From the NCBI GenBank assembly GCA_015058015.1, contig SVDM01000003.1, positions 1 through 64,000 of the forward strand: DNA of 64,000 nucleotides. The letters run 5' to 3'. A program made the position numbers and the translations under genes. Source of the stretch: Lachnospiraceae bacterium (GTDB lineage: Bacteria > Bacillota > Clostridia > Lachnospirales > Lachnospiraceae). The notes beneath the pieces were generated by a model that worked only from the letters and a program-made list of their open reading frames with translations, ran no database searches and was not told where the DNA came from. Of this stretch, positions 1 through 64,000 are shown piece after piece (position 1 is the stretch's first letter; the number at the start of each line of letters is the position of its first letter).

Positions 1-1
1 A

Positions 2-157
2 GAAAAGAATGCTTCATATATCTGCAAGGATATACTTGGCTGTGACATATCCTCCGAAGCGGGGATGCTCTATGCCCGGGAGAATGGACTTTTTAAGGAT
101 ATTTGTCCGAGAATGGTAGAATCCGCGGTTGATATTCTGGAAGATATGGAATTATAA
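2..157 (+). CDS. C-terminal fragment of a C_GCAxxG_C_C-family redox-like protein (cut by window edge)
   Basis: An open frame runs in from the left edge and stops at TAA 155-157, giving 51 residues. The fragment has the pattern LGCDIS followed by GMLYARENGLF and DICPRMVESAVDILEDM, which resembles the C-terminal end of the C_GCAxxG_C_C family of small putative redox proteins (conserved late Cys before a helix ending in IL-E). Family function is poorly defined; two Cys are visible here (in LGCD and in ICP). Start and the diagnostic GCAxxG motif lie outside the window, so the family call rests on the tail only. No terminator directly follows; the next start is 50 bases downstream. Confidence 0.5.
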   Translation, partial: EKNASYICKDILGCDISSEAGMLYARENGLFKDICPRMVESAVDILEDMEL

Positions 158-206
158 GCAATTGGTACAGAGGAGAAATACGGAATTTTGATGGAGGAAA
201 AGCAAG

Positions 207-329
207 GTGAATGAATTTAATGAATGTGTTCATGAAGTTTTTTCTGCAGCCGGTGATATTATCGTAAAATCAATGATGGGCGGATATCTTGTATACCCTA
301 ATGGTAAGCTGTTCTTCACGATCAAATAG
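207..329 (+). pseudogene. Truncated TfoX N-terminal-domain protein
   Basis: GTG start at 207 is preceded by GGAGG at 193-197. The 40-residue product contains SMMGGYLVYPNGKLFF, which matches the start of the TfoX_N domain (typically MFGGYGLY-DG-MF). TfoX_N domains are about 100 residues, so only the first third is present; it stops at TAG 327-329, about 40 bases before the left end of the insertion sequence. The missing part is not found beyond the right end of the element near 1740. I infer a decayed remnant, possibly lost when the element inserted or by a later deletion. It could still be a translated short peptide given the good ribosome site. Confidence 0.45.
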
Positions 330-360
330 AGAATTATATTGGAAGATAATCGCACTAAGG

Positions 361-403
361 CTCTCTGGCTCTGTCCATAAGAACAGAGTCAGAGAGATTT
401 TTT
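361..403 (+). terminator. 14-bp stem-loop with T run at the left end of the IS
   Basis: Arms 361-374 (CTCTCTGGCTCTGT) and 383-396 (ACAGAGTCAGAGAG) pair over 14 bp with one G-T, loop of 8, followed on the plus strand by ATTTTTTATT. It would stop plus-strand transcription entering the element and overlaps the stop of the minus-strand transposase at 389-391. Confidence 0.6.
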
Positions 404-1739
404 ATTATTCAGGAAGTCTTCCTTCATACATGATTTGAAGTTCACCATAGACCTTACCCCAGTTTCGGATCGGCATGGTCCATTTTTTTTGGCTTCAAAT
501 GTTGAAAGGTATAGCGCTTTTAAAAGGGCCTGATCACTTGGAAATACACTCCGCTGACGGTTGAGCTTACGGTATGTAGCATTCAGGGACTCAATGCTGT
601 TTGTAGTATAAATCAGAGTTCTCACATCGGCTGAGAATTTAAAGATGGGGCTAAGCGCATCCCAGTTGTCGTACCATCGGTTCATGGCTCGAGGGTATTT
701 TTCTTCCCAAGTCGATTTCACACGATCCAGAGCTTTCCTGCCATCTTCTTCGGAAGGAGCGTTGTAAATCGTCTTCAGATCCTTGGCAAAGGCTTTTCTG
801 TCCTTGTCAGGCACATATTTGAGAGTGTTACGCACCTGATGGACAAGGCATCTCTGATACTCTGTATTCGGGAAGGCAGTTGAAATGGCTTCCTTGATGC
901 CCGAAAGACCATCGGCACATACGATAAGGATATCCTTTACGCCACGATTTTTCATTTCATTAAGGACGGAAAGCCAATACTTTGCACTTTCATTTTCACC
1001 GATCTGAATTGAAAGCACTTCCTTATGACCGCTACATGAGATGCCCAAGATGATATATGCAGCCAGTTTTCTGATGATACCATTATCCCTTACGGAATAG
1101 TGGATGGCATCAATGAAAATGACCGGATAAACGTCCTCCAAAGGCCTATGCTGCCATTCCTCGATTTGAGGCAGTATTTTATCCGTCACGTCGGAGATAA
1201 AGCCTTCTGATGCCTCAAAACCATAGATGTCTTCAAGGGTATCGGAAATCTGGCGGGTGGTCATTCCCTTGGCATACATAGAAATGATCTTTTGGTCAAT
1301 GTTTGAAATATTCTTCTGCCTCTTTTTAACAACCTGAGGCTCAAAGGATGATTTTCGGTCCTGTGGAACCTGGATGTCGAGACTGCCGAAGCTGGAGTTG
1401 ACGCGTTTTGTCTTGTAGCCATTACGGTAATCGTCGCTGTCATAACGTTCTGACTTCTGATATCCAAGATGATCGTCCATTTCGGCTTCCATCATTTCTT
1501 TGATGGTACCACCTAAGAGATCCTTGAGAGCATCTTGGATATCCTCAACAGTTTCAATGTCATACTCCTGCAGGAGCTGTTGGATGATCTGACGTTTTCC
1601 ATCTGTCATCTGAACTTTGTGTACGTTTTTCTTTTCTCTTGCCATAATAAAGGCCTCCTTAAAGTATTTATATTTTACCTTAGGAGACCTTAATAATACA
1701 TAACTATTATATTTTTACAGACTTTTTTTCACAGACTCG
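367..1739. mobile_element. IS256-family insertion sequence
   Basis: One transposase gene (minus strand) nearly fills the element. Candidate ends are GGCTCTGT at 367-374 and, inverted, GAGTCTGT at 1739-1732; after this shared core the ends diverge, so the terminal inverted repeats are short or degraded and the borders are approximate. No 8-9 bp target duplication could be seen next to these borders. Length of about 1.37 kb is normal for the family. Confidence 0.65.
389..1645 (-). CDS. IS256-family transposase with frameshift near the C-terminus
   Basis: Mutator-type DDE transposase. The three acidic residues are visible: D179 in IFIDAIH, D245 in VCADGLSG and E352 in TTNSIESLN; the C-H pair is in RCLVHQ. 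ATG 1645 has AAGGAGG just upstream. Up to ...TFEAKK (residue 387) it matches the family, then the frame turns to unrelated sequence (NGPCRSETG...). At 483-490 the coding strand carries eight A; reading one base back (-1) restores KKWTMPIRNWG and later YGELQIMYEGRLPE, the normal family C-terminus, ending at TAA 405-407. So the intact enzyme needs -1 frameshifting or transcript slippage on A8; otherwise this is an inactivated copy or a homopolymer sequence error. Nothing else looks damaged. Confidence 0.9.
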   Translation of the reverse strand: MAREKKNVHKVQMTDGKRQIIQQLLQEYDIETVEDIQDALKDLLGGTIKEMMEAEMDDHLGYQKSERYDSDDYRNGYKTKRVNSSFGSLDIQVPQDRKSSFEPQVVKKRQKNISNIDQKIISMYAKGMTTRQISDTLEDIYGFEASEGFISDVTDKILPQIEEWQHRPLEDVYPVIFIDAIHYSVRDNGIIRKLAAYIILGISCSGHKEVLSIQIGENESAKYWLSVLNEMKNRGVKDILIVCADGLSGIKEAISTAFPNTEYQRCLVHQVRNTLKYVPDKDRKAFAKDLKTIYNAPSEEDGRKALDRVKSTWEEKYPRAMNRWYDNWDALSPIFKFSADVRTLIYTTNSIESLNATYRKLNRQRSVFPSDQALLKALYLSTFEAKKNGPCRSETGVRSMVNFKSCMKEDFLNNKKSL

Positions 1740-1774
1740 TTTATCGACGTATTTCTTATCCGGCCTATTTAATC

Positions 1775-2251
1775 TCAAAATAGATACTGCCAAGCAAACC
1801 ATCCGGCTGCAATTATCACACCGGCAATCAGGATTGTCTCTATAAATACTGCCAATCCCTTGCCAAATCCTATTTTCTCCTCGTCTCTGTTGGGGCTTAT
1901 TACATCAATAGTTTTAGTTGTATTGTAAGCTCTATGCGGAGCTCTCTGTAACTGTGCCCGTCTCATAGATATAGGATCCTGTTGTTGCATTATTCTTCGA
2001 TAGAAGCCTTTCAAGAATTCCACATCTTCTTGTGAATATGGCTCGTTAACGTTCTCGTGGGTAATTATATTTCTTATATGCCTGATTCTCCTTAGATTAG
2101 CCAAATCATAATGCCAATTAGGAATGGTGCTTGATATGGAGGATGATGTACGCTCCATATCTTCGATATATAATGTCACGCCATGCTTTTCTCCATATAT
2201 GTCATTGCAGAGTTGCTCCAGATGGCTGAACTCATTCAATAAGTCTTTCAA
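1775..2251 (-). CDS. Hypothetical HEPN-like protein with C-terminal membrane anchor
   Basis: 158 residues. The N-terminal ~90 residues are predicted helical and contain RHIRNIITHE (about residues 58-67): R-N-I-I-T-H fits the R-x4-6-H signature of HEPN domains with the usual polar residue after R. A proline/basic linker follows (about 90-125), then one hydrophobic segment near residues 136-157 ending in WFAWQYLF, so the helical part should face the cytosol with a tail anchor. I do not recognise a named family with certainty. HEPN domains are often RNases in defence or toxin systems, but no partner nucleotidyltransferase gene is adjacent. It ends 36 bases from the IS border and is followed upstream by the AlkD-like gene, same strand, 26 bp gap. 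Confidence 0.55.
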   Translation of the reverse strand: MKDLLNEFSHLEQLCNDIYGEKHGVTLYIEDMERTSSSISSTIPNWHYDLANLRRIRHIRNIITHENVNEPYSQEDVEFLKGFYRRIMQQQDPISMRRAQLQRAPHRAYNTTKTIDVISPNRDEEKIGFGKGLAVFIETILIAGVIIAAGWFAWQYLF

Positions 2252-2276
2252 AGTGTTAGTAATCCCCTTACATTTT

Positions 2277-2960
2277 TTATTCCTTTAGACCCTTTAAGTA
2301 TTCCTTCTGCTCCGGGGTAATGCGATAGCTTTCCCTGGCTTTTTGTATAGCCTTGTTGTGGGTCCACTTATCCAATCTTTGCTCCTCAATAAGGGGCAGA
2401 ACTGCCTCGTACTGCTTGGCCAGGGCCGTGGCAAAATACCAAGCCGTCATCATGTTTATATAATACTCCTCCGACCGAACCTTTGACACCATCTCGGGGT
2501 AAGCTATATCAAAGTCTTCGTCAAGAAAATGCTCCATAAGCATCCCTATTGCAAAGCGAACAGTATAAGTCTCATCAGACTTAATCCATATCTTAATCTG
2601 CCCTAAGAGCTCCTGCCTATGTTTTTTAAAAACCTTGGGAGATAGTTGGTCGCAGGTTGCCCAGTTGTCAACGTAAGGCAGGAATCGGCATACCTCTTCC
2701 ATACATTTGTCATAATCCTTAAAAACAGACAGGATAAATGCGTGCAGTTGCATCTCATCAAAGTACTTGTGGGGAAGGTCAGATAAAAACTCCCACACAT
2801 CGTCTCTCTTTGCTACTTCTTTTGCATACTTTCTAAGTTCCGGAGTTCTTACCCCGATTATGTTCGCAGGGTCTACGGTTGGCATAAGCTTTGCCTGAAA
2901 GTCCCTAAACTTTGTATCCTGGAGGGAAAACAACTTCTCTCTTATCTCTTCTCTAATCAT
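2277..2960 (-). CDS. AlkD-like DNA alkylation repair protein (HEAT-like)
   Basis: 227 residues from ATG 2960, which has GGAG 10 bases upstream; a longer frame from 3029 is less likely. The protein is helix-repeat throughout and has the AlkD-family marks: GVRTPELRKYAKE near residue 35, then VDNWATCDQLSPK (the W/D region facing DNA), ETYTVRFAIGMLM, and the C-terminal DKWTHNKAIQKARES with conserved N-K-AIQK. AlkD enzymes excise N3- and N7-alkylated bases without base flipping. It stands alone; hflX diverges from it 107 bp away. Function is inferred from family. Confidence 0.85.
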   Translation of the reverse strand: MIREEIREKLFSLQDTKFRDFQAKLMPTVDPANIIGVRTPELRKYAKEVAKRDDVWEFLSDLPHKYFDEMQLHAFILSVFKDYDKCMEEVCRFLPYVDNWATCDQLSPKVFKKHRQELLGQIKIWIKSDETYTVRFAIGMLMEHFLDEDFDIAYPEMVSKVRSEEYYINMMTAWYFATALAKQYEAVLPLIEEQRLDKWTHNKAIQKARESYRITPEQKEYLKGLKE

Positions 2961-3032
2961 ACGTGATGCTCCTTCATAGTTTTTTGTCTGTATCGTACCC
3001 CGTTTTCTTTGCTTATTATGAGAATACACTTA

Positions 3033-3061
3033 TTTTACTTTCCTGTACACTTGTTTATAAT
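3033..3061 (+). promoter_or_regulatory. Putative sigma-A promoter of hflX, possibly giving a leaderless mRNA
   Basis: TATAAT at 3056-3061 lies only 6 bases before the hflX ATG at 3068; a weak -35 (TTTTAC, 3033-3038) sits 17 bases upstream. A start point about 7 bases after the -10 would coincide with the ATG. No Shine-Dalgarno is visible before ATG 3068. Confidence 0.4.
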
Positions 3062-3067
3062 AGAAAT

Positions 3068-4336
3068 ATGAATAACGAATTAAAAGAAAAATACATACTC
3101 GTAGGAGTTAACAGTAAAACAGACACAGCGGATCCTTTAGCTGAGCTTGAGGCTCTGCTTGATACCGCCGGCGGCGAGTCCGTATACAAGATCATACAGC
3201 ACCTTGACAGCCCGGATCCCGCAACATATGTGGGCCGAGGTAAGGCAGAAGAAATAAGAGAGCTTGTTCATCTGTATGAAGCCACCGGGATATTGTGTGA
3301 TGATGAACTGTCCCCCGCTCAAATAAGAAATCTCTCGGATATACTTGAAGCCAAAGTTATTGATCGGACAATACTGATACTGGATATTTTTGCGGCACAT
3401 GCAAGTACCAACGAGGGTAAGATTCAGGTAGAGATGGCCCAGCAAAAATACAGGCTGTCTCATTTGCATGGTCTTGGAAAAGCACTGTCGAGACAGGGTG
3501 GCGGAATAGGTACGAGGGGTCCCGGTGAAACAAGGCTTGAGTCTGACAGGCGACGTATTCAAAAGCGAATCTCTGTTTTATCCCGTCAGATCTCCCAGAT
3601 GAAGCAGGTTAGGGAAACAAACAGGAAGAAGAGACAGAACGAAGGCATACCTGTGATAGCCGTTATCGGCTACACTAACGCAGGGAAATCAACTATGCTA
3701 AACAAGCTGACCGGTGCCGGAGTTCTTGCGGAAGATAAGCTCTTTGCCACCTTAGATCCCACTACCAGAATGTACAGACTTCCCTCGGGGCAGAATATCT
3801 TACTCACCGATACCGTGGGTTTTATCGACAAACTTCCCCATAACCTTATAGACGCCTTCAGAAGTACCTTAGAGGAAGTAAGATATGCCGACATCCTGCT
3901 GCATGTGGTGGATATTTCGGATTCGAATGCAGACCTGCACATGAATACGGTATATGAAACGTTACGCGAACTTGATGCCGATAACAAGCCGGTAATAACC
4001 CTGTTTAATAAGATTGATAAGTTAGAGGGTGCCGAGAGTGAAAATGTAGGCTACGTCAAGGATTCCAGAGCCGGGCGCACAATCCCTGTATCCGCAAGAA
4101 GCGGCGAGGGACTTGACCGGGTTGCACTGGCAATAACAGATGTACTGAAAGAAACGCAGGCCTTAGCTAACCTGATCTTTCCCTATAGCAAGACCGGACT
4201 TTTGGAAGTCCTTAAACGGACAGGCAATGTCATAAGTGAAGAATTCAAAGAGGAAGGCATCTTCGTAAGCGCCTACCTATCCACGGCGGATCTTGGCAGA
4301 TACAGTGAATACATTACAGTTACAGCATATCCTTAA
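3068..4336 (+). CDS. hflX: GTPase HflX (ribosome-splitting factor)
   Basis: 422 residues from ATG 3068. N-terminal HflX domain includes GGGIGTRGPGE at about 144-154 followed by a basic coiled coil (RRRIQKRISVLSRQI...). The G domain has G1 GYTNAGKST at 201-209, G3 DTVGFI and G4 NKID. HflX binds the 50S E-site region and rescues stalled ribosomes under stress; family length 400-430 fits. Its 3' end overlaps the convergent LysR gene by 17 bp. An ATG at 2963 in frame lies inside the neighbouring gene and its start would have no support. Confidence 0.95.
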   Translation: MNNELKEKYILVGVNSKTDTADPLAELEALLDTAGGESVYKIIQHLDSPDPATYVGRGKAEEIRELVHLYEATGILCDDELSPAQIRNLSDILEAKVIDRTILILDIFAAHASTNEGKIQVEMAQQKYRLSHLHGLGKALSRQGGGIGTRGPGETRLESDRRRIQKRISVLSRQISQMKQVRETNRKKRQNEGIPVIAVIGYTNAGKSTMLNKLTGAGVLAEDKLFATLDPTTRMYRLPSGQNILLTDTVGFIDKLPHNLIDAFRSTLEEVRYADILLHVVDISDSNADLHMNTVYETLRELDADNKPVITLFNKIDKLEGAESENVGYVKDSRAGRTIPVSARSGEGLDRVALAITDVLKETQALANLIFPYSKTGLLEVLKRTGNVISEEFKEEGIFVSAYLSTADLGRYSEYITVTAYP

Positions 4337-5225
4337 TCTTATCCAAAAATGTCTCTGCCATCCCGCTTAAGGGTCTGTTATCCCCCTTCAAATATCCGAA
4401 GGAAACCTTGCCCTCAAAGCCCCGGACTCTGGCCATATGGGCATGGGATATTCCCGTGTCCTTAAGGCTCCAGTAGGAACCTATATTACAGTAGTCGGTA
4501 CGCCTAAGCATATCCATAATAAGGTGGTCACTGTTGGTTCGCACCACAATATCCAGCTTAGCCTTACCGCTTCTAAAGGCCTCGTGCTCATACAAAAGTT
4601 CTTCAACGGAGAAGAAATCATCCTCCATCTTTATACATTTACAGCCGGATAATTCCTCCGGCTCAACAAACTCCCTACCGTAAAAGGGCCCTGACTTACT
4701 ACAATGTACCACCAAATCTGATGTGGCAAGCTGCGTATACTCTAAGTGTTTTCTCTCTGTCATATGGATAAATGCCGGAAGCTTGCTTGAAGGCATAAAG
4801 ACAAAGCCTAAGTCGTAGCCCCTCTCATGTATATAATCCATCATTTCCTCAATACCGCATTCCGTATAGTACAAAGCCTTGTCAGGCATATGGCTTTCGC
4901 AGAAGAAATCCTCCGCCATAACAGCCATGGTACTGCTGGAGTTGGTGGCGATTTTTAAGGATTCTCCGGTGTCCGATTCACACACCTCCTGAATAAGAGA
5001 AGCATTCTTAAGCGCATTCTCCGCATAGAATCTTATCTTCTCCCCCTCATCAGTAAGCACTATTCCACTGCCGGTACGCTTAAACAAAGGCTTCCCCAAT
5101 TCTCTTTCCAAAGCCCTTATAACCTGGCTTACGTGGGGCTGGGAAGTGTATAATTCTTCCGCCGCAGCCGTAAGAGACCCTTTATCTGCACAAGACAGGA
5201 AATATTGTAATTGTCTAAGTTCCAT
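4320..5225 (-). CDS. LysR-family transcriptional regulator
   Basis: 301 residues. Classic LTTR winged helix at the N-terminus (MELRQLQYFLSCADKGSLTAAAEELYTSQPHVSQVIRALE split over residues 1-40), then the co-inducer domain. ATG 5225 is chosen because AGGGGTGG stands 5 bases upstream; a GTG at 5234 would overlap that site. It diverges from the MATE gene at 5335, the usual arrangement for an LTTR controlling its neighbour. Inducer cannot be told from sequence. Confidence 0.92.
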   Translation of the reverse strand: MELRQLQYFLSCADKGSLTAAAEELYTSQPHVSQVIRALERELGKPLFKRTGSGIVLTDEGEKIRFYAENALKNASLIQEVCESDTGESLKIATNSSSTMAVMAEDFFCESHMPDKALYYTECGIEEMMDYIHERGYDLGFVFMPSSKLPAFIHMTERKHLEYTQLATSDLVVHCSKSGPFYGREFVEPEELSGCKCIKMEDDFFSVEELLYEHEAFRSGKAKLDIVVRTNSDHLIMDMLRRTDYCNIGSYWSLKDTGISHAHMARVRGFEGKVSFGYLKGDNRPLSGMAETFLDKIKDML

Positions 5226-5265
5226 ATCAACCACCCCTATAACATTTTCTTATATCTTACCATAA

Positions 5266-5279
5266 ATATCAGGCTATAT
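5266..5279. promoter_or_regulatory. Candidate LysR operator (ATAT-N6-ATAT) between regulator and MATE gene
   Basis: ATATCAGGCTATAT lies midway in the 109-bp divergent gap, about 20 bp upstream of a TATAAT (5300-5305) for the MATE gene. It contains the T-N11-A style dyad expected of LysR targets. Inference from position and symmetry only. Confidence 0.35.
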
Positions 5280-5334
5280 CCAGTTTTTAGCGGCCGAGAT
5301 ATAATAAAACCAAATAATAAAATAGGAGGTTACT

Positions 5335-6705
5335 ATGTCCGGCACCACCCATGTTGAAAAGGGACCCATAGGCAAGGTATTGTTCCAATTTGCCATGCCC
5401 GTTATGATATCCCAGCTTCTTCAGGAAGTATACAATATAACAGATTGCATAGTTATCGGCAGATTTGGCGGGGATAATGCCCTTGCCTCCATAGCGGTAT
5501 CCGGGGTAGTATTGTCTCTTTTTATTAACTTCTTCATCGGATTTTCATCGGGGGTAAGTGTAATTACGTCCCGTTTATTCGGCGAATACAATTACTCTGA
5601 GCTTAAGAAGACGCAGGTATCCGTCTTTCGTCTAGTGGTGTTGGCTGGAATCGTATTCTCCCTTGTAACCTTTATTTTTGCTGATGGGCTGTTAACTCTT
5701 CTGAATTGTCCCGAGGATGTACTAGGCCGCGCCACCTCCTACCTTCGCATCTGCTCACTTGGTATTACGGCCCAGCTAATCTATAACGTGGGAACGGCTA
5801 TTCTTCGCTCCTTTGGCGATTGTAAGTCACCCTTATACTGTTTTTTCACATCATGTTTGATTAATCTTACTCTCGATGTTACCTTTGTTATCGGATTTAA
5901 AATGGGAATTATGGGAGCTGCCATGGGAACTCTTATCTCCCAGTGGATTCTGGCAATGCTCATCCTTAGAAAATTATACAGACTTGATAGTGAGATATCC
6001 CTGTCACTATTCGGCGAGAGCCTTGGCATTGCCAAGGTATTGGATATTTTAAAAACGGGTATTCCGGCAGGAATGCAGGCCTTCTTTATGAGCATGTCTT
6101 CCCTGATTATACAGACAAGCATCAATTCCTTCGGCCCTGACGCTATGGCGGGAATGACTCTCTATGCCAAGTTGGAAGGCTTTTTATATCTTCCCACCTT
6201 TGCCTACGGAATCGCCCTTACAAGCTTCGTAGGCCAGAACTTCGGTGCCGGAAGAATCGATCGTGTCAAGGAAGCTGTGAAAATAAGCAATAAACTGATG
6301 TGGCTTGTTATCTTTCCCTTAAGCTACATAATCACTTTTGCTTCTCCCATCCTTCTTCAGGCTTTTACAACGGAATCAGGAATCTTATTTAACGCCCATG
6401 AGGCAATACTCTTTAACCTGCCCTTATATATAGTGTATGCAATAAACCAGGTCTACTTAGGGGCTATAAAAGGTCTTGGCAAAACCTTCTATCCCATGAT
6501 TTGTACCCTTATCTGCTACAGTATCTTCCGGGTAGCCTGGTGTAATATCCTGCTATCGGTATTTCATTCCATGATAGTAGTGTACCTAAGCTACGACGTA
6601 AGTTTCTTTATTATGCTTGCTCTTCTTTTACCGGTATATAAAAAGCTTATTTCAAGTCCAAAATCTCTGCCCCGAAGGCTTCCGGCTCATCCGTGTCATG
6701 GGTAG
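5335..6705 (+). CDS. MATE-family multidrug/cation efflux transporter
   Basis: 456 residues with about 12 hydrophobic segments. N-terminal GPIGKVLFQFAMPVMISQLLQ and VYNITDCIVIGRF are typical of DinF/NorM-type MATE proteins. Ribosome site AGGAGG 8 bases before ATG 5335. The last ~20 residues (from SSPKSLPRR) are charged, not membrane-like, and are encoded over the 3' end of the convergent ABC gene (59 bp overlap), suggesting 3' extension by loss of an earlier stop. Probably controlled by the divergent LysR gene. Confidence 0.92.
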   Translation: MSGTTHVEKGPIGKVLFQFAMPVMISQLLQEVYNITDCIVIGRFGGDNALASIAVSGVVLSLFINFFIGFSSGVSVITSRLFGEYNYSELKKTQVSVFRLVVLAGIVFSLVTFIFADGLLTLLNCPEDVLGRATSYLRICSLGITAQLIYNVGTAILRSFGDCKSPLYCFFTSCLINLTLDVTFVIGFKMGIMGAAMGTLISQWILAMLILRKLYRLDSEISLSLFGESLGIAKVLDILKTGIPAGMQAFFMSMSSLIIQTSINSFGPDAMAGMTLYAKLEGFLYLPTFAYGIALTSFVGQNFGAGRIDRVKEAVKISNKLMWLVIFPLSYIITFASPILLQAFTTESGILFNAHEAILFNLPLYIVYAINQVYLGAIKGLGKTFYPMICTLICYSIFRVAWCNILLSVFHSMIVVYLSYDVSFFIMLALLLPVYKKLISSPKSLPRRLPAHPCHG

Positions 6706-7228
6706 TCATAATAACCGTCTTACCCCTGGTGTATTCCTTAATGAGCTCTATTACATCATTTCTCGTTTCTTCATCAAGGCCTTTTAGGGGTTCGTCCATA
6801 ATAAGCAGATCAAAGTCGGCAAGAAGGGCTCTTACAATGGCAACTCGTCTCTTCATACCACCGGAGAACTCGTTTACGGTTTTCTTGGCATCCGTATCGA
6901 TTCCTATACGAGCAAAGCATCTTCTTATATCCGAGTCGGAATACTTCCCGGACATATCTGTGATAATCCGGACATTGAGAAGGGCCGTCAAGTTCTCACA
7001 CAGCCTGTTCTCCTGGAATACGGCACTTAGTTTTGACTCTTTCACACCTTCAATAACCCCGCCGTCCGGCTTTTCAAGCCCCATTAAGATTCTAAGAAGA
7101 GTGGTCTTACCGGCTCCGGATTTACCCATAATACATGTAAAGCTTCCATCCTTGAATTCATAATTAAAATCCGAAAGCACCTGTTCGCTTCCGTAGCTTT
7201 TTGAAAGATTCTTAAGTTTAATATCCAT
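6647..7228 (-). CDS. ABC transporter ATPase, SsuB/TauB type (short)
   Basis: 193 residues; usual SsuB/TauB/NrtD length is 230-260, so the C-terminal regulatory extension is missing. Walker A GKSGAGKTT near 35-43, Q-loop VFQENRL, signature EFSGGMKRR, Walker B LLIMDEP, switch TTHD. Its ATG (7228) overlaps the permease stop as TAATG, indicating translational coupling. Third gene of the crp-permease-ATPase operon. No binding-protein gene accompanies it on this strand. Confidence 0.9.
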   Translation of the reverse strand: MDIKLKNLSKSYGSEQVLSDFNYEFKDGSFTCIMGKSGAGKTTLLRILMGLEKPDGGVIEGVKESKLSAVFQENRLCENLTALLNVRIITDMSGKYSDSDIRRCFARIGIDTDAKKTVNEFSGGMKRRVAIVRALLADFDLLIMDEPLKGLDEETRNDVIELIKEYTRGKTVIMTTHDTDEPEAFGAEILDLK

Positions 7229-7992
7229 TATCTTCCCTCCAGCTTATTCATAATGAAGTTTACAAGAAGCATAACCAGCTTTTCGCATGTAACGCTTACA
7301 ACGATAATTGTAATGGTCCAGGCAAACATCTCAGGGGTACTTAAGTATATCTTAGCCTGATAAAGTCTCTCTCCTATAGAGCCTGTGGGCAAGCCTATAA
7401 TCTCGGCTGCTATACCCGACTTCCAGCATAACCCCAAGGCCAGTGAACAGGCCGCCTTAAAGTAAGGAATGGTCTGGGGAATATAGACGTATCGCAGACG
7501 TTTACCGAAGGGAATCCTGAAAACCTTAGTCATCTCCAACATATTACCGTCCATCTCCGAAAGGCCTGATAATATGTTGGTATATATAACGGGAAATGCC
7601 ATCAAAAAAGAAATAACCACAGAAAGGTTCCTTGAAGGCACCCATATTAAAACAAGGATTATAAAAGATGCTACCGGGGTAGCTTTGATTACCGATACAA
7701 AGGGAGCCAAAAGCCCCCTTACCGGTTTAAACACATATGATAAGGCCCCCAGCACCGTACCGATTACCACTGCAAGAATAAAACCTGAGCATATCCTTAC
7801 AAAGGTAAAACCGATACTTTGCCAGAACTCACCCACAAGAAGCATCTGCCACAGACACTTTATGGTTTCAAGGGGTGATGCAAGCAATATAGTGGAATTT
7901 AAACACATAGCCAGTAATTGCCATACAACCACCCAAAAAACTATGGGCCATATTTTTTTAATCTTATCTTTACTAAATATTCTAGAATCCAT
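7228..7992 (-). CDS. ABC transporter permease, SsuC/TauC type
   Basis: 254 residues with six membrane segments and the BPD_transp_1 region (the EAA-like loop reads FRIPFGKRLRYVYIPQTIPYFKA). The closest class is the nitrate/sulfonate/taurine/pyrimidine importer permeases. It starts 18 bp after the Crp-like gene and is coupled to the ATPase by TAATG. Substrate unknown; context (metal-GTPase-like gene in the divergent arm) raises the possibility of a metal or cofactor precursor. Confidence 0.88.
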   Translation of the reverse strand: MDSRIFSKDKIKKIWPIVFWVVVWQLLAMCLNSTILLASPLETIKCLWQMLLVGEFWQSIGFTFVRICSGFILAVVIGTVLGALSYVFKPVRGLLAPFVSVIKATPVASFIILVLIWVPSRNLSVVISFLMAFPVIYTNILSGLSEMDGNMLEMTKVFRIPFGKRLRYVYIPQTIPYFKAACSLALGLCWKSGIAAEIIGLPTGSIGERLYQAKIYLSTPEMFAWTITIIVVSVTCEKLVMLLVNFIMNKLEGR

Positions 7993-8010
7993 CTCCCGGA
8001 ACCTCTCAAC

Positions 8011-8667
8011 CTACTGATAATAAATACTGTTCTCTAACTCCTCTACATTAGATATGCTGATAAGAGAACCTCTTACGGATATCAGTTCTTTCTTCTTTAA
8101 GTCAGACAGTTCCCTAAACAAGGCCGCACGACTCATTCCCAAACTCTTTGCCAAAGTCTCTTTCGTATCTTCCAATCTCACCTTACCCTGTCTTTCGTTG
8201 GATAAGAGATAGATAACAACCTTGGTCCTGCAGGACTGCATTGCAAGAATCTCCGTTCTGTGAAGCAGGAATGCAATTTTCTCATTGCACAGACTAAGAT
8301 ATCTGTTCATCAACTCCTCATTGGCGAGAAGAAGGCGTTTGAAATCCTCTTTGGCTATAAAAAAGATATCGCAATCACATTTACACTTAAGTATGGTTTC
8401 CCTTTCGTAATTATAGAACAGATTGCATATCCCGTAAATATCCCCCTCTGTTAGCTTTGACATCCTAACTTCAGTTGCATCTGCAAGTACAGAGTAAACA
8501 TCTATTACTCCCGATGCGATGATTCCCACATATTCCCGGCCTGAATATACTTCATTGGCAATATGGTTCTTCTTAACCTTTTTCCTAAAGCAGGTTACTT
8601 CCGCAAGGGAAATGTCTTTGAAAAGGGGCACTTTGCTTAGTTCGGTTGAATAATCTCGTGTAGTCAT
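8011..8667 (-). CDS. Crp/Fnr-family regulator with CxCxC in the cNMP-fold domain
   Basis: 218 residues from ATG 8667 (GGGAG upstream; the longer frame to 8721 lacks one). N-terminal cyclic-nucleotide-fold domain: GDIYGICNLF then KCKCDCD, giving C95, C97 and C99 within five residues. The phosphate-binding R-x-A of true CRP is not present. C-terminal helix-turn-helix: KETLAKSLGMSRAALFREL. The N-terminal Fnr cysteine cluster is absent, so a classical 4Fe-4S sensor is unlikely, but a metal or redox role for the CxCxC is possible. It heads a minus-strand operon with permease and ATPase and sits between two copies of a symmetric site and its own start, consistent with autoregulation. Confidence 0.88.
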   Translation of the reverse strand: MTTRDYSTELSKVPLFKDISLAEVTCFRKKVKKNHIANEVYSGREYVGIIASGVIDVYSVLADATEVRMSKLTEGDIYGICNLFYNYERETILKCKCDCDIFFIAKEDFKRLLLANEELMNRYLSLCNEKIAFLLHRTEILAMQSCRTKVVIYLLSNERQGKVRLEDTKETLAKSLGMSRAALFRELSDLKKKELISVRGSLISISNVEELENSIYYQ

Positions 8668-8679
8668 TGATTTCTCCCT

Positions 8680-8697
8680 AGTTAGCATAGACTGACT
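8680..8697. promoter_or_regulatory. Fnr-like operator, site 1
   Basis: AGTTAGCATAGACTGACT: inverted repeat AGTTAG-N6-CTGACT, one mismatch from perfect. The inner 14 bp (TTAG...CTGA) has the same length as an Fnr box (TTGAT-N4-ATCAA). It lies 13 bases upstream of the regulator's ATG. Confidence 0.6.
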
Positions 8698-8725
8698 GCT
8701 TAAAAAGAATATCACATACAAAGCA

Positions 8726-8743
8726 AGTTAGCAAGGACTAACT
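8726..8743. promoter_or_regulatory. Fnr-like operator, site 2 (perfect dyad)
   Basis: AGTTAGCAAGGACTAACT: perfect AGTTAG-N6-CTAACT. Centre-to-centre distance from site 1 is 46 bp. Both sites lie in the 155-bp gap between the divergent arms, so one regulator could control both. Confidence 0.65.
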
Positions 8744-8822
8744 TTTTGGAAAATCGTCTCAACTTAGACGGATTTTTTTCTCCCACTTGTTTACTATCGA
8801 TGTAATAAGGGAGGACTTCAAC

Positions 8823-9509
8823 ATGAATAAAATAATAATGATTCTGGGTGCTGCATCAGTTGGCAAAACTTCCATCATACGCGGCCTTGTACCCTTCATG
8901 AAAGAAAGACATGCCAAACCTTGTCTGTGTAAAATAGATTGTCTCTACACCAATGATTCCGAGATCTATGAAAAGCTGGACGTCCCCTACGTGGTTGGCT
9001 TAAGCGGTGATATTTGTCCGGACCATTTTCTTGTATCCAACATGTGTGAACTATGGGATTGGAAAGAATCTTTGGAGTGTGACACTCTCATTATAGAAAC
9101 AGCGGGTCTTTGCAACAGATGCTGCCCCGCAACAGAGAATACCTTAAGCATATGTGTTCTTGATGCCACGTCAAGTTCAAGACAGGCAGAAAAGCTTGGT
9201 CCCATGGTTACATTGGCCGACATCATCGTTCTTACCAAAATCGATATGGTATCCCAAGCGGAACGGGAGATTCTGATGTGGAACCTGTCTCGGTTGAACC
9301 CTACCGCGGAATGCTACCCTGTGGACGGGCTGACGGGTTACGGTATCGAACTGTTGGGGAATGCCATTTTGAATTCCCCACAGGTGGAGACATACGAGAA
9401 TGACGTGTTACGCCATACCATGCCCAGCGGAGTGTGTTCTTACTGTATTGGAGAGAAACGTGTAGGAAGCGCTTTTCAGCAAGGTGTTGTAGGAAAGATT
9501 AGTTTCTAA
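8823..9509 (+). CDS. HypB/UreG-like GTPase with extra cysteine motifs
   Basis: 228 residues from ATG 8823 (GGGAGGA 8 bases upstream). SIMIBI-class G3E GTPase: Walker A GAASVGKTS (9-17), Walker B region LIIETAG (89-95), G4 TKID (138-141), then NP-AECYPVDGLTGYGI as in HypB. Where HypB has its metal-site Cys-Pro, this protein has C97-N-R-C-C101-P; a second pair C205-S-Y-C208 lies near the C-terminus in a GEKRVG context. HypB and UreG deliver nickel to hydrogenase and urease, but no such enzyme genes occur here, so the client is unknown. First gene of a three-gene plus-strand operon. Confidence 0.8.
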   Translation: MNKIIMILGAASVGKTSIIRGLVPFMKERHAKPCLCKIDCLYTNDSEIYEKLDVPYVVGLSGDICPDHFLVSNMCELWDWKESLECDTLIIETAGLCNRCCPATENTLSICVLDATSSSRQAEKLGPMVTLADIIVLTKIDMVSQAEREILMWNLSRLNPTAECYPVDGLTGYGIELLGNAILNSPQVETYENDVLRHTMPSGVCSYCIGEKRVGSAFQQGVVGKISF

Positions 9510-9519
9510 GGAGGATACC

Positions 9520-10269
9520 ATGAAAAAAAGCATACGAATACTGCCCGGCACCGACAAGTGCGGCCATCGGGAGAACTACGAATACATAGATTTAAAAATG
9601 GGAGAGCTGTATACAATTGTGGGTAATACAGGTTCCGGGAAAAGCCGTCTTATAAAAGACCTGGAGCAGCTGGTTAACAAGGACTCTGTAAGCGGCAGAA
9701 CAATTCTTATAGACGGGAAGATTCCCACCCTGGAGTCAAGGTTGTCCATCAGCCGAAGGCTCATCGCCCATCTTGGTCAGAATATGCGATTTGTCCTTGA
9801 TAAAACCGTTTCGGAATTCCTCTTGTTGCACGGCAATTGCCGTGGAATTGAGGATCCCGACATAGGGGCAATAATTGATACCGCCAACGAGATTACCCCT
9901 GAGCATATAAGGGGTGATATGAACCTCAACACCCTAAGCGGCGGGCAGAGCAGGGCCTTGATGATTGCCGATATCGCCTGCATATGTAACAGTCCCGTTG
10001 TGCTAATAGACGAAATAGAAAACGCGGGAATCGATAAGATTAAGGCCTTGCGCCTCCTTCTTGATTCCAACAAACTGGTACTTATCGTGACCCATGACAT
10101 TCACACCTCTCTTATGTCTAAGAAGAGAATAATCATGGAAAACGGTGCCGTCTCGGCCGTCATAGACAGAAGCCCCGAAGAAGCAGCCCTTTATGAGAGA
10201 CTGGACTCAGAGTATTCAGAAAGATTCAGGCTGCAAACACTACTACGACAAGGAGAATATCTGATATGA
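9520..10269 (+). CDS. Stand-alone ABC-type ATPase (no membrane domain)
   Basis: 249 residues. Complete nucleotide-binding domain: Walker A GNTGSGKS (35-42), Q-loop glutamine at ~87, signature LSGGQSRAL (139-147), Walker B VVLIDEIENAG (160-170) and switch THDIH near 195. The D-loop is unusual (ENAGID rather than SALD). N-terminus (RILPGTDKCGHRENYEY) is not that of an importer ATPase. It follows the GTPase by 10 bp and overlaps the next gene by ATGA. No permease lies in this arm; it may power the permease of the other arm or act as a soluble assembly ATPase (compare AtwA-type proteins). Role is inference. Confidence 0.85.
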   Translation: MKKSIRILPGTDKCGHRENYEYIDLKMGELYTIVGNTGSGKSRLIKDLEQLVNKDSVSGRTILIDGKIPTLESRLSISRRLIAHLGQNMRFVLDKTVSEFLLLHGNCRGIEDPDIGAIIDTANEITPEHIRGDMNLNTLSGGQSRALMIADIACICNSPVVLIDEIENAGIDKIKALRLLLDSNKLVLIVTHDIHTSLMSKKRIIMENGAVSAVIDRSPEEAALYERLDSEYSERFRLQTLLRQGEYLI

Positions 10270-11201
10270 AAACAATAACTCTTTACTGGAGCAACATCTG
10301 CGTATTACACAAATTTGAACATAACCATCTGGAAAAAATCCGGGAAGAATTATTAAAAGAGAATATCGACTTAAGAGTAGAATACTTCGGAATAGGATAT
10401 CCCAGAAGAATGAGTGAGGCCCTTCTTGATGAGAGTACACCCTTACCGGATATGATAGTATCAACGGATCTGGAGGTCTTCGAGAACAAGGAGATATACG
10501 GCCGCTACTGCGAAAGCCTGATAGATGTCTGCGACTACTTTTCCTTGAAGGATAGGGAGAACTACGCGCAGCTCTACACCGACAAGCGTCTCCTTCCCTT
10601 CATCGCCATACCCATGATGCTTTATACCAGGGATTCTTCCTATGAAGGTGCATCCTTAAAGGATATTCTTGAAAGAAAAGTTGCCTTCGGCGGCGTCAAC
10701 AACTCCGCTGTCAAATGCATCTACAAGTATATCTGGTCAAAGTTCGGGCGTGATGTTGCCGGGGATTTCCTCCGGAATGCAAATGTCTATGATATGCCTA
10801 TACAGAGTATGAACGCCGTTAAAACAGGACAGGCGGACTTGGCTCTAACCCCCTCTATCTACGCCCTTCGTGCTGATATGGAACATGAATTTGCCTATCC
10901 CTTATCCGACGGCACTATTGTTCTTCCTTCCTTTGCAGCTGCAAGGAATTCCCTTGATGCGGACCTGGCTGTAAGGATTCTTTCCATGATCTTAACCGAG
11001 GATTTCTGCAACTTCTATGTCACTTCAGGAGATCTGGTCTCCGCTATAGAAGGCACCATGGAAAACAGATTTCCTGCCCTGGCAGATAGCATGTATAAAT
11101 ATCCTAAAGGTGAATGGTTTGATAGTATTACGCCGGTGGAATTCTACAAGGATTACTGCAGTATCCTGCCGGGAGCTATTGATTATTCTGTGGCTGTTTA
11201 A
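10266..11201 (+). CDS. Substrate-binding-protein-like protein without signal peptide
   Basis: 311 residues, start ATG overlapping the upstream stop (ATGA). Its pattern (KTITLYWSN..., PDMIVSTDLEVFE, MMLYTR, KVAFGG, AVKTGQADLALTPSIYA) is that of type 2 periplasmic binding proteins of the iron/molybdate group. But the N-terminus MKTITLYWSNIC has no signal peptide or lipobox, so it should be cytosolic. It may have been adapted as a carrier or sensor working with the upstream ATPase and GTPase. The C-terminus ends in YPKGEWFDSITPVEFYKDY. I do not recognise a named family. Confidence 0.7.
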   Translation: MKTITLYWSNICVLHKFEHNHLEKIREELLKENIDLRVEYFGIGYPRRMSEALLDESTPLPDMIVSTDLEVFENKEIYGRYCESLIDVCDYFSLKDRENYAQLYTDKRLLPFIAIPMMLYTRDSSYEGASLKDILERKVAFGGVNNSAVKCIYKYIWSKFGRDVAGDFLRNANVYDMPIQSMNAVKTGQADLALTPSIYALRADMEHEFAYPLSDGTIVLPSFAAARNSLDADLAVRILSMILTEDFCNFYVTSGDLVSAIEGTMENRFPALADSMYKYPKGEWFDSITPVEFYKDYCSILPGAIDYSVAV

Positions 11202-11213
11202 AGCGTAATTCTT

Positions 11214-11406
11214 AAATTGGCGTGATATAAGGCCGAGCATCTGCTATAACATTCCGCGACCCACTCGCGTTCTTAATGGGTACCCCTAGCGGTACTAAGC
11301 TCTCGAGGCACCCCTTTTCGGGGTACCACGAATCGCTAAGTGCCGAGACCCATTACGGTCCCGGAATATTATAGTAGCTGCTCTGCCATTTACATCAGCG
11401 CCAAAT
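11214..11406. repeat. Long palindromic element, copy A (inverted relative to copy B)
   Basis: 193 bp whose ends pair (ATTGGCG...CGCCAAAT), with further pairing through AAGGCCGAGCA / TGCTCTGCCATT and CTATAACATTCCG / CGGAATATTATAG. Both arms match the arms of the element at 17631-17768 read in the opposite orientation. Copy A carries about 55 bases more at the tip (roughly 11288-11347), itself hairpin-forming around CACCCC-TTTTC-GGGGTACC. It lies in the convergent gap between the binding-protein-like gene and the secreted-protein gene, where it could act as terminator. Confidence 0.85.
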
Positions 11407-11419
11407 ATAGTAAGAAAGC

Positions 11420-11455
11420 AAGGAAAACGGACGGAAAAATTCCGCCCGCTTCCTT
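11420..11455. terminator. Intrinsic hairpin between convergent genes
   Basis: AAGGAA-aa-CGG-ac-GGAA pairs with TTCC-gc-CCG-c-TTCCTT around an A/T loop; on the minus strand it is followed by GCTTTCTT. It ends the secreted-protein gene that stops at 11480. Confidence 0.6.
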
Positions 11456-11479
11456 TTGTCTAGTATCAAATATAGCGCC

Positions 11480-13276
11480 TTATGATATCTGAACATCGCT
11501 CATGTTATAAAGAGATGTTTTACCATTTAAGAGTCTGCTATATGAAGCAAGTGCATAGAATGCCTGCTCTGTTGCCATTCCATCACGGCTTCCGTTAAGG
11601 ATGTGCTTAAAGCCGCCACCCTCAACATAGAATCTGTCATATGTCTCCATAATAGAATGACCGTTCTTGATAAAGCGTGTATCAGTAAGAGGATTAATTC
11701 CTAATGCAGTTAATGCAACTACGATCTGTGATACGGATTCACTGTTTTCTGTACCGTAGGATGAGAGACCACCTCTATCATTTACAAGCTCAGACATCTT
11801 GTTAAGTGCAGCATCTACAGCTTCCTTAACATCTGCACGCTCATTGTAATAAGGAGCAAGTGCCTGGATAGCCATACCTGTCATATCAGGATCTGCTTTC
11901 TTTCCGCTAAGTGTCCATCCTCTTTCAGGGGTCTGAACGGAAAGGATATGGTCAATAAGCTTTTCTCTTGTTACAGTATCTGAAGGATTGCTTGTGTTAG
12001 CAGGTATATCATAGTTATGAGAATCGAAAGCAATAAGCGCCCAGATTACTCCGTTAATACCCTGTTTCTTAAGATACTTCATGCTGTTAAGACCCTGAAG
12101 GAGGTTATGTCCAGCAACATTTCTTGGATTTTTGCCGATTGCTGTTAAAGCAAGGATAACTCTTTCATTGTCTGTAGCTTTAGATTTGTGGAGTCTCTGA
12201 TCAGCATTGATGTTTGCACTTACGTACTGCTCAACTGTTGCATAGTAATTCTGGTAGAATGCAGCATTAGCCGGTGTTGTTTCTGAACGAGCAAGATCTA
12301 TAATCCACCATTCTCCGCCAATAGAGTTAACTGTTGCATTGTTGGTTGTTGTCAGGTTTGAAAGATATGTCTTGGTTGTATCATAGTTGGCAAGAACTGT
12401 AGCATTGAGTTCGCTTAATTCTGCCGGAATCTCTACCTGAGGATTTGGATCCGGATTTGGATTCGGATTCGGGTTCGGGTTGGGATCAACCGGCTGTGAA
12501 CCCTCCTTCTGTACTGTGAAAGTATAGAAAGTAGGATCAGCTGTTCCATTCATTGACTCACCTTCGCCAACTGATACAACGATTTCTGTTCCGTTAACAA
12601 TGGGAACCATCTGTGTACGTTTATATACTACAGAGTTAACCTTTGTAAACACCTGGAAGTTCTTGTTAGCAGCTGTAGGAGTAACTTTAATTTCCTCAGT
12701 ATTTGCAGGAACTGTTAATACATAGTTTAATGTTTCAGCATCAAACTCAGTATCAAGGGTTCCTTCACTAAACTCTATAGCTTTAAGCGCTGTGTTATAA
12801 TCTCCCCAGAAACCGCCAAGGTCTTCACCATATCCGTTTACGGTATACATAACACGGATTTCGTCACCGGCTGATAACTTGCCGTTTTCAACTGTAAATC
12901 CACAGAAACCTTCATTAACGAACCAGTCGTTTAAAGTACCCATCCAACCGGACATTGGGCCACCATCGAATTCGCCAAGGCCATAAATTCGAGAAATATA
13001 GTTATTCTCGGCACCTTCAATATTGTCTTCACCTGCAGCCTCTACAATGCAGGACATCATTGTAGAGTCCTCATTGAGGGTAATCCACTCATCAATAAAG
13101 ACATCTTGGGGAAAGTCTTCACTCCATCCTTCCATATCCGGAGTGAATGTAGTGTTTTCAATAATAACATGTACCTGATTCTGATGTGGGTCATTTGTTG
13201 CTGCAAATACAGCAGATGGCATTAGGCCAATAACCATCAAAACTGATAAAAGCAATGCTAAAACACGCTTTCTCAT
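11480..13276 (-). CDS. Secreted protein with DUF4430 domain, cadherin-like domain and terpene-cyclase-like alpha/alpha barrel
   Basis: 598 residues. Signal peptide 1-25 (MRKRVLALLLSV...SAVFA). DUF4430 domain at ~35-150 (YISRIYGLGEF, GWMGTLNDWFVNEG, AGDEIRVMYT), a cadherin-like beta-sandwich at ~160-255 (ALKAIEFSEGTLDTEF, LNYVLTVPA), an Asn-Pro repeat linker at ~261-279, then a helical barrel at ~285-590 with prenyltransferase/squalene-oxidase-type repeats (GGWTLSGKKADPDMTGMAIQAL, GGLSSYGTENSESVSQIVVAL, GGGFKHILNGSRDGMATEQAFYAL). DUF4430 and an alpha6/alpha6 barrel are the two folds of intrinsic factor and transcobalamin, here in reverse order. A corrinoid-binding role is possible but unproven. 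No sortase or membrane anchor at the C-terminus. Confidence 0.85.
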   Translation of the reverse strand: MRKRVLALLLSVLMVIGLMPSAVFAATNDPHQNQVHVIIENTTFTPDMEGWSEDFPQDVFIDEWITLNEDSTMMSCIVEAAGEDNIEGAENNYISRIYGLGEFDGGPMSGWMGTLNDWFVNEGFCGFTVENGKLSAGDEIRVMYTVNGYGEDLGGFWGDYNTALKAIEFSEGTLDTEFDAETLNYVLTVPANTEEIKVTPTAANKNFQVFTKVNSVVYKRTQMVPIVNGTEIVVSVGEGESMNGTADPTFYTFTVQKEGSQPVDPNPNPNPNPNPDPNPQVEIPAELSELNATVLANYDTTKTYLSNLTTTNNATVNSIGGEWWIIDLARSETTPANAAFYQNYYATVEQYVSANINADQRLHKSKATDNERVILALTAIGKNPRNVAGHNLLQGLNSMKYLKKQGINGVIWALIAFDSHNYDIPANTSNPSDTVTREKLIDHILSVQTPERGWTLSGKKADPDMTGMAIQALAPYYNERADVKEAVDAALNKMSELVNDRGGLSSYGTENSESVSQIVVALTALGINPLTDTRFIKNGHSIMETYDRFYVEGGGFKHILNGSRDGMATEQAFYALASYSRLLNGKTSLYNMSDVQIS

Positions 13277-13379
13277 CGTTTTACCTCCTTATACTTTGTA
13301 ATAAGAGCATTGTTAAAACAGCGCTGTTTAGTTACAATGTCATTTTAACACTAAGTCATTTTTTGGAAAAATAAGTTTT

Positions 13380-13640
13380 TCCTTATGGGTTTTTTAGAAT
13401 AAAAACCCAGTAATATCAGCGCTTTGAGATGTTTTTTGTTCGATTTGCCAAAGGTTTTCCTTGGGGTAAAAGCAAGTTTTTTACATTTTCTTACAGCGAG
13501 AGATTATGCTGCTAGGATCTATACAATCGATAAAACCCTTACGAATACAGGCTTCGCGCTCTTTCTTTCGTCAGAAAAATTTTTTATTTTCCGACATTAG
13601 ATATAAAAATAGCCTATAATGTTTTACTTATATCAAAAGT
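13380..13640 (-). promoter_or_regulatory. Upstream module 1 of the secreted-protein gene (shared with module at 15960-16212)
   Basis: The 465-bp gap before the gene starting at 13276 holds three copies of a GTTTTnCTTATGGG-like word on the plus strand (CTTATGGG at 13382, CTTGGGG at 13460, CTTATATC at 13627). The first two are 78 bp apart, exactly as in the other module. A block CGATTTGCCAAAGGTTTT (13441-13458) is also shared, and GGGTTTTTTAG...AAAAACCC forms a hairpin at 13387-13408. A second hairpin lies at 13572-13596. No recognised riboswitch consensus fits. No gene is visible in the gap. Confidence 0.55.
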
Positions 13641-13675
13641 ATTGCGTTTTCTGACTAATAATTGCATTCCCGCAG

Positions 13676-13711
13676 AAATAAAGAAAAAGAGGGCAGTTCA
13701 TACTGCCCTCT
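13676..13711 (-). terminator. Intrinsic terminator of the sortase-anchored protein gene
   Basis: GAGGGCAGT-TCAT-ACTGCCCTC, perfect 9-bp stem (13689-13710); read on the minus strand it is followed by TCTTTTTCTTTATTTC. Confidence 0.85.
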
Positions 13712-13741
13712 GAGTGAATAAGAATCGCTTGCGTTAATTTT

Positions 13742-15859
13742 TTAGTTTGCCTCTTTCTTTGATTTCACCGCGCTACCTGCAAGAATGCATAAAGCGAAGA
13801 GTGAAAGTATAAGAGAAATGTTTGCTGCATCACCTGTTTTGGGTGAAGCTGTAACGTTAGCATCGTTGTTAGTAATCTCGGCATCAAGCACATTCTCTGC
13901 AGCTTTGTTGTCATTGCTTAATACAACAACATAATCTGATGCATGTGTAAATGCGAGTTCTGCATAGCCATCGCTGTCAATAAGACCGGATGTGGTGATC
14001 TGAGTGGAGCCATCTTCTTTACACCAATAAACGTTAGCATACTTGCCTGCATACTCACTACCAAAGTTGTATCTTAATGTTGCCTTAAAGCCAAAGTCTC
14101 CTTCATGTGACAATCTAAGTTGAACTGTCGGATTACCCTGTGCGAGTTCTTCTACAATGCTTTCCGGTACAACACCGGATACTTTCTCAACACCAAGGTT
14201 AAGTGCCTTAACTTCTTCTGCTGTAACGTTCGTACCGTTAACAGTCCATGTATAGTTGTCCATCTCAAAAACAACATCTACGTCCTTGCCCTTTACAGTT
14301 TCCAATACTTCTGCAGGAATAACTGTGGCAGGTTCACCTGCTTCTGATACCATGGAAACATTAACCTTGGGTGTCTCTTTAGCCAGGCCAAGACTTGCTG
14401 CCTCATCTACACCTGCAACAGCTTCCTTAGCATTATTCAAAGCCTCCTGAACTGCTTCTGCAGACGGAGCAACACCTTCTGCAGGTTTCTCAGGTTCTGG
14501 GTTAACCTCAGGCTTTCCCGGTTCAGGTTGGGGATCAGGTTCCTTAACTTGGCTCTTCTTAAGCTCTTCAAGAGTTGCTTTTGCGGTTTCAATAGCGCCT
14601 GCATTCTTAACAAGGCTTTTCTGAACATCGTTAAGTGCATTGTATGCTGTAGAAACCTCATTAATTGCGCTCTCTGACCCAAGTGTGATTGTTCCAAGCT
14701 TATCAATTGCAGAAGATACATCCTTTGCAACAGCAATCTCCTTAAGAGAAGCTTTACCGGTAAGAGCTATGCCGTTAGGATTATTTGATCCGTCGTCTAA
14801 GTAGTAGCAGTTAGTATATGTGGCTTCAGTTCCTTCTCTAAAGAATCCGGCAAAAACACCTTTAACGCCTCCCTGAACAATCGCATTATTAACAACGTTT
14901 TCAAATAAAACGTGCGTAAAATCCGTTCCCTTACCTGTAGCACCTAACCTACCAACCAATCCACCTACATATGCCTCTTCTTTAAGCGCAATAATTGCTC
15001 CGTTATTCTCACAGTTTAAAATATCTAAACGCTTTGGATCATCTACACTTCCACCAGCTACAGCAACCATTCCTCCAGCTTGCTGTTCAGAAGACATTGA
15101 CCCGAAATTTTTGCAATTAGTTATTATAGTGGGGGATTTTGTCAGCCCCGCAATACCACCAGCAAAGTAATTTGATTTTATATCGCCATAGTTAATACAT
15201 CCGGATATTATAGGCGATGTTGTCCCCTTATCTGAGGATTTTCCAATAATTCCGCCATAAATATTCGAAGCATTTGAACCCATTTTGCTCTCCGGTGCGG
15301 TAATAGAGCTATAATTAACACAATCTTTGATAGTTCCTTCATCCATCTGTCCTACGATTCCGCCAATAACAGAACTTGTGTTTGCTCCTTCAATTGTTAC
15401 TCTCGATATACAGTTTTCGATTAATCCACCGTGCTGCGTTCCAACAATAAGTCCAGATGTTCCTTTACAAGTAACCGTACCTTCAACTGTAAGATTCTTT
15501 ACTACGGCACCAGCAGTTATTGTGCTAAAAATGCTAGCACCTGTTACAGTTATTTTATTACTATTACCATCGAATGTTCCGGAATAGTCATTCTTAGCTC
15601 CGGTAGCAATAGACGTCCAAGAAACACGGTTCAAGTCTATGTCAGCTATAAGCTTTACATTTGCATCCAGTAACCGGCCAGCCTTTGTCTCTGCTGAAAA
15701 CCATAACAATTGATCTGCGTTCTCTATTAGATATGTTCCTTCTGAATCCTGAGAGGGAACGCTATCCCCTGTTGATGTATCAGCAGCCAGTACGCTGGAT
15801 TGCACCAAACCCAGAGCCATTATAATGGTCAACGCAAAAGATAAAATACGTTTTCTCAT
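13742..15859 (-). CDS. Sortase-anchored surface protein with GLUG repeats
   Basis: 705 residues. Signal peptide ~1-25 (MRKRILSFALTIIMALGL...). A beta-helix-like region follows, with GLUG-type repeats (GGIVGQMDEG, GGIIGKSSDK, GGIAGLTKSP, GGMVAVAGG, GGLVGRLGA) at roughly 150-310, then a FIVAR-like helical spacer (SAINEVSTAYNALNDVQKSLVKN), a Pro/Glu-rich linker (~440-465) and a C-terminal beta region. The tail has SPKTGD, 34 residues from the end, then a hydrophobic stretch and KSKKEAN: a cell-wall sorting signal of the clostridial S/N-PKTG type. Likely an adhesin or carbohydrate-contacting protein. Its signal peptide and upstream DNA resemble those of the next gene downstream (stop 11480), suggesting co-regulation. 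Confidence 0.88.
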   Translation of the reverse strand: MRKRILSFALTIIMALGLVQSSVLAADTSTGDSVPSQDSEGTYLIENADQLLWFSAETKAGRLLDANVKLIADIDLNRVSWTSIATGAKNDYSGTFDGNSNKITVTGASIFSTITAGAVVKNLTVEGTVTCKGTSGLIVGTQHGGLIENCISRVTIEGANTSSVIGGIVGQMDEGTIKDCVNYSSITAPESKMGSNASNIYGGIIGKSSDKGTTSPIISGCINYGDIKSNYFAGGIAGLTKSPTIITNCKNFGSMSSEQQAGGMVAVAGGSVDDPKRLDILNCENNGAIIALKEEAYVGGLVGRLGATGKGTDFTHVLFENVVNNAIVQGGVKGVFAGFFREGTEATYTNCYYLDDGSNNPNGIALTGKASLKEIAVAKDVSSAIDKLGTITLGSESAINEVSTAYNALNDVQKSLVKNAGAIETAKATLEELKKSQVKEPDPQPEPGKPEVNPEPEKPAEGVAPSAEAVQEALNNAKEAVAGVDEAASLGLAKETPKVNVSMVSEAGEPATVIPAEVLETVKGKDVDVVFEMDNYTWTVNGTNVTAEEVKALNLGVEKVSGVVPESIVEELAQGNPTVQLRLSHEGDFGFKATLRYNFGSEYAGKYANVYWCKEDGSTQITTSGLIDSDGYAELAFTHASDYVVVLSNDNKAAENVLDAEITNNDANVTASPKTGDAANISLILSLFALCILAGSAVKSKKEAN

Positions 15860-15959
15860 TCTCTTTTCCTCCTTATTCTGTTTTCAATGTTCAATTGACG
15901 GAATGCCCGTCAACACGTTCCGCCACTATCTTAGCATTGCCAAAATGTTTTATAAAATT

Positions 15960-16212
15960 AGTTTTTGCTTATGGGTTTTTTAAAAATAAAATCCACTGTT
16001 TTCAAGCATTACAGCGTTTTTTTAATCGATTTGGCAAAGGTTTTGCTTATGGGGAGAACCCATTTTGACATGGTTTTTAGAAAAAAAGAAATTGCTATCA
16101 GATTCTTGGAATGCAGATAAATAGAGGGTTTATGGCACCTTGTATTTGTTCTGAAAATTAATTTAAAATTGTTTTAATCGTAAGAAAAAGCCATAATGTT
16201 TCGCTTATGACC
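15960..16212 (-). promoter_or_regulatory. Upstream module 2 of the sortase-anchored protein gene
   Basis: The 460-bp gap before 15859 contains GCTTATGGG at 15967, GCTTATGGGG at 16045 and GCTTATGA at 16203 (plus-strand reading), with the same 78-bp spacing between the first two as module 1, and the shared block CGATTTGGCAAAGGTTTT at 16026-16043. Nearer the gene a hairpin TTGACGG-aatgc-CCGTCAA lies at 15895-15913. The gap also has to hold the plus-strand promoter for the channel gene at 16320. No gene is visible in it. Confidence 0.55.
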
Positions 16213-16319
16213 CGGATTTAAATCAGAGCGTCCATATAAAATAAGAATTGTTGATTATTTCTTCTCGCATATGATACTATGAGAAAAACAGGTATTCACA
16301 ACGAAGCGGGGGATTATTA

Positions 16320-17588
16320 ATGGACGCAAAGGAAAGAGTCAAAGAATTGAAACTTCGTAAGCACGCTACCGATCTTGCAACGTATATCAAGATTATGTTG
16401 AAATGGGGCGTGCTTGCTTTATTCACAGGAGGCATATGCGGAACTATCGGCGTAGGCTTCCACTACACCATAGCCTATGTTACGCAGTTTCGCGGTGAGA
16501 ATCCCTGGATTCTTTACTGTCTGCCTGTGGCAGGCCTACTTATCGTTCTGCTTTATCGCGGGGCGCATATGGAAGACGACGGCGGAACCAATACCATTAT
16601 TAATTCTGTCCGTTCTGCAGATAGAATTCCCATTGCCATGGCCCCCCTTATCTTTATCGGAACAGCTCTGACTCACCTGTGCGGAGGTTCCTCCGGTCGT
16701 GAGGGCGCGGCTCTACAGCTCGGAGGAAGTATCGCAGCCTTCCTGGGTCGATGTATTAAGCTTAAGAAAGATGATATTAAGGTTGTAACCATGAGCGGTA
16801 TGAGTGCTGTGTTCTCAGCCCTCTTCGGAACTCCCCTTACAGCGGCGGTATTCAGTATGGAAGTAGTAAATGTCGGCAATATGCATTACTCGTCTTTCCT
16901 GCCCTGTATTATTTCCTCTCTTACTTCTTCGGTTATAGCCAGCGTGCTGGGTGTAGAAAAAGAGGCTATGGCAGCTCCGGTTATAGATGATTTGCGACTT
17001 CTTCATATAGGTCAAGTTGTTATAATTGCGGTATGCTGCGCTTTGGTCAGCTATATCTTTGTTGAAACCATGCACCTTGTAGGCAAGACATATAAGAAAC
17101 TCTTTAACAATCAGTATATTCGAATCCTTGTAGGTTCAGCCCTGGTAATCGGCATCACATTGCTACTTGGTACCACCGACTACAACGGCGCAGGAATGCC
17201 CGTTATTGAACGAGCTATGCACGAAGCCGCCAGACCGGAGGCTTGGGCCATCAAGATTATTCTTACAGCCCTTACCTTAGGAGCCGGCTTTAAAGGCGGA
17301 GAGATCGTACCTTCCTTCTTTATCGGAGCTACCCTTGGTAATGTGGTGGCTACCCTAATCGGATTCGACATGGGCCTTGGTGCAGCCATCGGTATGATCT
17401 GCTTCTTCTGTGCAGTTGTAAACTGCCCAATTGCTGCCATACTCTTAAGTGTGGAGTTCTTCGGCGGCGGCAATGTGGCGCTGTTTGGAGTAGCTTGTGC
17501 CGTAAGCTATCTTGTATCCGGTTACAGCAGCCTCTACTCAAGTCAGAAGATTGTATATTCAAAGATTTCACCGACAACGAGAGAATAA
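16320..17588 (+). CDS. CLC-family channel/antiporter, CLC-F (fluoride) -like
   Basis: 422 residues, about 10-12 membrane segments. The gating glutamate is in GREGAA (E128). The canonical chloride motif GSGIP is absent; at that place is GGTNTII (88-94), and the fifth motif reads GFKGGEIVPSFFIGATLGN, close to the GFKGGE-TP-FFIGA pattern of the CLC-F fluoride/proton antiporters rather than GxFxP of chloride transporters. So fluoride export is the preferred reading; chloride transport remains possible. No fluoride (crcB) riboswitch could be recognised upstream. Ribosome site is GCGGGGG about 8 bases before ATG. Stands alone, convergent with the NSS gene. Confidence 0.8.
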   Translation: MDAKERVKELKLRKHATDLATYIKIMLKWGVLALFTGGICGTIGVGFHYTIAYVTQFRGENPWILYCLPVAGLLIVLLYRGAHMEDDGGTNTIINSVRSADRIPIAMAPLIFIGTALTHLCGGSSGREGAALQLGGSIAAFLGRCIKLKKDDIKVVTMSGMSAVFSALFGTPLTAAVFSMEVVNVGNMHYSSFLPCIISSLTSSVIASVLGVEKEAMAAPVIDDLRLLHIGQVVIIAVCCALVSYIFVETMHLVGKTYKKLFNNQYIRILVGSALVIGITLLLGTTDYNGAGMPVIERAMHEAARPEAWAIKIILTALTLGAGFKGGEIVPSFFIGATLGNVVATLIGFDMGLGAAIGMICFFCAVVNCPIAAILLSVEFFGGGNVALFGVACAVSYLVSGYSSLYSSQKIVYSKISPTTRE

Positions 17589-17630
17589 AATGGTTTATAT
17601 TCATTATGCGTTTTCTTGATTTCATACCTA

Positions 17631-17768
17631 ATTTGGCGCTGATGTAAATGGCCGAGCATCTACTATAATATTCCGGGACCGTAATGGGTTATGCAAGGGG
17701 TACCCATTAAGAACGCGAGTGGGTCGCGGAATGTTATAGTAGCTGCTCGGCCTTATATACCCGCCAAT
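17631..17768. repeat. Long palindromic element, copy B
   Basis: 138 bp with pairing ends (ATTTGGCG...CCGCCAAT) and arms GGCCGAGCATCTACTATAA / TTATAGTAGCTGCTCGGCC. Outside the tip it is about 90 percent or more the same as copy A in reverse orientation; at the tip it has only a few bases (TGCAT) where copy A has about 55 extra. It fills the convergent gap between the CLC gene and the NSS gene. Confidence 0.85.
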
Positions 17769-17799
17769 TACTATCTTATGTAATTCTACACGTCACGAG

Positions 17800-19308
17800 T
17801 TATGAAACTGACTCCTCAGCTTCTGCAGAAGCTACACCCTTCTTATTCCTATTAAGTACTCCTGAAGCAAGCACAACAATGAATGCTATAAGAGCAACTG
17901 CAAAACTCATCCAGCCGATAAACCTTGGCATGTTGGTGGGATCATAGAACATATCCCAGTAACCTTTAAGATATACTGCAACAATTATAAGGGGCAGTAT
18001 ATAGGACAGGTAGAATCTGAAGTTACCTTTGAACTTGAATCCTTCACCTGTATTAGTTTCCTTGGCAAAGTTCTCGTATCCCCAGCCATTCTTTCTGGTG
18101 GCAAAGAGCATAAATACAAGGCTTCCCAGAGGAAGAAGGTTATAAGATACGAGGAAGTCCTCCAAATCCATGATACCTGTTCCCTGGCCAAGAGGTTGAA
18201 TTCCCGATAATACATTGAATCCGAGAACTGCCGGCATAGACAGTACAAGGATTGCGATGATATTGAATATAACAGCCTTCTTTCTAGACCATCCCAAGCC
18301 GTCCATAAAGAAAGCAAGTATTGTCTCATAAACCGCAATAACAGTTGATAAAGCTGCAAATGTCATGAAGAGGAAGAACATAGTTCCCCAAATCTGACCT
18401 CCTGCCATGTTATTAAACACATTGGGAAGTGTAATGAATAACAATGATGGGCCTGCACCGGGCTCAACATTAAATGCAAAACATGCGGGAATAATAATAA
18501 GTCCTGCCATAATAGCAACCAGAGTATCTACTCCCACGATGTTAATACATTCTCCCGAAAGTGAACGGGACTTATCAAGGTAACTTCCGAAGATCTCCAT
18601 AGATCCAATACCGATACTTAAGGTAAAGAATGCATGGGTCATGGCAGCAAATACGCTTTCACCTATACCGTGCTCCACAAGCTTGCCAAAGTCAGGCATC
18701 AGATAGAACTTAAGTCCTTCACCGGCTCCGGGAAGCAGACATGAGTTAACTGCAAGTATCAGCATAAGAGCGATAAGAACTATCATCATTACTTTGGTTA
18801 CTTTCTCGATTCCGCCCTTTAAGCCCTTACCACAGATAAGGAAGGCAACAACACAGGATACAACAGTCCAAAGGATAAGCTGTCCCGGGTCTGCAAGCAT
18901 GTCGTTAAATTTATTGCCTACTGCCTCGGGAGCAAGGCCCCTTAATTCTCCCGTTCCCATCTTAACCATGTAATTAACCATCCAGCCGCATACCATGGTA
19001 TAGAACATCATAAGGACATAGTTACCAATAATTGCAATCCACTTGCCCCAGTGCCATTTCTCGCCCTTTTTCTCAAGAACATCAAAGGCCATTGCCATAC
19101 CTTGACCACTGCCTCGTCCCACAGCCATCTCGGTAATAATAATGGGTACTCCCAGTATTACCAGGAACAACAGATATATCAGAATAAACGCTGCTCCTCC
19201 GTACTGTCCGCAGATGTATGGGAACTTCCACACATTACCCAATCCTACGGCACAACCTGCCGAAACAAGGATGAATCCAAGTCTCGAACCAAATTTCTCT
19301 CTAGCCAT
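17800..19308 (-). CDS. Sodium-dependent transporter, NSS (neurotransmitter:sodium symporter) family
   Basis: 502 residues. N-terminal FGSRLGFILVSAGCAVGLGNVWKFPY (split by position 8-33) is the conserved NSS TM1 with its unwound GCAVGLGN sodium/substrate region; about 12 membrane segments follow. LeuT-type transporters import amino acids or similar amines with Na+. C-terminal tail is short and charged (NRNKKGVASAEAEESVS). Single gene, with the PrsA-like gene 109 bp upstream on the same strand and a terminator between. Confidence 0.93.
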   Translation of the reverse strand: MAREKFGSRLGFILVSAGCAVGLGNVWKFPYICGQYGGAAFILIYLLFLVILGVPIIITEMAVGRGSGQGMAMAFDVLEKKGEKWHWGKWIAIIGNYVLMMFYTMVCGWMVNYMVKMGTGELRGLAPEAVGNKFNDMLADPGQLILWTVVSCVVAFLICGKGLKGGIEKVTKVMMIVLIALMLILAVNSCLLPGAGEGLKFYLMPDFGKLVEHGIGESVFAAMTHAFFTLSIGIGSMEIFGSYLDKSRSLSGECINIVGVDTLVAIMAGLIIIPACFAFNVEPGAGPSLLFITLPNVFNNMAGGQIWGTMFFLFMTFAALSTVIAVYETILAFFMDGLGWSRKKAVIFNIIAILVLSMPAVLGFNVLSGIQPLGQGTGIMDLEDFLVSYNLLPLGSLVFMLFATRKNGWGYENFAKETNTGEGFKFKGNFRFYLSYILPLIIVAVYLKGYWDMFYDPTNMPRFIGWMSFAVALIAFIVVLASGVLNRNKKGVASAEAEESVS

Positions 19309-19374
19309 TTTACTCTCTCCTATTAACTAATTCTTTTTGATCTCTATTTTTCGGTTTAAACCGTTAAAGTGCCT

Positions 19375-19410
19375 TCACAAAAAATCGGGGCAACCTTTGT
19401 GGTTGCTCCG
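19375..19410 (-). terminator. Intrinsic terminator of the PrsA-like gene
   Basis: Minus strand: CGGAGCAACC-ACAA-AGGTTGCCCCG then ATTTTTTG; plus-strand span 19386-19410 for the stem. Confidence 0.85.
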
Positions 19411-19417
19411 ACATGTA

Positions 19418-20440
19418 TTATTTCTTGTCTGATACAATTGACATTGTTCTGTCGAACTTGACCTTGGACCATTCGCCCTCGTCTACCGTAAATTCGAATC
19501 CCTCTTTCCAGGGGTCTACAACGCTCTTGTATAACTCATCTTCTCTCTCTGAGATGATGCTCTTCTTCTTGTTCTCAGTTGCTTCTTTGTCATACTTAGA
19601 ATCAAGTCGAAGTACATAGAGGAACTTCTCAGTCTCAACCACATCTGAGTACTCCCCTTCTTTCAGCTTGTCGGCTGCTTCTATAACTTCTTTATCCATG
19701 GCGGTCTCATCCTTGCCGTAGGAGTATGTGGTAACTGTTCCGTTAACCTCCTTGGCAAGAGTCTCAAAGTCTCCGCCGGCTTTAACCTTGGCGAGAAGCT
19801 CTTTAACATCGGTACGAACCTTTGTTATCTCGTCTTCTGTCATGTTGGCTTCCGCACCGGAAGCATCTGTCTTGGTCTTTATATTAAATCTAGCATAAGA
19901 GAAAGTTCTCTGAGCAGCATCCGCATCAGACACATTCTGGTCTGCTCCCGCCTTGATAGCCTTGGACATCTTGGCCTGAACAGTATAAAGGCGAAGGGCT
20001 TCCACTACATCTTCTTCTCTTGTTGCCGCATAACCCTTAAGAGCTGAGCCGTTCTTTTCCATGAACTTCTTGGCCGTTTCCTTAATGGTGTTCATCTCTT
20101 CTTCGGTAATGGTTACCTTATACTCATCCTTGTGAGCGTCCAAAACATACATCTCTTTTAAGGTGTCAATAACTGACTTCTTAACGCTCTCGGACATGGT
20201 CTCTTCAGACTCACCGGTCTTCTTATTCCACATATCGTCACCAAAGTATGACTTATAATATGTGTCGTAGTTCGCCTGTTGCATTCTAAGCATAAAATTG
20301 GCAACTCCCATGGCTACTTTAGTCTCTCCCATGGTGGCCACAGTTGCGCTTGGATTAACGCTTGATGAGCAGCCGGTTATTAAAAGTGAAGCTGCAGTAA
20401 GCACTGCAAGCAGTCCACCTGCTAATCTCTTTCGAGTCAT
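19418..20440 (-). CDS. PrsA-like foldase lipoprotein
   Basis: 340 residues from ATG 20440 (AGGAGG 8 bases upstream; TTG 20446 is less likely). Lipobox LLITGC near residue 24. The body is highly charged and helical (SurA/trigger-factor-like N-terminal chaperone region) with ARFNIKTKTDASG... and a stretch GGDFETLAKEVNG...LKEGEYSDVVETEKFLYVLRLDSKYDK typical of a parvulin-like PPIase domain, although the usual parvulin strand order is weak. PrsA proteins fold secreted proteins at the outer membrane face. Its own strong terminator follows. Confidence 0.8.
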   Translation of the reverse strand: MTRKRLAGGLLAVLTAASLLITGCSSSVNPSATVATMGETKVAMGVANFMLRMQQANYDTYYKSYFGDDMWNKKTGESEETMSESVKKSVIDTLKEMYVLDAHKDEYKVTITEEEMNTIKETAKKFMEKNGSALKGYAATREEDVVEALRLYTVQAKMSKAIKAGADQNVSDADAAQRTFSYARFNIKTKTDASGAEANMTEDEITKVRTDVKELLAKVKAGGDFETLAKEVNGTVTTYSYGKDETAMDKEVIEAADKLKEGEYSDVVETEKFLYVLRLDSKYDKEATENKKKSIISEREDELYKSVVDPWKEGFEFTVDEGEWSKVKFDRTMSIVSDKK

Positions 20441-20550
20441 ATTCAATACTCCTCCTAACAGACATTACAAATTTAATATTTATGATATTCTTAACATCTG
20501 CAACCTTGATTTTTTATAATCACACGTTGCTATTATAGTCTCATTTTCAT

Positions 20551-23500
20551 CTATTTACAAGTGTCAATTATGCTATCCAGCATAGAATTCACAACTTCCT
20601 CACAGACCCCGATGATACCTGAATTCTCTGCTTCTTTGGTCTTTGGCGGACTGTAAGTAAAGAAAGGTTCTTTATCCGCCTTAAAGCCCATTCGACCCCC
20701 GAACTTGCCTATGAAATCCGGGATGTTCTCCGCATGAACCGCCGCACGCTCATACATGGTGATTTTAATATAGCGGTCCTTCTGGGCAATCTCTTTGATA
20801 TAAGCCTTGTGGGCCTTTGCCTTTAACTGCGCTATATCCATAAGATTCTCCACCGGCTTGGGCAGGTTGCCGAAACGGTCAATCAGTTCCGAATAGATAT
20901 CATCATATTCATCCCTGTCGGAAATATCGGCGATACGCTTATACATCTCGAACTTCTGAAACTCGCTGGCTATATACCTGTCCGGGATAAATGCATCCAC
21001 GTCCAGATCAATGGCGGTCTCAAAGTCTTCCTGCCTTACCTCTCCTTTTAGCTTGCCTATGGCATCATTAAGGAGCTTACAGTACATATCATATCCTACC
21101 GCAGACATATTGCCGCTTTGCTCCACGCCCAACAAATTACCGGCACCGCGGATTTCCAAGTCTCGCATGGCTATCTTTATTCCGGAACCAAGCTCCGTGA
21201 ATTCCTTGATGGCGTGAAGTCTCTTTTCCGCTGTCTCTTTAAGAAGCTTGTTTCTTCGATACATCAGATAAGCATAGGCATTTCTGTTGGAACGACCCAC
21301 ACGGCCGCGAAGCTGGTAAAGCTGGGATAAGCCCATATTCTCCGCATCATGGATAATGATGGTGTTGACATTTACGATATCCATTCCCGTTTCTATGATG
21401 GTGGTGGATACCAATACATCTATATCCCCGTTAATAAAATCGTACATTATATCTTCTAAAGTACGCTCGTTCGTCTGGCCATGGGCATACTCTACCCGTG
21501 CCTCCGGCACCATGGCGGCTATCCTGGCAGTGATATCGTCTATATCCTTAACCCTGTTGTATACGTAGTAGACCTGGCCTCCTCTGGAAAGTTCCCTGTC
21601 TATGGCCTCTCTCACCATCTCTTCGTCATATTCCATAACAAAGGTCTGGATAGGCATACGGTCCATGGGAGGCTCCTCAAGAACACTCATATCCCTGATT
21701 CCCACCAGAGACATATGAAGGGTTCTGGGAATGGGAGTTGCCGTAAGAGTTAATACGTCCACGTTATTACGAAGCTTCTTTATCTTCTCTTTGTGAGCCA
21801 CACCGAAACGCTGCTCCTCATCTATAATAAGGACTCCCAGGTCTTTGAATGTTACATCCTTGGATAATACTCTGTGAGTTGCTATTACTATATCCACACT
21901 GCCATTCTTTAGTCCTGCAATGGTCTTCTTCTGTTCCCCGGCTGTTTTAAACCTGCATAAGAGGTCTACTCTTACGGGAAAATCCTTCATTCTTTGCACG
22001 AAGGTGTTGTAATGCTGTTGGGCTAGGATAGTAGTGGGAACCAGATATACAACCTGCTTGCCTTCCTGTACTGCCTTAAATGCCACCCGAAGGGCTATCT
22101 CCGTCTTGCCGTAACCTACGTCACCGCAGACTAAGCGATCCATAATCTTGGTACTCTCCATGTCCCGCTTGGCAGCCTCAATGGCCAGGGTCTGGTCTTC
22201 TGTTTCCTCGTATGGAAAAGTCTCTTCGAATTCCTTCTGCCATACGGTATCGGGGCCGTACTCGAAGCCTTCTTTTGCTTGTCTTATGGCGTATAACTCC
22301 ACCAAATCCTCTGCCACCTGCCATACTGCAGCCTTTACCTTGGACTTGGTATTGCCCCATTCCGTGCCGCCCAACTTGTTAAGCTTAGGCTTTTTGGCAT
22401 CTGCACCGGCATATTTCTGCAATACCTCAAGCTGGGTTGCCGGAATAAAAAGATTATCTCCTTTGGCATACTCAATCTTTATATAATCCTTGGAGACATT
22501 GTCCACCTCTACCTTCTCAATACCCCGATATATTCCCAGACCGTGATTCTCATGAACCACATAATCTCCCGGGGTTATCTCCGCAAAGCTTCCTATGGTG
22601 GCACCGCTTATATGTCTCTTTTTCTTGGTCTTTTTCTTCTTGCCGAATATATCGCTTTCGGATATGACAACAAAGTTAATAAGGGGGTACTCGAATCCCC
22701 TTCGTAGGTTGCCGTAGGCCACCATGATCTCCCTTGGCTGTACCTCCCTGTCCATATTCTCTGAATAAAAGCTGTTTAGGTCGAATTCCCGCAGGTCCTC
22801 TGCAATACGTTTCGCTCTGGTGACCGACGGACATAAGAGTATAACCCTGCTGCCGGACTTCTTGTACTTGGCCAAATCCTTGGTAAGAAGCTCAAAGCTG
22901 TTGTTATAAGGGCTTATTGATTGACAGGAGATGTTGGAAACTGCCCTATACTCAAACTCCGTTCCCACGGAATCCAGGGTGGACATCGCCACACCCCGAA
23001 ATCTCTCGAACCTTGCCATTACTTCCTTGCGACCGTGGAGAAGCTCCATCTGGCCTTTTAAGATGCTTCCCCTCTCAAGACGATGAATCATGCTTTCTGC
23101 GAATTCCGTCTCCACTACCCGAAGTTTTTCTGAGATTCTGGCGGGTTCATCTAATATTATGATGGTATCTTCCCTAGGGAAATAATCCGCCAGGGTCTGA
23201 GTATTGTCATAGAAATAGTTGATATAAGCATCCGCATTGCCCGTCATACCTGTCTCGGTGAGTTCTTCCGCTATCTCAGCAACTGTGGTCTTAAGTCTGT
23301 TGGCCTCTTCCGTCTTGAAGGTCTCCCGAAAGACCTCTACCGCCTTCCCCGCCTCTTTCTTCATGCGGTCTGTGGCCTTCTTAATCCTGTCTTTATCCGC
23401 GATGATTTCCGTAGCGGGGTAGATATTTATCTCATCTAAGTTTTCTATGGAACGCTGTGTTGTAGCATCGTAGGTCCTTATGGTATCTATCTCGTCATCC

Positions 23501-24078
23501 CACAACTCGATACGAACCGGCATCTCCTCAGTAAGAGGATAAATGTCAATGATGCCTCCTCTTATGGAGAACTGCCCCGGGGCTTCTGCCTGGTAGTTCT
23601 TCTCGTAACCCAACATTACCAGATCTGCCCGTAGCGCCTCAACATCAATGATGTCCTCTATGTGAAGCTTTATTACGGAAGCCTTAATCACGTCTAAGGA
23701 TATCAGGGAATCCATAAATGCATCCACAGTTGTAAAAACCGTAATCTCTTCTTCTTCGATTAGGGCCTTGATGACGCTCATTCGCTCTCTTGTAATAAGG
23801 TTTCCGTGAACATCCGACTGGTAGAATATGAGATCCTTGGCAGGATATACGTAGGCATTCTTGTCAAAGAGTCTGTAATCCTCGTACATCTCCCGCATAT
23901 TGGTCTCGCTAAAAGAAGCAATGATTCTGTGGGAGAAACCATTGCTAAGTGTATATGCTATATGGGCTTTCTGGGAATCCACACAGCCGGTGATTCTTAC
24001 AAGCCCGCATGTTTTAACTTGTTTTTTAATGGAGGAGAGTTCTTCCATCTCCTCCATTGGTTTTGTAAAGCTCTTCAA
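20551..24078 (-). CDS. mfd: Transcription-repair coupling factor
   Basis: 1175 residues. UvrB-like N-terminal part, RNA-polymerase-interacting CarD-like domain (ITPGDYVVHENHGLGIYRG), RecG-like helicase with Walker A GDVGYGKTE, DEEQ box (LIIDEEQRFG), motif VI QLRGRVGRS, and the C-terminal TRCF domain. It displaces stalled RNA polymerase and recruits UvrA. The start is TTG 24078, directly after the pth stop, with GGAGA about 9 bases before; the encoded MKSFTKPMEEMEEL fits the family N-terminus better than the internal ATG 24057. Coupled with pth. Confidence 0.96.
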   Translation of the reverse strand: MKSFTKPMEEMEELSSIKKQVKTCGLVRITGCVDSQKAHIAYTLSNGFSHRIIASFSETNMREMYEDYRLFDKNAYVYPAKDLIFYQSDVHGNLITRERMSVIKALIEEEEITVFTTVDAFMDSLISLDVIKASVIKLHIEDIIDVEALRADLVMLGYEKNYQAEAPGQFSIRGGIIDIYPLTEEMPVRIELWDDEIDTIRTYDATTQRSIENLDEINIYPATEIIADKDRIKKATDRMKKEAGKAVEVFRETFKTEEANRLKTTVAEIAEELTETGMTGNADAYINYFYDNTQTLADYFPREDTIIILDEPARISEKLRVVETEFAESMIHRLERGSILKGQMELLHGRKEVMARFERFRGVAMSTLDSVGTEFEYRAVSNISCQSISPYNNSFELLTKDLAKYKKSGSRVILLCPSVTRAKRIAEDLREFDLNSFYSENMDREVQPREIMVAYGNLRRGFEYPLINFVVISESDIFGKKKKTKKKRHISGATIGSFAEITPGDYVVHENHGLGIYRGIEKVEVDNVSKDYIKIEYAKGDNLFIPATQLEVLQKYAGADAKKPKLNKLGGTEWGNTKSKVKAAVWQVAEDLVELYAIRQAKEGFEYGPDTVWQKEFEETFPYEETEDQTLAIEAAKRDMESTKIMDRLVCGDVGYGKTEIALRVAFKAVQEGKQVVYLVPTTILAQQHYNTFVQRMKDFPVRVDLLCRFKTAGEQKKTIAGLKNGSVDIVIATHRVLSKDVTFKDLGVLIIDEEQRFGVAHKEKIKKLRNNVDVLTLTATPIPRTLHMSLVGIRDMSVLEEPPMDRMPIQTFVMEYDEEMVREAIDRELSRGGQVYYVYNRVKDIDDITARIAAMVPEARVEYAHGQTNERTLEDIMYDFINGDIDVLVSTTIIETGMDIVNVNTIIIHDAENMGLSQLYQLRGRVGRSNRNAYAYLMYRRNKLLKETAEKRLHAIKEFTELGSGIKIAMRDLEIRGAGNLLGVEQSGNMSAVGYDMYCKLLNDAIGKLKGEVRQEDFETAIDLDVDAFIPDRYIASEFQKFEMYKRIADISDRDEYDDIYSELIDRFGNLPKPVENLMDIAQLKAKAHKAYIKEIAQKDRYIKITMYERAAVHAENIPDFIGKFGGRMGFKADKEPFFTYSPPKTKEAENSGIIGVCEEVVNSMLDSIIDTCK

Positions 24079-24660
24079 TTATTCGTCTCCGGTAAGTTTT
24101 CTGTTAAACACGTTCATGGCAGAGTCAATTCCTTCTGTAAGAATGCTTACAACTGCATCTGCCGCCCGCTCTATACCTGTCTCGGCAGCGGGTACTTCTT
24201 CCTTGCTAAATCTTGAGAGCACATATGCCGCCAGATCCATCTCGGGAGGCTTGGCACCTATGCCCACGCGGACCCTCATGAACTCCTCCGTTCCAAGAAG
24301 GTTAATTATGCTCTTCATACCGTTGTGTCCTCCGGCGCTGCCCTTCTTTCTGACCCTGATATTGCCGGGTTCAAGGGTAATGTCATCATAGATGACTATC
24401 AGTTCCGTAGGTACATCTATCTTGTAAAAGTGGGCTAATGAGGCTATGCTCTCTCCGCTTAAGTTCATGTAGGTCACAGGCTTTACCAAAAGAACCTTTT
24501 CTCCTTCAATAATGCCCTGACCGCAGTATGCCTGACCCTTTTTGGAGTTCATATCAATATGGTACCTGCTTGATAACACATCTGCCACATGAAAGCCCAT
24601 GTTGTGTTTTGTCTTGGCGTATTTTAGTCCGGGGTTCCCTAATCCGGCGATAATATACAT
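24079..24660 (-). CDS. pth: Peptidyl-tRNA hydrolase
   Basis: 193 residues, full family length. MYIIAGLGNPGLKYAKTKHNMGFHVAD holds the conserved N and catalytic H; KPVTYMNLSGES and VIYDDITLEPG carry the other active-site N and D; GSAGGHNGMKS follows. Recycles tRNA from prematurely released peptidyl-tRNA. The order glmU-pth-mfd is common in Firmicutes. 22 bp downstream of the glmU-type gene. Confidence 0.96.
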   Translation of the reverse strand: MYIIAGLGNPGLKYAKTKHNMGFHVADVLSSRYHIDMNSKKGQAYCGQGIIEGEKVLLVKPVTYMNLSGESIASLAHFYKIDVPTELIVIYDDITLEPGNIRVRKKGSAGGHNGMKSIINLLGTEEFMRVRVGIGAKPPEMDLAAYVLSRFSKEEVPAAETGIERAADAVVSILTEGIDSAMNVFNRKLTGDE

Positions 24661-24682
24661 ATTAATATCCTACCTTTTGTTT

Positions 24683-25411
24683 CTATCTTTTATTAAGAAT
24701 ATCCCCTGCAGCTTCTAACTGCTCCACAGTATTAACCCCTAAGATTTCCCTGTCATCATCCAGCTTTATGGCTCCCACTTTAAAGCCCTTCTCCCTGATG
24801 ACTGTTATTACGTCCGGAAGATAATACTCTCCCTGGGCGTTATCTGTGGTAAGAGAGTCAAGAGCAGCTTTTAACTCCTTAGCGTTAAATGCATACATAC
24901 CGGAGTTAATCTCCTTAATGGCTTTTTCTTTATCAGTGGCATCCTTGTCTTCCACGCTTCTTCTGAAGTTGCCTGCCGAGTCTCTTACAATGCGGCCGTA
25001 GCCTGTGGGATCATCCACCTTGGCAGAAAGAACCGTTGCATAGTATCCCTCTTCCTTGTGGATACTTATTACATCCTTTAAGGTTCTGCCCTTAATAAGG
25101 GGAGTATCTCCGCATAGGATTACCACATCCTCCACCTTATCAAGAAAATCCTTGGCGCACATAACGGCATGACCTGTACCCAGTTGCTCCTCCTGAAGGG
25201 CGTATTCCACCGCTCTGTGAATATTCTCTTTTACTCTGTCTGCCTGATAACCTATTACCAGACATACCTTCTCAATTCCCGCATCATGTACGGCATCTAT
25301 AACATATTCCGCCAAAGCCTTGCCATTAATGGTGTGTAAGACCTTGGGCAGCTCTGATTTCATTCTTGTTCCTTTTCCTGCGGCAAGAATAATTGCTCCT
25401 ATTTCACTCAT
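24683..25411 (-). CDS. GlmU-type N-acetylglucosamine-1-phosphate uridylyltransferase, single domain
   Basis: 242 residues. N-terminal nucleotidyltransferase signature LAAGKGTRMKSELPKVLH, then QLGTGHAV, CGDTPL, YGRIVR, NSGMYAF, all as in GlmU. Full GlmU is about 455 residues; the C-terminal left-handed beta-helix acetyltransferase is entirely missing, and the frame ends cleanly just before pth, so this is not a simple truncation by a frameshift. The acetyl transfer must be done by another protein, or this enzyme serves another sugar nucleotide. Followed by pth and mfd. Confidence 0.88.
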   Translation of the reverse strand: MSEIGAIILAAGKGTRMKSELPKVLHTINGKALAEYVIDAVHDAGIEKVCLVIGYQADRVKENIHRAVEYALQEEQLGTGHAVMCAKDFLDKVEDVVILCGDTPLIKGRTLKDVISIHKEEGYYATVLSAKVDDPTGYGRIVRDSAGNFRRSVEDKDATDKEKAIKEINSGMYAFNAKELKAALDSLTTDNAQGEYYLPDVITVIREKGFKVGAIKLDDDREILGVNTVEQLEAAGDILNKR

Positions 25412-25471
25412 AAAAACCTCCCCTTTCCTTTTCTCCCTTAATTCTAACCCAAAATACTTTACACGTAAAGA

Positions 25472-25786
25472 GAGTCACGGGGACGGTTCTTCTGACTCAC
25501 TCAGAGTAAATTATGCGGAGGCTGTAGGAGAGCATCGAGCTTCCCGGTTACATGAATTCGAACCTAGTAAAATAGAAGCGACTTTGGGCTAATATTCACA
25601 TGAGACGCCACGGATGGCGTCGAAAGTGATTAAGGTCATGGACGACCATTAATCACGGTGTAAATATTACCAAAGTCGCTTCGTGATTTTACTTGGTGAA
25701 GAATACCGTAACCGGGAGGCTCGATGCTCTCCTGCAGCTACCGTAGAATTCATTTTAATGAGTCAGTAGAACCGTCCCCGTGACTC
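25472..25786. repeat. 315-bp palindromic element with branched tip
   Basis: Ends are perfect inverted copies: GAGTCACGGGGACGGTTCT at 25472 and its complement ending at 25786. Inner arms keep pairing (GGAGAGCATCGAGC / GCTCGATGCTCTCC; CCCGGTTAC / GTAACCGGG; GAAGCGACTTTGG / CCAAAGTCGCTTC). At the tip two separate hairpins stand side by side: GACGCCA-cgga-TGGCGTC and GTGATTAAGGTC...GACCATTAATCAC. It lies between araD and the glmU gene, 2 bases past the araD stop. It has no coding capacity of its own; likely a MITE or REP-type element, possibly a terminator. Confidence 0.88.
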
Positions 25787-25788
25787 AA

Positions 25789-26481
25789 TCACTGTCCGTA
25801 ATACGCGTTGGCGCCGTGTTTCCTGTAATAATGCTTATCCTGCATATTCTGCGGTGCCGGCTCCACCCGCGGGTTAATCATCTCTGTTCTAGTGGCCATC
25901 TTAGCCACTTCCTCTAAGACTACCGCATTGTGAACCGCCTCATCTGCAGTCTTACCCCAGGTAAAGGGGCCGTGATTCTTGCATAAAACTGCAGGCATAG
26001 CCTCGTAATCCAGCTTCATTCTCTCGAATTCGTCTGCTATAACCTTGCCGGTATTCAGCTCGTAAGCCTCTTCAATCTCCTCCCCGGTGAGATTTCTCAT
26101 ACAGGGAATCTCTCCGTAGAGGTAATCGGCATGGGTCGTTCCGTAACAGGGGATTCCTCTGCCTGCCTGAGCCCAGCTTGTAGCCCAGGGTGAATGGGTA
26201 TGTACCACTCCGCCGATATTAGGGAAACGGTTGTACAAGATCATATGGGTAGCCGTATCGGAAGATGGTTTCAAATCACCCTCCACCTTATTGCCTTCCA
26301 GGTCCACAACAACCATATCCGACGGATGAAGTTTCTCATAATCAACGCCGCTTGGCTTGATGACAAAGAGTCCCTTTTCTCTGTCGATTCCGCTGACATT
26401 TCCCCAGGTAAATGTCACCAGGTTATAATGCGGAAGCAGCATGTTTGCTAAGTATACCTCTTTTTTCAATTCTTCTAACAT
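25789..26481 (-). CDS. araD: L-ribulose-5-phosphate 4-epimerase
   Basis: 230 residues, class II aldolase fold. [27 protein letters not shown] (zinc His pair), [16 protein letters not shown], and the C-terminal HGPFTWGK match AraD/UlaF/SgbE. Converts L-ribulose-5-phosphate to D-xylulose-5-phosphate for the pentose phosphate pathway. 28 bp downstream of the FGGY kinase, so last gene of the sugar operon. UlaF-type (ascorbate) use cannot be excluded from sequence, but the kinase neighbour favours arabinose. Confidence 0.9.
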
Positions 26482-26509
26482 AACTTTTCACCTCAATGCA
26501 ATAAGTCAT

Positions 26510-28108
26510 CTACTGTAACAGGTTCTCAATAGCAGCCTTCTCGATGGAGATTCCCTCGGCATAACGCTTGGTAAACTCCTCGAATCCCTTCACGTCTGCC
26601 AGTTTCGGTGCAACCGTAGTCTTCTTGGCGTTGGCGAATACCTTGTTACTTAAGTATGTCTGGAGCTTCTCGCCCTCTTCCTTCTCGTTCATGTAGGCTG
26701 CCAGCAAGGCCATACCCCAAGGTCCGCCTTCACCGGCTCCCTCCATAACGGATACGTCCGCATTAATAGCGGCTGCTAAGATGCTCTGTGCCACACCTTC
26801 CGTCTTAAAGATTCCGCCGTGTCCGAGGACACTGTCTATTCCAACATTCTCTTCATTTACCAGAATGTCCATACCAATTTTTAATGCGGCAAATGCCGTG
26901 GAAATATTGGCTCTCATAAAGTTGGCCAGGGTAAAGTTGCTCTCCGGGGATCGAACGATCATAGGACGTCCCTCGGAAGTACCCATAATATTCTCACCTG
27001 AAAGATGACCGTAAGCCAAAAGTCCTCCGCAGTCCGTATCACCCTCCATAGCCTTGTTAAAGAGTACCTCAAAGAGTTTACCCTTATTGGCCTCTATGCC
27101 CATAGCTTCCGTAAACTCCTCGAAGATGTCTACCCAGGCATTGATATCAGATGTACAGTTGTTGGCATGAACCATGGCTACCAGACTTCCGTCGGGGGTT
27201 GTAACAAGGTCAAGCTCTCTGTGAACCTTCTTAAGCTCTCGCTCAAGAACAACCATACCAAAGATTGATGTTCCGGCAGAGATATTGCCGGTACGTTTGG
27301 CAACAGAATTGGTTGCCACCATACCTGTTCCCGCATCGCCTTCCGGGGGACAAAGGGGAATTCCCGCTTCTAAGTTGCCGGTGGGATCTATAAGGGCTGC
27401 GCCCTCGGCGGTAAGGCGTCCTGCAGGCTCTCCCGCTACCAATACCTTGGGGAGAATATCCTCTAACTTCCAGGGTACCTTGTGCTCTTCCAAGAGGTTA
27501 TTGAATATAGCAATCTTTGCTTTATCATAGTCCTTCGTTTTAGGATCTATCGGGAACATTCCCGATGCATCGCCAATGCCAAGAACCTTTTCTCCCGTCA
27601 CCTTCCAATGTACGAATCCTGCAAGGGTTGTGCAGAACTTAACATGCTTTACATGGGGTTCCTTGTTCAAAATAGCCTGATAGATATGGGCTATGCTCCA
27701 ACGCTCCGGAATATTGTACTGGAAAGCATTGGTGGTTTCCTCAGCTGCCTGACCGGTAATGGAGTTCCTCCAGGTTCTAAAAGGCACCAACAGATTATCT
27801 TCCCTTCCAAAGGCCAGATATCCGTGCATCATAGCGGAGAATCCCATGGAAGCAACCTTCTTTAATACTACTCCGTACTTTTCCTTAACGTCTCTTGCCA
27901 GGTCAGCATAAGCACTACGTAAGCCTTCCCAGATATCATCTTCCGAATATGTCCAGATTCCGTTCTTCAAACGGTTCTCCCAGTCATGATTACCCTGGGC
28001 AATTACTTTATAATCCTCATCAATAAGTACCGCTTTGATTCTTGTAGATCCGAATTCAAGACCCATAACGGCTTTGCCTGATTCAATTACCTGTGCTTCT
28101 TTCCCCAT
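26510..28108 (-). CDS. FGGY-family sugar kinase, probable L-ribulokinase
   Basis: 532 residues. [15 protein letters not shown] is the N-terminal phosphate loop; [12 protein letters not shown] and [21 protein letters not shown] followed by [16 protein letters not shown] are the C-terminal ATP-binding features. Pairing with an AraD-like epimerase suggests phosphorylation of L-ribulose, though the sequence is of the Firmicute FGGY branch often labelled only as carbohydrate kinase. No isomerase (AraA) gene lies in this window. 14 bp after the binding protein 2 gene. Confidence 0.85.
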
Positions 28109-28122
28109 TGTGATTCTCCCTT

Positions 28123-29157
28123 CTAATTGTATAGTTTCTTGCGTTCCTGAATAATGGCCGCAAGGTCCATTGAGTTATCGAAATAGGTTTCTTCAACGTA
28201 AATGGTCTTCTCAACCTTCTGTCCTTCGTTTAACTTCCTTATAACATCCGCTGCAACAGGACCAAGTTGGGTATTACACTCGAATACCGCATTGAAATCC
28301 CCATATAGTAAGGTATTAAGGGCCGGCAATACTCCATCAAAGGATATAATGGAGATGTCACCCCTGGGGCCGCAGGTTAATCCTGCTGCCTTAATGGCTT
28401 CCACCGCCCCGAAAGACATATTGTCATTCTCACTTATAAGTACGTCAATATCCTGATATTTCTTCAGGAATTCCGTCATGACTTCCTTCCCCTTGGCCTG
28501 GGTAAAATCAGCATTCTCCCTGGCTAAGACATGCCAGTTACTATGCTTCTTTAACACCTCATCAAAGCCTTGTGTCCGGCCAATCTGAGCCGAAGACCCG
28601 GGAGTTCCCTGCAAGTATACTATGTTAACATCTTCACTTGCTTTGCCTACACTCTCCAGATACTTCTCAAGCCACTCTCCGGCACTGACTCCTTCTTTGT
28701 GGAAGTCGCTTCCTATCCAGCATTCATACAGGTCTTCGCTGACTGCTGCCTTACGGTCCACCAATATTACCGGTATACCCGCCTTCTTGGCCTCCGTTAA
28801 GACTTCCTCCCATCCCGTCTCCACTATGGGGTCAAGGATGATGTAGTCCACTCCCTGAAGGATAAAGTTCCTGACGGCTTTTAGCTGATTCTCCTGTTTT
28901 TGCTGGGCATCCTCATATACCAGATAGAAGCCGTTCTCCTCCGTAAATACCTTACGGTAAGAGGCCGTATTGGCCCTTCTCCAGTCGGATTCAGACCCTA
29001 CCTGAGAAAATCCCACCACTATATTCGATTTCTTGGCCTCTGATACATCACTGCCGGTTTTAGCAGAAGAAGCAGGGGTATTCCCCTGCTTCCCGCATCC
29101 CGCTAATATTAAGGATATACCTATTAAACCTGCGCAAATTTTCTTAAATAATTTCAT
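28123..29157 (-). CDS. Sugar-binding lipoprotein 2 (YtfQ-like)
   Basis: 344 residues, type 1 periplasmic binding fold. Lipobox LILAGC (Cys ~21). [38 protein letters not shown] (in two parts), [14 protein letters not shown] and PVILVDR follow the galactofuranose-binding YtfQ very closely. It is located after the permeases, separate from binding protein 1, and overlaps closely with the operon (4 bp gap). Either a second specificity for the same transporter or the ligand sensor for the histidine kinase upstream. Confidence 0.88.
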
Positions 29158-29161
29158 CTAA

Positions 29162-30220
29162 CTACTTCTTCTTATTACGAGTTTTAACTTTGATAATAAC
29201 GCTCTGAATTACGATAAAGAAGCAAAGCATTGCAGCAACCGTAATTCCTGTCCACCAGGACTGCTCGAAACCTGCGGATGTAACGATATCCTTGATTGTT
29301 CCAAGTGAGATTACTCCGAAGAATGTTCCGATAATGTTACCTACACCACCGGTAAGCATCGTACCACCGATAATTGAAGATGCGATGGCATTCATCTCTG
29401 CACCGGATGCATTCAGTACAGAACCGCTTCCTACGTGAGTGAAATATACGTAACCACCGATTCCCGCTAAGAGTCCGCAAAGGACCTGAGCATAGAAACG
29501 TGTTCTCTTTACGTTAATACCAAGCATAAGAGCCGACTGTCTGTTACCGCCTACTGCGTAGAAGGCTCTACCAAGCTTGGTGAACTTCAGTAAGAAGAAG
29601 AGAAGGATTACCACAACAATGGCAACTATAACTCCAACCTCAATGGTGGCATCCACGTAGACGCCCCTTCTGTTCAAGCTTCCCAGTCCGGGAATAACAA
29701 TTGCAGTATCCTTTAAAGCCACGAAGTCTTTCTGGGTAACGTTAAAGGGGTCTGTATTAATAATAGTGGTAAGACCTCTTGCGAAGAACATACCTGCTAA
29801 GGTTACGATAAAGGGCTGAATATCAAGATAAGCAACCAGGTAACCTTGAACAATACCAAACATAAGTCCGATGGCAACGGCAAGAAGCATTGAACCCATT
29901 AAGGATCCACCCCTCTTATCAAGCCATACCGCACAGCACATGGTAATAAGACCTGTTACACCTCCGACGGAGATATCGATACCGCCGGTAATCATTACAA
30001 TACTAAGACCACATGCAAGAATGATTAAGTAAGCATTGTTATTAAGGATATTGAGGAATCCCTGTCCTGTTAAGAATCCTTTACCAAGAACAGTCATGGC
30101 AAAGATGTACATAAGCACAAATACAACTATTGTTATTAGGAGCAGCATGTTTGAATCGGACAGACCGAGAATCCTTGCTCCCAGGCCCTTCTTCGGAGCC
30201 TTTGCTTTTGTCTCGTTCAT
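29162..30220 (-). CDS. Sugar ABC transporter permease (YjfF/RbsC type)
   Basis: 352 residues, about 8-10 membrane segments, BPD_transp_2 family (GGIDISVGGVTGLITM; GGNRQSALMLGIN; GGTMLTGGVGNIIG). AAGGAGGTGG precedes its ATG, which overlaps the stop of the other permease as TAATG. Forms a heterodimeric channel with it. Confidence 0.92.
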   Translation of the reverse strand: MNETKAKAPKKGLGARILGLSDSNMLLLITIVVFVLMYIFAMTVLGKGFLTGQGFLNILNNNAYLIILACGLSIVMITGGIDISVGGVTGLITMCCAVWLDKRGGSLMGSMLLAVAIGLMFGIVQGYLVAYLDIQPFIVTLAGMFFARGLTTIINTDPFNVTQKDFVALKDTAIVIPGLGSLNRRGVYVDATIEVGVIVAIVVVILLFFLLKFTKLGRAFYAVGGNRQSALMLGINVKRTRFYAQVLCGLLAGIGGYVYFTHVGSGSVLNASGAEMNAIASSIIGGTMLTGGVGNIIGTFFGVISLGTIKDIVTSAGFEQSWWTGITVAAMLCFFIVIQSVIIKVKTRNKKK

Positions 30221-31296
30221 TATGCCACCTCCTTCTTGTCGTTGCTCTTTATTTTTTTGAACTTAGACTGGAACCACTCTCTTACGGCCGGTGCACTGGC
30301 TACAACCAGAATAATTACAACCACAGCCTTATAAGCCGGCAATGCAGCCGAACTTACATCGAACTTGTAGAGGGTCTGAGTTAAGAACTGAATTACATAA
30401 GCACCGATAACTGATGCGGCAATGGAGAATTTACCACCTCCAAGGGGGTTACCACCTAAGGCAACCGCTAAGATGGCATCCATCTCTATATCTTTTGCAA
30501 TAGATGTATAGTTAATGGTTGAAAGACGGCTTACCTTAATGAAACCGGCGATACCAACGAATACACCTAAGATTACGTAAGTAGCAAACTTAATAACTGT
30601 GGGATTAAGACCGTTAAGTCTTGCAGATCTCTCATTAATACCTGCTGCCTGAACATAAAGCTTTAAGTTTGTAAACTTCAGGATAAGAGCCATTATAATC
30701 ATGCAAAGTATTGCAATAAGAACCGGTGATGGAATGGGGCATCCCGGAATAGTATTACCTGCATATCCGAAGGCCGGATCTGTAAGAACCGGCAACTCAT
30801 TATTGTTGAACCAGGAAGCGATGGAGCGTCCTGCAGTAAACATAATAAGGGTTGCAACCATGGGCTGAATCTTAAAGTATGCAACCAGCATACCGTTGAA
30901 AGCACCGATGGCCATGGCAGCAAGAATACCGCAAAGTACGGCAACAAATATGGGAGCCTGTAAGGACTCCGGTCTGGAGTTGCCTCCGCAGAGCACTCTA
31001 AGAATCAAACTACCTGATACTGCGATACCTGCGCCGACTGAAATATCCTGTCCGCCTGAAGCAGCTGTTACAAGAGCCATGCCCATAGCAAGAAGAGCAA
31101 GCTCTGAACCGTAGTCAATGATGGTTACCAGCTGTCCTCCAAACACCATTGTACCCTGTGCATTAGGGGAGAATGTAATGGCGAAGAAAGACGGATCCAT
31201 TATAAGGTTGAACAATACCAATGCAAGCAGGGCTGCAAGGGGTATCATAAACTGATTCTTGAATAAATCTTTTACCTGGAACTTAGTTTTCTCCAC
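30220..31296 (-). CDS. Sugar ABC transporter permease (YtfT/RbsC type)
   Basis: 358 residues. GTG start at 31296 chosen because AGGAGGT lies 7 bases upstream; a TTG at 31314 is in the ATPase gene. Membrane segments and GGQDISVGAGIAVSG, AAGINERSARLNGLN, ALGGNPLGGG mark the BPD_transp_2 family. Overlaps the ATPase gene by 14 bases and the second permease by one. Confidence 0.9.
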   Translation of the reverse strand: MEKTKFQVKDLFKNQFMIPLAALLALVLFNLIMDPSFFAITFSPNAQGTMVFGGQLVTIIDYGSELALLAMGMALVTAASGGQDISVGAGIAVSGSLILRVLCGGNSRPESLQAPIFVAVLCGILAAMAIGAFNGMLVAYFKIQPMVATLIMFTAGRSIASWFNNNELPVLTDPAFGYAGNTIPGCPIPSPVLIAILCMIIMALILKFTNLKLYVQAAGINERSARLNGLNPTVIKFATYVILGVFVGIAGFIKVSRLSTINYTSIAKDIEMDAILAVALGGNPLGGGKFSIAASVIGAYVIQFLTQTLYKFDVSSAALPAYKAVVVIILVVASAPAVREWFQSKFKKIKSNDKKEVA

Positions 31297-32794
31297 CTTC
31301 GTCACCTCCTGCAATAGTACTCATAATCTTATTCTGATTAAGATCTGCTCCCTTAAGCTCACCTACTACCTTGCGGTCTCTCATAACCACAAGACGTGAA
31401 CATGTACGAAGCATCTCGTCTGTCTCTGATGAAATAAATGTAACCGCAACACCCTCTGAAGCAAGCTTTAATACCAGCTTTTGGATATCTACCTTGGTTC
31501 CTACGTCGATACCTCTGGTGGGCTCGTCAAGGATAAGGTACTGAGGATGAGTAAGAAGCCATCTTGCAACGATACACTTCTGTTGGTTACCTCCTGATAA
31601 TGACTTAATGGGTGTATCCGCAGATGCGGTTTTGATACCGAGGAGTTTGATATACTCATCTGCGAATTTATTGGCTTCTGCCTTGCTGAAGGGTTTGAAG
31701 AATCCCTTCATAACCTGCAGGGCTAAAATAATGTTTTCTCTAACGGATAATTCTCCTACGATACCGTCTCCCTTACGGTCTTCCGGAAGGTAGGCTATTC
31801 CGTTACGCATAGCATCGATGGGTTTGTTAATCTTAACGGTCTTACCGTTAACCTTAACTGTTCCGCCGGTTACACGGTCAGCACCGAATATTGCTCTTAC
31901 ACATTCGGATCTTCCAGAACCTAAGAGTCCGGTGAAACCGTTAACCTCACCCTTACTGATGGTAAAGTCAAAGGGTGCTATACCCTGGTCGGAAGTAAGG
32001 CCTTCCGCCTCAAATACATATGCGTCTATATCTACGTCTTCTTCGACTTTATTTTCTTTAATCTCTGCCAGGTCATCGAATTCCTTACCCAGCATCTTTG
32101 ATACCAACTGAACTCTGGGGCACTCTGCAACTGTATATTCACCTACGAATTTACCGTCACGAAGAACCGTTATCTTATCACATACTTCATAAACCTGTTC
32201 AAGGAAGTGGGTAACGAATATAATTCCTACTCCTTTGGCCTTTAAGTCTCTCATTAGTTTAAAGAGCTTCTCAACCTCCTGCTCATCAAGGGATGATGTA
32301 GGCTCGTCAAGGATAAGAACCTTACAGTCCATATCCACAGCTCTTGCTATGGCTACCATCTGCTGAACCGCCAATGAGCAGTCACCTAACTGTTGGGTTG
32401 CCGTAGCGGGGATGTCGAGGTTTTTAAGCATCCAATTAGCTCCCTCGTTCATCTTCTTCCAATTTTGAATAACCTTCTTGTCTCTACCGATGTACATATT
32501 CTCGGCTACAGTAAGATTAGGACATAATGTTATCTCCTGATATACCGTACTGATACCCTTATTCTGGGCATCCTGGGGGGACCCTATGGATACCGCTTTC
32601 CCGTCTAAAATTATTTCTCCTTCATCCTTGGAATAAACTCCGGTTAAAACCTTGATAAGAGTGGACTTTCCTGCACCGTTTTCTCCCATTAAGGCATGGA
32701 TCTCGCCGGGGTTAAGAGAAAAGTTGACATCTGATAAAGCCTTTACACCCGGAAAGCTCTTGCAGATACCCTTCATTTCCAATACTTTTTCCAT
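31283..32794 (-). CDS. Sugar ABC transporter ATPase with two nucleotide-binding domains (YtfR/RbsA type)
   Basis: 503 residues from ATG 32794 (AGAGGAG upstream). First domain: Walker A GENGAGKST, signature-region SLAVQQMVAIARA, Walker B LILDEPTSSLD. Second domain: degenerate Walker A GLLGSGRSE, signature LSGGNQQKCIVAR, LILDEPTRGID. This architecture is that of the ribose/galactose/galactofuranose importers. Powers the two-permease channel encoded downstream. Confidence 0.95.
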   Translation of the reverse strand: MEKVLEMKGICKSFPGVKALSDVNFSLNPGEIHALMGENGAGKSTLIKVLTGVYSKDEGEIILDGKAVSIGSPQDAQNKGISTVYQEITLCPNLTVAENMYIGRDKKVIQNWKKMNEGANWMLKNLDIPATATQQLGDCSLAVQQMVAIARAVDMDCKVLILDEPTSSLDEQEVEKLFKLMRDLKAKGVGIIFVTHFLEQVYEVCDKITVLRDGKFVGEYTVAECPRVQLVSKMLGKEFDDLAEIKENKVEEDVDIDAYVFEAEGLTSDQGIAPFDFTISKGEVNGFTGLLGSGRSECVRAIFGADRVTGGTVKVNGKTVKINKPIDAMRNGIAYLPEDRKGDGIVGELSVRENIILALQVMKGFFKPFSKAEANKFADEYIKLLGIKTASADTPIKSLSGGNQQKCIVARWLLTHPQYLILDEPTRGIDVGTKVDIQKLVLKLASEGVAVTFISSETDEMLRTCSRLVVMRDRKVVGELKGADLNQNKIMSTIAGGDEGGEN

Positions 32795-32910
32795 GGACTT
32801 GCTCCTCTCTAAAATAAAAAACAACTGTTACCTAAACTTGAAAATAGTGGCGCAACGTAAAATCAGCGCTGCGCCACATATTCATTGCATTATTGGTAAT
32901 CTATAAAAGA

Positions 32911-33921
32911 TTAGATTCCGTATTTCTCAACGTCTTCCTTAGTGATTGTCTTAGCATCGAAGCCCTTCTCATCCATAACGATGGTCTTCTTCTCTAATTT
33001 CTCACCCTTCTCAAGCTTGTTGATTACGTCAACAAGGTATGAAGACTGGAAGGGGTTGCACTGTCCATCGTAATTCCACTTCTTGTCAAGGAGTTCCTGA
33101 AGAGCCCACTTGTTGCAGTCGAATCCGATAACGATAACGTCTTTGTCAACACCATGAGCGATGTTCTTCTTGTCAAGAGCCTGTACAGCACCCTTAGCCA
33201 TATCATCGTTCTCAGCGTAGATTACGTTGAATTTTGTTCCTTTAGCGATAACTGATGCAACGATCTGCTCAGCTTCTTCTGCTTTCCAGTTAGCTGTCTG
33301 CTGTGTAACGAGTTTCCAGTTAGCTGAGTCAGCCTTTACCTGAGCATCAAGAGCGCCTGTACGACCCTTCTGAGCTGCTGTACCCATCTGTCCCTGAATG
33401 TGGATGATGTTGTAAGCTGAAAGCTTCTGATCTTTTAACCAGTTAACTGCCATCTCGCCTTCTTTAGCCATATCTGATACTACAGATGCCTCGTAGAGAG
33501 ACTCGTCAGCATCGATTGTACGGTCAAAAAGGATAACCTTTGTTCCGGCTTTCTGAGCATCTTTAAGAACTGAATCCCAACCAGCTGTATCTGCTGCTGA
33601 AAGTAACAGATAATCGATACCGTCGTTGATCATCTTCTTAGCTGCTGTGATCTGCTCATCGTTGTTCTTACCATAAGCAAATGTAGCCTTGTAGCCGTTA
33701 GCTTCTGTAAATGTGTTCTTAAGGTCCTTATCGTTAGCTGTACGATATCCGGACTCTGAAGGATCATTGTTGATAATACCTACTTTGATCTCCTTCTTAG
33801 CACTTGATGAAGCTGCTGATGAAGCTGCGCTTGAGCTTCCGCCGCCGTTGTTGCCGCATCCAAGTGCCATTGTTGCTGCCATTGCTGCAACAAGTAAAAT
33901 ACTTACGATTTTCTTTTTCAC
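32911..33921 (-). CDS. Sugar-binding lipoprotein 1
   Basis: 336 residues, lipobox MALGC (Cys ~22) followed by a Gly/Ser linker (NNGGGSSSAASSAASSS). Type 1 binding fold: VGIINNDPSESGYRTAND, DGIDYLLLSAADTAGWDSVL, KVILFDRTIDADESL, IYAENDDMAKGAV, VIGFDCNKWAL. First structural gene of the operon after the two-component genes, with a 175-bp promoter region; the usual main receptor of the importer. Related to YtfQ but clearly distinct from binding protein 2. Confidence 0.93.
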   Translation of the reverse strand: MKKKIVSILLVAAMAATMALGCGNNGGGSSSAASSAASSSAKKEIKVGIINNDPSESGYRTANDKDLKNTFTEANGYKATFAYGKNNDEQITAAKKMINDGIDYLLLSAADTAGWDSVLKDAQKAGTKVILFDRTIDADESLYEASVVSDMAKEGEMAVNWLKDQKLSAYNIIHIQGQMGTAAQKGRTGALDAQVKADSANWKLVTQQTANWKAEEAEQIVASVIAKGTKFNVIYAENDDMAKGAVQALDKKNIAHGVDKDVIVIGFDCNKWALQELLDKKWNYDGQCNPFQSSYLVDVINKLEKGEKLEKKTIVMDEKGFDAKTITKEDVEKYGI

Positions 33922-33988
33922 TTTTCATACCTCCATAATTAGTATTAGGTTTTTCAGCCAAACTAATTTTATCAAAGGCAGTTTAAAA

Positions 33989-34079
33989 ATTATACGGAGT
34001 AATTTTTTATTTTCGTTAGATTTTTTATTTTCTCGTTATAATTGACTTTTTTTTGACATATTTTTTTGTTTTCTTACGA
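33989..34079 (-). promoter_or_regulatory. Sugar-operon promoter with three tandem A-rich repeats
   Basis: Minus strand: TATAAT (33994-33989) has no -35 consensus. In its place are direct repeats TAACGAAAATAAAAAAT (34018-34002) and TAACGAGAAAATAAAAAAT (34038-34020), 20 bp apart, plus a looser third copy TCGTAAGAAAACAAAAAAAT (34079-34060). Spacing of two helical turns next to a weak -35 is typical for an activator such as the AraC-type response regulator encoded just upstream. Confidence 0.6.
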
Positions 34080-34096
34080 AAAAGGTGTAATAATTT

Positions 34097-35533
34097 TTAA
34101 AAATGAGGTATTTTCAGTATAACTTCCGTTCCGGATTCACCATCGCTTTTAAGTTCCATATCAAAGGATTGTTCGTAGGTAAGATGGAGTCTTTCAAAGA
34201 CATTTCTAAGGCCGAATCCCTTCTCCTCTTTGGTGTCAGCCCCCTCTTTTATCAACTCATTAAGACGTTTTAGTTTTTCTTTTGAGATTCCTATTCCGTC
34301 ATCTGATACCTGAAGGATAATATAGGGGCCGTCCTGATATCCCTTAATCTCGATTCTGCCCTTTCCCCTCTTATTTTTAATGCCGTGATACAGGGCATTT
34401 TCCACAATGGGCTGCAAGGTCAGCTTGGGAATAATGGCTTCTTCTATATCCTCGGGGATGTCTATCTCATATTCCAGGATATCCTGGTAACGGAATCTTT
34501 GAATGGAGAGGTAGCTTTCCACATGCTTTACTTCTTCCTTAATGGTAACTATGGATTTACCGTTACTAAGACCGGTCCTGAAGAAATCCGACAGGGCATT
34601 TACCATGGCAATAACCTGTTCATTCTCCCCGGTCTCTGATAACCATGTAATTGTATCAAGGGTATTGTATAAGAAATGGGGATTAATCTGCTCCTGCAGG
34701 AGCTGTAACTCTATGGAACGAAGCTTTTCCTGCTCGATTTTTACATCCTCCACCAGGGTTCCTATTCGCCCAACCATCTCGTTAAAGCTCTCTCCTAAGA
34801 TTGCCAGCTCATCCGTATTCTCCGACTGGGCACGGACTTCAAAGTCCCCGGTACCTACGGTGGTGGCCACTTCGCAAAGCTCCTTAACCGGATCTACTAT
34901 TCCCTTAACTATCTTCCAGCTGGTATATACTGCAAAAACTATTATTGCCACGAATACCACCAAAAAGACCACAATACTGATATTAAGGTTTTGTTTAATG
35001 CCTACCCGAAGTTCGTCAAGACTTGTTACCTGGTAGCTTATGTATTGCTGAACCTGCTCTTGAAACAGGCCTGTTATGATTCGTATATTTCTGTCCAGAC
35101 GATCCATGTTCTTGGCGTATGCATCCACTTCCTTGGAATCGTCAACTATCTCTTTTACACGGTCCTCCAAGGTGTCTAAGCTTCGAAGGATACGGTCAAG
35201 CTGAGCTCTTGTCGCATCGGAATCGCTCTTGTTGTAGAGATCGGTAAAATCCGCCCTGGCCTTCTTTATCATGTCCTCCGGCTTGGCGATATCAACGTTT
35301 TGCTCCGCCCTGTCGGAATCCACCACGATAATGTACATGGTATAATCCATCTCATCTTTAAAGTCCATATTGTAGGCATTGGCCTTAATGATATCCTCTA
35401 CAATAAGGTCATAAGTATGGGTAAAGGATTGCATAATAAATACCATGGTCACGATAATCATGGCCATGGGAATAATACAAATCGCCATCAGACGATATAG
35501 TTTTTTCTGTAACTTGGACCCCCGCTTATTCAA
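34097..35533 (-). CDS. Sensor histidine kinase, YesM/LytS type
   Basis: 478 residues. Two membrane segments (~15-35 and ~185-210) bound an all-helical extracellular sensor of about 150 residues (no Cache fold apparent), then HAMP, a linker, and a His_kinase domain with the phospho-His in QINPHFLYNTLD followed by HATPase_c boxes (PIVENALYHGIKNK, VSDDGIGI, GFGLRNVFERL). Directly adjoins the response regulator gene (stop 35534, start 35533). Likely senses sugar, perhaps through a binding protein. Confidence 0.93.
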   Translation of the reverse strand: MNKRGSKLQKKLYRLMAICIIPMAMIIVTMVFIMQSFTHTYDLIVEDIIKANAYNMDFKDEMDYTMYIIVVDSDRAEQNVDIAKPEDMIKKARADFTDLYNKSDSDATRAQLDRILRSLDTLEDRVKEIVDDSKEVDAYAKNMDRLDRNIRIITGLFQEQVQQYISYQVTSLDELRVGIKQNLNISIVVFLVVFVAIIVFAVYTSWKIVKGIVDPVKELCEVATTVGTGDFEVRAQSENTDELAILGESFNEMVGRIGTLVEDVKIEQEKLRSIELQLLQEQINPHFLYNTLDTITWLSETGENEQVIAMVNALSDFFRTGLSNGKSIVTIKEEVKHVESYLSIQRFRYQDILEYEIDIPEDIEEAIIPKLTLQPIVENALYHGIKNKRGKGRIEIKGYQDGPYIILQVSDDGIGISKEKLKRLNELIKEGADTKEEKGFGLRNVFERLHLTYEQSFDMELKSDGESGTEVILKIPHF

Positions 35534-37156
35534 CTAGTTACCCTTCTTTCTCGCCCTGTACTCCTTGGGCGAACACCCCTGTTTCTTCTTAAATATATAA
35601 CTGAAATAGTGGGAGTCTTTATATCCCACCTTGTGTCCTATATCCGAGGTCTTCATTGCAGAACAGATAAGAAGCTCCTTGGCCTTGTCCATACGAATCT
35701 CCGTAAGATACTCCACAAAGGTCTTGCCCACTTCCCTGCTGAAAACAGAAGAAAAATAGCTGGGACTCATGCCCACCATATCCGCCACGGTATTGAGGGA
35801 TATGTCTTCCTGCATGTACTGCTCTCCAATAATGCTTTGGGCTCTGGTAATAACGTCCACATATCTCTTGGCGGATGAACCGTCCCTTGCGGAAACCGCC
35901 ATAGAAAGCAGCTTCTTAAGAGACGCAGACAGATGTCCCATGGACTCCTGTCTTTGCATGGTATTCCTGATATTCTCGGCTTCTGCCTTGAAATCTCCGT
36001 CCGCTATATCCATCTTCTCGCAAAATGACATAACGGTAACGAATATATCCATAATAAGATACTGACGCATAATCTCTGAGGTCAAAGCGTCCTTGGTAAA
36101 CTCCTCCATATAAAGGTCCACGAAGCCGTCAAGCTCTGCTTCGGTTCCGTTACGAAGGTACTTTTCAATGAGTTCCCTGGAATGCTCCACATTGGCAAAT
36201 CCGGCAATCTCCATAGATTCTTTTTCATACTTGTTAAGCTCATCAAGGGAGATTATCTGGTTGGACTTCAAACTGAATCTGCCGATAAATGCCTTGTCTG
36301 CGTCAGAATAGGACTGGCGCAGTTCCCTGATACGCTTAACTCTTCTTCCGATTCCCCCGAAATACTCAGGGTTACCCAGACGATTCATCATGTCCTTTAG
36401 TATTCCTTTTAAAGTCTCTAGACGCTCATCCATATCCGCATCATCATCGGCCATAATGAGGAAGGTCCACCCCTCCATGCCCTTTTGAATGGTAAGCATG
36501 TTATCTATGGAACCAACCACTTCATCTATAGTATTCTCCACCTCGAAGACACCGGTGCTTACTTCATCCGGTTCTGCCGAGGGCATTATCTTAAATATAA
36601 CAATAACGTACATGCCGGCGCTAAGGCTTACATTGTACTTTTTACCGGTTTCGATGGCCTCTCCCGTAGACATATCTCCAAAAAGCAGCTGTCTGAAGAA
36701 CCTGCTCTTGGCCACATCTATATTGCCTTCCATCTCTTCGGAATACTTCTTCAGGAGTTCCTTCTCAGAACGCTCCTGCATGATAATATCCTTTACCCCG
36801 TCAAGGCTCTTTAAAAGCTGGGCGGCAGATATGGGCTTTAGAAGATACTCCGTAACAGACAGATTAATAGCTTCCTTGGCATAATCGAATTCATTATAAC
36901 CGCTTAAGATTATAATCTTGGTGGAAGGAAGCTCCTGTTTTACTATTCGGCTTAGTTCAAGGCCGTTCATAAAAGGCATCTTAACATCGGTAATAAGAAT
37001 ATCCGGTTTAGTCTTTAATATAAGAGGAAGAGCCACCTCTCCGTCGCTGGCTTCACCTACAAATTCGTATCCGTTCTCTTCCCAACGAATACTTTTTTCA
37101 ATTCCCTTGCGGACTACTACTTCGTCCTCCACCAAAAAAACCTTTATTCTTTCCAT
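35534..37156 (-). CDS. Response regulator with AraC-type DNA-binding domain (YesN type)
   Basis: 540 residues. Receiver domain at 1-120 with phospho-Asp in PDILITDVKMP and Lys in LLKPIS; a long middle helical region; C-terminal AraC pair of HTH motifs (DISLNTVADMVGMSPSYFSSVFSREVG and KTSDIGHKVGYKDSHYFSYIFKKKQG). Partner of the YesM-like kinase; expected to bind the direct repeats near 34002-34079. Divergent from murC. Confidence 0.95.
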   Translation of the reverse strand: MERIKVFLVEDEVVVRKGIEKSIRWEENGYEFVGEASDGEVALPLILKTKPDILITDVKMPFMNGLELSRIVKQELPSTKIIILSGYNEFDYAKEAINLSVTEYLLKPISAAQLLKSLDGVKDIIMQERSEKELLKKYSEEMEGNIDVAKSRFFRQLLFGDMSTGEAIETGKKYNVSLSAGMYVIVIFKIMPSAEPDEVSTGVFEVENTIDEVVGSIDNMLTIQKGMEGWTFLIMADDDADMDERLETLKGILKDMMNRLGNPEYFGGIGRRVKRIRELRQSYSDADKAFIGRFSLKSNQIISLDELNKYEKESMEIAGFANVEHSRELIEKYLRNGTEAELDGFVDLYMEEFTKDALTSEIMRQYLIMDIFVTVMSFCEKMDIADGDFKAEAENIRNTMQRQESMGHLSASLKKLLSMAVSARDGSSAKRYVDVITRAQSIIGEQYMQEDISLNTVADMVGMSPSYFSSVFSREVGKTFVEYLTEIRMDKAKELLICSAMKTSDIGHKVGYKDSHYFSYIFKKKQGCSPKEYRARKKGN

Positions 37157-37214
37157 TTAAATGCCTCCAAAACCATAATAATCGTACCATGGGACTAAGG
37201 TTTCCGCAATAACT

Positions 37215-37243
37215 TTGACATATTAATAAGAAAAGACTATACT
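37215..37243 (+). promoter_or_regulatory. Sigma-A promoter of murC
   Basis: TTGACA (37215-37220), 17-bp spacer, TATACT (37238-37243); expected start near 37250, ATG at 37284 with ACGGAGG before it. Confidence 0.8.
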
Positions 37244-37283
37244 TTTACGTAGCATTTTTTTAAGTAGTACGGAGGCAGTATTA

Positions 37284-38666
37284 ATGTACACTATTCATTT
37301 TGACAAGCCCCAGCACATACATTTTATTGCTATAGGCGGTATCAGTATGAGCGGACTTGCGGAAGTATTGTTAAAAGCAGGCTTTACGGTATCCGGCTCG
37401 GATTCCAAGGAATCTGACCTTACCAAACACCTTGCAACGCTAGGCGCCAAAGTCTCTATAGGACAGCGCGCTTCCAATATAACAGACGATATTGAGGTTG
37501 TGGTTTATTCCGCAGCCATTAAAGAGGACAACCCGGAATATGCAGAGGCTGTAAGCAGGGGTCTTCCCATGCTTACGAGAGCCCAGCTTCTCGGACAGGT
37601 CATGACCAATTACAAGACTCCCGTAGCCATCTCAGGAACCCACGGTAAGACCACTACCACATCCATGGTTACTCAGATCCTTTTGGAAAACAATATGGAT
37701 CCCACCATAAGCGTGGGGGGAATCCTTGATTCCATCGGGGGCAATATCCGTGTGGGACAATCCGAATACTTTGTAACGGAGGCTTGCGAATATACCAATT
37801 CATTCTTAAGCTTCTTCCCCAAGATTGGTATCATCCTTAATATAGAAGCAGAGCATCTTGACTTCTTCAAGGACTTAGATGATATCCGTCATTCCTTCAG
37901 GAGATTTGCCGAGCTTCTTCCTTCCGATGGTACTCTTATCATAAACGGAGATATTGAAAACTGTGAAGAATTGACAAATGACCTTCCCTGTAAGGTGGTT
38001 ACTTTCGGTTTCGGTAAAGGTTGCGATTTTTCTGCAACAGACGAAACCTACAACGAGATGGCCAACCCTTCCTACACACTTTTGTACAAAGGTGAATCCA
38101 CCGGTGTAACGGTTTCTTTAAGTGTGCCGGGAAGACATAACATATACAACTCCCTTGCAAGTATAGCTTTTGCTACTGCTATAGGTTTATCTTACGAGGA
38201 TGCGGCAAAGGGTCTTAAGCCCTTCCACGGTGCCGACAGAAGGTTCCAGCTGAAAGGAAAGCTTGGGGAGATAACCATTATTGATGATTATGCTCATCAT
38301 CCTTCAGAGATTCGTGCCACCTTAGAGGCTGCTAAGAAGTATCCTCACAAGCGAATTGTTGTGGTCTTCCAGCCCCATACATACAGCAGAACCAAGGCTT
38401 TTCTTAAGGATTTCTCAGAGGCCCTTTCACTGGCTGATGAGGTGGTTTTGGCTGACATTTACTCGGCTAGAGAGAAGAATACATACAATATATCTTCCAA
38501 AGATTTATTGGCCATCCTACAAAGTGACGGGATAAAGAGTTGCTATTTCCCATCCTTTGACGAAATCGAAAATTATCTTTTGCAAAATTGCACATCAGGA
38601 GACCTGTTGATAACTATGGGAGCCGGAGATGTTGTAAATATTGGCGAGAGACTTTTAGGAAAATAA
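37284..38666 (+). CDS. murC: UDP-N-acetylmuramate--L-alanine ligase
   Basis: 460 residues. HFIAIGGISMSGLAEVLL (Rossmann N-terminus), ATP loop SGTHGKTTTTSM, EACEYTNSF, central domain, and C-terminal DDYAHHPSEI, VVVFQPHTYSRTK as in MurC. Adds L-Ala to UDP-MurNAc in the cytosol. Stands alone, with its own promoter and terminator. Confidence 0.96.
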   Translation: MYTIHFDKPQHIHFIAIGGISMSGLAEVLLKAGFTVSGSDSKESDLTKHLATLGAKVSIGQRASNITDDIEVVVYSAAIKEDNPEYAEAVSRGLPMLTRAQLLGQVMTNYKTPVAISGTHGKTTTTSMVTQILLENNMDPTISVGGILDSIGGNIRVGQSEYFVTEACEYTNSFLSFFPKIGIILNIEAEHLDFFKDLDDIRHSFRRFAELLPSDGTLIINGDIENCEELTNDLPCKVVTFGFGKGCDFSATDETYNEMANPSYTLLYKGESTGVTVSLSVPGRHNIYNSLASIAFATAIGLSYEDAAKGLKPFHGADRRFQLKGKLGEITIIDDYAHHPSEIRATLEAAKKYPHKRIVVVFQPHTYSRTKAFLKDFSEALSLADEVVLADIYSAREKNTYNISSKDLLAILQSDGIKSCYFPSFDEIENYLLQNCTSGDLLITMGAGDVVNIGERLLGK

Positions 38667-38830
38667 TTATCCACATAATCCACATTGTAATTTCAAGTTT
38701 TACACACATTACAATGTGGATTTCTTTTTTCATTTTTTTCTTCTTGAAAAATCATTCCAAACCTTTATTACTGTGCTCTGAAAAATTATCGCCTCCCCTG
38801 TCAAGAATATTTTTGTCCACATTATCCACA
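38667..38830. promoter_or_regulatory. Cluster of DnaA boxes between murC and dnaD
   Basis: Perfect TTATCCACA at 38667-38675 and 38822-38830; one-mismatch copies TAATCCACA at 38676-38684 and TTGTCCACA at 38813-38821, so two tandem pairs; an inverted one-mismatch copy TGTGGATTT lies in the terminator arm at 38715-38723. The second pair sits about 45-60 bp upstream of the -35 of the dnaD promoter. Function (titration, regulation of the loader genes, or origin-related) is inference. Confidence 0.7.
38678..38737 (+). terminator. Terminator of murC
   Basis: ATCCACATTGTAA (38678-38690) pairs with TTACAATGTGGAT (38709-38721), then TTCTTTTTTCATTTTTTT. Its left arm overlaps the second DnaA box. Confidence 0.8.
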
Positions 38831-38875
38831 TTCTTTAAACCCTTGGTATTACTGGATTTTTTGGCAATTTCGCTA

Positions 38876-38903
38876 TTGATATTTGCTGTTCATATGGTAT
38901 AAT
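38876..38903 (+). promoter_or_regulatory. Extended -10 promoter of dnaD-dnaI
   Basis: TTGATA (38876-38881), 16-bp spacer, TGG-TATAAT (-10 at 38898-38903). Expected start near 38910, 40 bases before the ATG. Confidence 0.75.
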
Positions 38904-38949
38904 TTTGCTTACTTGAAAGAACTATAGGTAAGTGAGGGGACTTTTTTAC

Positions 38950-40017
38950 ATGTCTGAGGATATTAGACTGAGGAGAAAACGTAAGGCATCTATCACACAG
39001 GTGTCTAATACTTTTATTGACAAATATATGACCGATGCAAACGGCGAATTTGTAAAGGTATATCTGTATTTATTAAGATGCATCGGTGCTGATCGTGACA
39101 ATTTGTCAATATCAGATATAGCAGATCACTTTGACGACACGGAGAAAGACGTTAAGAGGGCGCTGCGCTACTGGGAAAAGATGAAGCTTCTTCATCTTGA
39201 ATATGACGGCAAAAAGCTTACTTCCATTGATGTACTTGATGTTCCGGAGGAGACAGAAGAACTTCCAGTTCCTTCACAAAACGCAAGGAAGTCCGGTATG
39301 GAGGATGGGGAAGAGGGCCCCGAATCTGCACCCAAGCGTACCCGGAAGAAGGCAGCGACCCCTGCTATAACTGAAGACGAGCAAGCAATTCTTAAGGAAT
39401 TGCTCTTTGTGACGGAGACATATTTAGGCAAAACCTTATCTTCCACAGAGGCTAAGAAGATTATATATTTCTATGACACTTTGGGCTTCAACCCGGAGCT
39501 CATTGAGTATCTTGTAGAGTATTGTGTTTCCAAGAATTACAGAACAATAAGCGCTATGGAAAAGATTGCGCTTTCCTGGCACGAAGAGGGAATTAAGACG
39601 GCCAAAGAAGCCCGCGCACATGTTATCACTCACACAGAAGAATACATTGCAGCGGTTAAGTCTTTCGGCATCTCGGGACGCTCTCTTAACACTTCTGAAC
39701 TTCGTTACCTTAATAAATGGACGGAGGAATATCATTTTACAGCCGTGCTTATTAAGGAAGCATGCGAACGAACAATTGAGTTTACACATCAGGCCAGCTT
39801 CAAATATGCTGACTCCATAATGGAGAGCTGGTTTAAGAAAAATGTGACCTCAATGGATGATGTTAAGATTCTGGATGCAGAACACAAGGCAGCTACAGAA
39901 AGCTTAAGACCTCAATTTAAGAAGGTTACCGTTAACAGTAAGTTTAATAATTATGAGCACCGTGATTATGATTACGATGCAATCGAGAAACAGTTATTGG
40001 GCAATGTAAGTAATTAA
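38950..40017 (+). CDS. DnaD-domain replication initiation protein
   Basis: 355 residues from ATG 38950 (GAGGGGA upstream). N-terminal winged-helix-like part (FVKVYLYLLRCIGADRDNLSISDIADHF), acidic/basic linker (~110-140), and C-terminal DnaD domains: LGKTLSSTEAKKIIYFYDTLGFNPELIEYLVEYCV and YLNKWTEEYHFTAVLIKEACERTI, the latter with the tail near YADSIMESWFKK resembling the YxxxIxxxW motif. DnaD/DnaB(II) proteins bring helicase loaders to the origin. Followed by dnaI with 11 bp gap. Confidence 0.9.
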   Translation: MSEDIRLRRKRKASITQVSNTFIDKYMTDANGEFVKVYLYLLRCIGADRDNLSISDIADHFDDTEKDVKRALRYWEKMKLLHLEYDGKKLTSIDVLDVPEETEELPVPSQNARKSGMEDGEEGPESAPKRTRKKAATPAITEDEQAILKELLFVTETYLGKTLSSTEAKKIIYFYDTLGFNPELIEYLVEYCVSKNYRTISAMEKIALSWHEEGIKTAKEARAHVITHTEEYIAAVKSFGISGRSLNTSELRYLNKWTEEYHFTAVLIKEACERTIEFTHQASFKYADSIMESWFKKNVTSMDDVKILDAEHKAATESLRPQFKKVTVNSKFNNYEHRDYDYDAIEKQLLGNVSN

Positions 40018-40028
40018 AGGGGTAGAGA

Positions 40029-41024
40029 ATGCTTACTAAGACACAACACAGTGAGATTATGAGAATATATGATTCCTACCAATTGGAATCACAACACGAC
40101 TTAGATGAAAGGATATCCGAGGTTTATTCAAAGGATTCGGAATTCGAATCAATAGATGAACAGATTGCAGAAGCTTCCGTTGAATATGCCAAGAAGCGGA
40201 TAAGAGGCGGCGGAGAGAATCTTCCTCCCCTGTCTGAGACCATAGGCAAGTTCTCGGACCGCAAGATAAACCTCCTTAAGAATTTGGGTTATCCCGAAGA
40301 TTATCTTAAGCCGCGCTACCGTTGTCCTATCTGTCAGGATACGGGTTATGTGGGAATTAACAAATGTTCCTGCTTTAACAAATTAGCTACGGACATGCTC
40401 TATTCTCATTCCAATATTAAGAATATGTCGGCGGATGAGAATTTCAATACATTCCGTTTTGACTTTTATGATGATACCTATATAGACCCTGCAACGGGTA
40501 AAACAGCTTTAGCCAATGCTAAAGATGCATACGAAAAAGCTCGGATTTTTGTTGACAGTTTTGATAAATCGTTTAATAATATATTTTTGTATGGAGATAC
40601 GGGAGTTGGAAAGACATTCTTAACTAACTGTATTGCTACAGAGATAATAGCCATGGGCAAGTCTACCATATATTACACTTCTTTTGAACTCTTTGATATG
40701 CTTGCCAAGACAAGATTCGGCGGTGACTCCGAAGACAACAATGTATATGATGCTATTCTCTCTTGTGATTTACTTATAATTGATGATTTGGGAACAGAGC
40801 TGCCCAATTCGCTAACCGCATCACAGTTGTTTTTGATAGTTAATGAGCGTATCCTTCGGGAGAAATCCACTATCATTTCCACTAACTTAGCTGTGCCCGC
40901 ATTCTCCGAGATATATAGCACAAGAACATTTTCAAGGATATCCAGCGAATACACCTTCTTAAAACTTACGGGGGCTGATATTCGTGTCAAAATAGGTAAC
41001 AAATCACAACTGTCACGGAGGTAA
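40029..41024 (+). CDS. DnaI/DnaC-type helicase loader ATPase
   Basis: 331 residues. N-terminal zinc-binding cluster C-PIC...C-SC (YRCPICQDTGYVGINKC), AAA+ part with Walker A YGDTGVGKTF near 188-197, Walker B LLIIDDLGTE, sensor STNLA and arginine finger region TRTFSRI. Loads the replicative helicase (dnaB is at 62271). Operon with dnaD; the prs gene begins 6 bp later. Confidence 0.92.
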   Translation: MLTKTQHSEIMRIYDSYQLESQHDLDERISEVYSKDSEFESIDEQIAEASVEYAKKRIRGGGENLPPLSETIGKFSDRKINLLKNLGYPEDYLKPRYRCPICQDTGYVGINKCSCFNKLATDMLYSHSNIKNMSADENFNTFRFDFYDDTYIDPATGKTALANAKDAYEKARIFVDSFDKSFNNIFLYGDTGVGKTFLTNCIATEIIAMGKSTIYYTSFELFDMLAKTRFGGDSEDNNVYDAILSCDLLIIDDLGTELPNSLTASQLFLIVNERILREKSTIISTNLAVPAFSEIYSTRTFSRISSEYTFLKLTGADIRVKIGNKSQLSRR

Positions 41025-41030
41025 TCTTTT

Positions 41031-42200
41031 ATGAAACAAGAGAATGTTGCACTTAATAACATTCCTGTAGGCGCATTGGGACTTATCCCTATGCCGGGCA
41101 CCGAAGAGCTTGGAGAGGAAATCAACCATCATCTGGTAAGATGGCGTAACGAGGAAGAGGATGACGATTACAATCATTCCTTTGTAGGTTATCACAGAGA
41201 TAATTATATCCTTAAAGTAGCCACACCGAGATTCGGATCCGGTGAAGGTAAAGGTCTCCTTAAGGAATCTGCCAGAGGCTATGACATTTTCCTTCTTTGC
41301 GATGTAACCAACCACAGCCTTACTTACAAGATGTGCGGACAGGAGAATCATATGTCTCCCGATGATCATTTTCAAAATCTTAAGCGTATCATCGCTGCAT
41401 TAGGCGGTAAGGCCCACAGAATTACTGTTATCATGCCCTTCCTTTATGAAGGTCGCCAGCACAAACGTACCACAAGAGAATCTCTTGACTGTGCATTGGC
41501 TCTGCAGGAACTGGTTAATATGGGTGTTGAGAATATTATCACCTTTGATGCTCATGACCCGAGAGTTCAGAATGCTATTCCCTTAAGCGGATTTGAAACT
41601 GTAACTCCCGCATACCAGTTTATAAAGGGATTATTAGCTGCAGTTCCCGACCTCCAAATAGACAGTGATCACATGATGATCATATCCCCCGATGAAGGTG
41701 GTACCAACCGTGCGGTATATCTTGCCAACGTACTTGGTCTCGACATCGGTATGTTCTACAAACGTCGTGATTACTCTACCATCGTTAACGGAAGTAACCC
41801 CATCGTAGCACACGAGTTCCTGGGTTCATCCTTAGAGGGTAAAGACGTTATTATTATTGACGATATGATTTCTTCCGGTGACAGTATGTTTGATGTTGCC
41901 AAAGAATTAAAGAAGAGAAATGCAAACAGAATATTCGTAGCCACCACTTTCGGACTCTTCACCAATGGTTTAGAGAAGTTCGATAAGGCATACGAAGAAG
42001 GACTTATCACCAAGATTATGACTACCAATCTTGTATATCAGTCACCTGAGTTATTATCAAGAGAATGGTACATCAACTGTGATATGAGTAAATATATTGC
42101 ATTTCTTGTTGATAAACTTAACAATGATTCTTCCATAAGCGATCTTCTTAATCCTTATGACAAGATTCAGGCCCTTGTAAACAACTACAAGGAAAGATAA
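41031..42200 (+). CDS. Ribose-phosphate pyrophosphokinase family protein (long form)
   Basis: 389 residues, versus about 315 for standard PrsA, with an N-terminal extension of ~60. YEGRQHKRTTRESLDCALAL is the ATP-loop region, ENIITFDAHDP the catalytic segment, SPDEGGTNRAVYLANVLGL, and VIIIDDMISSGDSM the PRPP-binding loop. Makes PRPP from ribose-5-phosphate and ATP. The acidic residues of the loop are kept, so activity is likely. Coupled to dnaI, thus with replication genes. Confidence 0.88.
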   Translation: MKQENVALNNIPVGALGLIPMPGTEELGEEINHHLVRWRNEEEDDDYNHSFVGYHRDNYILKVATPRFGSGEGKGLLKESARGYDIFLLCDVTNHSLTYKMCGQENHMSPDDHFQNLKRIIAALGGKAHRITVIMPFLYEGRQHKRTTRESLDCALALQELVNMGVENIITFDAHDPRVQNAIPLSGFETVTPAYQFIKGLLAAVPDLQIDSDHMMIISPDEGGTNRAVYLANVLGLDIGMFYKRRDYSTIVNGSNPIVAHEFLGSSLEGKDVIIIDDMISSGDSMFDVAKELKKRNANRIFVATTFGLFTNGLEKFDKAYEEGLITKIMTTNLVYQSPELLSREWYINCDMSKYIAFLVDKLNNDSSISDLLNPYDKIQALVNNYKER

Positions 42201-42232
42201 TTATGTTAGAAACCTATTAATATAACCATTTA

Positions 42233-42310
42233 GGAGCCGATATGACTGAGAAGTCATGTCGGCTCCATGTGTCATGTCGTAAGGGATCCTCCCACTTCGT
42301 GGGTCCCTCC
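42233..42310. terminator. Two hairpins between convergent prs-type and PBP genes
   Basis: GGAGCCGATATGACT-GAGA-AGTCATGTCGGCTCC (42233-42266, one mismatch) and GGATCCTCCCAC-TTC-GTGGGTCCCTCC (42284-42310). No long T run follows either, so termination is inferred from stability and convergent position. Confidence 0.5.
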
Positions 42311-42316
42311 TTAGGA

Positions 42317-44311
42317 CTAGCCATATAACGGAGGTGTGAAGTTCACCGGCTCAAGCCCCTGGTGAATCTCCTCCATATAATTCTTCCACATCTTTATCGG
42401 TGAATTAAGCACCGTTCCCGGCAGTACCTGGGGCATATCATATCCAACCCATGTTGCCGTAGTGTAATAATGGGTATATCCCACAAACCAGCTATCCTTA
42501 TCTTCATTGGTAGTACCGGTCTTACCTGCACTGGCCATGGAAGATAATGCGAATCCTTTACCTGTTCCGGACGTCAATACTCCCTGAAGCATCTCGGTCA
42601 TCATGCGGGCTGCATTGGTCTGGAATACCTGCTTAGTTTCCTCTGTTCTCTCCCATACCAGCTTACCGGTGGAATCCATAATCCTAACAACACAAGTAGG
42701 CTCTCTGAACACTCCGTCATTAGCAAGACAGGAATAGGCTCCCGCCATCTCCACTGCCGATACCCCGTAAGTCAAACCTCCAAGGGAAGCCGGCAATACA
42801 TAATCGCTTTCAGCCAAATGGGTAAAGTTCATGTTGAATAAGTATTTAAGTCCCGCCCGGGGAGTCAGCTCCTTAAAGAGATTCCATGCAATGGTATTCT
42901 TGGATAATGCCACCGCATTGCGTAATGTCATCTCTCCGGCATAGTATCCGTCGGCATTTACAGGACCGTTATCTATAGGCGCATCTATAACCTTGGTATC
43001 CGGTCTGTAACCCCTCTCCAAAGACGGCGTATACACCAATATAGGCTTTATGGAACTACCCGGCTGTCTGTAGCTTTGGTAGGCTCTGTTAAGGGTGTAC
43101 CCTGACATCTCCTGGGTTCTTCCTCCCACAATAGCCTCCACATAACCTGTCAGGTTGTTAATGCATACTCCTGCCCCCTGTAGCTGGTATACCCCCTCCT
43201 CGTTGGTAGAGGTATAATCCGCAAGGGCACCGTCAAGTTGAGCTTGTAATTTTGCCTGCTTATCTAAGTCTATAGATGTAAATATCCTGTAGCCCCCGGT
43301 ATACAGCTTGTTCTGGCATTCCGAGTAGGCTTCCGCATATTCCTTATCATAATTTAATTCTTCCTCAGTTGAAGAAAACTCATACCGAAACTTGAATCCC
43401 GATACCTCCATTAGGGCTCTGGTGGCACAGTTATAGGTATAGGTCTCCACATAGTCCCTCTTTACAGAGCTGCTCATATTAAGGGTAATGGTGGTATTGA
43501 GGGCTTCCTCATACTGGTCCGTGTTAATGATTCCGTTATCATTCAATGCTTTTAGAACACGGTTCCTACGCTCGATGGTGTTGTCAAAATGCTCCACCGG
43601 GTCGTAGGTTGAAGGATTGTTGGGTATGGCACATAAGAAAGCCATCTCCGATAGGTTAAGCTGGGACACGTCCTTACTCAGATATCCCCTGCTGGCCGCC
43701 TGGATACCATAGTGTCCATTGGCAAAATATATATTGTTAATATAGAATTCCAGTATCTTATCCTTGGAATAAATCTTCTCAAGTTCTGTGGCAATAAAGA
43801 TCTCTTTCAGCTTACGTTCCCAGGTCTTTTCGTAACCTAGGAACATATTTCTGGATAACTGCTGGGTTATGGTACTTGCACCTTCTGTAGGTGTACCATT
43901 CTCCACAAAAGCTTTAAAGGCACGAACAATTGCCAGGTAATCCACTCCCCTGTGTTCGTAAAACTTCTTGTCCTCTGTCACGATAAAAGCCTTCTTGATA
44001 TAAAGCGGAATCTGATCATAAGAGATATAATATACGTCTTTGCTCTTCTTTAACGTGGATAGCACTTCCCCGTTCTTATCATATACCAGACTGGTCTGCT
44101 CCGCCTTGAAGGTGTCTTCCGTTGCTGATCTTGCAATCTTTACAGCCTCTTCTTTTATTGCGCTGACTTTGGCCCCGTATCCTGACAGATAATATATAGC
44201 CACTAAAATAAGCACAATAAGAATAAGTGCAATCTGAAACTTCCAAAACAGGCCCAGCTTGCCCTTTTTCTTTTTCTTCTCAGTTTGTTTCTTCTCTTTC
44301 TTCCCCGCCAT
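42317..44311 (-). CDS. Class A penicillin-binding protein (transglycosylase/transpeptidase)
   Basis: 664 residues. Basic N-terminus and one membrane segment (~25-43). GT51 domain with catalytic EDKKFYEH (E113), GASTITQQLSRN, RKLKEIFIATELE. Transpeptidase: SxxK at S419-K422, SxN at 470-472, KTG in AGKTGTTNE near 607. PBP1A/1B-type peptidoglycan synthase. Gap to the next gene upstream is 12 bp, so co-transcribed with the C39-like protein. Confidence 0.95.
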   Translation of the reverse strand: MAGKKEKKQTEKKKKKGKLGLFWKFQIALILIVLILVAIYYLSGYGAKVSAIKEEAVKIARSATEDTFKAEQTSLVYDKNGEVLSTLKKSKDVYYISYDQIPLYIKKAFIVTEDKKFYEHRGVDYLAIVRAFKAFVENGTPTEGASTITQQLSRNMFLGYEKTWERKLKEIFIATELEKIYSKDKILEFYINNIYFANGHYGIQAASRGYLSKDVSQLNLSEMAFLCAIPNNPSTYDPVEHFDNTIERRNRVLKALNDNGIINTDQYEEALNTTITLNMSSSVKRDYVETYTYNCATRALMEVSGFKFRYEFSSTEEELNYDKEYAEAYSECQNKLYTGGYRIFTSIDLDKQAKLQAQLDGALADYTSTNEEGVYQLQGAGVCINNLTGYVEAIVGGRTQEMSGYTLNRAYQSYRQPGSSIKPILVYTPSLERGYRPDTKVIDAPIDNGPVNADGYYAGEMTLRNAVALSKNTIAWNLFKELTPRAGLKYLFNMNFTHLAESDYVLPASLGGLTYGVSAVEMAGAYSCLANDGVFREPTCVVRIMDSTGKLVWERTEETKQVFQTNAARMMTEMLQGVLTSGTGKGFALSSMASAGKTGTTNEDKDSWFVGYTHYYTTATWVGYDMPQVLPGTVLNSPIKMWKNYMEEIHQGLEPVNFTPPLYG

Positions 44312-44323
44312 ACAACTAGCCTT

Positions 44324-46831
44324 TTATTTTTTATATGTAATAAACAGATTGCCTGCCGATGCGAAGGATTTTCTCGCATCATCCAGACTAACCTTATAAG
44401 TCTTCCTCTCAGAGGGGCTTGCCAGTGTCACATTGTAAGGATCGTAGGCAATAATGAGAACCGCCTTGTCCCCCGGAGCTACCGCCAATACAGGGGCTCC
44501 CTCACTGATAAAGTTAAGAGCACAGTCCATACTGCATCCGCTAAGGTTAATTACCGGCACCTTCAGAGTATTCTTCAATACCTCCACCGGTGTCATACCC
44601 TGTGACATCATCTCCGAAACATCGGCTCTTATACCGATATTATCAAGCATCATCTGTACGCACACTTCATAACCCGTGTTGCCTGCTGCATCAAGTCCGT
44701 ATCCCGACAATTCTCTCTGTCGTGACTTATCACCCTTAATCCAGATACTCTGGCCTCCCGCATCAAGAACAACCCCTGATGCCTTGTCTGCAGCAGCTAT
44801 AGCCACTCCTGCCTCGGAAGAGATTGCCACAACCTTGCCTTCACCGTAGGCAAAGTATTTGTCCGTATAGGACACCTCAAAGGGTGAATCCATAGCGTCC
44901 CCTCTGGCCTTTACATATTCCGGCTCCACCTTTTCTATCTTCTCCGGAATATCAGCTGCATTGGCAAAGACATAGCCTCTTTGCTGCTTTAATGCGCCGA
45001 CATTTACATATCCCACCGAGTTACATATCTTATTATTCTCCTTCAGGTTAACAATGCTGTCGTCTATAGCTTCGGAGCCGTCTGCCTGGTTAATACGCTT
45101 TAGAACCACCTTGGCTCCTTCAATATAAGCCTTGCTTACAAGGAAAGACTTCTGGTCGTACTCTCTTACTCCGCCTTCCTCATTTCCTATAGTGATCTTG
45201 TTCATAAGGAACATACCGTTACCCACAGCATCCGCTCTGATATCCGAATCTCTGGCTGTACCGTATACAATATCAACCCCCATAAATCCTATGGGAGATA
45301 TCTTGGAGCCCTCCGGGGCTTTTATAACATAGCTTTTGCCGGAGTCCAAGTTCAAAACCTTAAGCTCTGTAATATCGTACTGTGACCTGCTGTTACTGAT
45401 TGCCACCAGGTGTCCGTCGTCAGACACCGTATAGATATCTTCGTTCAAATCCTTCTCAATTTGTGTTACGGACTTGTCTTTTAAGTTAACCTTATATAAG
45501 ACATTGTCATAGACAATATATAGTTCGTTATGATTATTAACGTAGATAATCTTGCCAATCATCTGAGATACTACTCTGTGGGGCTGGTTCATCTTAAAAA
45601 ATACTTCCTCAGTAACCTGCCTCATCTGGGAATTGTAATTAAATACCGCTATTCCCGTCTCTCCCTCATGTTCACCGGCATTCATATAACCTATAACCGC
45701 AAAATCAACATTACCTGATTCATCCACCTTGATAATCCTGATGGTATGGTCTTTATTGTTGGTACGATGGTCTTTTAAATCCCCCGTCATGTAACCAAAC
45801 ACCTTGGCTATCCTGCCTGTATGACTGTTATATGCAAAGAGTTCTCCGCTATCCACAAAGGCGCAGGCAGATCCTGACTCACTGGTCTTGCAGGGGCTTT
45901 CTTCTCCTGTTAAACCAAGAAGAATGGCACCGTCTTTTACCACCGGCTTAGATGCGTCGTATATCTGGTCTATATAACGGTTATAGTCTAAGAGGTAAAG
46001 CTTGCCATCAGTCTTTCTTACCCGGTAGTACTCCTCCACGTTATAGAAAGAAAGATTCTCTCCATCCTTAACCTGTATGATGTAATTGTTTTTTATTCCC
46101 GTAAAGGAAGAATTAATCTCACTGAAATTGTACTGAGGCTCTGAGTAATATGACACGTCCATGCTGGTCCAGGTGATATTGTCATAGCTTGAGCCTATAT
46201 TGGTCTTGGCCAGATTATTATTGTTAATATCCGTTCTGCTCTCAAGATAGTTAGAGATAGCAGTATCAGCATTTTTGTTAAAAGTAGTCTTATGGAAGTT
46301 CTTGGCGAAATCCAAAGCCTCTACATACTCTCTGTCTTCCGGATACATTATCCTTGTGGCGTAGGTATAATCACCCTTGGTTGTAGAAACCGTAAGCTTA
46401 AGGAAATACTCCTTGTTATCCTTTATCTTGGTGGATAGATCGATGGTTCCCCTAACAAAGGTTCCGTCATCCTTCAAATCCTCCACCATTCCGGAGTCAA
46501 TTACGCTACGACTTCTCATCTCCATAGCCTCGTATTTAACTACCTTGATGGTACTTTTGTATTTTTCAAATGCCAACTTCACAACGGAATCAGAGTTCAT
46601 AGGGTATACCCAGTTGCGGACGTAGCTTTCCTCCATCTCTCCTTTGTAACCCCTTATAATGTTGAAGTTCTCATCATTTTTCTCCATAAATAAAACAGGA
46701 AGGGATGCTTCATCGGTGTTGTATCTCTCAACACCACCCTCTCTGTTAATAATAAATCCTGTCACAAAAACCGTCAGGACAAATACTCCCACATAAGGCA
46801 AGATTTTTAATAGAATCTCACGTATCTTCAT
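44324..46831 (-). CDS. Large membrane-anchored protein with propeller-like middle and degenerate C39-like tail
   Basis: 835 residues from ATG 46831 (GGAG before it). N-terminal membrane anchor (~8-27), then an extracytoplasmic beta-rich region with repeated blades (e.g. GELFAYNSHTGRIAKVFGYM, IGKIIYVNNHNELYIVYD, DGHLVAISNSRSQYD). The last ~120 residues look like a C39-like cysteine peptidase: VCVQMMLDNIGI keeps the Cys, and GAPVLAVAPGDKAVLIIAYD corresponds to the His region, but the His is replaced (DKAV). I infer a non-catalytic binding or scaffold role in the wall. Same operon as the PBP gene. No named family recognised. Confidence 0.7.
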   Translation of the reverse strand: MKIREILLKILPYVGVFVLTVFVTGFIINREGGVERYNTDEASLPVLFMEKNDENFNIIRGYKGEMEESYVRNWVYPMNSDSVVKLAFEKYKSTIKVVKYEAMEMRSRSVIDSGMVEDLKDDGTFVRGTIDLSTKIKDNKEYFLKLTVSTTKGDYTYATRIMYPEDREYVEALDFAKNFHKTTFNKNADTAISNYLESRTDINNNNLAKTNIGSSYDNITWTSMDVSYYSEPQYNFSEINSSFTGIKNNYIIQVKDGENLSFYNVEEYYRVRKTDGKLYLLDYNRYIDQIYDASKPVVKDGAILLGLTGEESPCKTSESGSACAFVDSGELFAYNSHTGRIAKVFGYMTGDLKDHRTNNKDHTIRIIKVDESGNVDFAVIGYMNAGEHEGETGIAVFNYNSQMRQVTEEVFFKMNQPHRVVSQMIGKIIYVNNHNELYIVYDNVLYKVNLKDKSVTQIEKDLNEDIYTVSDDGHLVAISNSRSQYDITELKVLNLDSGKSYVIKAPEGSKISPIGFMGVDIVYGTARDSDIRADAVGNGMFLMNKITIGNEEGGVREYDQKSFLVSKAYIEGAKVVLKRINQADGSEAIDDSIVNLKENNKICNSVGYVNVGALKQQRGYVFANAADIPEKIEKVEPEYVKARGDAMDSPFEVSYTDKYFAYGEGKVVAISSEAGVAIAAADKASGVVLDAGGQSIWIKGDKSRQRELSGYGLDAAGNTGYEVCVQMMLDNIGIRADVSEMMSQGMTPVEVLKNTLKVPVINLSGCSMDCALNFISEGAPVLAVAPGDKAVLIIAYDPYNVTLASPSERKTYKVSLDDARKSFASAGNLFITYKK

Positions 46832-46838
46832 ATAATTC

Positions 46839-46887
46839 TCCAAAAAGAAAATATAGTCATAATGCTTTCACACCATGACTATATTTT
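46839..46887 (-). terminator. Terminator of the atp operon
   Basis: Minus strand: AAAATATAGTCAT (46887-46875) and its complement (46860-46848) form a 13-bp stem, followed by CTTTTTGG, which runs into the ribosome site of the next gene. Confidence 0.7.
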
Positions 46888-46932
46888 AAATCCTTTAGAA
46901 TAAAAGAACAATAATATTTACTTAATTTTCTT

Positions 46933-47340
46933 TTACTTTCCGCTCAAGCCGATTCTGACAAGAGCTTTCTTAAGAGCAACCTCTGCCCTGAGGACATCAA
47001 TTCCCTCTTCCTTTGTAGCAAGACGGGCCTCAGCACGCTCTTTGGCACGCTGTGCTCTGTCTACATCAATCTCGTCCGGCCATTCTGCAATCTCTGCGAG
47101 AACGGTAACGGAATCTCCGAGAACCTCAACAAATCCTGCATGAACAGCTGCTTTCTTGCCGCCCTGATCATCAGTTATGGTGAGTACACCCGGTTTGATG
47201 GCTGTAGTAAGAGGAATATGATTCTTATAGATACCTATATCACCTTCAGAAGCGGTAAACTCTACCATCTCTGCTTCACCCTCATAGAATACTCTATCGG
47301 GGCAAATGATTTTAATTTTAAAATTCTTCTCTTCAGCCAT
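46933..47340 (-). CDS. atpC: ATP synthase epsilon subunit
   Basis: 135 residues. N-terminal beta-sandwich (FYEGEAEMVEFTASEGDIGIYKNHIPLTTAIKPG in two stretches) and C-terminal helical pair (RAQRAKERAEARL...). Inhibitory central-stalk subunit. Last gene of the operon, 10 bp after atpD. Confidence 0.96.
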   Translation of the reverse strand: MAEEKNFKIKIICPDRVFYEGEAEMVEFTASEGDIGIYKNHIPLTTAIKPGVLTITDDQGGKKAAVHAGFVEVLGDSVTVLAEIAEWPDEIDVDRAQRAKERAEARLATKEEGIDVLRAEVALKKALVRIGLSGK

Positions 47341-47350
47341 ACGGTCACCC

Positions 47351-48760
<1,410 letters not shown>

Positions 48761-48794
48761 TCACTCCTTTATTAGTATAGTAATGCAAAAGCAA

Positions 48795-49649
48795 CTAACT
48801 GATTGCATCTGCACCTGCAATAATTTCTGTTAATTCCTGTGTAATAGATCCCTGACGGGCTCTGTTGTACTTCAGTTCCAGATCACTAATCATTTCTTCG
48901 GCATTGCTTGTAGCAGAATCCATGGCCTGCATACGAGCACCGTTTTCGCTGGCAACAGCCTCAATTAATGCTCCGTAGAAAAGACTTGTCAAATACTTGG
49001 GAATGATTTCATTAAGGGCCTCTTCTTCATTAGGCTCGTAATTCATCAAAAGATTTGACTTCTCATCTTCTTCGCCTGCCTCAAGCTCTACAGGAAGAAG
49101 CTTGAGCATTGTAGGCTGATGGCTAACCGTGTTCTTGAATGATGTATATGCGAGATAGATCTCACCGATCTCCCCGGTAGCGAACTGCTCTAAAACCGTT
49201 TTGCAAATCTCTGCAGCATCCTCATACAGGGGCTCTTCGATTACTTCACCGAAATCATGAGTAATGTTGTAGCCTCTTCTGGAAAGTGCATCGTATCCCT
49301 TCTTACCGATGGAATAAATCTCAAGGTCTTCTTTGTTAAGTCCGCTTTCTGTAACAAGCTTAACGATATTGGAGTTATAACCTCCTGCCAGACCTCTGTT
49401 GGAAGTAATGACAATAACTGCCTTCTTCTCAGACTCTCCTCCTTTGAGGTAGGGATGATCTATGTTGCCTGATTTGGCAAGCATAGAGCATACGGTTTTG
49501 TACATCATGTCGAAGTACGGTTTGGCATTCTCTGCACGAGTCTTAGACTTCTGCAGCTTAACGGTAGAAACAAGCTTCATGGCTTTGGTAATCTGCTGAG
49601 TACTTTGAATACTGCTTTTACGTCTTTTTATGTCCCTCATTGAGGCCAT
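48795..49649 (-). CDS. atpG: ATP synthase gamma subunit
   Basis: 284 residues. MASMRDIKRRKSSIQSTQQITKAMKLVSTVKLQ (in parts) is the conserved N-terminal helix; SNRGLAGGYN and the C-terminal MQAMDSATSNAEEMISDLEL / YNRARQGSITQELTEIIAGA are typical. Central rotating shaft. Confidence 0.97.
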   Translation of the reverse strand: MASMRDIKRRKSSIQSTQQITKAMKLVSTVKLQKSKTRAENAKPYFDMMYKTVCSMLAKSGNIDHPYLKGGESEKKAVIVITSNRGLAGGYNSNIVKLVTESGLNKEDLEIYSIGKKGYDALSRRGYNITHDFGEVIEEPLYEDAAEICKTVLEQFATGEIGEIYLAYTSFKNTVSHQPTMLKLLPVELEAGEEDEKSNLLMNYEPNEEEALNEIIPKYLTSLFYGALIEAVASENGARMQAMDSATSNAEEMISDLELKYNRARQGSITQELTEIIAGADAIS

Positions 49650-49676
49650 AATATCACCACTTTCTTAAAACTTTTT

Positions 49677-51215
<1,539 letters not shown>

Positions 51216-51233
51216 TCATTAAACCATCAGTAA

Positions 51234-51782
51234 TTATCCAAGCTGGATCTTGGTTAAATCCTTCGTAAGCTCATATAATCTTGTTCTGATGCTGCTGTCG
51301 ACTACCTTGTCGCCGATACGGATGACCATTCCGCCGATCAAATCCTTATCAACCTCGTAGTCGATCTCAAATTTTTCGTAATGGGTAGTCTCAAGTAATC
51401 TTTTCTCTACCTGGGCTTTTTGTGCATCTGTAAGTTCAACTGCACTGACAACAGATGCTACACCGATATTCTTGTATTCCTTAACACGGTCAATGAAATA
51501 ATCAAATATCTCCACCATGGCACTGTTACGGTCTTTCTCAACAATCATGTTGATAAGTCCAAGTAATTCTTTGCTGATTCTACCCTCGAAGATCTGACCC
51601 ATAACCTGAATCTTTTCTTCTTTACCAATCTTCGGGTGATTAAGCAGCTTTGTAAGCTCTTCATTATCTTGAAGAATTCCTTTCACTGCATCGACTTCCT
51701 CTACATAGGAATCAATCTTGTTCTCTTCAAGTGCGAGTTCAAACAAAGCATCACCATATGTTTTTGAAATCAGCTTAGCCAT
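51234..51782 (-). CDS. atpH: ATP synthase delta subunit
   Basis: 182 residues. YGDALFELALEE at the start, LLGLINMIVEKDR, and C-terminal DKDLIGGMVIRIGDKVVDSSIRTRL match OSCP/delta. Joins the stator to F1. Overlaps atpF by 13 bases. Confidence 0.96.
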   Translation of the reverse strand: MAKLISKTYGDALFELALEENKIDSYVEEVDAVKGILQDNEELTKLLNHPKIGKEEKIQVMGQIFEGRISKELLGLINMIVEKDRNSAMVEIFDYFIDRVKEYKNIGVASVVSAVELTDAQKAQVEKRLLETTHYEKFEIDYEVDKDLIGGMVIRIGDKVVDSSIRTRLYELTKDLTKIQLG

Positions 51783-52285
51783 GTTTTGTCACCCATTTCT
51801 TTCAATGTCTCTTCCACCAGTGAATCCTGGATGGTAGTATCTATTGAAGCAGAAACGACTTTGGCAGCCATTGCTGAAGCAATTGTAATCATCTCTTTCT
51901 TAACGTCATCAACTGCACGCTTCTTCTCAAGAGTTGCTTCTTCATTGGCACGAGCTATAATACGTGCTGCTTCCTCTTTAGCCTCTGCAATAATCTTCGC
52001 TTCATTAGCCAAAGCTTTCTTACGAGCCGCACTTAAAATCTCATCTGCTTCTTTATCGATTTCTTTAAGTTTTGCGTCATATTCTTCTCGCAACTGTTTA
52101 GCGCTTTCCTTGTCCGCTATTGCGCTGTCGATGTCGCTTTTGATCTTATCCTGACGTTTCTTTAAAAAGTCTCTTACCGGATTGAATAAAAGGTAAGATG
52201 CCAGAATGAACAAAACCAACACGGCAATCATAGTCAAAACGGAGTCTGCTAATAACTGCAAGTCGAGATCAAATAATCTACTCAA
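51770..52285 (-). CDS. atpF: ATP synthase b subunit
   Basis: 171 residues. One N-terminal membrane helix (~15-33, TMIAVLVLFILASYLLF) then a long charged coiled coil rich in Ala/Glu/Lys. Single b gene, so homodimeric peripheral stalk. Confidence 0.95.
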   Translation of the reverse strand: MSRLFDLDLQLLADSVLTMIAVLVLFILASYLLFNPVRDFLKKRQDKIKSDIDSAIADKESAKQLREEYDAKLKEIDKEADEILSAARKKALANEAKIIAEAKEEAARIIARANEEATLEKKRAVDDVKKEMITIASAMAAKVVSASIDTTIQDSLVEETLKEMGDKTWLS

Positions 52286-52344
52286 CGCTGCGCCTCCCTT
52301 CGTTTTATATTCTAATTAAACTAAACCTAACGAAAAGACGCTTC

Positions 52345-53411
<1,067 letters not shown>

Positions 53412-53466
53412 ATTTTCACCTCCCTTTTAGTTTGTTAATCATCGTAAAGTGCAATTATTGTGAATC

Positions 53467-53856
53467 CTAATTACCTTGTACTTTAAGAATAATTTTATGA
53501 GTAAACGGCTGAAGATAGGCCGCTACTTTCAGTGTCATAAGTCCCAAAAAACAGGGAACTATCGTTGCTTTGAAAAAGTACGCCAATAGCGCAAAAATAA
53601 TAAGCACAACTCCGTATCGTATCATGGAGTGTTTTTGTACATGTCCTCTGGCTCCGTCTCCCATATCCATGCCCGTAACAAGAGCCCATTCCATATGGGC
53701 TGCCATAAGAGCCGCACATACAATGCCAATCCAAAGTCCCATGGCGTAAGAAGCCTGGTCTTTCACCAAAAAAGCTCCCACTATCTGAAAGACAATACCG
53801 AATATAAATATCTCGAGAATGAGCTCCTTAAGGACGCTGCTCATCTTCTTTATCAT
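53467..53856 (-). CDS. atpI: AtpI-like membrane protein
   Basis: 129 residues, four hydrophobic segments, from ATG 53856 (AGGA 5 bases upstream; overlaps the AtpZ gene by 29 bases). Small AtpI-type proteins help c-ring assembly. The N-terminus MIKKMSSVLKELILEIFIFG and place before atpB support the call; sequence identity to AtpI is weak. Confidence 0.75.
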   Translation of the reverse strand: MIKKMSSVLKELILEIFIFGIVFQIVGAFLVKDQASYAMGLWIGIVCAALMAAHMEWALVTGMDMGDGARGHVQKHSMIRYGVVLIIFALLAYFFKATIVPCFLGLMTLKVAAYLQPFTHKIILKVQGN

Positions 53857-54085
53857 TCGTATCCTGCTCCTTCTTCTTGTCGTCCTTATATACGGACTTG
53901 GCAAGAATATAAACGTTTCGAAATCCCGCTAAGGCCCCTACAATAAAAAAAGGGACAGTGATAATCGGGGCAGATAATTTGTCTGCAACAAATATGCCCA
54001 AAAACATACATAAACCAATCGGAACTATCATGCTGATACCAAATTGTGTTATTAGCACAAGGGTCTTCTGTACATCTTTGTTCAT
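53828..54085 (-). CDS. AtpZ/AtpI-like small membrane protein
   Basis: 85 residues with two hydrophobic segments (ITQFGISMIVPIGLCMFLGIFVAD; PIITVPFFIVGALAGFRNVYIL in pieces) and a highly charged tail (KDDKKKEQDTNDKEDEQRP), the AtpZ form. First gene of the atp operon; AtpZ with AtpI can form a Mg/Ca transporter in related bacteria. Function by family. Confidence 0.8.
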   Translation of the reverse strand: MNKDVQKTLVLITQFGISMIVPIGLCMFLGIFVADKLSAPIITVPFFIVGALAGFRNVYILAKSVYKDDKKKEQDTNDKEDEQRP

Positions 54086-54128
54086 ATCCGACTACACAGT
54101 CCTTTCTTAACGCTAAGAGTTGCTACAA

Positions 54129-54157
54129 ATTATACCAAAATCGCTATATTTCGTCCA
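54129..54157 (-). promoter_or_regulatory. Promoter of the atp operon
   Basis: Minus strand: extended -10 TTGG-TATAAT (54134-54129) and weak -35 TGGACG (54157-54152), 17-bp spacer. About 44 bases before the AtpZ start. Confidence 0.65.
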
Positions 54158-54217
54158 CATGTTCAATACTATATGTAATATTTTACATGTTTTGAATTAT
54201 ATACGCAATATTCATAC

Positions 54218-55360
54218 TTATTTTTTCAAGAAATTCGGCAATTCAATATTGTTAAGGGTTCTAGAGGGCTTAACCGGTTCGGGAATCTTAATTCCCATGG
54301 GTTGCTCCGCCGGCTTTTCTGCCGGATTCTCCGTAGGTGCTACCGGTCTTGTCATGGCCTTCTCAACAGAAGATTCCATAGCCTTCTTCATGAAAGAAAG
54401 TTTGCTCTCATGAGGATTAAGGCCTGTAGCAATAAGAGTAACCTTAACAGCATCCTCCATATCTTCGCCCGGCATAGAGCCGAAGAATATGGAAGCATCT
54501 TCGCCTACAATTCCCTGAACATAGTCAGTCGCTTCTCCTGCCTCGATAAGACCCACATCACCTGTGTAGTTAATAATAACGTGGCTTGCGTGATCTAATG
54601 TAGTCTCGAGAAGCGGACTGTTGATAGCCATCTTAACGGCATCGATACACTTGTTGGCGCCTTTGGCCTCACCGATTCCGAAATGAGCCATTCCTTTATC
54701 TGTCATAACCGCCTTAACATCTGCAAAATCAAGATTAATAAGACCGGGTTTCATAATCAGGTCTGTTATTCCCGAAATACCCTGCTGGAGAACACTGTCT
54801 GCCATCTCCAACGCCTGTGGGAATGAAGTATTGCGGTCCGAAATTGCAAGAAGCTTGTCGTTGGGCACGATTATCAAAGTATCTACATACTTCTTAAGTT
54901 CTTCTATTCCGCCCTCGGCATTTCTCTTTCTGACGGTTCCTTCGTATTTGAAGGGTTTGGTAACTGCGCCTACCGTAAGGATTCCGGCGCTTTTGGCAAC
55001 CTCAGCGATAACAGGTGCTGCACCTGTTCCTGTTCCTCCGCCCATACCGCAGGTTATAAATACCATGTCTACGTCTTCCAAGGCTCTTACGATATCCTCT
55101 TTATTCTCTTCCGCAGCCGCTTTACCCACTTCAGGATTGGCTCCGGCGCCGAGACCTTTGGTAATGCTCTCCCCTATCTGCAGTATGTTGGCCGTCAGAC
55201 ATCTGTCCAACTGTTGTCTATCTGTGTTGACGCACAGATAATCAACCCCCGTAACATTCTGTGATATCATTCTGTCAACTGTATTGTTACCGGCTCCGCC
55301 AACACCGATAACAAGTATCTTTGCATTCGCTTTCTCGTTGGTTAATAAAATCTCAGGCAT
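54218..55360 (-). CDS. ftsZ: Cell division protein FtsZ
   Basis: 380 residues. KILVIGVGGAGNNTVDRM at the N-terminus, GTP loop GGGTGTGAAP near 106-115, NLDFADVKAVM synergy loop, and the C-terminal peptide IELPNFLKK after a Pro-rich linker. Tubulin-like ring former. No ftsA next to it; the following gene on the strand is atp, 132 bp away. Confidence 0.98.
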   Translation of the reverse strand: MPEILLTNEKANAKILVIGVGGAGNNTVDRMISQNVTGVDYLCVNTDRQQLDRCLTANILQIGESITKGLGAGANPEVGKAAAEENKEDIVRALEDVDMVFITCGMGGGTGTGAAPVIAEVAKSAGILTVGAVTKPFKYEGTVRKRNAEGGIEELKKYVDTLIIVPNDKLLAISDRNTSFPQALEMADSVLQQGISGITDLIMKPGLINLDFADVKAVMTDKGMAHFGIGEAKGANKCIDAVKMAINSPLLETTLDHASHVIINYTGDVGLIEAGEATDYVQGIVGEDASIFFGSMPGEDMEDAVKVTLIATGLNPHESKLSFMKKAMESSVEKAMTRPVAPTENPAEKPAEQPMGIKIPEPVKPSRTLNNIELPNFLKK

Positions 55361-55401
55361 ACTTCTTCTCCACTTCTTTAATAGTCTAGAATAGATTCAT
55401 C

Positions 55402-55887
55402 CTAAATGGTGAATTTAATTTCTCTTCCGGTGTGACTGTACTGATAGTATCTGACTCCCGCCGCATCAAGCATTCTCTTTGATGCCAGCGTAGAGGGTGT
55501 GTCCGAATACTTGTCACTGTCATAGACAATAGTCTTAATTCCCGCCTGAATGCAGGCCTTGGCGCATTCATTACAGGGGAACAATGTAACGTAGAGCTTG
55601 GAGCCTTCTAAGCTTCCCCCTCTGTAGTTAAGGATGGCATTAAGCTCACTGTGGGTTACATAAAAATATTTGTTATCGTAGGGTTCCCCGTCTCTGTTCC
55701 ATGGAAACTCATCATCGGAACATCCGATGGGGAATCCGTTATAACCCATGGACAATATCTTATTGTTGCTGTCTACTATACACGCACCCACCTGGGTGTT
55801 GGGATCTTTTGATCTCATGCTTGCAAGATATGCAACACTCATAAAATACTCATCCCAGGATAAATAGTCCTTACGTTTCTCACTCAT
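55402..55887 (-). CDS. Deoxycytidylate (dCMP) deaminase
   Basis: 161 residues from ATG 55887 (GGAGAAG upstream). Zinc deaminase: H-x-E as THSELNAIL and PCNECAKAC, plus NTQVGACIVD. The family makes dUMP for thymidylate synthesis. ComE-type (Firmicute) variant. Starts 31 bases after upp stops. Confidence 0.92.
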   Translation of the reverse strand: MSEKRKDYLSWDEYFMSVAYLASMRSKDPNTQVGACIVDSNNKILSMGYNGFPIGCSDDEFPWNRDGEPYDNKYFYVTHSELNAILNYRGGSLEGSKLYVTLFPCNECAKACIQAGIKTIVYDSDKYSDTPSTLASKRMLDAAGVRYYQYSHTGREIKFTI

Positions 55888-55918
55888 AGTTCTTCTCCAT
55901 TTAATCAATTTAATATTC

Positions 55919-56548
55919 CTATTTGGTTCCGAATATACGGTCTCCCGCGTCACCGAGACCGGGTACGATATATCCATGCTCGTTTAACTTCTCATCAAGA
56001 GCTCCCGCGTAGATATCCACATCAGGATGGTCCTCCTGCATTCTCTTGATACCTTCAGGTGCGGCAATAATGCACATAAAGTGAATATGCTTAACACCCT
56101 TATTCTTAAGCATTGTTATGGCTGCTGATGAAGATCCGCCTGTTGCAAGCATTGGATCTACAACAAACACCTCTCTCTCGGCACAGTCCGCCGGTAACTT
56201 GCAGTAGTACTCAACCGGGTTAAGAGTCTCCGGGTCTCTGTACAATCCGATATGACCAACTTTAGCTGCCGGTACAAGCTGAAGCATTCCGTCAACCATT
56301 CCCAGTCCTGCACGGAGAATAGGAACGATGGCAAGTTTCTTACCCTTAAGTTCCTTTACTACAGTCTTACATATAGGTGTCTCAATTTCTATATCTTCCA
56401 ACTGAAGATTCCTTGTAGCCTCAAAACACATAAGCATTGCAATCTCGCTTATCATGTCTCTGAAATCCTTCGAGCCGGTCTCCTTTCTTCTGATAAATCC
56501 TACCTTGTGCTGGATCAAAGGATGATCCATAATTTTAACCTCTGACAT
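55919..56548 (-). CDS. upp: Uracil phosphoribosyltransferase
   Basis: 209 residues, standard length. [25 protein letters not shown] (PRPP loop), [24 protein letters not shown]. Makes UMP from uracil and PRPP. Abuts the phosphatase gene (stop 56549). Confidence 0.96.
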
Positions 56549-57001
56549 CTAAATTTCCTCCCTATTCATCTTCTCAACCAATTCTTTAATCAGTTGTTCT
56601 ATTTCTTCGAAGCATTTGCCATACCCGGTTAAGGGACCGCCGTAGGGGTCAAGAACGTCCCCGTCTTCTCCCACCAGTTCCCTTAAGGTGTGAACATTTC
56701 TGCTTCTGTCAAAATCATCTGCAACTTTACGCCTCTGGGCAGCGTTCATGGCCACCACCAGAGTATCCTCTGTTATATCCTCTGCCAAAAGGGGCTCCGC
56801 CTGCATTCCCGTAACATCAATTCCCTGATTAATCATAATGGCCTCAGCCTTCTCATTAATAGGTTCCGGGAACAATACCACCAATCCTCTGGCCAGTATC
56901 TCTAAGTCGTCACCTTTATATTCTCTTTTCATTATCGCAGCAGCCATATGGGCTCTTGCGGTACCTGTTTCACACACAAAAATGATTCTGCTATATCCCA
57001 T
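56549..57001 (-). CDS. Low-molecular-weight protein phosphatase family (arginine or tyrosine)
   Basis: 150 residues from ATG 57001. P-loop C-ETGTA-R (FVCETGTARAHMA) fits CX5R, with the general-acid Asp in DPYGG. In the arginine phosphatase YwlE the second P-loop residue is Gly and the third Thr; here ETGTA has T in the third, favouring but not proving arginine specificity. Follows the sua5-type gene by 10 bases, the same neighbour as YwlE in Bacillus. Confidence 0.85.
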   Translation of the reverse strand: MGYSRIIFVCETGTARAHMAAAIMKREYKGDDLEILARGLVVLFPEPINEKAEAIMINQGIDVTGMQAEPLLAEDITEDTLVVAMNAAQRRKVADDFDRSRNVHTLRELVGEDGDVLDPYGGPLTGYGKCFEEIEQLIKELVEKMNREEI

Positions 57002-57011
57002 AATACACATC

Positions 57012-58049
57012 CTATAGACGGATAATCTTGTATCCCGCGGCCTTAAGCAGCCTGTTCATTATTGCATATCCCGCCTCGTCTTCCTCGAAGCATTCGGAAT
57101 AAATCATATCCGCTCCATCCTCATCGAACTCTCTCAAAACCTTGTAAAGATTTCTTGCAACTTCGCGGTAATCCGATCTCTTGCCCACCGTTCTTACTAT
57201 ATCGCTTCGGTAAGCCTCTTTATTCTCGTCGGTGGATAATACGGCGGATTTCTTGCCTTCGCCCCGAAGGGTGGCCACCTTATCATTGATGTAGCCTACC
57301 ACCTTGTCATTATCCCCGGCCACTATCACAAGCTCCGCCTTGGGAGCGTAGTGTCGATATCTCATCCCCGGTGCCTTGGGTCTTGTACCCTCCGCCGGCT
57401 TAGATAGAATCCCCGGATCCATCCTCACTTCACCGATAACAGCGGATATCTCCCTGAGGGATATCCTTCCCGGCCTTAAGATCATGGGAATCTCCTCTGT
57501 AAAATCCACAATGGTGGACTCGATTCCAATCTCCACTTCTCCGTCGTCCACAATCATATCTATGGTTCCCGCCAAATCCTCTGCCACATGAGCCGCAGAG
57601 GTGGGGCTGGGTCTTCCGGAAGTGTTGGCGCTGGGAGCTGCTATAAATCCGCCTCCCGCTCTTATTATGTCAAGAGCCGCCTTGTTATCAGGCATCCTTA
57701 CAGCCACACTGTCAAGGCCTCCTGTTGTGCCATAGGGCACTATATCTTTCTTGTGAAATATCATAGTCAAAGGTCCCGGCCACATGGCATCCGCCAGTTT
57801 CTTCGCCTTATCGGGAACCTCTGTTACTATCTCATACAAGCTTTCAATATCGGCTATATGAACAATCAACGGGTTGTCCGAAGGTCTGCCCTTGGCGGCA
57901 TATATCTTGGCTGCTGCCGCTTCATCCAGGGCATCTGCCCCCAGTCCGTATACCGTCTCGGTGGGAAATGCCACCAAACCCCCGGCTTTCAGGATCCCCC
58001 CGGCTTCTTTCACCGCTTCGGGAGAGTAAGCCTTCGTAATTGTATTCAT
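57012..58049 (-). CDS. L-threonylcarbamoyladenylate synthase with Sua5 domain
   Basis: 345 residues. YrdC part: GGLVAFPTETVYGLGADA, KGRPSDNPLIVHI, APSANTSGRPSPTSA, then a 110-residue C-terminal Sua5 domain after PGMRYRHYAP. Makes the t6A precursor for tRNAs decoding ANN codons. Confidence 0.95.
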   Translation of the reverse strand: MNTITKAYSPEAVKEAGGILKAGGLVAFPTETVYGLGADALDEAAAAKIYAAKGRPSDNPLIVHIADIESLYEIVTEVPDKAKKLADAMWPGPLTMIFHKKDIVPYGTTGGLDSVAVRMPDNKAALDIIRAGGGFIAAPSANTSGRPSPTSAAHVAEDLAGTIDMIVDDGEVEIGIESTIVDFTEEIPMILRPGRISLREISAVIGEVRMDPGILSKPAEGTRPKAPGMRYRHYAPKAELVIVAGDNDKVVGYINDKVATLRGEGKKSAVLSTDENKEAYRSDIVRTVGKRSDYREVARNLYKVLREFDEDGADMIYSECFEEDEAGYAIMNRLLKAAGYKIIRL

Positions 58050-58080
58050 CTAATCACCAAATTTTAAAATATTAGCACAT

Positions 58081-59805
58081 TTAATTAACGTATTTTAAGA
58101 TGGTATCCCAGATACCGTCAGCTTCAAGTCCCAGCTTCCAGGAACCAACTCCCGCAAGCCCTGCTTCCTTCATGACTTTAAGCTTTTCCTCGATGGATTT
58201 TTCTTCCTCGAGCCATATCTTATAAGTGCTGCCACCTACTACGTACTCTGCGTAGTACTGACCCAAATCAGCCTTCCATTCAGGGGTTACACCGTTGGTC
58301 TCAACACGTTTCCTTGCTTCATTCATTCCGACGGATACTACGGATAAATCGTATTTCTTCTCCCCTTCACCCGCTGTCTTTGGTGTCTCTTTCCACACTC
58401 TTGTGTAGAAGGGGATACCCATAATAAGCTTCTCAGCAGGAACTTCCTTCAATGTGTTCTCCACGGAATTCTTTACATAACCTATGGAAGCTACACTTCC
58501 GGCCTCTTCAGACTGCTTGTTGTGCTCATCATAAGCCATAACCACTACGTAGTCTGCGAACTTCGCCTGCTGGGTTCTGTTGTAGAAGAGGTTAAAACTC
58601 ATGGGCGGATAGTTATCCACGGATAGAACGATTCCATTGTTGTGGGTCTTAACGGACAATTCCCTGATAAACTGAATATATCCGTCGGCATTGGCCTCTT
58701 TTATAAGTTCAAAGTCAACATTGATACCGTCTATATTATATTGAATAGCTTCTGAAACCAGCTGATTAACCAGCTTCTGTCTCTTGGAAGTTACCTTCAG
58801 CACTTCATTGGCATCTCCTGCGCCGTCTACGTCATTGACAGTTGCCCATACCTCTACTCCCAATTGGTGAGCATAGTTAACATTGTCTGCACTGACAAGA
58901 GATGAAATGTTGCCCTCGTTATCCTTAAGGTTAAACCACGTGGGAGCAACCACCGTAAGTCCCTTAGTGGATGCCATGGATGTAAGAAATGAGCTGTTGG
59001 CAGTCTTATTGGTAACCTGATTCCATACCAGGTTGATGGTCTTGTCCTTCTTGATGGAAGGATATTCAGGTTCTTTAAAATCTCTGATGAGATTCTCATT
59101 ATGAGTCTTGCCCAGACTTCCTCCTGGAATATATCCCACAAAACCGTCTGCGGTTCTGACCTTTTTCCAGCTGCCCTCGTCTCCGAGAACCCATACATTC
59201 TCGCCCTTAACAGCCTGGGTAAGAATAGGGCTTTTAACTCCCGCCAGCTTCCTTACCGCATCAACTCTTCTTATCTCCGCCATGGGAGTCTCTCCCCACT
59301 GACTGGTGATAAGAACACGCTTTGGATTATCGAAAACCTTGTATTCAAGGTTGGTGTATTTTTGTATAAAGTCAATAGCTATATAAGCGCTGGGTCCGTC
59401 AGTCTTAAGGATGGTATACTCCTCGGAATTCTTATTCTTGGAGATATAGTAATCCTTGCTTCCCACCTCTACAGTTACCAAATTGCCGGGCAAAGTGTAG
59501 CACATAACATTCTCGTTATAATCAAAGTAGAATATGGGATTGATGTTGGTCTTGACGAATTCGTACTCCAGATACATCCTTCCGTCGTAGACCTTGGCAA
59601 CGGTGTCGGACTTTGTGCCCTGCCATACTACACCGGCATCTTCTTCGGACTTAATGTTAAAGTACTCGTTAAGATCCGCCTTCTCTTTGCCGGGAGTGTA
59701 CTTGATAACCAGGTAAATCACCAAAACAAGGACGATAGCCGACGCCCCCAAGATGACCCCTGCTCTTATTTTCAAAGCACGCCTTCTGGCCGCTCTTTTA
59801 TTCAT
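58081..59805 (-). CDS. GH18-family membrane-anchored protein with SH3 domain
   Basis: 574 residues. One membrane segment (~16-34), a copper-amine-oxidase-N-like region (~70-170), an SH3-like part (~190-230), then a GH18 domain with DGINVDFE at 359-366 where E366 is the catalytic acid. Resembles spore/cortex YaaH-type hydrolases of Firmicutes, so chitinase or N-acetylglucosaminidase on the cell wall; substrate unproven. Own promoter, divergent from the small gene at 60269. Confidence 0.88.
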   Translation of the reverse strand: MNKRAARRRALKIRAGVILGASAIVLVLVIYLVIKYTPGKEKADLNEYFNIKSEEDAGVVWQGTKSDTVAKVYDGRMYLEYEFVKTNINPIFYFDYNENVMCYTLPGNLVTVEVGSKDYYISKNKNSEEYTILKTDGPSAYIAIDFIQKYTNLEYKVFDNPKRVLITSQWGETPMAEIRRVDAVRKLAGVKSPILTQAVKGENVWVLGDEGSWKKVRTADGFVGYIPGGSLGKTHNENLIRDFKEPEYPSIKKDKTINLVWNQVTNKTANSSFLTSMASTKGLTVVAPTWFNLKDNEGNISSLVSADNVNYAHQLGVEVWATVNDVDGAGDANEVLKVTSKRQKLVNQLVSEAIQYNIDGINVDFELIKEANADGYIQFIRELSVKTHNNGIVLSVDNYPPMSFNLFYNRTQQAKFADYVVVMAYDEHNKQSEEAGSVASIGYVKNSVENTLKEVPAEKLIMGIPFYTRVWKETPKTAGEGEKKYDLSVVSVGMNEARKRVETNGVTPEWKADLGQYYAEYVVGGSTYKIWLEEEKSIEEKLKVMKEAGLAGVGSWKLGLEADGIWDTILKYVN

Positions 59806-59844
59806 GTTTTTCCTCCAATACGCCTAGTATTTACAATCTGTTTT

Positions 59845-59874
59845 ATTATAGCACATCATTTACAACGATTACAA
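59845..59874 (-). promoter_or_regulatory. Promoter of the GH18 gene
   Basis: Minus strand: TTGTAA (59874-59869), 18-bp spacer, TGC-TATAAT (59850-59845). Confidence 0.65.
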
Positions 59875-59979
59875 TACTGCTATAGTACTCGCCTCAAGCA
59901 AAATTGAGCCTTTTATGCATTTTTTTCGCCCAAATACGACAATTTTTTCTTTTCTCTCCGGATTTGGCTTTAAAAATAA

Positions 59980-60017
59980 AAGAAAGCCTCTCGGAAAAGT
60001 TTTCCCAAGGGGCTTTC
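59980..60017 (-). terminator. Terminator of the small gene at 60054
   Basis: Minus strand: GAAAGCCCCTTGGGAAAA pairs with TTTTCCGAGAGGCTTTC over most of its length, then TTTTATTTTTA. Confidence 0.75.
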
Positions 60018-60053
60018 AGTGTCCTATTTTTTTTGCCGTATTATTTTGATTTT

Positions 60054-60269
60054 TTATCGGTTAATGACTTTATCAAATCGAAGTTCTCTGACCTCTCCTT
60101 CGTCATCCCAGATATAATCTCGCATATAATTGCCATGCTTGTCTTCGATGACGCAGGCTTTAACGATTTCTTCCGGCGTAGCCGGCTTGTTCCTGAGACG
60201 GAAGGTGACGCCGCGATTTGCGTAACTTTGCAACTCAACCAAAAAGTTGATTTGTTCCTCTGTGTTCAT
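60054..60269 (-). CDS. Small protein of unknown function
   Basis: 71 residues from ATG 60269 (GGAG 6 bases upstream; the longer frame to 60302 lacks one). Starts MNTEEQINFLVELQSYANRG and ends in charged residues with ELRFDKVINR; soluble, no Cys or membrane segment. Its good ribosome site and dedicated terminator suggest it is real. No family recognised. Confidence 0.65.
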   Translation of the reverse strand: MNTEEQINFLVELQSYANRGVTFRLRNKPATPEEIVKACVIEDKHGNYMRDYIWDDEGEVRELRFDKVINR

Positions 60270-60748
60270 AAAAAATCTCCTATAAATACATGATAAATGC
60301 ATACAAAAGAAGGTCGTGATATATCTGCATTTATACTAAGTACCAGCATGCCCCCTTTCGTATAAACAAAAGTTTCTAACGCCCGGACGGGTAATTAAAG
60401 ATAAAATGATAATTGGAATAATAAGATATAAATTTTGAAACACAAAAGTGTTCTTATGATGTCGGTAGAAAATGTGATGTTCTATCTTTCTCGAAGTGCT
60501 AAATAAAACCAATCCTAATGCCGATAAAGATAGTAACAAGAACAGTTAATAACTACATTCCTTGAAATATAACGCCCGCCTCGTTATGTAATAACCTCCC
60601 TTCGTTTTTATCAAGCGTTTGAGATTATTATATACATAATTGGAAAATATTTCAAGCCCTAATACACAAAAAATTCACGGAAATTTATTCCTTAGTTATT
60701 GACTTTCTACATACGATAATATACGCTGAACAGTAGCGTATTATATCC
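60270..60748. other. Intergenic stretch without recognised gene
   Basis: About 480 bp of AT-rich DNA between the small unknown gene and the mecA promoter. It holds one open frame (60336-60539, minus) with two hydrophobic stretches but no ATG or ribosome site, which I do not accept as a gene. No repeat or RNA gene seen. Confidence 0.5.
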
Positions 60749-60777
60749 TTTACAACGCGTCGCGAATTGTGTATACT
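60749..60777 (+). promoter_or_regulatory. Promoter of mecA
   Basis: TTTACA (60749-60754), 17-bp spacer, TATACT (60772-60777); ATG at 60833 with AAGGAAG upstream. Confidence 0.75.
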
Positions 60778-60832
60778 ATATACACATCACCAGAATTATT
60801 GTAAGTCTTTTTCTTGACAAGGAAGTGATAGT

Positions 60833-61621
60833 ATGAAAATAGAAAAAGTAAACGACAATCAAATAAGGTGCACATTAACCAAGGCCGATCTTGCTGACAG
60901 GCAGTTAAAGCTTAGTGAATTGGCTTACGGTACAGAAAAAGCCAAAGATCTTTTCCGCGATATGATGCAGCAGGCTGCATACGAGTTCGGTTTTGAAGCA
61001 GAGGACATACCCCTTATGATAGAGGCTATTCCCCTTTCATCAGAGTGTATTATTCTCATCATTACCAAGGTAGAATATCCGGAAGAATTAGATACAAGAT
61101 TCTCGAAGTTTGCTCCTTCCGCTTTCAACGAATCATCGGATGACTATGAGGACATAGATGACGAAGAGGAAGTAGATGCAACAGAAGTATTAGACCTCTT
61201 CAAGAAGTTACAGGATACTCCTGTAGAAGAAGAGCCCGCGCCTAAGTTCGTTCCCTTGAATGAAGCTATCGAGAGCAGCAAGAACAAGCAGGCAGATGCT
61301 ATTACCAAGGGTATCGACCCAAAGCTTTACAACATGCTTTTCGTTTTCGATACTATCGAGGAAGTTGCTAAAGCGGCTAATGCATTGTCCGGAGCTTATG
61401 ATGAGATTAACACTCTTTGGAAGGACCCCAAAGCTTGCAACTATGTTCTTCTTATTACCAAGGGAGACATTGATTCCAAGAACTATCCGAAGGTTTGCAA
61501 TATCATCACGGAATATGCTTCCAAGAGAAAATGCACTGATGCGGCCATCGCCTACATGAACGAGCATTTCGATCTAATTGTTAGGAACAATGCCCTTCAG
61601 ACACTAAAAGAACTTAACTAG
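60833..61621 (+). CDS. mecA: Adaptor protein MecA
   Basis: 262 residues. N-terminal MKIEKVNDNQIRCTLTKADLADR and GFEAEDIPLMIEA, an acidic linker (~100-150), and a C-terminal domain with LYNMLFVFDTIEEVAKAA, YVLLITKG. MecA links targets to ClpC. Bidirectional terminator downstream. Confidence 0.93.
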   Translation: MKIEKVNDNQIRCTLTKADLADRQLKLSELAYGTEKAKDLFRDMMQQAAYEFGFEAEDIPLMIEAIPLSSECIILIITKVEYPEELDTRFSKFAPSAFNESSDDYEDIDDEEEVDATEVLDLFKKLQDTPVEEEPAPKFVPLNEAIESSKNKQADAITKGIDPKLYNMLFVFDTIEEVAKAANALSGAYDEINTLWKDPKACNYVLLITKGDIDSKNYPKVCNIITEYASKRKCTDAAIAYMNEHFDLIVRNNALQTLKELN

Positions 61622-61644
61622 TATATAAATGGCTACAAGATATA

Positions 61645-61680
61645 AAACGGCTTAGCCCATAAGGGTTAAGCCGTTTCTTT
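61645..61680. terminator. Bidirectional terminator between mecA and the DUF1858 gene
   Basis: AAACGGCTTAGCCC (61645-61658) and GGGTTAAGCCGTTT (61663-61676) with a 4-base loop, followed by CTTT on plus and TATATC on minus after TTTT. Confidence 0.85.
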
Positions 61681-61686
61681 CGTCTA

Positions 61687-61884
61687 TTATTTATTTAAGT
61701 ATGCATTAAGCTCGTTGGTTATTACGTCAGGATTAAGTCCATGGACAATAGCTGCCTCCTCAAGGCTCTCGCCCTGAGCTGAAGGACATCCAACACAATG
61801 CATTCCCGACTCAAGAAGAACTCTAATTAATCCTTCGTCAAGTCTGATAATATCTGAAATAATCATGTCTTTAGTTACCTGCAT
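61687..61884 (-). CDS. DUF1858-domain protein
   Basis: 65 residues from ATG 61884 (AAGGAGG 8 bases upstream). DMIISDIIRLDEGLIRVLLESGMHCVGC is the DUF1858 signature with its CxxC. These small proteins often accompany hybrid-cluster or redox enzymes; here it lies 90 bp downstream of a ferredoxin. Confidence 0.85.
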   Translation of the reverse strand: MQVTKDMIISDIIRLDEGLIRVLLESGMHCVGCPSAQGESLEEAAIVHGLNPDVITNELNAYLNK

Positions 61885-61913
61885 TTTTGTTCCTCCTTTA
61901 AAGTTTTGTGTAA

Positions 61914-61948
61914 TTAAAAACGGGCAGAGTACATCTCCCCCACCCGTT
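61914..61948 (-). terminator. Terminator of the ferredoxin gene
   Basis: Minus strand: AACGGGTGGGGGAG...CTCTGCCCGTT then TTTAATTA. Confidence 0.6.
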
Positions 61949-61974
61949 AATATAAACATATGTTAGTGTTTTAA

Positions 61975-62145
61975 TTAGCCCTCTTTAATAGCATCGTTGG
62001 GGCAAGAATCTGCACATGTTCCGCAATCTGCACAATCATCTGCATTAATAACATATTTGTCAGCACCCTCGCTGATAGCGCTTACAGGACACTCATCGAT
62101 ACATGTTCCGCAGCATACGCAATCATCTGTAATAACATAAGCCAT
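61975..62145 (-). CDS. 2[4Fe-4S] ferredoxin (56 residues)
   Basis: Reads MAYVITDDCVCCGTCIDECP ... DDCADCGTCADSCPNDAIKEG: two CxxCxxCxxxCP clusters (CVCCGTCIDECP and CADCGTCADSCP), 8 cluster Cys plus one extra. ATG 62145 has AGGAGG about 8 bases upstream. Classic clostridial electron carrier, soluble. Small and easily missed. Followed by its terminator and the DUF1858 gene. Confidence 0.95.
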   Translation of the reverse strand: MAYVITDDCVCCGTCIDECPVSAISEGADKYVINADDCADCGTCADSCPNDAIKEG

Positions 62146-62270
62146 AATAATAATCCTCCTTGTAATACAATAAAATTAGCATTCTTTAATCCGCTCTTAG
62201 CGGCTAAGCATATTCTAATATAAATCTTCGCATAAAACAAGCATTTTATAATATTTTTACTAACTAAAGA

Positions 62271-63614
62271 TTATAAGCTATGGCTACCCTTTTCTTTGTT
62301 GGCAAACTTGGTAAATTCGGGGATCCATACCAGTTCCACCATTCCCACAGGGCCGTTTCTTTGCTTGGCTATATTAATCTCAGAGATATTCTTCTTCTCC
62401 GTATCCGGATGATAATAATCATCCCTGTATATAAACATAACAACGTCCGCGTCCTGCTCAATGGAACCGGATTCACGAAGGTCCGACAACATGGGTCTGT
62501 GATCCGGACGCTGCTCTACTGCACGGGATAGCTGGGACAATGCAACCACCGGTACGTTAAGCTCTCTTGCAAGAGCCTTCAATGACCTGGATATCTCCGA
62601 TACTTCCTGCTGTCTGGAATCCGTGCGGCTCCTCGAAGTCATAAGTTGCAGGTAGTCGATAATGACCATCTTAATGTCATGCTCAAGCTTATACTTTCTG
62701 CACTTAGATCTGAGTTCGCCAATAGAGATACCCGGAGTGTCATCTATAATTAAGGGCGACAATCCCACAATATCTGCGGACTCTCCCAGTCTGCTCCACT
62801 CTTCATCAGTCAATCGTCCTTTTCTTATCTTCTGGGAATCCACCTTGGATTCCATGGCAAAGAGTCTGTTAACCAACTGGCCCTTGGACATCTCCAGACT
62901 GAATATGGCGACAGGGCTCTTCTCTTTGAAGGCCACATGCTGAGCAATATTCAGAACGAAGGCCGTCTTACCCATAGAAGGTCTGGCCGCAATTAGCACA
63001 AAGTCCGAAGGCTGCAAACCGGAAGTCATATAATCCAAGTCCAAAAAGCCTGTGGGCACACCGGTTACGGAACCCTTACTCTTGGCTGCAGCGGAAATCT
63101 TATTAAGCTGTTCAACTACAATCTCACTTATAGGGGTAAAATCCGTATGATTATTCTGTTGTAAAAGGTTGAATACATCCTTCTCCGTATTCTCTAATAT
63201 GGTCTCCATACCCGCCTTGCCTGCATAGCACTCGTTGGCAATGGCTTCAGTAGTACGGATAAGCTTACGAAGAATGGACTTCTCCCATACTATATTGGCA
63301 TAGTAATTAACGTTTGATGATGTCTCCGTATTACGAATCAAATCTCTGACATAGTCAAGATTGCTAATCTCCGGAGGAACATTCTTCTCCTTAAGCCGAT
63401 CCTGCAATACCACAAGATCCGTTGGTTTGCCTTCATTGCATAACTCAACCAAAGTCTCGAAGATAATTCCATACTGCTTCTGATAAAAATCATCCGGTGT
63501 CAGAGTCTCAGAGGCTACGATTATAGCGTCTCTGTCAAGAATCATGGATCCGATAACGGCCTGCTCGGCCTCCGGAGAATTGGGCATTACTCTTTTGAGA
63601 ACCTGCTCGTCCAT
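62271..63614 (-). CDS. dnaB: Replicative DNA helicase DnaB
   Basis: 447 residues. N-terminal MPNSPEAEQAVIGSMI, Walker A AARPSMGKTAF near 208-218, DYLQLM, SQLSRAVEQRPDHRPMLSDLRESG in pieces. Hexameric helicase (called DnaC in Bacillus). ATG overlaps the rplI stop by one base (TAATG). Confidence 0.97.
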   Translation of the reverse strand: MDEQVLKRVMPNSPEAEQAVIGSMILDRDAIIVASETLTPDDFYQKQYGIIFETLVELCNEGKPTDLVVLQDRLKEKNVPPEISNLDYVRDLIRNTETSSNVNYYANIVWEKSILRKLIRTTEAIANECYAGKAGMETILENTEKDVFNLLQQNNHTDFTPISEIVVEQLNKISAAAKSKGSVTGVPTGFLDLDYMTSGLQPSDFVLIAARPSMGKTAFVLNIAQHVAFKEKSPVAIFSLEMSKGQLVNRLFAMESKVDSQKIRKGRLTDEEWSRLGESADIVGLSPLIIDDTPGISIGELRSKCRKYKLEHDIKMVIIDYLQLMTSRSRTDSRQQEVSEISRSLKALARELNVPVVALSQLSRAVEQRPDHRPMLSDLRESGSIEQDADVVMFIYRDDYYHPDTEKKNISEINIAKQRNGPVGMVELVWIPEFTKFANKEKGSHSL

Positions 63615-64000
63615 TAAGACTCCTCCACTACATTTACTCTTAAAACTGCTGATACCTTGGGATGAAGCTTAATGGTTACTTCATGGAATCCCAATGTCTT
63701 TAAAGGTTCCGGCATCTGCATCTTCTTCTTGTCAAGCTCAAGGTCTAACTGTTCCTTGGCAGCCTTAGCCACTTCCTTGGAGGATACGGAACCGAATACC
63801 TTGCCGCCCTCTCCTGACTTGACTGCTACCTTTACAACCTTGCCTTCTAATTCTTTACCCAAAGCCTGTGCCGCTTCTAACTGTTCCTGCGCCACCTTAT
63901 CCTCGTGCTTTTTCTGCAGTTTTAAGTCATTCATATTCTTACCGTCTGCAGGTACAGCAAGTTTGCCGGGTATTAATTTATTCTTGGCATAACCGTCACT
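63614..64000 (-). CDS. rplI: Ribosomal protein L9 (N-terminus beyond window)
   Basis: 128 residues visible, starting inside SDGYAKNKLIPGKLA and continuing through the long helix (QKKHEDKVAQEQLEAA) to the C-terminal domain (FGSVSSKEVA, EVTIKLHPKVSAVLRVNVV). About 20 residues are missing. rplI-dnaB order is common near Firmicute origins. Confidence 0.96.
   Translation of the reverse strand, partial: SDGYAKNKLIPGKLAVPADGKNMNDLKLQKKHEDKVAQEQLEAAQALGKELEGKVVKVAVKSGEGGKVFGSVSSKEVAKAAKEQLDLELDKKKMQMPEPLKTLGFHEVTIKLHPKVSAVLRVNVVEES

Follow-up and report, generated by a model that had tools for sequence, protein, structure and literature searches.

The region between murC and dnaD of this Lachnospiraceae bacterium is best explained overall as a control region through which DnaA regulates the dnaD–helicase-loader(–prs) operon, a prediction that is considered fairly likely and that builds on features evident in the sequence: DnaA boxes, their tandem geometry, their conservation, a promoter and helical phasing. 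In this gut-type bacterium and in more than 100 related genera, the initiator DnaA probably controls the production of its own downstream partner. A connection between DnaA and the helicase-loader operon had been proposed in a sequence-only reading of the same DNA; conservation across genera and families, together with the helical phasing between array and promoter, argues for it.

Tandem boxes and their gene setting

Positions refer to the window, that is, the whole stretch of 64,000 nucleotides that was analysed. The boxes are located between murC and the genes dnaD, dnaC (dnaI-like) and prs, and the following features were collated:

37284 to 38666, plus strand: murC, UDP-N-acetylmuramate–L-alanine ligase (TIGR01082, 481 bits over cut-off)
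38605 to 38613, minus strand: one-mismatch box TTATCAACA, within the murC coding sequence at its 3' end
38667 to 38675, plus strand: DnaA box 1, murC-side array, TTATCCACA, perfect
38676 to 38684, plus strand: DnaA box 2, murC-side array, TAATCCACA, zero spacer to box 1
38677 to 38745, plus strand: intrinsic terminator of murC, 15-bp stem (38677–38691 with 38708–38722) and U-rich tail
38813 to 38821, plus strand: DnaA box 3, promoter-side array, TTGTCCACA
38822 to 38830, plus strand: DnaA box 4, promoter-side array, TTATCCACA, perfect, zero spacer to box 3
38876 to 38903, plus strand: predicted dnaD promoter, TTGATA, 16 bp, TATAAT, with extended -10 TG (38895–38903)
38950 to 40017, plus strand: dnaD-like gene, 355 aa, two DnaB_2/DnaD domains (PF07261, TIGR01446)
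40029 to 41024, plus strand: AAA+ helicase-loader gene (dnaC/dnaI-like), 331 aa (NF005304, over cut-off)
41031 to 42200, plus strand: PRPP-synthetase-like gene, prs (NF005299 and TIGR01251, over cut-off)

The two perfect boxes and two near copies that the sequence-only reading had described as tandem pairs were found there when the letters were read. Both zero-spacer pairs are on the plus strand, 146 bp apart; the first begins at the base directly following the murC stop codon, which ends at 38666, and the second lies upstream of the dnaD–dnaI promoter, as had been claimed, its start being 85 bp upstream of the dnaD -10 element (promoter calls relied on matching a simple pattern). The loader gene shows weaker matches to DnaC, DnaI and DnaA as well. 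The gaps between dnaD and the loader gene (11 bp) and between the loader gene and the PRPP-synthetase-like gene (6 bp) are short, and the three genes presumably form one operon. With a PRPP-synthetase-like gene behind the helicase loader, nucleotide supply would be tied to the loader operon. The distance of about 23 kb to dnaB–rplI, to which weight had also been given, is correct (dnaB helicase at 62271–63614 with rplI beyond, both on the minus strand at the far end of the window), but nothing ties these genes to the site and the distance carries no evidential weight.

The murC gene is followed by a stable stem-loop (-16.8 kcal/mol, z -5.9) and a U tract, as is characteristic of an intrinsic terminator; its 16-nt loop was missed by the simple terminator scan, which accepts loops of 3–8 nt only. 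Most of box 2 (from 38676) forms part of the 5' arm of this terminator, and the 3' arm bears the inverted box-like sequence TGTGGATTT.

Single boxes with at most one mismatch are near chance level in the 64-kb window (26 found versus 18 expected; 26 were reached in 4 of 100 shuffles of the window). The tandem pattern TNNTCCACATNNTCCACA, by comparison, occurs twice in the whole 2.57-Mb genome, both times at the murC–dnaD site, and its reversed control pattern has no occurrence in the same 2.57 Mb. By these tandem pairs and their conservation, the 9-mers resembling TTATCCACA or TTWTNCACA form a cluster above chance. The known reader of the exact 9-mer TTATCCACA is DnaA, and the DnaA of this organism retains the box-reading signature NRDHTT, both of which point to DnaA as the putative binder of the arrays. 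That the boxes are chance matches, or are read by another transcription factor, is very improbable: the near-chance number of single boxes would fit the former, yet the tandem form and the deep conservation speak against both, as does the identity of the known reader against another factor. Chance itself was ruled out by the genome-unique tandem pairs and by their conservation relative to permuted motifs.

A cluster of DnaA boxes in AT-rich DNA adjoining loader genes might also be taken for a replication origin or a secondary origin, which is hardly conceivable here. Cumulative GC skew, which had been put forward for placing oriC, keeps its direction throughout the window except for a slight rise over the plus-strand genes, and dnaA is carried by another contig (C7) with boxes of its own upstream (two perfect ones in opposite orientation and one TTATCAACA). 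The site is accordingly not oriC, and the identification was rejected on skew and on the location of the dnaA locus. The minus-strand TTATCAACA box in the 3' end of murC is found at a fixed distance of 62–63 bp upstream of array 1 in many genera; it overlies conserved codons (LLITMGAGD) and may be a weak DnaA box or be preserved by constraint on the codons.

Conservation and anatomy in relatives

Regions upstream of dnaC were collected in Lachnospiraceae from a single genome for each genus when this could be done, with additional families of the order included as well; the genomes are a sample rather than a census, and some loci reach only 1.5 kb. A locus was counted as positive if at least two one-mismatch boxes occurred within 40 bp on the plus strand. 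Under this definition 106 of the 121 Lachnospiraceae loci and 34 of the 38 loci from ten other families of the order were positive, compared with 0.44 and 0.06 genomes, respectively, for permuted motifs and with 7 and 1 for the minus strand. Zero-spacer pairs were kept at 94/121 and 31/38 loci, and each Lachnospiraceae locus carried 4.23 boxes on average versus 0.12 for permuted motifs. In the whole genomes of 31 relatives, 39 of the 73 strict pairs lay on the strand of the loader gene and no more than 2.5 kb upstream of it. Absence of the boxes in relatives had been named beforehand as an outcome that would overturn the proposal; across most of the order they are present, adjoining the promoter and conserved together with it.

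The layout was found in 0/21 loci of the same order from families f7, f8, f9, f11 and f13–f16, a third group that was split off by family and not by the presence of murC: most of these loci have no murC upstream of dnaD, but f7 and f16 do. The tandem pair was likewise found in 0 of the 23 loci that represent other orders within the class.

Array 1 starts 0–3 bp after the murC stop codon in most genera, with the consensus TAG TTATCCACA TTATCCACA nnn TTATCAACA, followed about 20 bp further on by TGTGGATTTTTT; the stem of the murC terminator in relatives pairs a DnaA box with an inverted copy (consensus TGTGGATTTTTT). Array 2 reads TTATCCACATTATCCACA, often with a third box following at 0 or 3 bp; the weaker third box at 3 bp seen in relatives has no counterpart in this window. 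About half of the positive loci contain a single array; in many of these the promoter lies near array 1. The promoter consensus from 85 relatives' loci is TT..CA-17-TATGCTATAAT, in which the extended -10 is strong and the -35 element weak.

Boxes on the murC side persist after murC in 5 of 18 same-order genomes in which dnaD is located elsewhere (families f8 and f13), so dnaD regulation cannot explain all of the conservation of this array. Its second role may be that of a DnaA sink, of a roadblock, or of a relic of an ancestral murC–dnaD order. The same box architecture directly after murC is kept in one genome with dnaD elsewhere (L290). In two loci of family f8 (L292 and L294), again with dnaD elsewhere, perfect DnaA boxes separate murC from efp (the gene of elongation factor P).

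By occupying the murC-side array, DnaA could block or terminate transcription coming from murC and so insulate dnaD, or the box-bearing hairpin could do the same without DnaA. The position of box 2 in the terminator stem, both here and in the family consensus, and the placement of the array directly after murC in most genera fit such a role; it is nevertheless quite unlikely to account for the site, given that an intrinsic terminator alone would suffice and that the promoter-side array and its phasing would be left unexplained.

Helical phasing and predicted control of the promoter

The distance from the start of the last box (in the array nearest the promoter) to the -10 element takes preferred values of about 58, 68, 75–79, 88 and 110 bp. 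The last box starts at least 48 bp upstream of the -10 element, and the -35 and -10 elements are never overlapped by boxes. To allow for the common ancestry of related genera in the phasing test, tips of the dnaD tree were paired without reuse (phylogenetically disjoint contrasts), the changes in spacing were compared, and P values were obtained from jitter nulls with 9–21 informative pairs. Non-zero changes in the array-to-promoter spacing were mostly 9–12, 18–23, 30–32 or 40 bp, which corresponds to a mean cosine of 0.62–0.66 at 10.5 bp (P=0.0002 versus jittered values), whereas the control distances (-10 to ATG and array to ATG) were flat at 10.5 bp (P=0.34–0.74). The geometry between boxes and promoter is therefore constrained.

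The 10.5-bp phasing was seen in each subset, with P=0.0075 for single-array and P=0.003 for two-array loci. A 9-bp box register gave no signal in the pooled spacing contrasts (P=0.49–0.87), so that 9-bp periodicity was ruled out there as the cause of the phasing; in the two-array subset it is partly confounded, many changes being 8–10 bp, a range in which gain or loss of a 9-bp box is hard to separate from a 10-bp turn. The single-array subset is free of this confounding. Looping between the arrays was also considered and rejected: the spacing seemed 11-bp periodic when pooled, but the distance between arrays 1 and 2 gave no signal in the disjoint contrasts (P=0.58–0.96 last-to-last, P=0.28–0.87 first-to-first), nor did the distance from array 1 to the promoter (P=0.11–0.82).

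A site whose distance from a promoter changes in whole helical turns alone would act on that promoter, and because of this phasing the control of dnaD–dnaC transcription is the best-supported reading and passive titration alone is disfavoured. That the boxes serve mainly as a DnaA sink (a datA-like titration or inactivation site) and are near dnaD by happenstance is accordingly considered unlikely. Array 1 keeps its position relative to the murC stop codon and not to the promoter, boxes remain after murC in the genomes mentioned above that carry dnaD elsewhere, and four boxes are present here as against two perfect ones upstream of dnaA, all of which would suit a sink; titration, however, needs no helical phase, and yet the array-to--10 distance is phased and the control distances are not, and the boxes are strongly confined to one strand. 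The titration site suggested in the sequence-only reading may hold for the murC-side array but leaves the phasing unexplained.

In the predicted control region, DnaA would bind the promoter-side zero-spacer array (38813–38830), about 70–100 bp upstream of the transcription start, and, acting from one helical face, would touch or position RNA polymerase at a promoter that has an extended -10 and a weak -35 element. The likeliest sign would be activation, the loader proteins rising with DnaA or ATP-DnaA, by which their supply might be coupled to the cell cycle. Activation is favoured by the placement of the boxes wholly upstream of -35 and by the weak conserved -35 element, features that fit upstream activators in general. 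Dependence on an activator is less clear here than in relatives because the -35 element of this genome (TTGATA) is fairly good. The murC-side array (38667–38684), merged with the terminator of murC, would provide another platform for DnaA, which may add local DnaA or insulate the operon from murC read-through. For the clade as a whole, a circuit in which DnaA on one-face zero-spacer arrays directly activates the loader operon, with the box-stem terminator as a second element, is put forward tentatively, its chances being somewhat below even.

Repression of the operon by DnaA from the same phased upstream array, which would provide negative feedback on loader synthesis at high DnaA, is rather unlikely. 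The phasing leaves the sign unfixed, the promoter of this genome combines a good -35 with an extended -10 element, and several operons of B. subtilis are repressed by DnaA (PMC4447404); against repression, the boxes always stop short of both promoter elements, and the -35 element conserved in relatives is weak, as is more usual where promoters are activated.

Known systems, significance and other tandem pairs

Paired same-strand boxes of the TTATCCACA type outside oriC are also known as the double boxes of the E. coli DnaA regulon, which includes replication and nucleotide genes (PMC11317965). E. coli DnaA prefers box pairs spaced by 2–3 bp (PMC11317965), whereas two strong boxes with a spacer of 0 bp are found in both pairs here; simultaneous occupancy of both boxes is for this reason only putative. 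In B. subtilis, extra-oriC DnaA clusters have been described at sda/yqeG, ywlC, ywcI/vpr, trmE, yyzF–yydA and gcp/ydiF (PMC4447404). As is predicted of the present site, these are high-affinity DnaA sites near promoters in a Firmicute, with DnaA acting as activator (sda) or repressor, but no dnaD, dnaB or dnaI promoter is among the ten top-ranked regions bound by DnaA in vitro (PMC4447404). Caulobacter DnaA controls the dnaB helicase gene and dnaQ (Hottes 2005, via PMC8203912), and there, too, DnaA boxes precede a gene that acts at the helicase step of replication; that case differs in concerning the helicase and not its loader and in belonging to an unrelated lineage, and no phased tandem array is described in the portion of PMC8203912 consulted. 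The E. coli loci datA and DARS, which modulate DnaA, are also clusters of DnaA boxes outside oriC, whereas the boxes here are linked and phased to a promoter.

DnaA-controlled replication promoters are thus known as a kind; what would be new is a predicted one in which the arrays, unusually, have zero spacers and the terminator contains a box. The literature searches turned up no account of DnaA boxes at dnaD or dnaC in Clostridia, older work on Bacillus dnaB–dnaI being outside the scope of the search. To our knowledge, little has been established about how DnaA activity and helicase loading are coordinated in Firmicutes other than Bacillus. How C. difficile regulates the activity of its DnaA was described as unknown in a study of that organism (PMC7561715). 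The predicted conserved and phased site would tie the supply of loader to the level of the initiator in a concrete way throughout a large family of gut bacteria. Its zero-spacer geometry departs from the rule for DnaA pairs in E. coli. If the circuit is true, the licence to open the origin and the supply of helicase loader would rise together in Lachnospiraceae and its sister families.

Zero-spacer pairs at the dnaA locus were seen in a few relatives (L249, in the dnaA–dnaN interval of genome G145, and G150:C32:71196) and not in this genome. A second recurrent strict zero-spacer pair, mostly not at dnaA, was observed in relatives (L233, L235, L236, L238, L242, L243 and L246, at position 2000 in each); the equivalent place upstream of hpf in this genome (L309) was searched and contains no tandem boxes. 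With gene names assigned by sequence inspection only, this second pair lies downstream of a gene for a secreted SH3-NlpC/P60-like hydrolase, and either upstream of hpf–secA or near a DUF1858-like gene and mecA.
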